IMG/VR virus record: IMGVR_UViG_3300030108_000458
Span: 1 to 29,735 of that record
Source of the DNA: a virus
Length of the DNA: 29,735 bases
Direction: 5' to 3' (one strand)
Made by a program: the position numbers and the translations under genes. Below are positions 1 to 29,735 of this stretch, in pieces. Numbering within the stretch: position 1 is the stretch's first letter; each line of letters starts with the position of its first letter. Under the pieces are notes generated by a model. The model saw only the letters and a list, made by a program, of their open reading frames with translations, was not told the DNA's origin and made no database searches.

Positions 1-1064
1 ATACTATACTATTTACAAGATATACATTAAGAAGTGCAGCAATATCTATTATACCAGAGTTTAAAGAAAAGATAGAGTTGTTAGATAAGGTAGATGATTT
101 TAAAATAACAAGAGATGAAATCATTAACAGAGGTAATGGCAGTAAGATAATATTCAGAGGTATCAAAACCTCATCAGGAGACCAAACAGCAAACCTTAAA
201 TCATTGCAGGGTATTACTACTTGGGTAATGGATGAAGCAGAAGAATTAGTTGATGAAGATACATTTGATAAAATAGATTTAAGTGTACGTAACAAAGCAC
301 AAGAGAATAGAATTATACTAATACTTAATCCAACCACTAAAGAGCATTTTATTTATCAAAGGTGGTATGAAGCAAGAGGTGTGCAAGCTGGTAGTAACAT
401 TACTAAAGATGATACTACTTACATACATACTACATACTTAGATAACAAAGATAATCTTAGCAAAAGCTACATTGAGCAGATAGAGCAGATGAAGCAAAGA
501 AGACCTGATAGATACAAGCATACTATACAGGGTTCATGGTTAGATAAAGCAGAAGGTGTTATATATTCTAATTGGAGCATAGGTGAATTTAAGTATGTAG
601 GTAAAATAATTTTTGGACAAGATTTTGGATTTGCTCAAGATCCTTCAACACTTTGCAAAATTTCAATAGATAAAAATAATAAGATTATCTATGTGCAACT
701 ATGTTATTATAAAGCAAAACTAACTACAAGTGAACTTGCACAACTAAATGTAAAGTATGCAGGCAATGACTTGATAGTAGCAGATAGTGCTGAACCAAGA
801 TTGATAAATGAGTTAAGCAGACATTGCAATATAGTACCAGCTATCAAAGGACAGGGTAGTGTAACATATGGTATTAGTATGATACAAGATTATGATTTAG
901 TAATAGATAGTGATAGTACTGATTTAATTAAAGAACTAAACAACTATGTGTGGTTAGAAAGAAAATCACAAACACCAGTAGATAATTACAATCATGCACT
1001 TGATGCATTGAGATATGCAGTAAGTTACCAACTACAAAGTGGTGGTGATTACTATATTTATTAA
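1..1064 (+). CDS. terL: Terminase large subunit (5' end missing)
   Basis: DNA-packaging motor: ATPase that pumps DNA into the prohead plus a nuclease that cuts the concatemer. The frame is open from nt 3 at the window edge, so the true start and the Walker A loop lie outside the window. The Walker B/catalytic glutamate segment VMDEAEE is at about nt 225-245, followed by the coupling-type motif ILNPTT at about 324-341. The RNase H-like nuclease half carries GQDFGFAQDPS (first metal-binding Asp at nt 621), VADSAEP (about nt 777-797) and the C-terminal HALDALRY (about nt 994-1017). This order matches phage terminases of the PBSX/Terminase_3 type. The stop codon lies in the first of three TTAAGCA repeats. 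The identification is secure; only the subfamily is uncertain. Confidence 0.95.
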   Translation, partial: TILFTRYTLRSAAISIIPEFKEKIELLDKVDDFKITRDEIINRGNGSKIIFRGIKTSSGDQTANLKSLQGITTWVMDEAEELVDEDTFDKIDLSVRNKAQENRIILILNPTTKEHFIYQRWYEARGVQAGSNITKDDTTYIHTTYLDNKDNLSKSYIEQIEQMKQRRPDRYKHTIQGSWLDKAEGVIYSNWSIGEFKYVGKIIFGQDFGFAQDPSTLCKISIDKNNKIIYVQLCYYKAKLTTSELAQLNVKYAGNDLIVADSAEPRLINELSRHCNIVPAIKGQGSVTYGISMIQDYDLVIDSDSTDLIKELNNYVWLERKSQTPVDNYNHALDALRYAVSYQLQSGGDYYIY

Positions 1065-1111
1065 GCATGGCTTAAGCACCTCTTAAGCATTAAGATAAGA
1101 TAAGAAAAGAA
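1061..1111. repeat. Three TTAAGCA repeats at 11-bp spacing plus a purine-rich tract
   Basis: TTAAGCA begins at 1061, 1072 and 1083, exactly 11 bp apart, which is about one helical turn. A further TTAAG begins at 1090, followed by AAGAT/AAGAAA short repeats to about 1115. The second and third copies contain the palindrome CTTAAG. They sit between the terminase stop and a putative promoter box, as an operator would. A role as a protein-binding site is inference only. Confidence 0.45.
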
Positions 1112-1116
1112 AAGAT

Positions 1117-1158
1117 AATATTTGTACATAACACTAAGCACTTTTTTTTACATTATAT
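1117..1158 (+). promoter_or_regulatory. Putative phage promoter/operator box, copy 1
   Basis: The stretch contains CATAACACTA, three more bases, CAC, an eight-base T run and ACATTA, then an AT-alternating stretch up to the ATG at 1163. Nearly the same arrangement recurs at 9934-9976 before the scaffold/capsid operon. In both places it lies 10-40 bp upstream of the first gene of a structural operon. The conservation between two otherwise unrelated intergenic regions suggests a phage promoter or regulator site. I cannot tell a promoter from an operator by sequence, and it does not cleanly match the Bacteroidota -33/-7 consensus. Confidence 0.5.
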
Positions 1159-1162
1159 ATAT

Positions 1163-1792
1163 ATGAAAGTAACAATTAACATACCAGAATCACTAAGTGA
1201 AATAACATTATTACAATACCAGAAATGGTTAAAGATTTCAGAAGATAAAAAATTAGATAATTTTCTAAAACAAAAAATGATTGAAATATTTTGCAATATA
1301 GAACTTAAGAAAGTATTGCAAATGAAAGCTTCTGATGTTAGTGAAATATGTACATCAATAAATAAATTATTTACAAATGATTGCAAACTAATAACTAAGT
1401 TTGATCACAATCATAAACAGTTTGGTTTTATACCAAAATTAGATGATATGAGTTTTGGTGAATATATAGATTTAGATACATATATGTCTGATTGGCAAAA
1501 CATGCACAAAGCAATGAGCGTTTTATTTAGACCAATAATATATAAAAAGAAAGAAAAGTATTTAATAGAAGATTATGAAAGTGCTAATAAATATGATTTA
1601 CAAAATATTAGTTTAGACATTGTATTTGGATCCCTTGTTTTTTTTTGGAATTTAAAAATGGAATTGCAGAAGCATATTCTGAATTATTTGGCCAATCAGT
1701 CGGAAGTCAAGTTGCCACAGGGACTGAGGGGTTCGCTGCTAAATGGGGTTGGTATCAATCCATATATGCAATTTCAAACGGAGATATTATGA
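1163..1792 (+). CDS. Tail-assembly-chaperone-like protein, short (zero-frame) form
   Basis: A 209-residue protein that opens the operon after the terminase. The central part (FGFIPKLDDMSFGEYIDLD, residues about 87-105) and the segment ending FGSLVFFWNLKMEL (about 152-165) resemble, from memory, a family common in Bacteroidota siphophages. That family is encoded as an overlapping pair like the lambda G/G-T chaperones. A nine-T run at 1638-1646 near codons 159-161 precedes a second open frame (1645-1899) that overlaps the last 148 bases of this gene. Ribosomes that do not slip make this form, ending in QFQTEIL. Its position just after the terminase rather than just before the tape measure is unusual. 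The gene is certain; the chaperone role is a moderate inference. Confidence 0.75.
   Translation: MKVTINIPESLSEITLLQYQKWLKISEDKKLDNFLKQKMIEIFCNIELKKVLQMKASDVSEICTSINKLFTNDCKLITKFDHNHKQFGFIPKLDDMSFGEYIDLDTYMSDWQNMHKAMSVLFRPIIYKKKEKYLIEDYESANKYDLQNISLDIVFGSLVFFWNLKMELQKHILNYLANQSEVKLPQGLRGSLLNGVGINPYMQFQTEIL
1638..1646 (+). other. T9 slippery run, candidate -1 frameshift site
   Basis: The zero-frame codons are GTT TTT TTT TGG. Slipping back one base on TTT TTT lets both tRNAs re-pair perfectly, and the next codon becomes TTG GAA in the -1 frame, which is open to 1899. The joined product would be nucleotides 1163-1645 followed by 1645-1899, 245 residues. I did not find a convincing downstream stem or pseudoknot. 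A sequencing indel in the homopolymer is the main alternative. Confidence 0.55.
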
Positions 1793-1899
1793 AATTTGAC
1801 GAGGTAACTAAATTAAATTTACATAAGTGTTTACAACATTTAGCATTTGAAAAAGATAAATACGAGTTAGAAAAGAAGATGTATAAAATAAAGAAATGA
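1645..1899 (+). CDS. -1 frame extension of the tail-assembly-chaperone-like protein
   Basis: Open in the -1 frame relative to the gene starting at 1163, overlapping its 3' end by 148 bases. The frame opens after a TAG at 1609-1611. It gives a protein-like sequence with FAAKWGWYQSIYAISNGDI (residues about 30-48 of this segment), then a charged helical C terminus (EKDKYELEKKMYKIKK). No ATG lies at its 5' end, only a TTG at 1645 next to the T9 run, so expression by -1 slippage is the simplest reading. A separate option is initiation at ATG 1789, which overlaps the upstream TGA in an ATGA junction and would give a 36-residue peptide. Because the sequence upstream of 1789 also looks constrained as protein, I prefer the fusion. 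Confidence 0.65.
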   Translation: MEFKNGIAEAYSELFGQSVGSQVATGTEGFAAKWGWYQSIYAISNGDIMKFDEVTKLNLHKCLQHLAFEKDKYELEKKMYKIKK

Positions 1900-2162
1900 C
1901 AAGAGAACTAATATTAGAAAAACTTATGGAACAAGAATTAGTAGATAAGCATGAGTATGTAATATTAGCTGACGGGTTTGAAGATGCATTTATGGGTGTT
2001 ACAACTAACAAACCAATTAGAGCAGTATACAACTACTGGAAGTGTTTAGATTTATTGATGAAAGATGAAGATGCAGATTTTGATGAGTCAATAGATTGGT
2101 TAGATGAATTTATACTTGAAGATTTAGGGAAGCATGCACCATTATATATAAAATCAATATGA
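1896..2162 (+). CDS. Small acidic phage structural-module protein, unknown function
   Basis: An 88-residue, strongly acidic, probably helical protein. It starts at an ATG overlapping the upstream stop and ends overlapping the next start by 4 bp, so it is translated in series with both neighbours. DEDADFDESIDWLDEFI (about residues 57-73) is the most distinctive segment. No membrane segment or catalytic motif is visible. Its place between the chaperone-like gene and the probable tail-terminator gene suggests a small neck or tail assembly factor, but I cannot name it. Confidence 0.8.
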   Translation: MTRELILEKLMEQELVDKHEYVILADGFEDAFMGVTTNKPIRAVYNYWKCLDLLMKDEDADFDESIDWLDEFILEDLGKHAPLYIKSI

Positions 2163-2614
2163 AAAGTTTTTACAAAGTTATAGATAGTATTAGAGATGTA
2201 GTTAAAGCAGAACCATTTAACCATCAGGTTACCTTTGGTGATATTGCAGATATTGATCTAAAGAAGCAGTCATTGTTTCCTTTATGTCATATCATGGTAA
2301 ATAGTGCAACAATACAAAACAACTATGTTGTTCATAATATGACTATATTCTTTATGGACTTAGTAGATATTAGCAACTCACAAACAAGAGATTATTTTCT
2401 TGGTAATGACAACAGACAAGATATACTAAACACACAGCTTGCTTTAGCAACAAGAGTAATTAGAAGATTACAAAAAGCAGATACATATAGAGATGGTTTT
2501 GAATTAATTAATGATGCTACTTGTGAACCATTCACAGAAAGATTTGACAACATGTTAGCTGGTTGGGCAGTTACATTTGACATAGGTACAACTACTGAAA
2601 TGACTTATTGCTAA
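2159..2614 (+). CDS. Probable tail terminator / tail completion protein
   Basis: A 151-residue protein. An N-terminal helix (SFYKVIDSIRDVVK) is followed by a beta-rich middle (VVHNMTIFFMDLVD, about residues 59-72), a helix with NTQLALATRVIRRLQKADT and a C-terminal strand (MLAGWAVTFDI). This alternation, the length and the position before an HK97-gp10-like gene fit the small tail-completion proteins that cap the tail tube at the neck. The family assignment is by pattern and context only. It overlaps the preceding gene by 4 bp and the next by 1 bp. Confidence 0.6.
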   Translation: MKSFYKVIDSIRDVVKAEPFNHQVTFGDIADIDLKKQSLFPLCHIMVNSATIQNNYVVHNMTIFFMDLVDISNSQTRDYFLGNDNRQDILNTQLALATRVIRRLQKADTYRDGFELINDATCEPFTERFDNMLAGWAVTFDIGTTTEMTYC

Positions 2615-3096
2615 TGGGACAATTTGAACAAGCATTAGAGAAGTATGCAAAGTATGTAATACAGCAATCAAGAAGCAAACTTACTAAAAAAGGTAATAAG
2701 GCAAGTGGCAGGTTATATAATAGTTTAAGTTATAAAATACAAGGTGGTAAAGTAAAGTTTGAAGGATTAGAATATGGATTATATATTGATCAAGGTGTAA
2801 GGGGTGCTGAAGGTCATTATGCAGACAAAGCAACATCAGGAAGCCCTTATAGGTATACAAATAAAATGCCACCAAGCAAAGCATTTGATAAATGGATTAA
2901 GAAAAAAGGCATTAGAGGTAGAGATAAAAAGGGAAGATTTATTACAGATAAATCATTAACATTTTTAATAGCAAGAAGCATTTACAAGAAAGGAATTAGA
3001 GCAACATTATTTTTTACCAAACCATTTGAAAGAGGTTTAGATAAATATGGAGATGAAATAGTTGCAGGATACATTGAAGATAATTTAACAATATGA
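2614..3096 (+). CDS. HK97 gp10-like neck/minor tail protein
   Basis: A 160-residue basic protein. The segment LEYGLYIDQGVRG (about residues 52-64) matches the typical HK97-gp10-like core, in which a strand pair is followed by a flexible glycine-rich loop. The C-terminal part has a second helix (LTFLIARSIYKKGIRA) and FFTKPFERGLDKYGDEI, also usual for this family. These proteins act at the head-tail junction or as tail-completion factors. I chose the ATG at 2614, which overlaps the previous TAA by one base, over a TTG at 2608. It overlaps the next gene by 4 bp. Confidence 0.7.
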   Translation: MGQFEQALEKYAKYVIQQSRSKLTKKGNKASGRLYNSLSYKIQGGKVKFEGLEYGLYIDQGVRGAEGHYADKATSGSPYRYTNKMPPSKAFDKWIKKKGIRGRDKKGRFITDKSLTFLIARSIYKKGIRATLFFTKPFERGLDKYGDEIVAGYIEDNLTI

Positions 3097-4259
3097 GTAC
3101 AATAATAAGAACAAGAAGCCCATTCTTTATAAGAACACCACAAGTAACAGGTAATGACCCAGTAACAGGCACACCAAATAAGGATTTACTTAGCTATTTT
3201 CAAATAGTAATAACTATTCATGGTGGTGTAAGTGGTTCTGTTACAGTATGTGATGACCTTTACGCAACATTTACATTAAAGAAAAAAATACTACCTAATG
3301 AAATATCAGCAACATTTGAAATAAGTGAAATAGTGAATGACCACCTAATACAAACATTCAATGGTACTTATTCAACAAGTGCAAGAACACAATCTATATG
3401 GGTTGATGTATCTACAACAGCAAGGCAAGCTGATGGCACTATAATAGGAAGTGCAACAGACACAACATACTTAGCACAAGAAGGTTTTAACAAATTTAAA
3501 GAGGGTGTTAACTATACTACAGAACCAATAGCTATGATTAGTGCTGATTACTTAGAGTATCACAAAGGTAGTTACATTACTCTACCTATCAATGGTGAAA
3601 GAGTAAGCAGATTAACTTGGAAGCTAAATGGAAGTACAGTAACAACTGTTAACTTTACTGACAATGGAAATCAGAATCAGAAAGTAAAATATGGTACAGT
3701 AAACACAGCAGCACAAAGTTATGATGAGGTTATAGTAACTTATGATACTTCATCAACTAAATCAATTACACTAAAAGAAATATCTGAGTGCAAGTATGAG
3801 GTATTTAAAGTAACATTCTTAAACAGGTGGGGAGCTTTACAAGATATATTCTTCTTTAAGAAATCTACTGAAAGTTTAGATACAAGAAGTGAACAATATA
3901 ATAGAAGTATTTTTAAAGCAAGAGATGTTTCATTAGAACCACCTGAAGAGGGTAGTGATTGTACAGAAACAATTACTTATAATTCTTATTCTACTACAGC
4001 ACATGCTAAAAAAACATTCAATGTAAATGGCACAGAATCAATAACATTAAATAGTGGCTTTGTTAGTGAAACAGGCAATGTTTATTTTGAAGAGTTAATG
4101 GTAAGTGAAAACATTTGGTTAACAGATGCAGCTGGTGTTGTATATCCAGTAAACTTAAAGGATTCCAACTTTGTTTATAAGACAGGATTAAATGATAGAA
4201 TGATAAACTACACTATGAACTTTGAAATGGCATTTGATTTAGTAAACAACATTAGATAA
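3093..4259 (+). CDS. Beta-rich tail structural protein
   Basis: A 388-residue, threonine- and serine-rich, apparently all-beta protein without membrane segments. It begins TIIRTRSPFFIRTPQVTGN, an opening I associate with structural proteins of Bacteroidota phages. A segment around residues 235-260 (YEVFKVTFLNRWGALQDIF) and the RSEQYNRSIFKARDVSLEPP region follow. The C terminus (NYTMNFEMAFDLVNNIR) ends in strands. The neighbours are the gp10-like neck gene and a 734-residue tail protein before the tape measure, so a tail-tip or baseplate role is likely. It could instead be a minor tail fibre component. Confidence 0.6.
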   Translation: MSTIIRTRSPFFIRTPQVTGNDPVTGTPNKDLLSYFQIVITIHGGVSGSVTVCDDLYATFTLKKKILPNEISATFEISEIVNDHLIQTFNGTYSTSARTQSIWVDVSTTARQADGTIIGSATDTTYLAQEGFNKFKEGVNYTTEPIAMISADYLEYHKGSYITLPINGERVSRLTWKLNGSTVTTVNFTDNGNQNQKVKYGTVNTAAQSYDEVIVTYDTSSTKSITLKEISECKYEVFKVTFLNRWGALQDIFFFKKSTESLDTRSEQYNRSIFKARDVSLEPPEEGSDCTETITYNSYSTTAHAKKTFNVNGTESITLNSGFVSETGNVYFEELMVSENIWLTDAAGVVYPVNLKDSNFVYKTGLNDRMINYTMNFEMAFDLVNNIR

Positions 4260-6463
4260 TGCAAAAGATTATACTATATATACAACCTCAACTTAGAACA
4301 ACTACTACTGCACAAGATTATGTAAGAGTTGATTTAATGGAAGAGGATTTAATCACACTTACACAGGTAATACAAGATGTTAAAAGCATTGACAAAGTAT
4401 TTACTGATTATAGTAGAACATTCAACTTGCCTGCAAGCAAAACAAACAACAAGATATTTAAGTATTGGTACAACCCAGATGTAGAGGGTTTTGATAATCA
4501 GATAATGGCTAATGCAAGAATAGAGTTGAATCACTTTGCATTTAAAGAGGGTAAGATAAGATTAGAGAGTGTTACTATGAAACATGGTGAACCAAGTTTA
4601 TATAAGATTACATTCTTTGGTAACACAGTAAAGCTAAATGATTTAATAGGTGAAGATAGTTTAACAACATTAGATTGGCTTAACAACTTTAACCATGTAG
4701 CAAGTGATGTAAATGTAAAAGATGCTTTACAAAATGGTATAAATTTCACAGTAAGTTCTGTTTCATATCCTGATGCAATTATATATCCACTAATAGCACA
4801 CAGCCAACAATACATTTATGATGATACAAGCAATCATGATAGTGGTTTAAACATTAGCTATGGCAATACAGCAAACAGAGGCAAGAGAGGTGTGTTCCCT
4901 GAAGATTTAAAACCAGCTATATTAATTAAACATATTGTAAAAGCAATTGGTGAAAAGTATGGATTTACTTTTAAATCAAGTGAATTTTTTGATAGTGCTA
5001 ATGTTAGCAATTTATATATGTGGCTACATAGAGCTAAAGGCAAAATGGTAGCACCAAACTTTAAACTTGTTAATGATGCTACGTTTACTTGTACTGGAGC
5101 ACCCTCTGCTGTGTGTAGTCATTTTGAGTCAGGTTCACCTCCTATTGGTCCAGCTACATTAAATGGAAGTTATAATTTTAGTGATAATAACACAGGTGGA
5201 CAACCAGAGGGCTTTTCATACACAACACAAGTTACACCAACAGTAGGCACAACAATATATACTTTAGAAATTATAAATGAAGATACAGGTGAGATATTAG
5301 CAACTAAAGAAGATGTTACAGGAACACAATCAGTTGCAATAAGTTTAGGATATAGCACACCAAATCCAATAACACAAACACAATCATTTACACTAACAAC
5401 AAGAGTTAAATCAAATAGTACTTTACAATTTGGAGTAGAAATAGATTGTGAGCATTTTGTATTTAATAGTAGTACACAAACTTATGATACCTTTGCTGGT
5501 AATTTTACATCTAACTCTTCAACAATAACAACTTCAGCAGATGTTAATATTACAGACCAAATACCTGATATCAAAATATTAGATTTTCTAAATGGGATAT
5601 TTAAGATGTTTAACTTAACTTCTTATATAGATTTTAATGGTGAGATAGTAGTAAGAAGATTAGATGATTTCTTTGCTGGTGGTGAAACACATGATATAAC
5701 AGAATACATAAAAACAGATACACATTCAGTAGGTAAAACAATTCCATTTAGTGAAATAGATTTAGAATATGCAGAACCTAAAAGCATATTAGCACAAAGG
5801 TTTTTCAATACTAACAATAGAAAGTATGGTGAGGTAGAATACAAAACTGACTTAACTGATAATAAAATATATAAAGTAACTGCACCATTTGAACACATGT
5901 TGTTTAGCAGATTAAGTGATTTAACAACTAATGCTTTTACAGATGTGCAGACAGGTTGCTTTTTAGATGAAGAATTAAATGCAAGTATAGGGCAGCCATT
6001 GTTATTTTATGGTATTCAAAGAACAAGTATTAGTGATACTATAAATTTTGTGTACAATACAAGACCTGATACTTATGGTGCTTTAGCAAGTAGCAATTCA
6101 ACAGACATTTTTGAATTAAGCAATTACTTTATGCCACACCATGCTAATGAATTAGGTAGTGTAGGAACAGCACCAACATACAACCTCAACTTTGGTAGTG
6201 AGATAGATACTTACAACCTTACTGATTATGCTGGTCAAAACAATTCATTGTTCTTAAAAAACTATCAAAACTACATTACAAGAGTATTTAATAAGAAAAC
6301 AAGATTATATAGATATAGTGCAACACTACCACTTAAGATATTGTTGCAACTAACACTTGATGATAAGGTTATAGTAGGAACAAGATTATTTACTATAAAT
6401 AGCATGACTACAAAACTACAAAGTGGAGAAACAGAGTTTGAACTATTAAATGAAGCACCATGA
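4259..6463 (+). CDS. Large tail/baseplate structural protein
   Basis: A 734-residue protein immediately before the tape measure. The N-terminal domain contains VDLMEEDLITLTQVIQDV and FTDYSRTFNLPASKTNNKIF (about residues 24-66), a signature I associate with a large tail protein of Bacteroidota siphophages. A middle beta-sandwich-like stretch (about residues 270-425) is rich in Ser/Thr/Asn. The section NGIFKMFNLTSYIDFNGEIV (about 450-469) and the rest look like the hub-type folds of tail-tip proteins. It may form the distal tail or baseplate hub. Start and stop overlap both neighbours by 1 and 4 bp. The exact role is inferred from position. Confidence 0.6.
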   Translation: MQKIILYIQPQLRTTTTAQDYVRVDLMEEDLITLTQVIQDVKSIDKVFTDYSRTFNLPASKTNNKIFKYWYNPDVEGFDNQIMANARIELNHFAFKEGKIRLESVTMKHGEPSLYKITFFGNTVKLNDLIGEDSLTTLDWLNNFNHVASDVNVKDALQNGINFTVSSVSYPDAIIYPLIAHSQQYIYDDTSNHDSGLNISYGNTANRGKRGVFPEDLKPAILIKHIVKAIGEKYGFTFKSSEFFDSANVSNLYMWLHRAKGKMVAPNFKLVNDATFTCTGAPSAVCSHFESGSPPIGPATLNGSYNFSDNNTGGQPEGFSYTTQVTPTVGTTIYTLEIINEDTGEILATKEDVTGTQSVAISLGYSTPNPITQTQSFTLTTRVKSNSTLQFGVEIDCEHFVFNSSTQTYDTFAGNFTSNSSTITTSADVNITDQIPDIKILDFLNGIFKMFNLTSYIDFNGEIVVRRLDDFFAGGETHDITEYIKTDTHSVGKTIPFSEIDLEYAEPKSILAQRFFNTNNRKYGEVEYKTDLTDNKIYKVTAPFEHMLFSRLSDLTTNAFTDVQTGCFLDEELNASIGQPLLFYGIQRTSISDTINFVYNTRPDTYGALASSNSTDIFELSNYFMPHHANELGSVGTAPTYNLNFGSEIDTYNLTDYAGQNNSLFLKNYQNYITRVFNKKTRLYRYSATLPLKILLQLTLDDKVIVGTRLFTINSMTTKLQSGETEFELLNEAP

Positions 6464-6597
6464 AACTAATATTAGAAGCATTAGAATTTTGCAAAGAGAA
6501 TAAATTATATGATAAACATATAAACATTGCTTTGGGTAAAAACAAAATACCTATGAGTATAAAAGAGGGTTTACAACAATTAAGATTTAAAGAATGA
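6460..6597 (+). CDS. Small 45-residue protein before the tape measure
   Basis: ATG at 6460 overlaps the preceding TGA, and its own TGA overlaps the tape-measure ATG, so it fits exactly into the translational chain. The product, about MKLILEALEFCKENKLYDKH at the start, is helical and charged, with no membrane segment. I do not recognise it. A real gene is supported by the two ATGA junctions and by filling the only gap between two large tail genes. Confidence 0.65.
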   Translation: MKLILEALEFCKENKLYDKHINIALGKNKIPMSIKEGLQQLRFKE

Positions 6598-8597
6598 AAA
6601 AAGTAAATTATGAAATAAATGTAGAAACTGGAGATGCAACAAAAAACATTGACAAAACAAATGAATCTGTTCAAGATTTAAATAAAAATTTAGAAGAAAC
6701 AGATGATAATTTAAAAGAAGTTAACTCAGAGGGCAAAAAAACAAGTTTTTTTAAAAAAGGTTTTGAAGGTGCTAAACAAGGAGCCAAAAAGTTTTCTGGT
6801 GGCATTAAAGCTTTGGGTGTTGCTATTAAAGCAGCTGGTATTGGTTTGCTTTTATCTGGCCTTGCATTGTTAAAAGAGTTGTTAATGTCTAATCAAAAGG
6901 TTGTAGATGGTTTCTCTATAGCATTTGAGACTGTTGCAATTGTGTTTGGTGAGTTTGCTAACGCTATAGAAACCGTATATAATAACGTAAGTCAAACAAC
7001 TGAAAACTTTGATGCACTTGGAAAGGTTTTGAATGGTTTATTAACATTATCATTTACACCAATTAAATTAGCTTTTCAAGGAATACGAGCTGCCATAGTT
7101 GGGGCACAATTGGCTTGGGAACAATCATTTTTTGGTGGCAATGATGAGAAAAAAATTGAAGAACTAAAATTACAGCTATCAGAAATAAAAGATAATGTTG
7201 TTGAAATTGGAAAAGATGCAATTGGTGCTGGTAAAGATATAGTAAACAATTTTGGTGAAGCAATTAGCGAGGCTGGTGAAATAGGTTCACAAGTGATTGA
7301 AGAAGTTAGTAAAATAAATTTAAAAGCATCTTTTGAAACAGCTAAAACAAATGTAGAATTAAGAAAACAAGCTGAATTAGCAGCAGTAGCAAACGCAGGT
7401 TTAATTGAAAAATACGACAGACAAGCAGAACAGCAAAGACAAATAAGAGATGATGTTAGAAAAAGTATATCAGAAAGAAGGGCTGCCAATGAAGAATTAA
7501 ATAAAATACTTGACAAGCAACAAAAAAAAATGCTTGAGAATGCTCAAATTTCTTTAAGATCAGCACAAGCAGAAATAAAAAAAGACAAGCATAATATGGA
7601 GGCAAAAAAAGCCTTAATGGAAGCTGAAAATGAATTGGCTGCTGTTCAAGCCACAATAACAGGTTTAAGAAGTGAACAAAAAACAAATGAAGCTGCTCTT
7701 GATATTGAAGCACTTGAAATGATTAAATCAAGGTTAGAAAGTGAATCAGCACTACATTTTGAAAAACAAAAATTTGATGCCGAACAAAAGGAATCAGATT
7801 TAGAAAGACTTACACTACTTAAAAAAATACATGATGAAGAATTAAAAACTGAGGGCGATAGATTACAAAACAACATAAACGCAGTAAAAGCTGGAACACA
7901 AGCTAAAGTAGATGCAGAGATTGCTTACAATGAGTTTTTAGAGCGTATGCGACAGGAACAGTTTTTGCTTGACAAAGAACTTGAGGCTGCTAAGTTAGCA
8001 TCAAATGAAAATATTCGCAAAGACAATGAAAAAACAAGATTAGAAGAAATTGACAACATTAACAAGCTTCTTGATCTTGCTACACAGGCAGCAAACGCTA
8101 CCCAAGCAATAGGTGATGCAGTTTTTGCTCACAAAATGAATAACTTAGAAAAGGGAAGTAAAGAGGAAGAAGAAATGGCTAAAAAACAATTTAAATTCAA
8201 TAAAGCTTTACAATTAGGAATGGCTGTAATTGATGGCGCTAAAGCAATAACAAGTTCATTATCACAATCACCTGTAGCTATTGGACCTGTGCCTAACCCT
8301 GCTGGTATTGCTTCACTTGCTTTTGCTATAACTACAAGTGCTGCTCAAATAGCAACTATTGCAGCACAGAAGTTTCAACCAAGTTTAAGTAGTGCTACCT
8401 CTCCAAGCGCAAGTAGTCCATCAGGAGTAAGTGAATCACAAGCACCACAGTTTAACGTAGTTGGCGATAGTGCATTTAACCAAATTGCAGGGGCATTAGG
8501 CCAACCAATACAAGCTTATGTAGTAGCGCAAGACGTAACTACTGCACAACAATTAGACAACGGAATAATAACAAGTGCCACATTAGGAGGTGGTTAA
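6594..8597 (+). CDS. Tail tape measure protein
   Basis: A 667-residue protein that sets tail length and is threaded through the tail tube. The N terminus is a Lys/Glu-rich helix with heptad character. A Gly/Ala-rich hydrophobic segment follows (GIKALGVAIKAAGIGLLLSG, about residues 70-89). A long coiled coil runs from about residue 280 to 500, rich in Gln, Glu, Lys and Ala. A second hydrophobic Ala/Pro-rich stretch lies at about 555-600. It is short for a tape measure, which implies a modest tail of roughly 100 nm by the usual rule of about 0.15 nm per residue. It is followed, unusually, by the prohead protease rather than tail-tip genes. Confidence 0.85.
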   Translation: MKKVNYEINVETGDATKNIDKTNESVQDLNKNLEETDDNLKEVNSEGKKTSFFKKGFEGAKQGAKKFSGGIKALGVAIKAAGIGLLLSGLALLKELLMSNQKVVDGFSIAFETVAIVFGEFANAIETVYNNVSQTTENFDALGKVLNGLLTLSFTPIKLAFQGIRAAIVGAQLAWEQSFFGGNDEKKIEELKLQLSEIKDNVVEIGKDAIGAGKDIVNNFGEAISEAGEIGSQVIEEVSKINLKASFETAKTNVELRKQAELAAVANAGLIEKYDRQAEQQRQIRDDVRKSISERRAANEELNKILDKQQKKMLENAQISLRSAQAEIKKDKHNMEAKKALMEAENELAAVQATITGLRSEQKTNEAALDIEALEMIKSRLESESALHFEKQKFDAEQKESDLERLTLLKKIHDEELKTEGDRLQNNINAVKAGTQAKVDAEIAYNEFLERMRQEQFLLDKELEAAKLASNENIRKDNEKTRLEEIDNINKLLDLATQAANATQAIGDAVFAHKMNNLEKGSKEEEEMAKKQFKFNKALQLGMAVIDGAKAITSSLSQSPVAIGPVPNPAGIASLAFAITTSAAQIATIAAQKFQPSLSSATSPSASSPSGVSESQAPQFNVVGDSAFNQIAGALGQPIQAYVVAQDVTTAQQLDNGIITSATLGGG

Positions 8598-8608
8598 AAA
8601 TAAATGAT

Positions 8609-9781
8609 ATGGAAATTATAGAATTATTATTAGATGAAAATGATGAACTGACTGGAATAGAAGCAGTTAGTTTGGTAGAGAACCCAGCCATTGAAGAAGA
8701 GTGGATAACACTTAGTAAACAAGAAATTAAGTTTGCAAAAATAGATGAAGAAAAAAGAATCCTTCTTGGAGCGGCTCTGGTTCCAAATAAACCAATATTT
8801 AGAAAGCGTAATGATACTATGTTTTATGTGTATTTTAGTAAAGATACAGTTAAAAGAGCAAGTGAATTATTCTTTATGAATGGCAACCAGAATAATGCAA
8901 CCTTAGAACACAACATGGAAATAAATGGCTTATCAGTTGTAGAAAGCTGGATAGTTGATGACCCTGAAATGGACAAGAGCAAGAAGTATGGTTTTGATGT
9001 AGTTGAAGGAACTTGGATGATTTCTATGAAAGTAGAAAATGATGAGGTTTGGAATGACTATGTAAAAACAGGTAAGGTCAAGGGCTTTAGTATTGAGGGA
9101 TATTTTGCAGATAGAGCTAAGATTAGTAAACCTAATTTAAAAGCAGAGATGGAAGCCATTTTAGAAAGTGAAGCAGAATATATGTTAGGCAATATTAAAG
9201 CACTAATTAAAAAAGATAAAAGAACTAAAAATGGCAAAAAAATTACATTGGAAACATACAATGATTATCCATCAGGAGTTGCTAATAATGCTAAAAGAGG
9301 TATTAAATTTAATGAAAAGGTTAACAATAAATGCGCTACACAGGTAGGCAAAATTAGAGCACAACAATTAGCAAACAAAGAGAACATTAGCTTAGAAACT
9401 ATTAAAAGAATGTATAGCTATTTAAGTAGGGCTGCTGAATACTATGATGAAGCTGATAAAGAAGCATGTGGTACTATTAGCTATTTACTATGGGGTGGTA
9501 AAGCAGGGCTAAGATGGTCTGAAAGCAAATTAAAAGAATTAGGAGAAATTAATCTTGCGTCTATGGTAGTTGATGACAATTTTGCAATTATTGATGATAG
9601 GTTAGCGTATAGCACACAAGAGAAAGCTGAAGAGATGGCTAAGAACATTGGTTGTGAGGGTTTTCATGTGCATGAGTATGAAAATAAAGAATGGTACATG
9701 CCCTGCAAAGAGCATACATTATATAAGCATAAATGTCCAAAGGGTTACAAAAAAAAAGACGGTAAGTGTGTAAAAAAATAA
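8609..9781 (+). CDS. XkdF-like prohead serine protease with extra C-terminal domains
   Basis: A 390-residue protein. The first 170 residues match the phage XkdF-type (Peptidase S78_2) protease: VSLVENPAIE near the start, ILLGAALVPNKPIFRK (51-66), a candidate catalytic His in NATLEHN (H101) and a candidate Ser in VKGFSIEGYF (S161). This enzyme normally trims scaffold and capsid in the prohead. A second domain (about 215-320, with YPSGVANNAKRGIKFN and AEYYDEADKEACGTISYLLW) resembles a stretch I have seen fused to such proteases but cannot name. The last 50 residues carry several Cys and His (FHVHEY, CKEH, CPKGYKKKDGKCVKK) and may bind metal. It lies upstream of scaffold and capsid genes, as expected. 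Confidence 0.82.
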   Translation: MEIIELLLDENDELTGIEAVSLVENPAIEEEWITLSKQEIKFAKIDEEKRILLGAALVPNKPIFRKRNDTMFYVYFSKDTVKRASELFFMNGNQNNATLEHNMEINGLSVVESWIVDDPEMDKSKKYGFDVVEGTWMISMKVENDEVWNDYVKTGKVKGFSIEGYFADRAKISKPNLKAEMEAILESEAEYMLGNIKALIKKDKRTKNGKKITLETYNDYPSGVANNAKRGIKFNEKVNNKCATQVGKIRAQQLANKENISLETIKRMYSYLSRAAEYYDEADKEACGTISYLLWGGKAGLRWSESKLKELGEINLASMVVDDNFAIIDDRLAYSTQEKAEEMAKNIGCEGFHVHEYENKEWYMPCKEHTLYKHKCPKGYKKKDGKCVKK

Positions 9782-9787
9782 AATAAA

Positions 9788-9925
9788 ATGAGAAGAAAAA
9801 AATTTAAAACACCAAGCAGAACCTCACCTACAAATAGCAAAAGAGGTTGCTTATGTAAAGACAATACTTATAGCAGTAAATGCTGTGATGGTTCACATCA
9901 AGCACAGGGAGTAGGCAAAGTATAA
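9788..9925 (+). CDS. Small cysteine-rich basic protein
   Basis: A 45-residue product between the protease and the scaffold gene. The basic N terminus (MRRKKFKTPSRTSP) is followed by RGCLCKDNTYSSKCCDGSHQ, with four Cys that could bind one zinc ion or form disulfides, and QAQGVGKV at the end. I believe similar small proteins occur next to capsid genes in other Bacteroidota phages, but this is memory, not a search. A four-Cys knuckle in so short a chain supports a real gene. Function unknown. Confidence 0.6.
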   Translation: MRRKKFKTPSRTSPTNSKRGCLCKDNTYSSKCCDGSHQAQGVGKV

Positions 9926-9930
9926 AATAA

Positions 9931-9976
9931 ATATTGTAAAAACACATAACACTATACACATTTTTTTACATTACTA
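9931..9976 (+). promoter_or_regulatory. Putative phage promoter/operator box, copy 2
   Basis: The stretch contains CATAACACTA, CAC, a seven-T run and ACATTA, followed by AT-rich DNA up to ATG 9990. It is the second copy of the box at 1117-1158; nearly every base of the core CATAACACTANNNCAC(T run)ACATTA is shared. It precedes the scaffold-capsid operon, which needs strong late expression. Whether it is recognised by host polymerase or by a phage factor cannot be told from sequence. Confidence 0.5.
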
Positions 9977-9989
9977 ATAAATATTTACT

Positions 9990-10625
9990 ATGAAAGCAAA
10001 TGATATACTAAACAAAATCAAAAATATTGTTGGTGTGGAACTTTCTGAAACAGTAGAATTAGCAGAAATAACATTAGAAAATGGTACTATTTTAGTATCA
10101 GAAGAATTTACTAAAGGTAATGCAGTATTCATTAAAGGAGAAGATGGAGAGATTGCACTACCTGTAGGTGAATATGCTTTAGAAGATGGTAGAGTGCTAT
10201 CTGTTGTTGAAGAAGGCATCATTGATAGTATTAGAGAATCTGCTGAAACAGAAGAAAAAGAAGCAGAGGAAGAACTTTCTGAAGAAACAGTTGCTGAAGA
10301 ATCTACTGAAGAAACTGAATTAAAGGAAGAAGAAAAAGAAGAAATGCAATATGTAACAAGAGAAGAGTTTGCACTTGCAATGGATGAACTAAAATCCATG
10401 ATTGAAGCAATGGATCATAAAAAGAAAAAAGAAGATATGAGTGAGCAGAAAGAAGAAAGTAAGGAAGAAACTAAACAAGAAGTAAATCTTTCTGAAGAAA
10501 AAACTGCTCCTGTAAAACACAATCCTGAAGCAGAGGTTGATAACAAAGTAAATTTCAAAATTGCTGGAAGTAGAACAACAACTACTATGGATAGAGTTTA
10601 CAGTAAAATTTTTAACAATAATTAA
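9990..10625 (+). CDS. Probable capsid scaffolding protein
   Basis: A 211-residue, very acidic protein directly upstream of the major capsid gene, the usual place for a scaffold. The N-terminal 80 residues are a folded-looking domain (ILNKIKNIVGVELSETVELA; VFIKGEDGEIALPVGEYALE). Residues about 85-120 are a Glu/Ser/Thr-rich low-complexity linker. A predicted coiled coil follows (YVTREEFALAMDELKSMIEA), and the tail ends in a basic, Asn-rich C terminus. An acidic, coiled-coil protein with a basic tail fits capsid scaffolds. The antisense reading frame here is serine-rich only because GAA/TCT codons mirror each other. Confidence 0.72.
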   Translation: MKANDILNKIKNIVGVELSETVELAEITLENGTILVSEEFTKGNAVFIKGEDGEIALPVGEYALEDGRVLSVVEEGIIDSIRESAETEEKEAEEELSEETVAEESTEETELKEEEKEEMQYVTREEFALAMDELKSMIEAMDHKKKKEDMSEQKEESKEETKQEVNLSEEKTAPVKHNPEAEVDNKVNFKIAGSRTTTTMDRVYSKIFNNN

Positions 10626-10636
10626 ATAAAAACAAA

Positions 10637-11569
10637 ATGGCAACAACAACTTCGATAACCTCTACGTATGCTGGAGAATTTGCAGGAAAGTATATTTCTG
10701 CAGCATTACTTAGTGGTTCAACAATTGAAAACGGTTTAATAACTGTAAAACCTAATGTAAAGTACAAAGAGGTTTTAAAGAAAGTAGCAACTGACGCAAA
10801 TGTAATCAAAGATGCAACTTGTGATTTTACAGCAACAGGTACTGTTACACTTACTGAAAGAATATTACAACCAGAAGAATTCCAAGTAAATCTTGAATTA
10901 TGTAAAAAAGATTTTAGAAGTGATTGGGAAGCGGTTCAGATGGGATATTCTGCATTTGATAATTTACCACCTAATTTTTCTGATTTTATTATTGGTCATG
11001 CAGCTGGCTTAGTAGCTGAAAAGACAGAACAAAACATTTGGTCAGGACAAACAGGAAATGCTGGAGAATTTGATGGATTCTACTACTTAGCTACTGCTGG
11101 TGGTTCAGGATGTGTTTCTGTATCTGGTTCACCTTTGACTGCTGCTAACATCATTGATGAAATTGGTAAGGTAGTAGATGCTATACCAAGTGCAGTATAT
11201 GGAAAAGAAGATTTATATATTTATCTATCAAGAAAAGCAGCTAAATTATACGTAAGAGCTCTTGGTGGTTTTGGTGCTAATGGCTTAGGTGCTGCTGGTG
11301 TTAATGCACAGGGTACTCAATGGTGGAACAATGGTGCACTTTCTTATGATGGTGTTAAATGTGTAATTGCTTCTGGTTTACCTGATGATTCTATGATGGC
11401 AGCACAAAAAAGTAACATGTACTTTGGCACAGGTCTCTTATCAGATCATAACGAGGTAAAACTTATTGATATGGGAGATTTAGATGGCTCTCAAAATGTT
11501 AGATTGGTTATGCGATTCACAGCTGGTGTACAAATGGGTATTACTTCAGATGTAGTTATTTACGCCTAA
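10637..11569 (+). CDS. Major capsid protein (HK97-fold)
   Basis: A 310-residue shell protein. It has TVTLTERILQPEEFQVNLEL (about residues 68-87), a central NIWSGQTGNAGEFDGFYYL stretch (133-151) and a C-terminal LGGFGANGLGA plus NMYFGTGLLSDHNEVKLIDM (about 260-279). This arrangement of E-loop, spine-helix and A-domain-like parts is what I expect of an HK97-type capsid protein from Bacteroidota phages. Placement directly after an acidic scaffold and before a probable tail-tube gene supports it. A hairpin follows the stop. No signal or membrane segment. No cleavage site was assigned. Confidence 0.85.
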   Translation: MATTTSITSTYAGEFAGKYISAALLSGSTIENGLITVKPNVKYKEVLKKVATDANVIKDATCDFTATGTVTLTERILQPEEFQVNLELCKKDFRSDWEAVQMGYSAFDNLPPNFSDFIIGHAAGLVAEKTEQNIWSGQTGNAGEFDGFYYLATAGGSGCVSVSGSPLTAANIIDEIGKVVDAIPSAVYGKEDLYIYLSRKAAKLYVRALGGFGANGLGAAGVNAQGTQWWNNGALSYDGVKCVIASGLPDDSMMAAQKSNMYFGTGLLSDHNEVKLIDMGDLDGSQNVRLVMRFTAGVQMGITSDVVIYA

Positions 11570-11583
11570 GATTGATTAATAAC

Positions 11584-11605
11584 AAGAGGGCTGGAATGCT
11601 CTCTT
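11584..11605 (+). terminator. Hairpin after the capsid gene
   Basis: AAGAGGGC and GCTCTCTT form an 8-bp stem (one G-T wobble) around the six-base loop TGGAAT, 15 bases after the capsid stop. There is no long T run after it, so it is probably a partial terminator or an mRNA-stabilising 3' structure rather than a full stop to transcription. Confidence 0.5.
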
Positions 11606-11622
11606 AACTTAAATTTAAAATT

Positions 11623-12171
11623 ATGGCATGCGATTTAACACAAGGACGCAAAGTTCCATGTAAAGATGTAGTTGGAGGGTTAGTTCGTGCTTGGTTTGTA
11701 GATTTTGGAGATTTAGGAACAGTAACTGAATCTGCTGACCAAATCACAGACATGACTGGAACCTTTACAGCATTTCAATATGACTTACATGGTACTAACT
11801 CATTTGAGCAAACTATTACGAGCTCACGTGAGAATGGAACAACATTTTTTGAACAAAGTATTAGCTTACAATTTCCTAAATTATCTAAAGAAGATAATGC
11901 AGAATTAAAACTGATGGCTTACGGTAGACCGCATATCTGTCTTGAGGATAGAAATGGAAACTTTATGCAATTTGGATTAGTACATGGTTGTGAGGTATCT
12001 GGTGGTACAATAGCGAGTGGAGCAGCATTTGGCGATTTAAGTGGTTATACACTTACATTCACAGCACAAGAAGCAAAACCTGCTAACTTCATACAAAGTG
12101 CAACTTCTGCTGATCCTTATGCTGGTATGAGTTCTGCAACTGTAACTGTAACAGTAGGAACAAATAGCTAA
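11623..12171 (+). CDS. Probable major tail tube protein
   Basis: A 182-residue protein flanked by a hairpin on each side, consistent with high, separately tuned expression. It starts ACDLTQGRKVPCKDVVGGLV, an opening I associate with tail-tube proteins of Bacteroidota siphophages. The remainder is beta-rich, with FEQSISLQFPKLSKED in the middle, a C-terminal strand block (LSGYTLTFTAQEAKPANFI) and a Ser/Thr/Val tail. Length and abundance-type context fit a tail-tube subunit. A decoration or minor capsid protein remains possible. Confidence 0.65.
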   Translation: MACDLTQGRKVPCKDVVGGLVRAWFVDFGDLGTVTESADQITDMTGTFTAFQYDLHGTNSFEQTITSSRENGTTFFEQSISLQFPKLSKEDNAELKLMAYGRPHICLEDRNGNFMQFGLVHGCEVSGGTIASGAAFGDLSGYTLTFTAQEAKPANFIQSATSADPYAGMSSATVTVTVGTNS

Positions 12172-12221
12172 AAAAAGACACTAATTCAATAGTGTGATTC
12201 ATAATATATAGTTGATTGTGG

Positions 12222-12253
12222 AGGGTGGTTTTAAAAGGCCACCTTCTTTTTTT
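12222..12253 (+). terminator. Rho-independent terminator after the tail-tube gene
   Basis: AGGGTGG(TT) pairs with (GG)CCACCTT in a stem of seven to nine base pairs, two or more of them G-T wobbles, with a TTAAAA loop, directly followed by seven T residues. This is the clearest intrinsic terminator in the window. A smaller 6-bp hairpin (ACACTA/TAGTGT) lies upstream at 12178-12195. Transcription of the portal operon would need read-through or a promoter in this gap. Confidence 0.75.
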
Positions 12254-12261
12254 AAAAAATT

Positions 12262-12615
12262 ATGCAGATACTAACTAAAACAGGCACAAGAAACATTAAC
12301 TTTATACCAAGACAAACTATAAGTGGTGCAAAAGTGTATAGTTTAGTAATTAAAAGTGAAGCAAAAAACAAGGTTATATTGACTGATAGCACAGCAACAT
12401 TTACAGAATTGGACTATTACTATCAATACAGCACTACACAAGCATTAGTAGAAAATAATTATTATACAATTACTATTACTAACACTACTGATGGAATTGT
12501 TATATTTAAAGATAAAATGTACTGTACAGATCAAACACTTAGTGATTATGAAATTAGTAATGGTGTTTATATAGAACAAAGTACAGGAAACAATGAATTT
12601 GTTTATTATGGATAA
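12262..12615 (+). CDS. Small beta-rich structural protein, unknown function
   Basis: A 117-residue protein made mostly of alternating polar/hydrophobic strands (VYSLVIKSEAKNKVIL; NYYTITITNTTDGIVIFKDK), consistent with a small beta-sandwich. It has no signal peptide or Cys pairs. It starts 9 bases after the T run of the terminator and overlaps the portal gene by 8-23 bases. It could be a head decoration, adaptor or fibre-linking protein; I cannot name it. Confidence 0.7.
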   Translation: MQILTKTGTRNINFIPRQTISGAKVYSLVIKSEAKNKVILTDSTATFTELDYYYQYSTTQALVENNYYTITITNTTDGIVIFKDKMYCTDQTLSDYEISNGVYIEQSTGNNEFVYYG

Positions 12616-14401
12616 TTTACACTTAATACAATTAAATCAATATGAAAGACCAACTATTACAGAAGAGCGTAATAGAAATTGGGTTGGCATAGGTGAAAAC
12701 AATGATTACTATCAAACTCTTATAGATGCTTACATGGATAGCACAACTAACAATGCTGTAATAAATGGTGTTGTTAATTTAATTTATGGCAAAGGCATAG
12801 ATGCTACTGATTCAAATGAAAAGCCAGAGCAGTATGCACAGATGAAGAGTTTATTGAAGCCAAATGATTTAAGATGTGTTGCACAAGATTTAAAACTATT
12901 AGGTGAGGCATCTTTTCAAATTACATACAATAAAAACAAGATTTCTGCAATTACACACTTTCCAAGAGAAACATTAAGAGCAGAAAAGATGAATGATAAG
13001 GGTGAGATTAAAAACTATTATTATGCACCTGATTGGAGTAAAGTAACAAGAAACACAAAACTAAAAAAGTTTCCTGTTTTTGGTAGTGGCGCTCAAAATG
13101 AAATATACATTGTTAAAAGAAGCTTGACAGGTTTTTACTATTACAGTCCTGCAGATTATCAAACTGCTTATGCTGTGTTAGAAAAAGAGATTGCAGATTA
13201 TTTAATTAATGACACTCAGAATGGCTTTTCAGGCACTAAGGTAGTCAACTTCAATAATGGCGTTCCTGACAGAGAGAAACAAATACAAATAAAAAATGAT
13301 GTACTTTCAAAACTCACAGGAAGCTATGGGGAGAAGGTCATTATAGCATTTAACAACAATGCAGAAAGCAAGACAACAGTAGATGACATTCCTTTAAATG
13401 ATGCTCCAGCACACTATGAGTATTTATCTACAGAATGTCAAACAAAGATTTTAGTAACACATAGAGTAACATCACCTTTATTAATTGGATTAGGTTCAGC
13501 AAATGGTTTTTCATCTAATGCTGATGAAATTAAAAATGCAACTTTGTTATTTGATAACATTGTTATAAAACCTTACCAGCATTTAATTATTGATGCACTT
13601 GATGAAATTTTAGCTTACAACAATATAACATTAAACTTATACTTTAAGACACTTGAACCACTTGAGTTTATGGAGCTTGATGATGTTGTTAGTGAGGAAC
13701 AAAGAGAAGAGGAAACAGGTGTTAAAGCAGATGAAGAACAAGCAGAGTTAGAAATGTCAACCCATAAGCATTGTTTAAGTGATATGCCTGATGAAGTTTA
13801 TGATGGTGTTTTATCTGTGCTACAGGGTGAGGTAATGGATAGTGATGAATATGAAATGGTAGATATTAGAGATGTAGATGAAGAGAATGAAAGTGTTGAG
13901 GATTGGGCAAAAGATATGATTAAACTAAGCATTGACAGCAAAGAAGATGGGTTTTCATATTTAGATGCAAGTTACTATAAAGTAAGATACAAGTATGTAA
14001 AAGGTAGTAGGAGACCTAATAAATCAGGCAACAAGAGTAGAAAGTTTTGTGAAGAAATGATGTCAAGAACAAGACAGGGTATAGTATATAGAATAGAAGA
14101 TATAGATAAAGCAAGCAGAGAAATGAATTTTAAAGCTGCTGAACTACCTATGCACAAAGGCAAGAAGTATGACTTGTTTAGATTTAAAGGCGGTGTTTAC
14201 TGCAAGCATAAATGGCAAGAGGTACTATATAAAGTAAAAAAATTAGATGACAAAGGAAGCAAAGATTTAGGTGATTATAAAACAATCAAAAAAGGAGCAT
14301 TTCCAAAGAGTTATAAGAAAAACCCTGTAGGAAGCAAGCAATCAGTTAAAGCACCTATTAACATGCCTAACAATGGTCATCATCCAAACTATAAGAAATG
14401 A
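12608..14401 (+). CDS. Portal protein with long C-terminal extension
   Basis: The first 375 residues fit a phage portal: NRNWVGIGENNDYYQTLIDA near the start, the LINDTQNGFSGTKVVNFNNG segment (about 200-219), and the conserved late block TSPLLIGLGSANGFSSNADE, with FDNIVIKPYQHLI after it. Portals form the 12-subunit DNA entry ring. A Glu-rich linker (EEQREEETGVKADEEQAE) leads to a C-terminal region of about 170 residues (SYYKVRYKYVKGSRRPNKSG; YRIEDIDKASREMNFKAAEL) ending in a Lys-rich tail. I chose ATG 12608 over 12593 because it gives a smaller overlap and a more typical N terminus. It lies 11.5 kb from the terminase. Confidence 0.8.
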   Translation: MDNLHLIQLNQYERPTITEERNRNWVGIGENNDYYQTLIDAYMDSTTNNAVINGVVNLIYGKGIDATDSNEKPEQYAQMKSLLKPNDLRCVAQDLKLLGEASFQITYNKNKISAITHFPRETLRAEKMNDKGEIKNYYYAPDWSKVTRNTKLKKFPVFGSGAQNEIYIVKRSLTGFYYYSPADYQTAYAVLEKEIADYLINDTQNGFSGTKVVNFNNGVPDREKQIQIKNDVLSKLTGSYGEKVIIAFNNNAESKTTVDDIPLNDAPAHYEYLSTECQTKILVTHRVTSPLLIGLGSANGFSSNADEIKNATLLFDNIVIKPYQHLIIDALDEILAYNNITLNLYFKTLEPLEFMELDDVVSEEQREEETGVKADEEQAELEMSTHKHCLSDMPDEVYDGVLSVLQGEVMDSDEYEMVDIRDVDEENESVEDWAKDMIKLSIDSKEDGFSYLDASYYKVRYKYVKGSRRPNKSGNKSRKFCEEMMSRTRQGIVYRIEDIDKASREMNFKAAELPMHKGKKYDLFRFKGGVYCKHKWQEVLYKVKKLDDKGSKDLGDYKTIKKGAFPKSYKKNPVGSKQSVKAPINMPNNGHHPNYKK

Positions 14402-14904
14402 GTAAAGCATTATTTGTAACAAGACATGATATATCAGTATTTACTGCTGCTAATGGAGCGATTGATTCTGACAAACTGCTTCCCTTTATCAATCAGGCGC
14501 AAGATATACATATACAGAATTACTTAGGAACTGATTTATATGTTAAGCTACAGAATGATATTACAGCAGACCCACAAACATTAGCAGGAGATTACTTAGC
14601 ATTAGTAAATGATTACATAAAGCCAATGTTAATGCACTGGAGTATGGTAGAATACTTGCCTTTTGCAGGAGTTAACATAGCCAATGGTGGTATATATACT
14701 AAAAACCCTGAAAATAGCACAGCATTGACTAAAGAGCATGTTGATAGCTTAATAGAAAGAGCAAGAACTACAGCAGAGTTTTATACAAACAGATTTATAG
14801 ATTACATGAATTTTAACCAAGAGAAATTTCCTGAATACACAAGTAATAGCAATGGTGATATTTCACCAGATTACAAAGCAGATTTTGGAGGTTGGGTACT
14901 TTAA
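14398..14904 (+). CDS. Head-tail connector/adaptor protein
   Basis: A 168-residue, mostly helical protein that overlaps the portal stop by 4 bp. It begins ALFVTRHDISVFTAANGAID, then FINQAQDIHIQNYLGTDLYV (about residues 29-48), a pattern I know from the gp6-like/DUF6712 adaptors that attach to the portal. IKPMLMHWSMVEYLPF (about 73-88) forms a buried helix, and AEFYTNRFIDYMNFNQEKFP another. Position right after the portal supports the neck-adaptor role. Confidence 0.72.
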   Translation: MSKALFVTRHDISVFTAANGAIDSDKLLPFINQAQDIHIQNYLGTDLYVKLQNDITADPQTLAGDYLALVNDYIKPMLMHWSMVEYLPFAGVNIANGGIYTKNPENSTALTKEHVDSLIERARTTAEFYTNRFIDYMNFNQEKFPEYTSNSNGDISPDYKADFGGWVL

Positions 14905-14915
14905 AAAAATAGATT

Positions 14916-15923
14916 ATGGCAGTAACAAATGGATGGGGGCAAGCAACACAAAACAACACTAATGGTTTTGGAAAGTATCAGAATACTATTGATGCTGGTT
15001 CAATATATGCTGATAGTTATGCAGGTGAAACATCATTAGTAGGTACAAGTGCTGCATTCTCATATTCTGCAAGTAGTTTTCATCAAGATGAAGCTGACCC
15101 AACACCAACTATTACAGGAACAGCAGGAGGTACATTTAGTGCTACACCAACTGGTTTAAGTATAAATACCTCAACAGGTACAATAGATTTAGATGCTTCA
15201 ACTATTCAATCTTACACAATTACTTATACTGTTAGTGGTGTTAGTTCATCACAGAGTTTAGCAGTTACAGCTTCTCCATTTATTGCTAATAACTTTAGTA
15301 TGGAGTTTGATGGAACTAATTATGTTAATGCAAGTTCATTAAGTTCTACTTTACAATCTTTAACAGTTGGTTCTATTTCAATGTGGTGGAAACCAGTAGA
15401 TGCAACACCATCTTCAGGTAATTGTTTATTAAGTGTAGCAAGTACTACAGTTACAAATGATTATTTTGCTATGTATAACATAACAGATGGTAAGTTTTAT
15501 GCACAATTAAAAGATAATAATTCAAATAATTGGATTTTACAAACTGATGCTGCTGCTTTTTCAGATAATACTTGGCATCATATTGTAATAACACAAAATG
15601 GTACTGAACCAGAGTTATATGTAAATGGAAGCAAACCAGCACAAACTTTTACAACATCAACTAATAAAACTAAATGGTGGGATGACATTACAATAGAGCA
15701 AGTAAATATTGGTGCATTGATTTATTCAGCTGGTACTTCAGGTAATGCAAGTGGCAAGATAGATGAGGTAGCCATTTGGAACACAGCACTATCTTCAGAT
15801 GCTATAGCAGAGATTTACAATGCTACTAACAACAACACAGGCAAGGTATTAGATTTAAGCACAAATACAGGAAATTATACAAATTCAAGTTCATTACAAT
15901 ACTGGAACAGATTAGGAGATTAA
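14916..15923 (+). CDS. LamG-domain appendage protein
   Basis: A 335-residue, Ser/Thr/Asn-rich beta protein. Residues about 60-120 form an Ig/cadherin-like domain (ITGTAGGTFSATPTGLSINT then TIDLDASTIQSYTITYTVSG). From about 128 to 310 there is a LamG/concanavalin-A-like domain: FSMEFDGTNYVNA, ISMWWKP, NTWHHIVIT, ELYVNGS and GKIDEVAIWNTALSSDAIAE are the standard landmarks. Such domains bind glycans. It sits between the connector and a larger protein with four LamG domains, so both are likely head fibres or receptor-binding appendages. The C terminus (SSLQYWNRLGD) is typical of the family. Confidence 0.75.
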   Translation: MAVTNGWGQATQNNTNGFGKYQNTIDAGSIYADSYAGETSLVGTSAAFSYSASSFHQDEADPTPTITGTAGGTFSATPTGLSINTSTGTIDLDASTIQSYTITYTVSGVSSSQSLAVTASPFIANNFSMEFDGTNYVNASSLSSTLQSLTVGSISMWWKPVDATPSSGNCLLSVASTTVTNDYFAMYNITDGKFYAQLKDNNSNNWILQTDAAAFSDNTWHHIVITQNGTEPELYVNGSKPAQTFTTSTNKTKWWDDITIEQVNIGALIYSAGTSGNASGKIDEVAIWNTALSSDAIAEIYNATNNNTGKVLDLSTNTGNYTNSSSLQYWNRLGD

Positions 15924-15926
15924 ATT

Positions 15927-18803
15927 ATGAGTACAAAATACATAGCAAGCAACTGGAGATTACCAAACCAAGAGAATAGTAGTAAGAGTGATAACTATGG
16001 TTTAGATTTTGATGGAAGTAATGAGTTTATAAATATTGGAATAACTCCAAATTCATTAGTTGGTAGCAATAATGCTTACACTGTATCTGCTTGGGTAAAT
16101 CCTGACATTAGTGGAAATTTAAATATAATTGGTGCTATGGACACAAGCAACAGATGGTATTTTAGGGTGTTAAATGGTTATGCCTCTTATGCTTATGGAA
16201 CAGCAACAGGTGATAATGGTTACAATACAGAAGCAGCAACTGAAGTTAGTTTAAATGTTTGGTCAAATATTGTTTTTACATTTGATGGTTCAACTACTCA
16301 TAAAATTTATATTAATGGAGATTTAAAATTAACACAATCTTCTGGAAGTGGACAAACTGTAACAAGCACAAGAAATTTATATATAGGAGCTTTAAATAAT
16401 AATGGAAGCACTCAAAACTATATGAATGGCTCTATTTCAGAACTTGCAGTTTTTGACTATGCTTTAAGTTCTACACAAATAAGCACTTTATATGGTAGCA
16501 GTTCATTAGGTGCAGGCAATCCTATGGCTTTAAAACCTCAACCTGTAGCTTTCTATCCTTTAGGAGACAATAGTGCTTCTAATCCCCTTACACAACCAAA
16601 TGAAGCTGTAGAAGATGCAAGTGTTTTTGATTTTGTTTCTTCAAGCTCACAATATATAGATTGTGGTGATAATGATGCGTTTAGTTTTGGCAATGGTACT
16701 ACTGATGAAGCATTCAGTGTTAGTGCTTGGATTAAAATGGACACTATCACAAATTTTGTTGTGTTATCAAAATATGGAGCTTCTGGATCTTTAAGGGAAT
16801 ATGCTATTGGCTTTTCACCAGATAAAATTTATCTTTTATTATATGATGATAATGGCGCTTATAGAGGTAGATATTATAACACATCAACAACAAGTAATGA
16901 TTGGATGCATATAACTACTACATACAATGGAGTTGGTGGTACTAACGCACAAGATGGTATAAAAATTTATATAAATGGAATAAGAGTAGATGATTCAACC
17001 TTTACAAGTGGCTCTTATACAGCTATGAGTAATACAACAAGTGAATTAAGAATTGGTAGCTTTAGCACAACTTATGCAGATGGCAAAATAAGCAATGCTC
17101 AAATATGGCAAGCAGAACTTTCATCTACAGAAGTTACTACACTATACAATTCAGGAGTTCCACTAACAGGTACACAACCTCAAGCAAGTAATCTTAAAGC
17201 TTGGTATAAGTTAGACCAATCAGCAAACTGGGAAGCAGATAGTTCAGGAAATTGGCAAATACCTGATGCAGTTTCAGCATATCCACAGAGTTTTAATTTT
17301 GATGGGACAAGTGATATTATTAATTTTTCAACTATTGATTTAGGCACAACACATACTATATCAATGTGGGTTAAAATTACTGCAACAAGTTTTGCTAATA
17401 TAATAACTGGCACTGGAGGTAGTCAAATTAAACTTAATGCTCCTAATAAAATTTACTACTATACTAATAATTATACTAATTCTCAACCATCTATTTCTAT
17501 GCCATTAAATCAATGGAATAATATAGTAATAGTAAGAGAAACAACAACAATCAAATTTTATGTAAATAATTCTTTGTTACATACAACAACATCTTTTGCA
17601 GGAGATGATTTTAGTTTTAACAAAATATTAGGTTTAGATGTAAATAATCAAACTTCAAATATTCAACTATGGGATTCAGCACTACCAGCAACAGGAACAG
17701 ATTCAGTAGAAACACTATACAACAACGGAGTACCTTTAACAACTGCTATAGCCACTGATAACTTAAAACTATGGGCTAAACTTGATAACACAGCTACATT
17801 CTCAACTAATTGGAGTGTACCAGATGCTTCAGGAAATGGCAACACAGGAACAAGTTCAGGAATGACAGAACAAAATTTAGTAAACAATAATGTTTCTGCA
17901 TTAAATGGTGAGAGTTCAGGTATGACTTCAGCTAATTTAGTTTTAAGTGATTTGACAAGAGCTGTACCTTATGATAGTTACAGTTTTAATTTTGATGGTG
18001 TTAATGATTATATAAATTGTGGTAGTGCTTCTTATTTAAATGGTTTATCAGAATTTTCATTATCTTGTTGGTTTAAATTAGATACTGCTGCTAGTGACAG
18101 AACTATTGTATCTGATTGGCATTATAATAATTCACCTTTTGGACATTTTGCTTTACAAACAATAGATGCTTCTGGCAGTAATTATGCTTTATATTTCTTT
18201 ATAAAAGCAACAAGTGATGGAGGTGGTAACTGGGTTAAAACATCTACTATTTTAAGTGAAAACACTTGGCATAATGCTGTGTTTACTTATAACTCTGGAA
18301 CTGTTGTTTGTTATATTGATAGTTCTTCTGTTTCATTAACAATAAACGGAACAATACCAACTACTCTAACTAACCAAGATGGTAATTTAAATATTGGAAG
18401 ATTTGGTGGCATATTAGATAGATATTGGGATGGAGAAATAAGTAATCTATCACTATTTAATAAAGAGTTAACATCTACAGAAGTTCTAAAACTATATAAC
18501 AGTGGTGTACCAAGTGATTTATCTAATTTTAATCCTAGCCCAATAGCTTGGTGGACTTTAGGAAGTAATAGTTTCTTTAATGGTTCTAACTATATATGTA
18601 GGGACTTAATTGGAAGTAATGATGGAACAAGTGCAAATGCTGGAGTAGATGCAATAGTAGGAGACAGCCCCAGAAGTTCTGCAAATGGAGTAGGTACTAA
18701 TAACTCAATTCCAGAGAATTTAGAAGGAAGCACTAAATACAGTAGTAACAATAGTTGGAGTATTAATATGAGTGAAACAGCAAGAGTAGAAGATACACCT
18801 TAA
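15927..18803 (+). CDS. Large protein with four tandem LamG-like domains
   Basis: A 958-residue protein, the largest here. LamG-like units at about residues 24-190, 232-410, 454-602 and 685-862 each begin with the FDG(S/T/V)N-type strand (GLDFDGSNEFINIG, FVSSSSQYIDCGD, FNFDGTSDIINFS, FNFDGVNDYINCG). Three contain W(S/M/H)xxxxT(Y/F)-type strands and (K/V)(I/V)YING or a close variant, and each ends near LSSTEVTTLYNSGVPL-like sequence. Joining segments contain WYKLDQS/LWAKLDN. The end, NMSETARVEDTP, resembles the C termini of similar proteins. Predicted role: glycan-binding fibre on the capsid or tail for host attachment. No transmembrane or signal segment. Repeat divergence suggests recombination or diversification. 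Confidence 0.78.
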   Translation: MSTKYIASNWRLPNQENSSKSDNYGLDFDGSNEFINIGITPNSLVGSNNAYTVSAWVNPDISGNLNIIGAMDTSNRWYFRVLNGYASYAYGTATGDNGYNTEAATEVSLNVWSNIVFTFDGSTTHKIYINGDLKLTQSSGSGQTVTSTRNLYIGALNNNGSTQNYMNGSISELAVFDYALSSTQISTLYGSSSLGAGNPMALKPQPVAFYPLGDNSASNPLTQPNEAVEDASVFDFVSSSSQYIDCGDNDAFSFGNGTTDEAFSVSAWIKMDTITNFVVLSKYGASGSLREYAIGFSPDKIYLLLYDDNGAYRGRYYNTSTTSNDWMHITTTYNGVGGTNAQDGIKIYINGIRVDDSTFTSGSYTAMSNTTSELRIGSFSTTYADGKISNAQIWQAELSSTEVTTLYNSGVPLTGTQPQASNLKAWYKLDQSANWEADSSGNWQIPDAVSAYPQSFNFDGTSDIINFSTIDLGTTHTISMWVKITATSFANIITGTGGSQIKLNAPNKIYYYTNNYTNSQPSISMPLNQWNNIVIVRETTTIKFYVNNSLLHTTTSFAGDDFSFNKILGLDVNNQTSNIQLWDSALPATGTDSVETLYNNGVPLTTAIATDNLKLWAKLDNTATFSTNWSVPDASGNGNTGTSSGMTEQNLVNNNVSALNGESSGMTSANLVLSDLTRAVPYDSYSFNFDGVNDYINCGSASYLNGLSEFSLSCWFKLDTAASDRTIVSDWHYNNSPFGHFALQTIDASGSNYALYFFIKATSDGGGNWVKTSTILSENTWHNAVFTYNSGTVVCYIDSSSVSLTINGTIPTTLTNQDGNLNIGRFGGILDRYWDGEISNLSLFNKELTSTEVLKLYNSGVPSDLSNFNPSPIAWWTLGSNSFFNGSNYICRDLIGSNDGTSANAGVDAIVGDSPRSSANGVGTNNSIPENLEGSTKYSSNNSWSINMSETARVEDTP

Positions 18804-18837
18804 AAAATATTTATTAAATTAGTAAACAAAAAATAAA

Positions 18838-19086
18838 ATGGCAACTTACATTAAAATAGACATAGACACACAAACATCATTAGTGGACTTTAGCCAAGTA
18901 AATACAACAAGTTCACAAACTATGAGAAGAAACATAGCAAACACAGAAGCATTAATTAGCTACAATGTAACACCTTCTTTTATTAGTAATGGTAGATTAA
19001 CACCATTAGCAACTTTAAACCACGCAGAGGCACTTGAATTGTTAAGTACACCTGAATGGACACCTGAAGAACCAAATGAGGAATAG
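18838..19086 (+). CDS. Small phage protein next to the lysis genes, unknown function
   Basis: An 82-residue protein, beginning ATYIKIDIDTQTSLVDFSQV and ending in an acidic tail (STPEWTPEEPNEE). No membrane segment or catalytic motif. The 34-base gap before it is A/T-rich with no clear terminator. It overlaps the next small gene by 11 bases. I do not recognise it; a virion accessory or regulator of the following lysis genes is possible. Confidence 0.65.
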   Translation: MATYIKIDIDTQTSLVDFSQVNTTSSQTMRRNIANTEALISYNVTPSFISNGRLTPLATLNHAEALELLSTPEWTPEEPNEE

Positions 19087-19204
19087 TTACACAAGAATAG
19101 AAAAACCTAAAAAGAGGAGAAGAGGAGTGCATGCTAAAAGTAAAATGAGCAAGTGCAAGAGCAGTAAGAATTATGTAAAACCATATAAAAGACAAGGAAG
19201 ATGA
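19076..19204 (+). CDS. Very basic 42-residue protein upstream of the amidase
   Basis: ATG at 19076 overlaps the preceding gene and the TGA overlaps the amidase ATG by 4 bp. The sequence KPKKRRRGVHAKSKMSKCKS then KNYVKPYKRQGR is Lys/Arg-rich and ends with the RQGR motif. I recall similar GVHAKxKxSKxKSSKNY proteins next to amidases in other Bacteroidota phages; this is from memory. The strong basic charge suggests nucleic-acid or cell-wall polymer binding. Its exact fit between two overlapping genes supports it being real. Confidence 0.6.
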   Translation: MRNSYTRIEKPKKRRRGVHAKSKMSKCKSSKNYVKPYKRQGR

Positions 19205-19656
19205 GAGAAATAAAAAAATTAATATTTCATTGTTCAGCAACTATAGAAGGGCAAAACATAAGTGCTGCTACTATTAAAAGATGGCATGTAAGAGACAGAG
19301 GGTGGTCAGACATTGGCTATCACTATGTTATAGGATTAGATGGAAAGATAGAGGCAGGAAGACCTGTAGCAAGAAAAGGTGCTCACACAAAAGGAGAAAA
19401 TTCTACTTCTATAGGAATATGTTACATTGGTGGATTAAGCAAAAACAAAAGAGCAAAAGACACAAGAACAGAAGCGCAAAAGAATGCATTAATTAAGTTA
19501 ATTAAAACACTTAAAAACATTTATCCAAGTGCAAGTTTACATGGTCATAAAGAGTTTGCTAACAAGGCCTGTCCATGTTTTGATGTACAAAAAGAATATG
19601 CTGAATTTCAGCCAGAGGGATATAAAGTTAAATCAAATGATAGTAAAGAAAGTTAA
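19201..19656 (+). CDS. N-acetylmuramoyl-L-alanine amidase (T7-lysozyme type endolysin)
   Basis: A 151-residue zinc amidase that cuts the bond between N-acetylmuramic acid and L-Ala in peptidoglycan at lysis. Family landmarks: FHCSAT (candidate zinc ligand H10), RWHVRDRGWSDIGYHYVIGL (28-45), GAHTKGENSTSIGICYIGG (60-78) and LHGHKEFANKACPCFDV (113-129), where H116 and C124 fit the other two zinc ligands and K122 the catalytic lysine of T7 lysozyme. There is no signal peptide, so it needs a holin. A candidate lies two genes downstream. Confidence 0.92.
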   Translation: MREIKKLIFHCSATIEGQNISAATIKRWHVRDRGWSDIGYHYVIGLDGKIEAGRPVARKGAHTKGENSTSIGICYIGGLSKNKRAKDTRTEAQKNALIKLIKTLKNIYPSASLHGHKEFANKACPCFDVQKEYAEFQPEGYKVKSNDSKES

Positions 19657-19657
19657 A

Positions 19658-19954
19658 ATGGATGATCATAATCTACTTATGTTGGTAACCTCATTGTTAG
19701 GTGTGCTTGGAATTAAAGAAGTTTGGCAGATATTAAAGCAGAAGATAGATATTAATGCCAAGAAAGAAGAAAGGCAAGACAATCTACAAACAGCAGTAAT
19801 TGAAGAGCTTAAGAACAAGATTGATGGTTTAGAGAAAAAGATTGATGAACTAATAAAAGAGAATACACATTTGAGAGTTAAGATTGCTAAGATGGAAGAA
19901 AGATTAATTCTAAATGCTAAAAAAAGAACACAAAACAAGTATAAAGATGAATAA
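19658..19954 (+). CDS. Membrane-anchored coiled-coil protein in the lysis cluster
   Basis: I chose ATG 19658, one base after the amidase stop; an in-frame ATG at 19637 would overlap the amidase. The product, about 98 residues, has a short hydrophobic N-terminal stretch (NLLMLVTSLLGVLGI) and then a Lys/Glu coiled coil (ELKNKIDGLEKKIDELIKEN and beyond). That shape, one anchor plus coiled coil between endolysin and holin, is what small spanin-like or holin-associated proteins look like, but no lipobox is seen. Function inferred from position only. Confidence 0.6.
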   Translation: MDDHNLLMLVTSLLGVLGIKEVWQILKQKIDINAKKEERQDNLQTAVIEELKNKIDGLEKKIDELIKENTHLRVKIAKMEERLILNAKKRTQNKYKDE

Positions 19955-20393
19955 AATTAAAGATAGTAAAATAGGAAAGTTTTTAGCAGAGAAAGCACCA
20001 AATGTTTTAAAAATAGTTGGAGAGGTGTTGCCTGAAAATGGAACTCTTGGTATTATTAAAAACCTTATAGATGGTGAACCTGATTTATCAGCAGAAGATA
20101 AGGCACAGATGCATGCACAATTAGTAGAGTTATACAACTTAGAAGTAAAAGATAGAGATAGTGCAAGAACCAGAGAGGTAGAAATGATGAAGGCAGGCGC
20201 ACAAGATTGGATGATGAATATAACAGGTGCAGTAGGTTTATTTGCATTTGTATTTTTGATTATTGCAATAGTATTTATAACAGTACCTGAACACAACAAA
20301 GAACTAATGATACACACCACAGGTATTGTAGAAGGTATAGTTTTATCTATAGTTGGCTATTACTATGGAAGCATAGCTAAAAAAAAAGATTAG
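19947..20393 (+). CDS. Holin-like membrane protein with two membrane segments
   Basis: I chose ATG 19947 (MNKIKDSKIG), which overlaps the preceding gene by 8 bases; an ATG at 19914 would give 11 more residues. The chain of about 148 residues has a charged N-terminal half with LAEKAPNVLKIVGEVLPENG and ARTREVEMMKAGAQDWMMNI, then two hydrophobic segments (GAVGLFAFVFLIIAIVFITV and GIVEGIVLSIVGYYYGSIA). The layout resembles GTA-type/3TM holins. A holin makes the membrane pores that release the amidase. It is the last gene of the lysis cluster. Confidence 0.72.
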   Translation: MNKIKDSKIGKFLAEKAPNVLKIVGEVLPENGTLGIIKNLIDGEPDLSAEDKAQMHAQLVELYNLEVKDRDSARTREVEMMKAGAQDWMMNITGAVGLFAFVFLIIAIVFITVPEHNKELMIHTTGIVEGIVLSIVGYYYGSIAKKKD

Positions 20394-20401
20394 TATTAAA
20401 C

Positions 20402-20417
20402 CACTTTATAAAAAGTG
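20402..20417 (+). promoter_or_regulatory. Hairpin covering a GTG start codon
   Basis: CACTTT and AAAGTG form a perfect 6-bp stem around loop ATAA. The GTG start of the next gene (20415-20417) lies in the 3' arm, so the start would be hidden unless the stem opens. It may limit translation of that gene. The stem is short and AT-rich, so stability is modest. Confidence 0.35.
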
Positions 20418-21482
20418 AGCAGGAAAAAAAACCACTTCAAAAGATTCAAAGATACTGGTAATCCAAGATACAGGTTAACACAGGATGAAGCAGAGATAAT
20501 ACACAAGTACAGAAGAATAAAAGAAGAAGCTCAATCACAGGGTTTAAATGTTAATGATGTACATAGTGGTTGGATAAAGTCAAAGGAAGCAAGTTTATAT
20601 TTTAAGAATCCTGATCACAAACAACAAGATTACAAGAAACTATTTAATGAACTTATTGAAGAGATTAAGGAGTATGCACCTCATTATAAGAAGATAGATA
20701 GGCCTAAAGTAATTGAACCACATTTGTTTTTCTGTTGTCCAAGTGATATTCATATTGGTAAATTATGCAGAAGTTTTGTTAGTGGTGTAGAGTATAACAA
20801 TCAAATAGCTGTACAACGCACTTTAGAGGGTGTTAGAGGGTGTATTAAAAAAGCTGAAGGGTTTCATATAGATCAAGTTGTATTATTGCTTTCTGGTGAT
20901 TTATTACATGTAGATGGATTTAAAACTACTACTAAAGGAACACTACAAGATATGGATGGATTGTTTTCAGATCATTTCATGATAGCTAAAAGGTTAATGG
21001 TTGAGGTTATAGAAATGCTGTTAGAAGTTGCTGATGTACAAGTTATGTACACAAGTGGTAATCATGATCATATTACAGGATGGCTAATGAGTGAAGTATT
21101 AAAAGCACATTTTAGTTTATGTAGTAATGTAAGTTGGAACAATGACTTAACTATGCGTAAATACTTTAAGTATGGTAAAACATTAATAAGTAGTACACAT
21201 GGTGATGGTATTAAATGGAACCTACTGCCTATGATAATGGCAGATGAGTGCAAGTGGTGGTCAGAAACTAAATACAGATATATGTTTACACAGCATATAC
21301 ATCACAAAGTGCAACATAAAAATGATTTTGTAGGTGTAACTTTAGAATCACTGCGTTCACCATCAGGTGCTGATGCTTGGCATCATAAGTCTGGCTATCA
21401 ATCTTCAAGTAATTTAGCTATAGAATCTTTCATATTTCATAAGCAACATGGACAGGTTGCAAGGTTAACACACCTTTTTTAA
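20415..21482 (+). CDS. Metallophosphoesterase (calcineurin-like)
   Basis: A 355-residue protein with all calcineurin-like motifs: CPSDIHIGK (D111, H113), LLSGDLLHVDG (D162), TSGNHDHITG (N216, H217, D218), STHGDGIKW (H262) and TQHIHHK (H294/H296). These bind two metal ions and hydrolyse phosphodiesters. Phage members act as nucleases, RNA-processing or nucleotide phosphatases; I cannot choose. The first 100 residues are helical, with YRLTQDEAEIIHKYRRIKEE near the start. GTG is the only reasonable start. It sits after the lysis genes and before the putative RNA gene. Confidence 0.82.
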   Translation: MSRKKNHFKRFKDTGNPRYRLTQDEAEIIHKYRRIKEEAQSQGLNVNDVHSGWIKSKEASLYFKNPDHKQQDYKKLFNELIEEIKEYAPHYKKIDRPKVIEPHLFFCCPSDIHIGKLCRSFVSGVEYNNQIAVQRTLEGVRGCIKKAEGFHIDQVVLLLSGDLLHVDGFKTTTKGTLQDMDGLFSDHFMIAKRLMVEVIEMLLEVADVQVMYTSGNHDHITGWLMSEVLKAHFSLCSNVSWNNDLTMRKYFKYGKTLISSTHGDGIKWNLLPMIMADECKWWSETKYRYMFTQHIHHKVQHKNDFVGVTLESLRSPSGADAWHHKSGYQSSSNLAIESFIFHKQHGQVARLTHLF

Positions 21483-21506
21483 CATTTAATTGTTAATAAA
21501 TTTTTT
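21479..21506 (+). terminator. AT-rich terminator after the metallophosphoesterase
   Basis: TTAACA and TGTTAA form a perfect 6-bp stem around TTTAAT, followed 5 bases later by six T residues. It starts inside the stop codon of the upstream gene. The stem has only two G-C pairs, so it would be weak; it marks the end of the late region. Confidence 0.4.
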
Positions 21507-21544
21507 AGTGTGTTTTGTATTTTGTATTATAATTATATATATAT

Positions 21545-21885
21545 TTACGCAAGTTCTTTGAGATAGTTGGTAAAACAAAGTTGAGTTTATTGGACACTAT
21601 GACGCACATCTTGGCAGGAGAGTTTAATAAAGTAAAACCGAATAAAAATATATGCACTTTTTTTAGTGTAGTTTGTAGCGGTACAAACACTTTATTAAAA
21701 CGCTGATAGATTAAGCTCTGTGAAAAGATAGCATACCCAAGCGAGGCAAGTGGCTTTACTACCTTTAAAATGGTATATCGGAAGGAAACAAAGAAGCAAG
21801 TAAAGAATCGTAAGTGGCTATTGACCGAGCATAACCCAAAGTAAAACAACGGAAAACATAAGAGCTTTAAGTAGCTTCTATCTCA
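21545..21885 (+). ncRNA. Candidate structured non-coding RNA
   Basis: This is the only stretch over 300 bases without a credible protein gene, and it is visibly richer in G+C and CG than its neighbours. Long-range complementarity: TTTAATAAAG (21623-21632) pairs perfectly with CTTTATTAAA (21690-21699), enclosing CACT/AGTG (21655-21658/21665-21668) and GTTTGTA/TACAAAC (21671-21677/21682-21688, loop GCGG). GATAGA plus AGCT (21705-21717) pairs with AGCTTCTATC (21873-21882), a 10-bp closing stem with a 3-base bulge. Inside it, CTTTACT (21754-21760) pairs with AGTAAAG (21799-21805), around ACC/GGT. AAGTGGCT occurs twice (21748, 21812). The 5' end has CTTTG/CAAAG (21556-21560/21576-21580). Edges are approximate. 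It is probably made as one transcript; function unknown. Confidence 0.65.
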
Positions 21886-21949
21886 TTGAACTTATTTAAT
21901 TTTAAAATTTATAAAAAAGAAGATTAACAAAAATTTTATTCTAAAAACT

Positions 21950-22084
21950 ATGAAAGTATATTTAAGAAACATCAAGTATGCATGGAAAATCTACAAAGAT
22001 GGTAGATGGGCAAATAATAAGTCGATTTATGTATGGATTTTGTGGTATACTACAAAGTATATTAAATACAAACTAAATTTATAA
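21950..22084 (+). CDS. Small aromatic basic protein, first gene of the early region
   Basis: A 44-residue product rich in Trp, Tyr and Lys (MKVYLRNIKYAWKIYKDGRW then IYVWILWYTTKYIKYK). The second half may be a short membrane-associated or amphipathic helix. It begins 67 bases after the closing stem of the putative RNA. I do not recognise it. The even use of codons and its place directly before other small early genes suggest a real host-takeover peptide, but support is modest. Confidence 0.5.
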   Translation: MKVYLRNIKYAWKIYKDGRWANNKSIYVWILWYTTKYIKYKLNL

Positions 22085-22096
22085 CTTTAAACAATT

Positions 22097-22252
22097 ATGA
22101 AAACAATAAACTATACAACACGCACATTTTATGTGCCTGCAAGCAAAATAGAAACATTGCTTGAGTTTCAAGAGAAATGCAGAACTAATGGCAGAAGGTC
22201 ATATTCTGAAGTACTATTAGAATTAATGGAACAATACAATGGAAATAATTAA
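22097..22252 (+). CDS. Ribbon-helix-helix-like small protein
   Basis: A 51-residue product with an N-terminal strand (TINYTTRTFYVPASK) followed by two helices (KIETLLEFQEKCRTNG and YSEVLLELMEQYNG). That strand-helix-helix layout with the basic turn NGRRSYS is typical of small ribbon-helix-helix regulators, which bind DNA as dimers with the strands in the major groove. It overlaps the next gene by 14 bases. A regulator of early genes is plausible; family membership is inferred from shape. Confidence 0.55.
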   Translation: MKTINYTTRTFYVPASKIETLLEFQEKCRTNGRRSYSEVLLELMEQYNGNN

Positions 22253-22565
22253 TTACTATAAATACTTGCAAGAAATGGAAGAATGGCAAGCATACTATTA
22301 TTATACTTCTTTACACTTTAGATTAAGAAAGATAATAAGACAAGCAAACTGGAACAAAACTATAATAACCAAGTTTGAATTAACTAACAATGACATTGAA
22401 ATACACAGACATAGATTTGATAGATTAATAGATGAAACTAAAGAAATTGGTGAAAAGTGGAAAGAACTTAGATATCAGTATGATGAACAAAGAATCAATA
22501 AAATAATAACACAATTAACTAAAATCAAAAATTATGAATTTAAAAACAGTAAACATAAAGGGTAA
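22239..22565 (+). CDS. Helical charged protein, unknown function
   Basis: A 108-residue protein with many Tyr, Lys and Glu (NYYKYLQEMEEWQAYYYYTS at the start; LIDETKEIGEKWKELRYQYD later) and no hydrophobic segment, probably a bundle of helices. It overlaps both neighbours. I see no known motif. It lies at the start of the recombination/replication genes. Confidence 0.65.
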   Translation: MEIINYYKYLQEMEEWQAYYYYTSLHFRLRKIIRQANWNKTIITKFELTNNDIEIHRHRFDRLIDETKEIGEKWKELRYQYDEQRINKIITQLTKIKNYEFKNSKHKG

Positions 22566-22884
22566 GCAGTACGTTACTGTAAATGAAAGATTAAAATACT
22601 TTAGAGAACATTTTGCAGGATACAGCTTAACAAGTGAAATAACACACCTAAATGAAAATGGTGTAATCATTAGAGCGTCTTTAAAAAACAATGAAGATGT
22701 TGAGGTAGCAAGTGGCTATGCACATGAGAAACAAAATAGCACATTTATAAATAAAACTTCATTCATAGAAAACTGTGAAACTTCTGCATGGGGTAGAGCA
22801 TTAGGAAACTTTGGTGTTGGTGTAGATCAATCAGTAGCAAGTGCAGATGAAGTAGCTAATGCAATTAAAAACCAGAAATCATGA
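22534..22884 (+). CDS. Probable single-strand annealing/recombination protein (Sak3/Rad52-like)
   Basis: A 116-residue protein. It starts YVTVNERLKYFREHFAGYSL and has a strand pair (VIIRASLKNNEDVEVASGYA) then FINKTSFIENCETSAWGRAL and GNFGVGVDQSVASADEVANA. The ETSAxGRALGxxGxGxDxSxASADEV block is a recognisable signature of short phage annealing proteins that I associate with the Sak3/Rad52 group. A RecB-type exonuclease gene lies one small gene downstream, as in lambda Red-like pairs. The family name is from memory; the gene is secure. Confidence 0.62.
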   Translation: MNLKTVNIKGKQYVTVNERLKYFREHFAGYSLTSEITHLNENGVIIRASLKNNEDVEVASGYAHEKQNSTFINKTSFIENCETSAWGRALGNFGVGVDQSVASADEVANAIKNQKS

Positions 22885-23015
22885 TACAAGAAATAAAATC
22901 AGAATATCAAAAGTTGCTTGAACTAGTTAAAGAAAAAGAACAAATAGAAAAGCAATGGAATGAAGCAATCAAAAAATTTTATGAATCTAAAATAAAAGAA
23001 AATGAAAAAGAATAG
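22881..23015 (+). CDS. Small coiled-coil peptide between annealing protein and exonuclease
   Basis: A 44-residue Glu/Lys-rich product (SEYQKLLELVKEKEQIEKQW and onward) that is almost entirely a predicted helix. Its ATG overlaps the upstream TGA and its end overlaps the exonuclease ATG by 14 bases, so it is part of the same translational chain. It may bridge the two recombination proteins. Function unknown. Confidence 0.55.
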   Translation: MIQEIKSEYQKLLELVKEKEQIEKQWNEAIKKFYESKIKENEKE

Positions 23016-23727
23016 ATTAAGTTATAGTGCATTGTGTGCTTTAAAGAAATCACCTAACCACTTACTAAAGTATTGGGAGGGTAAAACAAAAGTTACTGAT
23101 GCTATGTGGTTTGGTAGTATTATTCATAAGCTACTATTAGAACCAGATTCATTTAATGATGATTATGCTATATTTACTGGCGCAAGAAGAGCAGGCAAAG
23201 ATTGGCAAGAGTTTAAAGCAGTTAATCAAGATAAGCAGATCATAAAACTTTCTGAATTAGATGATGCTAATGCTATTGCTAAAAATGCTTTACAAAACCC
23301 TATCTTTAAAAACCTAATGCAAAACAAAGTACATACTGAAAAGGAAGTAACCTGGAATCATGCTGGAATTGATTTTAAAGGGTTTGTAGACCTTGAAAGT
23401 AAAATAGATGGTAGAACTATAGTATGTGATATTAAAACTACTACAGATGCTGGTAAAAGGTTTCAGAGAGATTTAATATACAATGACTACAAAATCCAAG
23501 CAGCTATGTATTTAGAAAACTATGATGATGCTGATTATTATATTATTGCAGTAGAAACTATATCACCATACAATGTACAGGTGTATAGATTAGGATACAA
23601 CATCATATCACAGGGTTATATTGAATATTGTAATCTTGTAGACAAATACAACAATTGGAATGGTAAACCAGTAGGTTATAGTAATGACATTATAGATATA
23701 GAAATTGAAGAGCAAATATTAATTTAA
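23002..23727 (+). CDS. RecB/RecE-type PD-(D/E)XK exonuclease
   Basis: A 241-residue nuclease. Motifs in order: YSALCALKKSPNHLLKYW (8-25), MWFGSIIHKLLLEP (H42), EKEVTW, GFVDLE (D130), VCDIKTTTDA (D143, K145) and the YxxQxxMYL motif (NDYKIQAAMYLEN, 161-173) that typifies RecB-family exonucleases. The DIK variant replaces the more common E-x-K, as in RecE-like phage exonucleases. It likely chews one strand of double-stranded ends so the nearby annealing protein can act in replication, recombination or end repair. Codons are almost all AGA for Arg, unlike the cassette downstream. Confidence 0.8.
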   Translation: MKKNRLSYSALCALKKSPNHLLKYWEGKTKVTDAMWFGSIIHKLLLEPDSFNDDYAIFTGARRAGKDWQEFKAVNQDKQIIKLSELDDANAIAKNALQNPIFKNLMQNKVHTEKEVTWNHAGIDFKGFVDLESKIDGRTIVCDIKTTTDAGKRFQRDLIYNDYKIQAAMYLENYDDADYYIIAVETISPYNVQVYRLGYNIISQGYIEYCNLVDKYNNWNGKPVGYSNDIIDIEIEEQILI

Positions 23728-23738
23728 AATAAAAAACA

Positions 23739-23978
23739 ATGAAAGATAAAACAATATACTGCGGTAGCGGTAAAGTAATGAATGAAAAGTGGTTAAAAGT
23801 AACTATTAATCCTGAAAAACTAAGAGAACACATACAAGAGTATAACGGTAATAAGTTTATAAAACTAAACATTAACTTAAAAGATGAAGCTGATCAATAT
23901 GGTAAAGATGTATCTATTAGTGTAGATACTTGGCAACCAGAAGAGAAGAAAGAATCTTCTAATGATTTACCATTTTAA
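23739..23978 (+). CDS. Small protein with SSB-like acidic C-terminal tip
   Basis: A 79-residue protein. The N-terminal part (KWLKVTINPEKLREHIQEYN then FIKLNINLKDEADQYGKDVS) alternates strands and helices. The last residues, WQPEEKKESSNDLPF, are a disordered acidic tail ending in DLPF, like the (D)DIPF tip with which SSB proteins bind replication partners. It is too short for a standard OB-fold SSB (about 105+ residues), but could be a compact single-stranded-DNA-binding protein or an SSB mimic. It is next to the exonuclease. Confidence 0.6.
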   Translation: MKDKTIYCGSGKVMNEKWLKVTINPEKLREHIQEYNGNKFIKLNINLKDEADQYGKDVSISVDTWQPEEKKESSNDLPF

Positions 23979-23980
23979 AG

Positions 23981-24295
23981 ATGATGGAAGAATCAAATTA
24001 CTTATTGAAAAGGGGTTTGACTATGTCAGTCATACAAGGTTTATTAATGGAAGGTTTTACACTTCCAGAGATAGCTAAAGAATTAAATATTAGACCTGAA
24101 AGATTGGCAAGAGAATATAAACCAATTAAAAAAAAATATAAGTACTTTGATAACATAACACCTAAAAAGGTAGATGAAGGGTTGGGTGCTTGTTCATTTA
24201 CCTTTGATGGTGTTTATACTTGGGACAGGTTAAGCCAATCTGAAATAGAGGCTTATAATGATTATAACAAAAAAAACCACGCGTATTATGTATGA
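23981..24295 (+). CDS. Small helix-turn-helix-like protein
   Basis: A 104-residue protein; GLLMEGFTLPEIAKELNIRP (about residues 20-39) fits a helix-turn-helix, with EIAKELNI as the turn and recognition helix start, followed by ERLAREYKPIKKKYK. The C-terminal part (FTFDGVYTWDRLSQSEIEAY) is of unknown fold. It could be a DNA-binding regulator. ATG 23981 and 23984 are both possible. It overlaps the following gene by 8 bp, where the composition starts to change. Confidence 0.55.
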   Translation: MMEESNYLLKRGLTMSVIQGLLMEGFTLPEIAKELNIRPERLAREYKPIKKKYKYFDNITPKKVDEGLGACSFTFDGVYTWDRLSQSEIEAYNDYNKKNHAYYV

Positions 24296-24530
24296 ACAAA
24301 ATGAATTATTTTCTTTCGAAGATTTTTTAGAAAATGACGAAAGTGATATAGACCATAATTACCCTCAACAAGTTTTATTATATTATAGCGAACAAGAAAA
24401 AAAAGAACTTGATATTATGACTAAACTATTAATAAAACATTATTGGGGTGATAATTATAAAAAAGCTAATAGATGTGATTTAATATTAAAAATTTTTAGA
24501 AATGAATGTGAAAAAATTAAAAGTCAATAA
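24288..24530 (+). CDS. Small acidic protein at the head of the modification cassette
   Basis: I chose ATG 24288, which overlaps the upstream stop; an ATG at 24258 is possible. The product (80 residues) has an acidic N terminus (FSFEDFLENDESDIDHNYPQ) and a Lys-rich C-terminal half. It overlaps the dioxygenase gene by 29 bases, so it is likely translated with it. No motif is recognised. It may belong to the transferred block. Confidence 0.6.
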   Translation: MYEQNELFSFEDFLENDESDIDHNYPQQVLLYYSEQEKKELDIMTKLLIKHYWGDNYKKANRCDLILKIFRNECEKIKSQ

Positions 24531-25380
24531 ATTATTTAATGACGACAAAGCAGCTAAATTAAAAACTAAATATGTTGATGAAAGTTATATAAAAACCTTA
24601 ATTGACTATGATGTTGACGTGTATGACAATTATAATAATTTACTTTTAAAATTTCGTAAAAATATAATTCCTTATGACATAGTTGAATTAGGTTATGAAA
24701 GTTTTAAAGGTTCACTGCAAAAAACTGAAGGAAGGGGTGCAGCAAGTGGGGCAAGCAAAAAAAGAGTTAGAAAAGATGGTTCTGTTAGTAACACTACAGT
24801 CGGAAATTTTGTAACAAGCGGCAATGTAGGTTATATGGATAGTTCAGCAATGGTTCGTTATTGTAGATTGACTAATTTTGGTAAAGAAAACTATGAACTT
24901 TTTAAATCTGGTATTCCTTTTATAGAATACGTTGATAAATTATATGAACAATTATGCCCTAATCATTATAAAAAGCAAAGAGCATTAGCAGACGCAACAA
25001 ATATAAATTATAAAATCCCTAACACGTCTTTCACTACAGTTACGGTCAATAAAACTTTTAGGACAGCTGTACACCAAGACAGCGGAGATTTTCGTGATGG
25101 ATTTGGTAATTTAATAGTATTTAATGACAAAAGTTATGAAGGCGGTTATTTTGTTTTGCCGCAGTACGGAATAGGTGTTGACGTACAAACTACTGACGCA
25201 CTTTTTGTTGACGTACATAAGTGGCACGGAAATACTGAAATGAAACTTCGTGAGGGTTTTGATGAAATATTTCGTATTAGTTTTGTATTGTACTATCGTG
25301 AAAATATGTTTAAATGCAAACAACCTACCCAACAACTTGAAGATTTAAAAATGAAATATCACGGATATTTAAAAATATAA
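24502..25380 (+). CDS. TET/JBP-family 2-oxoglutarate/Fe(II) dioxygenase
   Basis: A 292-residue enzyme. The C-terminal half has the TET/JBP double-stranded beta-helix: TTVTVNKTFRTAVHQDSGD (178-196) supplies the HxD iron ligands H191 and D193, followed by GFGNLIVFND and YEGGYFVLPQYGIGVDVQT (212-230). DVHKWHGNTE (237-246) carries the distal His (H242, possibly H239), and FRISFVLYYREN supplies the 2OG-binding Arg (R258). The N-terminal part has GYMDSSAMVRYCRLTNFGKE (110-129), also seen in phage TET/JBP proteins. These enzymes oxidise the methyl group of 5-methylcytosine (TET) or thymine (JBP) in DNA. At least six Arg codons are CGT, unlike the neighbouring genes. I am confident of the family, not of the substrate. 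Confidence 0.88.
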   Translation: MNVKKLKVNKLFNDDKAAKLKTKYVDESYIKTLIDYDVDVYDNYNNLLLKFRKNIIPYDIVELGYESFKGSLQKTEGRGAASGASKKRVRKDGSVSNTTVGNFVTSGNVGYMDSSAMVRYCRLTNFGKENYELFKSGIPFIEYVDKLYEQLCPNHYKKQRALADATNINYKIPNTSFTTVTVNKTFRTAVHQDSGDFRDGFGNLIVFNDKSYEGGYFVLPQYGIGVDVQTTDALFVDVHKWHGNTEMKLREGFDEIFRISFVLYYRENMFKCKQPTQQLEDLKMKYHGYLKI

Positions 25381-25399
25381 ACAAAATAAACTATAAATT

Positions 25400-25849
25400 A
25401 TGAAAACAAAAAATAAATTAGAAAAGGGTCTTGAATTTGAAGAAAAAATATATGACTGGTTATTAAGAGAAAAAAATATCAGCTGTAAAAAAAACCCATT
25501 AAAAAAACAACCTATAGGAGAAAATGCTCAAGGCATAGAAATAAAAAATGACCAAAGGTTTAAAGAAACTGGAAACCTATTTATTAGCACAAATAAAATA
25601 TATGGACACAAAACCATTGGCTGGGGCATTTATAAAGACGATAACAGTTGGCTTTATATAATAGGAGATGAAAGCAAATTTTGGATATTTACTTGCAAAC
25701 AATTACAAAACTTTCAAAAAGAAAATAAAGTATTTACTAAAGTAGTAAAACACGAAAAAGGTAGCGAAGCTGGCTTTCTTTTGCCTGTAAGTAAAGCTAA
25801 TAAAATTGCACCAAGTTATAGTATTAATCAATTAACATTACAATTATGA
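25400..25849 (+). CDS. Putative PD-(D/E)XK-like nuclease in the modification cassette
   Basis: A 149-residue protein between the dioxygenase and glycosyltransferase. It starts with a helix (LEKGLEFEEKIYDWLL) and then QPIGENAQGIEIKNDQRFKE, where GIEIK (E47, K49) fits the E-x-K of PD-(D/E)XK nucleases. The usual upstream acidic residue is Q44 or N42 here, so the site may be altered. WGIYKDDNSWLYIIGDES (75-92) and SEAGFLLPVSKANKIA follow, typical of the fold's later strands. It could cut unmodified DNA, or serve in DNA processing. It overlaps the glycosyltransferase by 4 bp. Confidence 0.55.
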   Translation: MKTKNKLEKGLEFEEKIYDWLLREKNISCKKNPLKKQPIGENAQGIEIKNDQRFKETGNLFISTNKIYGHKTIGWGIYKDDNSWLYIIGDESKFWIFTCKQLQNFQKENKVFTKVVKHEKGSEAGFLLPVSKANKIAPSYSINQLTLQL

Positions 25850-26607
25850 AACCTATATTAATACCTTCTAAAGGAAGAGCAGATAAATGTAAAACAGCAT
25901 TGTTGTTAGGTAATTTATCTAATTTATTTATAGTTGTTGAAAAACAAGAACATGAATTATATTCACAAAACGAAGATTTAAAACATTATAATTTTATAAT
26001 TTTACCAGAAAACGATAAAGGGATCAGTTATGTTAGGAATTATTGTTTACAAATTACCTATAAAATGGGCTGGGATTGGTTTTGGATGATTGATGATGAT
26101 ATAAATAATTTTTATAGAAGAGAAGGAAGCAAATTAATAAAAGATAATAAGGCGTTGTTTGAAGCTGAAAAAATCATAGATAGTAAAACAGCTCAAATTT
26201 CTTTAGAGTATCAACAATTTGCTTGGTGTGCTAATAAAGATTATGTCTTAAACAGTTATAATGACGTTTGCGTTTGTATAAATACTAGAGTTTGCCATGA
26301 GCAAGAAATAAAATATAGACCTTATGTTAATTTAAAAGAGGACAGGGATTTTACAATGCAAATTATCAAGGCTGGCTATAATGTAAAAAGATATACTTTA
26401 AGTGCCTTTGGAGCTCCTAAAAACGGAAGTAATGAAGGTGGGCTAAAAGATATGTATGACAACAGGGATAATGAATTAACTGCTACTAAACGGATGATTG
26501 AATTATGGGGTGAAGATGTATGTAGATTAAATATTAAAAAAGACGGCAGACCTGATTGTAAAATTATTTGGAAAAATATTAACAAAAAACAACTTAATTT
26601 ATTTTGA
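25846..26607 (+). CDS. GT-A glycosyltransferase, TET/JBP-associated (TAGT/GREB1-like)
   Basis: A 253-residue enzyme. It begins PILIPSKGRADKCKT (3-17), where the SKGR turn and first strand bind the sugar nucleotide. GISYVRNYCLQIT (59-71) and WFWMIDDDINNFY (78-90, DDD at 83-85 as metal-binding DxD) follow, then NLKEDRDFTMQIIKAGYNV (162-180, acidic ED motif). This arrangement fits the glycosyltransferases found next to TET/JBP dioxygenases in phages. Here it would add a sugar to a hydroxymethylated base. It follows the nuclease-like gene with a 4-bp overlap and ends the cassette. The exact sugar and base are unknown. Confidence 0.78.
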   Translation: MKPILIPSKGRADKCKTALLLGNLSNLFIVVEKQEHELYSQNEDLKHYNFIILPENDKGISYVRNYCLQITYKMGWDWFWMIDDDINNFYRREGSKLIKDNKALFEAEKIIDSKTAQISLEYQQFAWCANKDYVLNSYNDVCVCINTRVCHEQEIKYRPYVNLKEDRDFTMQIIKAGYNVKRYTLSAFGAPKNGSNEGGLKDMYDNRDNELTATKRMIELWGEDVCRLNIKKDGRPDCKIIWKNINKKQLNLF

Positions 26608-27027
26608 ATGAAAGAACTACCATACTTTAAATTTTTTCCTAACCAATGGATAACAGGTTCAGTTATGTTTATGGATTTAGATGTGCAAGGTGCATTTATG
26701 AAGATATGCTGCTACTACTGGAGCAAAGAATGTAATGTAAGCAGAGAACAAATAAAATCATTAGTGCCAGAACATTGGACTAAACTACTTGATAGTCAAC
26801 TACTTAAGATAGATAATGACAAGATAAAAATAAAATGGTTAGATGAACAATATGCAGAAAGATTAAAAGAACACAAAAGAAATGTAAGCAATGGTAGAAA
26901 GGGGGGTTTAAGCAGGGCTAAAGCATTAAGAAAAGATAATATAAGAAAAGATAAATATAAAGGTGATAATGTGTTAGCAGTTAATAATGAAGTACAAAAA
27001 ATATTAGATGATGCTGCTAAAAGATGA
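26608..27027 (+). CDS. DUF1376-like replication protein
   Basis: A 139-residue protein. YFKFFPNQWITGSVMFMDLD (6-25), GAFMKICCYYWSKEC and REQIKSLVPEHWTKLLDSQL form the winged-helix-like N-terminal module of DUF1376-type phage replication proteins. After ERLKEHKRNVSNGRKGGLSR the chain becomes basic and disordered. These proteins act at the replication origin, often together with the helicase-type ATPase that follows. It starts right after the glycosyltransferase stop and overlaps the ATPase by 20 bases. Codon use has returned to AGA. Confidence 0.7.
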   Translation: MKELPYFKFFPNQWITGSVMFMDLDVQGAFMKICCYYWSKECNVSREQIKSLVPEHWTKLLDSQLLKIDNDKIKIKWLDEQYAERLKEHKRNVSNGRKGGLSRAKALRKDNIRKDKYKGDNVLAVNNEVQKILDDAAKR

Positions 27028-27862
27028 TTACACATTACAATACTTAAATGCTTTTAAGAATGATAAGATTGAAAAAGGTATTGGTATTAAATGCTTATTA
27101 GATAATAATTTTGTATATAAGAAAGGTAACTTTAATATTTTTTTAGGTTTAGATAATGTAGGCAAAACTTCATTTATGATATGGTACTTAACAGCACTAA
27201 GTAAACTACATAAATTAAAGTGGGTTATTTGGTCAGGTGAAAACCATGCAGGACAACTTAAAAGAGATATAATACAATTCTGGACAGGACAACCATTAAA
27301 AGAAGTTAATGTTACATTCTACAATAATTTAATCAGTAAGTACTTTAAATTTGTTAGTAATAAAAAACTATACAATCATAAAGAACTATTAAAGATATTT
27401 GAAGATATGGATGTTGATGGCTGTTTAATTGATCCTTACACAGGACTGAACCATGATAGAAGAATAGCACAATTTGAAAGAAATTATCAAGTGTGTAATG
27501 ACATGAGAGAGTTTTGTAATAAAACAAATAAATCTATTTTTTTAAGTATGCATCCACAAACAGAAGCAGCAAGAAGAGTATACCCTCAAGATCATCAGCT
27601 GAATGGACACATACAAGCACCAAGAAAAGCTGACTGCGAGGGAGGACAGGTGTTTCCAAATAGGGTAGATAATTTAATTTGCATACACAGATTAACAACA
27701 CATAAAGAATTATGGCACTTGACAGAAGTTCATGTGTATAAAATAAAAGACAAAGAAACTGGTGGACAACCTACAGCTTTAAATGAACCTTTAAGGTTTG
27801 ATTATAATAAAGGATTAGGATTTACCATTGGTGGTATTAATGCATTAAATAAAAAACAATGA
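27008..27862 (+). CDS. RecA/DnaB-fold ATPase (probable replicative helicase or loader)
   Basis: A 284-residue P-loop protein. Walker A GLDNVGKTS (47-55); WVIWSGENHAGQLKRDI (72-88) gives the acidic residue after strand 2; Walker B VDGCLIDPYTGL (136-147). SIFLSMHPQTEAARR and RKADCEGGQVFPNRVDNLIC (about 208-227) look like the sensor and arginine-finger parts. This fits RepA-like/DnaB-like phage ATPases. No N-terminal DnaB domain or primase is present, so it is a minimal single-domain form. It follows the DUF1376-like gene, the usual partner. ATG 27008 or 27011 are both possible. Confidence 0.75.
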   Translation: MMLLKDDYTLQYLNAFKNDKIEKGIGIKCLLDNNFVYKKGNFNIFLGLDNVGKTSFMIWYLTALSKLHKLKWVIWSGENHAGQLKRDIIQFWTGQPLKEVNVTFYNNLISKYFKFVSNKKLYNHKELLKIFEDMDVDGCLIDPYTGLNHDRRIAQFERNYQVCNDMREFCNKTNKSIFLSMHPQTEAARRVYPQDHQLNGHIQAPRKADCEGGQVFPNRVDNLICIHRLTTHKELWHLTEVHVYKIKDKETGGQPTALNEPLRFDYNKGLGFTIGGINALNKKQ

Positions 27863-28098
27863 AATATAGATATGATAACATAGATACTTTTATGAGTTAT
27901 AAAAGTTGGACAGATAAACAAAAGATAGATGAACTATTAAGAATTGATTGCAACCTGTATGCAAACTTAGGTACTGATAGCACACAAGAAGAAAAGGCAG
28001 AAGCTAAAAGAAGAAGTTTAATTATATATAGATTAATTAAAACACTTGATAAAAAGTTAGGTGATGAATTATTATATATGGAAGATAAAAAGCAATAA
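27859..28098 (+). CDS. Small charged phage protein, unknown function
   Basis: A 79-residue helical protein (KSWTDKQKIDELLRIDCNLY; EEKAEAKRRSLIIYRLIKTL) whose ATG overlaps the ATPase stop and whose stop overlaps the next ATG. It contains YANLGTDSTQEEKAEAKR, which I associate with small proteins of Bacteroidota phages. Role unknown, probably part of the replication set. Confidence 0.6.
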   Translation: MKYRYDNIDTFMSYKSWTDKQKIDELLRIDCNLYANLGTDSTQEEKAEAKRRSLIIYRLIKTLDKKLGDELLYMEDKKQ

Positions 28099-28355
28099 TG
28101 GATACAATAGATATAACAATTACAAAGAACAAGTTGCAGATACTTATGTTACAAGCAAGAGAAAACATTAAAGAAAAAGCAACCAATAGCAAATTAGAAG
28201 CGTTAGATACATTAACAGATGCTTATTCTACTATAGTTTATTTACAAGCTGCACTTGATGATTTAAGAAAGAAAAACCTTATAGCTGAACAAAACAATGT
28301 TAAGGCATACAGGCAGAACAAAAAACTTAAACAAAAATTTATTAAATTTGTATAG
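28098..28355 (+). CDS. Small coiled-coil protein
   Basis: An 85-residue, Lys/Glu-rich helical protein (ILMLQARENIKEKATNSKLE; AALDDLRKKNLIAEQNNVKA). No catalytic motif. It overlaps the previous gene by one base. Probably an oligomerising accessory factor; not recognised. Confidence 0.6.
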   Translation: MDTIDITITKNKLQILMLQARENIKEKATNSKLEALDTLTDAYSTIVYLQAALDDLRKKNLIAEQNNVKAYRQNKKLKQKFIKFV

Positions 28356-28356
28356 T

Positions 28357-28452
28357 ATGAATTTACAATATATTTATTATATAGTATTCATGGTGTGTAT
28401 AGTATCCTTCTTTGCAGGGTTACTTACACATTATTTATTTAATAAAGATTAA
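28357..28452 (+). CDS. Tiny single-membrane-span protein
   Basis: A 31-residue product made almost entirely of one hydrophobic segment (YIYYIVFMVCIVSFFAGLLT) with a short cytoplasmic tail (LFNKD). It fits between two genes without overlap. Phage early regions often carry such small membrane proteins. Real status is likely but unproven. Confidence 0.45.
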   Translation: MNLQYIYYIVFMVCIVSFFAGLLTHYLFNKD

Positions 28453-28453
28453 A

Positions 28454-28624
28454 ATGGCAAAGAAAAGAACACTAAATGAATTAAGACAAACTAAAGAGGT
28501 TTATGACCATCCTTATGAACCTGTAGTTAATGGTATTAAATATCTATGTGCTATATATCCTAATAATGCAGATTTAGGTGCAGCAGTTAGAGAACATTTC
28601 CAAATACATAAGAATGAACGCTAA
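28454..28624 (+). CDS. Small basic phage protein
   Basis: I chose ATG 28454 (MAKKRTLNELRQ), one base after the previous stop, over an upstream ATG at 28412 inside it. The 56-residue product has YDHPYEPVVNGIKYLCAIYP and a charged C terminus. It overlaps the nuclease gene by 11 bases. Function unknown. Confidence 0.55.
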   Translation: MAKKRTLNELRQTKEVYDHPYEPVVNGIKYLCAIYPNNADLGAAVREHFQIHKNER

Positions 28625-28964
28625 TAAAAAAGGCAAAAGATTTGAACTTAAAGTAGCTAAGTTTCTTGCAGAAAGACTTGATGCTAATATTAGAAGAACA
28701 CCCAATAGTGGTGGGCTAAGCATGAAAGGTGATATACTATGTATTGATGATCAATCTATATTATCAGAGTTTAACTGGGAATGCAAGAACCAAGAGAAGC
28801 TAAACATTTGGAAAGCACTTGAGCAAAGCAGAAATGATTGTTTAGGTAATGCAAAGATGCCTGTAGTATGCTTTACTAAAAACCATGAAAGAGATTACAT
28901 TGCTTTAGAATTAGATGACTTTGTAAATTTATTAATAGAAATTGAAGAAGGTAGACAAAAATAA
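28614..28964 (+). CDS. Holliday-junction-resolvase-like PD-(D/E)XK nuclease
   Basis: I chose ATG 28614; upstream ATG 28578 would extend into the previous gene. The 116-residue protein has GKRFELKVAKFLAERL (E11), RRTPNSGGLSMKGDIL (D40) and FNWECKNQEKLNIWKALEQS (E56, K58). The order E, D, ExK then a Gln/Glu-rich helix is the Hjc/VRR-type signature. It would cut branched DNA before packaging or in recombination. The start overlaps the previous gene by 11 bases, and the end overlaps the sigma-like gene by 23. Confidence 0.7.
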   Translation: MNANKKGKRFELKVAKFLAERLDANIRRTPNSGGLSMKGDILCIDDQSILSEFNWECKNQEKLNIWKALEQSRNDCLGNAKMPVVCFTKNHERDYIALELDDFVNLLIEIEEGRQK

Positions 28965-29463
28965 TCTATTAGAACATTTAGCATTATTTCATAATAACTA
29001 TTGTGAGATTGCTAAAAATTTATTATATAACAAAGACAAGAAAGCAGTACAAGATATTGTACAAGAAATGTATATTAAGCTTTATGATCAAGTAGAAGAA
29101 GGCAAATTAGAAATACAACAATTAATAATAAATGATAAACCACACTTTGGAATTATTAAAAGAACTTTATTACGGATCATACAGCATACAGCTAACAATG
29201 AAAACAAATTACCAAAAGATGAAAATGCTACTATTAAAAACATAATACAAGAAGATGATTATAACATAGAAGAGTTTAACAACAAAGTAATAGAAATATT
29301 AAATGGTATGTATTGGTTTGATAGAAAACTATTCACACTTTATGTTAAGCAATTTAACAGCATTAGAAAGTTGGCAAAGGAAACAAGATTAGGACATGTA
29401 ACTGTATACAACACAATTAAAAGAGCAAAGAAAAACATAAAAAAAAAATTATATGAAAAGTAA
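28942..29463 (+). CDS. Sigma-factor-like protein
   Basis: A 173-residue protein with a TTG start; a TAG at 28936-28938 stops the frame upstream and no ATG lies at the N terminus. Residues 12-48 (LALFHNNYCEIAKNLL then AVQDIVQEMYIKLYDQ) resemble the region 2 helices of sigma-70/ECF factors (DLVQETFLRLY-like). The C terminus (LAKETRLGHVTVYNTIKRAK, about 144-163) is a region 4-type helix-turn-helix. Such phage factors redirect host RNA polymerase and could recognise the shared boxes at 1117 and 9931. The family match is moderate; a DNA-binding protein of other type is possible. Confidence 0.62.
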   Translation: MKKVDKNNLLEHLALFHNNYCEIAKNLLYNKDKKAVQDIVQEMYIKLYDQVEEGKLEIQQLIINDKPHFGIIKRTLLRIIQHTANNENKLPKDENATIKNIIQEDDYNIEEFNNKVIEILNGMYWFDRKLFTLYVKQFNSIRKLAKETRLGHVTVYNTIKRAKKNIKKKLYEK

Positions 29464-29735
29464 AGGACTTGGAGATACAGTAGAAAAGATAACCAAAGCA
29501 ATAGGAATTAAAAAAGCTACCAATTACATATTTGATAAATTAGGTATGGATTGTGGCTGTGAAGCACGCAAGGAAAAACTAAATAAATTATTTCCTTACT
29601 CTAAACCAGAATGCTTAACTGAAGAAGAGTACATGACATTAAAAGCAATATTCAATCACATCAACAATAGAATAGGAACAACAGAACAATCAGCATTATT
29701 AAAAATATATAACAGAATCTTTCATGACAAAAGAC
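29453..29735 (+). CDS. Conserved phage protein, 3' end missing
   Basis: ATG 29453 lies inside the end of the sigma-like gene and the frame is open to the window end. The visible 94 residues contain GLGDTVEKITKAIGIKKATN, a segment MDCGCEARKEKLNKLFPYSK (with CGC) and EEEYMTLKAIFNHINNRIG. I recall small proteins with GLGDTVEKxTKAxGIKKxxD and CGCxxRKExLNKLFPY in Bacteroidota phages. Function unknown; the gene is incomplete. Confidence 0.6.
   Translation, partial: MKSKGLGDTVEKITKAIGIKKATNYIFDKLGMDCGCEARKEKLNKLFPYSKPECLTEEEYMTLKAIFNHINNRIGTTEQSALLKIYNRIFHDKR

Follow-up and report, generated by a model that had tools for sequence, protein, structure and literature searches.

What occupies the gap between an SbcD-like exonuclease gene and a gene for a 51-aa protein in this marine virus? 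The window analysed here is the whole of IMG/VR virus record IMGVR_UViG_3300030108_000458, positions 1-29,735 (29,735 bases), and the gap spans 21483-22096; the flanking genes and all elements of the gap described below lie on the plus strand unless stated otherwise. The exonuclease gene (20415..21482; PHROG 704, E 3.4e-64) forms the upstream flank. An earlier note, made from the letters of this DNA, had proposed a long structured RNA at 21545-21885, between the late and early regions. Comparison with homologous phage regions bears out the RNA and corrects its limits: alignments (A1, A3 and A4) and covariation place a structured noncoding RNA of 343 nt, both strands of its closing stem included, at 21551..21893. 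The higher G+C that had been remarked on is real, at about 0.36-0.37 against 0.21-0.27 in neighbouring noncoding stretches of the window.

The first ORF 3' of the RNA encodes 44 aa (21950..22084) and the downstream flanking gene 51 aa (22097..22252); neither has a Pfam match, and the 51-aa protein is ribbon-helix-helix-like as judged by eye. In two related loci (L009 and L041), a relative of the 51-aa gene is the next gene after the RNA. The reverse strand of the gap holds one 114-aa ORF, without support, which overlaps the RNA in antisense. No tRNA or tmRNA was found in the window. Further downstream, the gene at 24502-25380 matches PHROG 24024, with a weak match to the queuine tRNA-ribosyltransferase family, and that at 25846-26607 resembles beta-glucosyl-HMC-alpha-glucosyltransferase (PHROG 842), making it a possible DNA modification gene.

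The case for a structured RNA does not come from the window sequence by itself. The complementarity in this stretch had been called unlikely by chance. Compared with dinucleotide shuffles, however, 21545-21900 folds with an unremarkable minimum free energy (z = -1.53, with 8 of 100 shuffles as good), so that single-sequence complementarity is not strong evidence. Relatives were gathered from IMG/VR contigs by protein searches with the flanking genes and by DNA pattern searches. The 20 loci examined contain 15 distinct RNA sequences, all of them closed RNAs of about 290-356 nt built around a common three-way junction; this count omits the near-identical L010, L039, L191, L203 and L219, the last three being on the contigs of L040, L042 and L044. 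Near-identical copies of the window RNA are found in L009, L010, L039 and L041, and remoter relatives in L040 (80% RNA identity to the window), L042, L044 and L046. Further relatives are L045/L047 (92.5%), L048, L257/L258/L262, L051, L049, L256/L259/L260/L261 and L050. One candidate, L043, was removed from the family, as its pattern match falls within an apparent coding region (by eye) and lacks a match to the covariance model described below.

Covariation, named in the earlier note as the check on its proposal, is present across these sequences. In a model-fitted alignment of the 15 distinct RNAs, which leans toward the structure, 93.1% of the 812 base-pair cells at 57 pairs can pair, compared with 82.0% in shuffles and 31-41% when the structure is slid. 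Double-sided changes occur at 23 of the 57 pairs (17.0 in shuffles, with 0 of 500 reaching 23) and in 100 cells (34.5 in shuffles). The number of further standard pair types is at the shuffled level (44 against 44.9, with 382 of 500 shuffles as high). In A1, a plain MAFFT alignment, the 35 pairs of the hand-named helices are 94.6% paired, against 31-46% when slid, and 13 of them show double-sided changes, a number that 1 of 500 shuffles attained. From the same alignment, RNAalifold derives a structure of 57 pairs, of which 22 show compensatory change. Taken in aggregate, the comparative data make it nearly certain that this structured RNA family is real.

The RNA is closed by a leader-trailer helix, P1, which pairs 21551-21566 with the trailer strand at 21878..21893 and covaries; it has an inner part (21559..21566 with 21878-21885) and an outer part (21551-21556 with 21888-21893). 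The window strands are UGAGAUAG/CUAUCUCA. RNAs of the L049 type have other but complementary strands (UUUACAUA/UAUGUAAA plus AACUAGC/GCUAGUU), as do those of the L050 type (AAAUACU/AGUAUUU plus GAUAAG/CUUAUU). The closing stem drawn earlier, 21705-21717/21873-21882, is a window-specific alternative: its 5' strand is not conserved in relatives, and its 3' strand pairs, with covariation, with 21551-21566 as part of P1. Immediately 5' of the trailer strand sits a short hairpin, P10 (21862..21877, pairing 21862-21866/21873-21877), which varies as GAGCU/AGCUU, GAGCG/CGCUU and GAGCA/UGCUU and is missing in L051.

Within P1, P2 (21580-21582/21848-21850 and 21586-21590/21841-21845) is weaker, at 75.6% and 78.7% paired, because its pairs are broken in some relatives. 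P3 (21598-21601/21830-21833) is paired in 100% of cells, with double-sided changes at all four of its pairs, and opens into the three-way junction. Arm A (21605..21722) comprises P4, a variable interior, a hairpin and a pseudoknot. P4 (21605-21608/21719-21722 and 21610-21613/21712-21715) is again paired in 100% of cells, with double-sided changes at 4 of 8 pairs. The 10-bp complementarity described earlier, 21623-21632 (TTTAATAAAG) with 21690-21699, is perfect in the letters, and the hairpin placed inside it is present (GTTTGT/ACAAAC, 21671-21676/21683-21688). The loop of this hairpin, at 21678-21681, had been proposed to form a pseudoknot with CGC at 21701-21703. Loop pairing holds up with a different partner: in relatives, 21679-21682 (CGGU) pairs with the upstream ACCG at 21637-21640, as ACGCU/AGCGU in L040 and CGCU/AGCG in L048, L051 and L257, the hairpin and pseudoknot being hand-picked helices checked sequence by sequence, without shuffle control. 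No pseudoknot partner was seen by eye in L049 or L050.

Arm B (21720..21827) is the most conserved part of the RNA and went unrecognised in the earlier note. This core reads GUGAAAAGAUAGCAUACC...GGCAAGUGG, then P8, then CGUAAGUGGCUAUUGACCG, and is held by a helix at 21727-21732/21817-21822, 21734-21736/21814-21816 and 21741-21744/21808-21811. The main core helix shows no covariation (0 of 9 pairs) because the core is almost invariant. P8 (CTTTACT/AGTAAAG, 21754-21760/21799-21805), correctly picked out before as a 7-bp helix, caps the arm and covaries in relatives, with double-sided changes at 4 of 6 pairs.

A covariance model, R1, was built from 12 sequences, the window's among them, and matches the window at 21550-21896 with 345.5 bits. 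It matches 7 of 7 later-found loci at full length (E 1.8e-26 or better); as these loci were chosen by core pattern, only the match to the non-core structure counts as independent evidence. A positive control recovered 8 of 8 virus records, all holding R1 building sequences or copies of them. With strict filters, by which weak matches are lost, R1 found 0 matches in 399 Bacteroidota genomes from the order of G002 and 0 in 395 from the phylum of G004, likewise Bacteroidota. A partial match in one of six cellular genomes (E 0.3) was taken as noise. The core pattern had 0 matches in bacterial genome contigs, and R1 none in 4.2 kb of Flavobacterium phage snork6 or in Nonlabens phage P12024S. Three family members, used as blastn queries against cultured phage records, returned chance matches only (best E 0.05).

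Known families do not account for the RNA either. Rfam 15 at gathering thresholds gave 0 matches in the window, and Rfam at gathering thresholds likewise 0 in 12 further loci containing either the family or a different RNA of the same slot (e.g. L044, L047-L051, L259 and L262); relaxed thresholds brought up nothing besides the start of the DUF2693 RNA. No such RNA is named in the open-licence literature searched.

The 5' strand of the closing stem suggests how the RNA may be made. It begins with the 11-mer AAGTTCTTTGA (21551..21561; the sole exact copy in the window), and the same element precedes 23S rRNA: the identical 11-mer lies upstream of 23S in L058 and L126, where 23S positions were verified with Rfam. 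The earlier note was right to connect a TTCTTTGA...TTGG opening with other Bacteroidota loci, this being the element just before 23S rRNA. The rRNA element is defined by the 19-mer AAGTTCTTTGACATATTGG, from which the window departs after position 11. At least 120 stretches in bacterial genomes carry this 19-mer, mostly in Bacteroidota with a few others among the matches listed. Eighty of these at least 120 loci were read: 61 place it within 1.5 kb before 23S rRNA, 2 after 16S at a contig end and 17 elsewhere. In L058, it ends 25 bases ahead of the start of the Rfam LSU match. BoxA is the NusB-S10 site of rRNA operons, and on sequence grounds AAGTTCTTTGA is likely an rRNA-type boxA that the RNA uses.

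The element is a constant of the family. The first 11 letters of the phage RNAs are AAGTTCTTTGA, or AAGTTCTTTTA in the L049 type, with L050 differing at two, and a boxA-like element lies at the RNA 5' boundary in 20 of 20 loci, promoter and transcript start being putative. Fourteen loci (L045-L048, L049-L051 and L256-L262) were found through core patterns that exclude the 5' end; all 14 start boxA-like, eight of them exactly, five with one mismatch and L050 with two. Across the 15 distinct RNAs, mean column identity is 0.958 in the boxA strand and 0.733 in its pairing partner, which argues that the boxA-like sequence is held by more than pairing. In L049-type RNAs, AAGTTCTTT is retained, though the outer AAGTTC there mostly lacks a partner. 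A boxA pattern scan of viral contigs also matched apparent coding regions (by eye) in L174, L176 and L177, so that the motif alone is no marker of an RNA. Complementarity of the RNA to rRNA is apparently not above chance except for the sense boxA itself, and 11-12 nt matches besides boxA look like chance, both judged without shuffle control.

Two further sets of boxA-like sequences were encountered. In Bacteroidota genomes, boxA-type 19-mers lie away from rRNA at L083:4055, L093:1328, L103:4755, L119:2413 and L125:3430, and in L093, L103 and L125 the 19-mer is followed by a shared TTGGTTTACACG; these may head other noncoding transcripts. A phage locus (L172:7391-7700 and L175:4118-4430) opens with a boxA-like element, after which comes a long inverted repeat (GTGCAAAAGGACA/TGTCCTTTTGCAC); L172 has no Rfam match.

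In E. coli, boxA acts as a single-stranded element, unlike the boxA of this RNA, which is paired in the final fold; this weighs against the reading favoured below. For E. coli rRNA, NusB bound to boxA is proposed to tether the leader to the polymerase as the RNA between them loops out, and this tethering is proposed to allow leader-trailer pairing (PMC10250234, PMC6614801). By analogy, an RNA with a 5' boxA and a leader-trailer helix would fit such a scheme.

Directly upstream lies a putative Bacteroidota-type promoter, TATATTTA (21520..21550), with a TTG 22 nt upstream and one mismatch to TAnnTTTG, the Bacteroidota-type consensus, 3 nt 5' of the RNA. By eye, related slots retain it whether or not they contain the RNA. 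The one-mismatch form in the window is uninformative, as 59% of shuffles have one. An exact TAnnTTTG stands within 32 nt upstream in 5 of 10 representative loci, compared with 1.7% at random places and 6.1% in shuffled upstream sequence.

Near-identical copies of the RNA stand in unrelated flanks. RNA identity is 92.5% between the window and L045 (flanks 69-71%), 91.7% between L048 and L051 (61-66%), 97.4% between L260 and L259 (64-66%) and 99.3% between L259 and L261 (66-68%), these flank values being close to free alignment of unrelated AT-rich DNA by an estimate without control. The window and L009 have identical RNAs (100%) and flanks at 85-88%. The genomic contexts differ in kind: between exonuclease and early genes in the window and L040 groups; at an operon start after metallophosphoesterase-like and lysis-type genes (both by eye) in L047; after a RusA-like gene in L048, with L262 at the corresponding place (by eye); behind holin and NinG genes in L259; behind the large terminase gene in L049 and L260; near a 189-aa late-region gene and structural genes in L051; and at a divergent operon start in L050. 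The RNA thus appears to move between unrelated viruses of marine bacteria.

It is also dispensable in relatives. The slot from the exonuclease to the 51-aa gene, the second anchor, was surveyed in 49 distinct sequences, with identical slots collapsed, loci with only one flank left out, and classes set by length, family 5' end and reading by eye. The same flanking genes enclose an empty slot of 84-101 bp in 28 of the 49; 11 hold other DNA, mostly small ORFs, 6 the window's RNA family, 2 a second boxA-led putative RNA and 2 other putative RNAs. In all, 43 of the 49 slots lack the family; copies elsewhere in those genomes are excluded within the loci scanned. The second boxA-led candidate (L011:2391-2587 and L017:753-949) is about 190 nt with a long closing stem, TTTATTTATTGGGTT/AACCCAATAGATAAATAAA, and its fold in L011 has z -1.85. 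In the same slot, L204:725-821 holds about 95 nt closed by ATGCAAGG/CCTTGCAT, without boxA and folded without shuffles, and L016:1545-1644 a candidate of similar length, about 95 nt, with AAAAGTTAAAAGGGA/TCCCTTTTACTTTT as its closing stem; a 98-nt piece of it folds with z -1.79. With one or two sequences and single predicted folds each, these putative RNAs are unproven. Defence families were found for 0 of 10 proteins encoded by neighbour genes.

We give about an even chance to the reading that this is a mobile accessory phage noncoding RNA whose synthesis uses the host boxA/Nus system of rRNA operons, whose ends join in a leader-trailer helix and which acts in trans in host takeover or counter-defence. 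A trans-acting accessory RNA is favoured because relatives lack the RNA, the slot takes unrelated cargo, and the core is conserved while the neighbours are not. Transcription would begin at the host-type promoter directly upstream, and the nascent 5' bases would recruit the host NusB-S10 antitermination complex, allowing RNA polymerase to make an untranslated RNA without Rho termination. NusB-S10 may keep the 5' end by the exit channel until the 3' strand emerges, whereupon the RNA ends would zip into P1 and cover boxA, as in the pre-rRNA leader-trailer helix. The finished RNA, an accessory cargo that moves horizontally, would then use its invariant core to act in trans on a target, most likely some component of the host, in takeover or counter-defence. 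NusB-S10 binding, antitermination, trans action and the target are the parts of this scheme that we infer.

The alternative that survives best is a cis-acting leader of the downstream operon, working by antitermination or boxA control of the next gene. The RNA is always co-oriented, follows a putative promoter, carries boxA at its 5' end and precedes an ORF that starts 13-53 nt past it in 19 of 20 loci (L256 reaches the contig end). No terminator-like site was found on the plus strand of the window from 21400 to 29735, which together with this spacing suggests that the RNA may be an operon leader. There are precedents: the HK022 put RNA acts as an antiterminator for early phage genes (PMC9378689), and boxA controls the next gene in the case of suhB (PMC5725501). 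Because the window's RNA family regularly stands where a transcription unit begins, the leader is a serious rival. Set against it, 28 of 49 distinct slots have the same flanking genes without the RNA, the first downstream genes differ even at 99.3% RNA identity (L259/L261), the RNA also occurs in two late-region settings, behind terminase (L049, L260) and close to structural genes (L051), and in dense phage genomes an ORF follows closely behind almost any element. On balance, a cis-acting leader is possible but rather doubtful.

Alternatively, the RNA might be a decoy that titrates the host NusB-S10 antitermination complex and so lowers host rRNA synthesis. An rRNA-type boxA under sequence constraint, in an RNA that heads the early region in several contexts, would suit this role; the burial of boxA in P1 in the final fold, and a conserved core of about 100 nt that a decoy would not need, make it unlikely. 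The packaging and origin roles suggested in the earlier note, by a phi29 pRNA-like RNA or an origin primer, are more improbable still. The RNA does lie behind the large terminase gene in L049 and L260 and combines a three-way junction with a pseudoknot, but close relatives with the same flanks lack it, most other contexts do not adjoin terminase, and other phages carry it elsewhere. A phi29 pRNA-like RNA, being needed by the packaging motor, should be fixed in its phage lineage, and the absence of the family from 43 of the 49 distinct slots in this phage group, with copies elsewhere excluded within the loci scanned, speaks against it. That there is no RNA at all, and that the signal reflects chance complementarity or conservation at the level of DNA or protein, is scarcely credible: the unremarkable folding energy, the antisense ORF and a 35-codon ORF that the window and L009 have within the RNA would allow it, but that ORF is missing in L040, L042, L044 and L046, and the helices covary.

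The trans-acting accessory RNA that we favour has several partial likenesses. One is the Bacteroidota rRNA spacer, with the same boxA-like start before a pre-23S leader-trailer helix in which RNA ends pair; the window RNA differs in being phage-encoded, non-ribosomal and about 340 nt, with boxA inside the closing helix. The DUF2693 RNA (RF02956) opens with GaUCUUUGACAUAcUUG, aligned to the first bases of the window RNA, at 13.7 bits (E 2.4-3.2) against a gathering score of 81.3; only its unpaired first 30 positions align, and no structure is shared. The letters common to RF02956 and window 21553-21597 are the boxA-like opening, so the DUF2693 RNA may also be boxA-led. The HK022 put RNA is likewise a structured RNA heading early phage transcripts; it is much smaller (about 65 nt) and is not known to carry boxA. 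GOLLD and ROOL are large phage RNAs of unknown function, similarly ornate, sporadic and without a known protein partner; they differ in length, and the Rfam scans of the window and 12 loci gave no gathering-threshold match. Phage noncoding RNAs and boxA-led RNAs are kinds already known. What is new, to our knowledge, is a mobile phage RNA that joins an rRNA-type boxA with a leader-trailer helix.

A broader and more tentative reading concerns the slot itself. Downstream of an early promoter, marine Bacteroidota phages may keep a docking site for exchangeable cargo, mutually unrelated structured RNAs as well as small genes. The RNAs would be built like rRNA, with borrowed boxA and leader-trailer helix, and would serve as RNA weapons against host functions or defences; the window RNA would be the commonest of them among the slots read, having spread to at least six genomic contexts. 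Searches of phage accessory loci look for proteins. Here, one such locus is occupied by a structured RNA, a new family with a strongly conserved core, which alternates with small genes and recurs near-unchanged in unrelated phages. The family makes it possible to test whether phages put the transcription machinery of rRNA to use in producing and folding noncoding RNAs of their own. As it appears to move between unrelated viruses, the RNA may serve them as an exchangeable tool at an early stage of infection.

Follow-up and report, generated by a model that had tools for sequence, protein, structure and literature searches.

Which base of the phage DNA is modified by a cassette that pairs a TET/JBP-type dioxygenase with a glycosyltransferase, by what route, and why does a nuclease-like gene lie between the two? 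The cassette is part of a virus record (linear, 29,735 bases) that was analysed in full and is here called the window. The window is AT-rich and its + strand holds nearly all genes. The 5' end lies inside the large terminase gene and the 3' end just past a sigma-like gene. In an alignment to the relative L003, position 1 corresponds to codon 55 of the terminase and position 29,459 to the end of the sigma-like gene. Thus, the window falls short of the full, circularly permuted genome by about 0.87 kb; judged from L003, the missing segment contains only short ORFs and the start of the terminase gene. The phage is of marine origin. The cassette consists of genes for a small protein (24288–24530), the dioxygenase TET (24502–25380), the nuclease-like protein (25400–25849) and the TET-associated glycosyltransferase TAGT (25846–26607), all on the + strand, and is followed by replication genes.

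The small protein comprises 80 residues when counted from the ATG at 24288; the ORF itself extends to 24258 and overlaps the start of the TET gene by 29 nt. The sequence-only reading had let the dioxygenase–glycosyltransferase cassette begin at 24288. This position is the second ATG of the small ORF (24258–24530). Homologues of the small protein (cluster 1) are present in 70 of 84 TET loci, where they overlap or abut TET. A Pfam search with the small protein gave nothing above the cut-off.

The TET protein (292 residues) matches the Pfam family Tet_JBP (PF12851) with an E-value of 7e-26 and 90.8 bits at a cut-off of 34.9. The iron-site residues H191/D193 and H239 and the 2OG-binding R258, from which the protein at 24502 had been assigned to the TET/JBP dioxygenases by eye, are invariant in 67–69 homologues. 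An AlphaFold2 model derived from 67 sequences (pLDDT 93.1) aligns to TET2 (4nm6, Z 20.8 across 254 residues), CMD1 (Z 19.4) and NgTet1 (4lt5, Z 17.8). Lack of the jelly-roll core had been named beforehand as the result that would speak against the assignment; since the model aligns to these three enzymes, the core is present. A PDB sequence search using a nine-sequence TET profile retrieved no TET (best E 0.32). TET is predicted to be an Fe(II)/2-oxoglutarate dioxygenase that hydroxylates the 5-methyl group of a DNA pyrimidine. With thymine as the substrate no further enzyme is required.

The TAGT gene shares the four bases ATGA with the end of the nuclease-like gene, which is the 4-bp overlap noticed in the sequence-only reading. 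Its product, a predicted GT-A enzyme of 253 residues, matches Pfam PF20691 (E 1.1e-18, 68.4 bits, cut-off 27.5) and PHROG 842 (2.8e-33) and is 44% identical to gp27 of the Nonlabens phage P12024L. The motifs DDD, on which the earlier assignment to TAGT-like enzymes was partly built, and DRDF are invariant across 13 homologues. Profile searches had been suggested as a check, and Pfam as well as PHROG clearly name TET and TAGT; the identities of these two families are firm. The pairing of TET and glycosyltransferase is not a matter of chance, because about 60 of 84 loci have a gene of the glycosyltransferase cluster after TET and because the cultured phage P12024L has both genes adjacent. TAGT is predicted to glycosylate the hydroxymethyl base. 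Profile, fold and gene neighbourhood all support the glycosylated hydroxymethyl base that had been proposed as the product, and the cassette very likely gives such a base.

The relatives used for comparison are about 80 TET-bearing viral contigs, P12024L and the more distant pelagiphage HTVC112P. The commonest gene order is small protein, TET, nuclease-like gene and second-step enzyme. Among 83 loci, the second step is represented by a glycosyltransferase only (59), a P-loop kinase (20), both (1) or neither (3). Ten of the 20 kinase loci also contain a pyrophosphorylase homologue of 368 residues and ten have the kinase alone. The exchange of glycosyltransferase and kinase requires 13 changes on the TET tree and separates even near-identical TETs, with a glycosyltransferase in L037 and kinase plus pyrophosphorylase in L045. 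The glycosyltransferase slot itself is occupied by several subtypes that differ in their N-termini. The 368-residue protein is 32–38% identical to mycobacteriophage gp3, which adjoins a TET/JBP gene, and likewise 32–38% identical to the Montesquieu protein labelled 'aGPT-pyrophosphorylase clade 2' (alpha-glutamyl/putrescinyl thymine pyrophosphorylase). Identity to the homologues of the Ackermannviridae Ag3 and SKML-39 is 28%. Vi01, a member of the Ackermannviridae, has 5-hmdU-derived bases, and the pyrophosphorylase and kinase genes are conserved across this family (PMC6336734). The kinase is loosely classified, its match to Ploopntkinase3 being below the cut-off, and the kinase/pyrophosphorylase pair has no match to Pfam HMUDK_hel.

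The C5-methyltransferase family PF00145 is absent from the window, which lacks only the above 0.87 kb of its genome, and from 30 longer records including the complete P12024L and HTVC112P. It is also absent from the complete genomes of Prince, Cr30, DLP6 and P12024S. For the window, ORF annotation and the PF00145 search agree with the previous observation that no C5-methyltransferase, thymidylate synthase or nucleotide kinase gene is visible. The generalization that C5-methyltransferases are always absent was dropped, as PF00145 matches 8 of 50 shorter records (four at full length), corresponding to 8 of 80 TET records overall. The thymidylate synthase/hydroxymethylase family PF00303 has no match above the cut-off in 30 records, and no pre-replicative route is apparent in these. 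A match of 12.7 bits in P12024L, below the cut-off, was taken as chance. The label 'DNA methyltransferase' given by PHROG 1530 to the ORF at 8609–9781 is false; according to Pfam the product is a phage protease. With C5-methyltransferase rare and no thymidylate synthase match above the cut-off in the 30 records, the hydroxymethyl base would most simply be made by TET in the polymer.

The gene between TET and TAGT encodes a protein of 149 residues of the 'EIK' family with invariant G40, E41, N42 and E47-I-K49. Its AlphaFold2 model (pLDDT 82) is disordered at the C-terminal residues 145–149. The predicted fold is PD-(D/E)XK-like, in agreement with the description of the gene as nuclease-like. 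Among the matches listed by VIA-align, every PDB entry is a PD-(D/E)XK-type nuclease, all with Z below 8 (I-Ssp6803I 7.8, D212 6.3, Hjc 6.1, RecU 6.0, PvuII 5.8 and MutH 3.6). Foldseek alone gave no match at E ≤ 0.001. The gene is found in 50 of 84 TET loci. In 73 loci fetched by the nuclease-like family, TET is located within 3 kb in 60, an MT-A70 methyltransferase, not TET, lies directly upstream in 11, and two are cut off beside a glycosyltransferase. A modification gene, TET or MT-A70, therefore accompanies the nuclease-like gene in 71 of 71 informative loci. The nucleotide identity to L003 is 89.6% for this gene and 66–80% for its neighbours, which suggests a recent exchange.

The TAGT and the nuclease-like protein end in the short motifs QLNLF (26590–26604, + strand) and QLTLQL (25829–25846, + strand). 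They fit the two forms of the consensus for binding to the bacterial sliding clamp, Q-phi-x-[LM]-[FL] and Q-phi-x-[LM]-x-[FL], respectively (PMC13254535). Motif statistics were obtained from 1,438 non-redundant complete ORFs of 84 loci, in which Q..[LI]F was sought in the last eight residues. The tail is present in 97 of 142 modification-family proteins and in 1 of 1,296 others; shuffled protein ends gave 2.3 matches on average. The strict consensus is found in 29 of the 142 and in none of the 1,296, position 2 of the tail often being Thr or Gln instead of an aliphatic residue. Nine families carry the tail, among them glycosyltransferases (59/62), kinases (20/21), nuclease-like proteins (24/49) and mini C5-methyltransferases (3/3). 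It also occurs on some N6/N4 methyltransferases and, in locus L061, on a radical-SAM protein and its neighbour. In the TET proteins the motif was not found. The N-terminus of the small protein contains QNELF (24297–24311, + strand), a weak candidate that fits the motif loosely and is confined to the clade of the window; Q..[LI]F near the N-terminus is present in 4 of 70 small-protein homologues.

The modification families had been grouped partly after the motif was seen, and for this reason an unrelated protein, the methyltransferase of P12024L, served to fetch a second set of loci. In this independent selection, 50 of 82 methyltransferases have the Q..[LI]F tail compared to 3 of 392 other ORFs, and these three are modification genes or fragments. 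The looser pattern Q..[LIM][FL] covers 72 of the 82 methyltransferases. Methyltransferases of cultured Flavobacterium, Cellulophaga, Tenacibaculum, Bacteroides and Streptococcus phages end with the tail (QLKLF in Streptococcus). It is absent from the methyltransferases of sampled Tetrasphaera, Rhizobium, Staphylococcus and Synechococcus phages and from three sampled TAGTs of other phages (POP12, PTm1 and Vibrio 1.076). Neither a β clamp nor polymerases of families A, B and C were detected in the window and 16 other records; presumably, the host replication machinery is used. In Cr30 and DLP6, TET is located near the phage's own sliding-clamp genes. In the open-licence literature, nothing on point was found that ties clamp-binding motifs to phage DNA modification or methyltransferases. 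Because of their C-terminal motifs, both TAGT and the nuclease-like protein probably dock on the host clamp, and clamp recruitment of the modification enzymes is likely on sequence grounds.

GT-A enzymes are diverse, and TAGT might accordingly act on sugars of the cell surface or the tail instead of phage DNA, with TET serving separately, for example in the erasure of host methylation. The strict linkage to TET, the occupation of the same slot by kinase/pyrophosphorylase and the clamp-type tail common to TAGT and DNA methyltransferases make such a division very improbable. As regards the base, TET may oxidize 5mC made by the host or by an unseen phage enzyme, so that TAGT yields glycosyl-hydroxymethylcytosine as in C5-MT/TET/GT phages. 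The nearest folds TET2, NgTet1 and CMD1 use 5mC, hosts may provide it, and PF00145 matches do occur in 8 of 80 records, four at full length. Phage TETs are also portrayed in this way in the literature, where PMC12730594 (citing Burke 2021) states that known phage TETs act on cytosine together with C5-methyltransferases. On the other hand, the window, P12024L, HTVC112P, 28 other long records, Prince, Cr30 and DLP6 are without a C5-methyltransferase, and phages with hypermodified thymine have homologues of the alternative second-step enzymes; both points count against 5mC. A 5mC substrate is conceivable but doubtful. The rarity of C5-methyltransferases argues for thymine, which is somewhat favoured as the substrate.

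The middle gene could be a Holliday-junction resolvase or a homing-type endonuclease that is merely located in the cassette. Its best fold matches include I-Ssp6803I, a homing enzyme, and the resolvases Hjc and RecU, and the identity of 90% to L003 points to a recent transfer. This role is rather unlikely, as the gene adjoins modification genes of two unrelated kinds in all informative loci and the window already has a RusA-like resolvase (28578–28964). A restriction-like partner of the modification is the best reading because the gene accompanies two unrelated DNA-modifying enzymes, and it is moderately probable. The QxxLF tail, in turn, might be a different shared short signal such as a degron or an assembly tag. 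The published consensus is often not kept at the second residue, and TET, the first enzyme, is without the tail. Many members, however, match the published motif exactly (QLNLF, QINLF, QLKLF), the tail is restricted to modification enzymes that act on DNA and have unrelated folds, and the sampled TAGTs of POP12, PTm1 and Vibrio 1.076 lack it. A signal other than clamp binding is improbable.

Phage cytosine hypermodification by TET and TAGT, the subject of Burke et al. 2021 and Iyer et al. 2013, is reportedly accompanied by a phage C5-methyltransferase. Hydroxylation by TET followed by glycosyltransfer is also what is proposed for the window, whereas the window, like its longer relatives, has no C5-methyltransferase and so lacks one of the three C5-MT/TET/GT components. 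The closest cultured system is that of Nonlabens (Persicivirga) phage P12024L, a small Bacteroidota phage in which gp25–gp28 show the same order of small protein, TET (~60% identical) and TAGT (44%), together with an N6/N4-type methyltransferase. Unlike the window, P12024L has no nuclease-like gene; its genes are annotated and the modification is putative. P12024L and P12024S belong to one genus and have a common host, but P12024S is without the cassette and has other genes at this locus. In mycobacteriophage Prince (gp1–4) and Gordonia phage CaiB, an operon contains ParB, TET/JBP, a pyrophosphorylase/'DNA glycosylase' and a kinase (PMC9302106). The proximity of TET/JBP to a pyrophosphorylase homologue and a P-loop kinase, and in Prince the lack of a C5-methyltransferase, resemble the kinase-type relatives, but the operon has no glycosyltransferase and Prince no QxxLF tails. 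If the substrate is thymine, as predicted, the order of oxidation and glycosylation corresponds to that of kinetoplastid base J (JBP and glucosyltransferase), a pathway of another lineage; no J-binding domain was seen. As in restriction-modification systems, a PD-(D/E)XK-like gene lies beside modification genes. In contrast to these systems, the modification consists of oxidation and a sugar (or MT-A70 methylation elsewhere), there is no classical cognate methylase and cleavage is putative.

Taken as a whole, the cassette would act post-replicatively on phage DNA. TET would work on a pyrimidine of the existing polymer and hydroxylate its 5-methyl group, most likely converting thymine to 5-hydroxymethyluracil as JBP enzymes do, a route that works without any DNA methyltransferase. 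Addition of a sugar by TAGT would follow and result in a base-J-like glycosylated base or, from 5mC, in glycosyl-hydroxymethylcytosine. Together with the nuclease-like protein, TAGT would probably sit on the host β sliding clamp and work on freshly copied DNA behind the replication fork, and the PD-(D/E)XK-like protein probably cuts DNA without the modification. This explanation is built on data for protein families and their folds, the order of the genes, the swapping of modules and the statistics of the motif; from them we infer the identity of the base, the sugar, clamp binding and nuclease activity. That the base is hydroxylated and glycosylated after replication by clamp-recruited enzymes, which have a restriction-like partner, is judged fairly likely from sequences and models.

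The combination of TET and glycosyltransferase is already known from phages; what is new, as far as the literature examined shows, is a form that is modular, bears clamp tags and does without a methyltransferase. Many nucleases are blocked by glycosylated phage DNA. The clamp tag, if true, would explain how a small phage armours its new DNA while the host copies it, and its presence on unrelated folds would be a general answer to the need to modify before host nucleases arrive. The tail would then also be a simple sequence mark for finding more modification enzymes. More tentatively, small phages without a polymerase may hypermodify thymine after replication with a swappable second step, a clamp tether and a modification-sensing nuclease, as a replication-coupled, modular, phage-borne and restriction-modification-like bacterial counterpart of base J. 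The answer to the choice between thymine and 5mC would show whether bacterial viruses have a base-J-like route.

The nuclease-like gene, which usually lies between the TET/JBP dioxygenase (TET) and the second-step gene, has a DNA identity of 89.6% between the window (25400–25849) and its relative L003 (7576–8025), whereas the flanking genes reach 66–80%. The glycosyltransferase (GT) next to it belongs to different subtypes in the two. Together, these comparisons suggest a recent exchange of the nuclease-like gene. In the viral loci L256 (1832–3435) and L258 (1743–3429) it directly follows a ParB-like/MT-A70 methyltransferase, which is a second modification type sharing this partner.

In L061 (10864–12742), the glycosyltransferase after TET is replaced by a radical-SAM/SPASM protein and a 309-aa protein, both ending in QxxLF. 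An additional glycosyltransferase (Gly_transf_sug), flanked on one side by the nuclease-like gene and on the other by the GT in L033 (4536–5195), L050 (7006–7665) and L079 (1367–2029), possibly adds a second sugar. Pelagibacter phage HTVC112P (L002, 6973–9195) encodes a ParB-like protein, a distant TET and an FkbM-type methyltransferase; this set perhaps serves O-methylation of the hydroxymethyl base.

In public records, TET/JBP proteins are wrongly labeled 'queuine tRNA-ribosyltransferase' or 'SNF2 DNA repair protein' (e.g. NC_028968 gene 2, KF301602, MN698246 and phrog_6059).

Adenine methyltransferases of streptococcal phages (L183, 101–775; L184, 98–766) end in QLKLF, an exact match to the clamp motif. 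Thus, the QxxLF-type tail is not confined to Bacteroidota phages. Mini C5-methyltransferase-like proteins of 213–224 aa (L013, 1954–2595; L031, 5767–6438; L045, 1883–2536) contain a PPCP motif and end in QxELF; their profile match covers the first third only.

The cultured phages P12024L and P12024S, which share host and genus, differ from each other at one locus, with TET, TAGT and methyltransferase genes in P12024L (L001, 16409–18674) versus an ATPase/GNAT gene and small ORFs in P12024S (L190, 16313–17855). These phages are a ready-made test pair.
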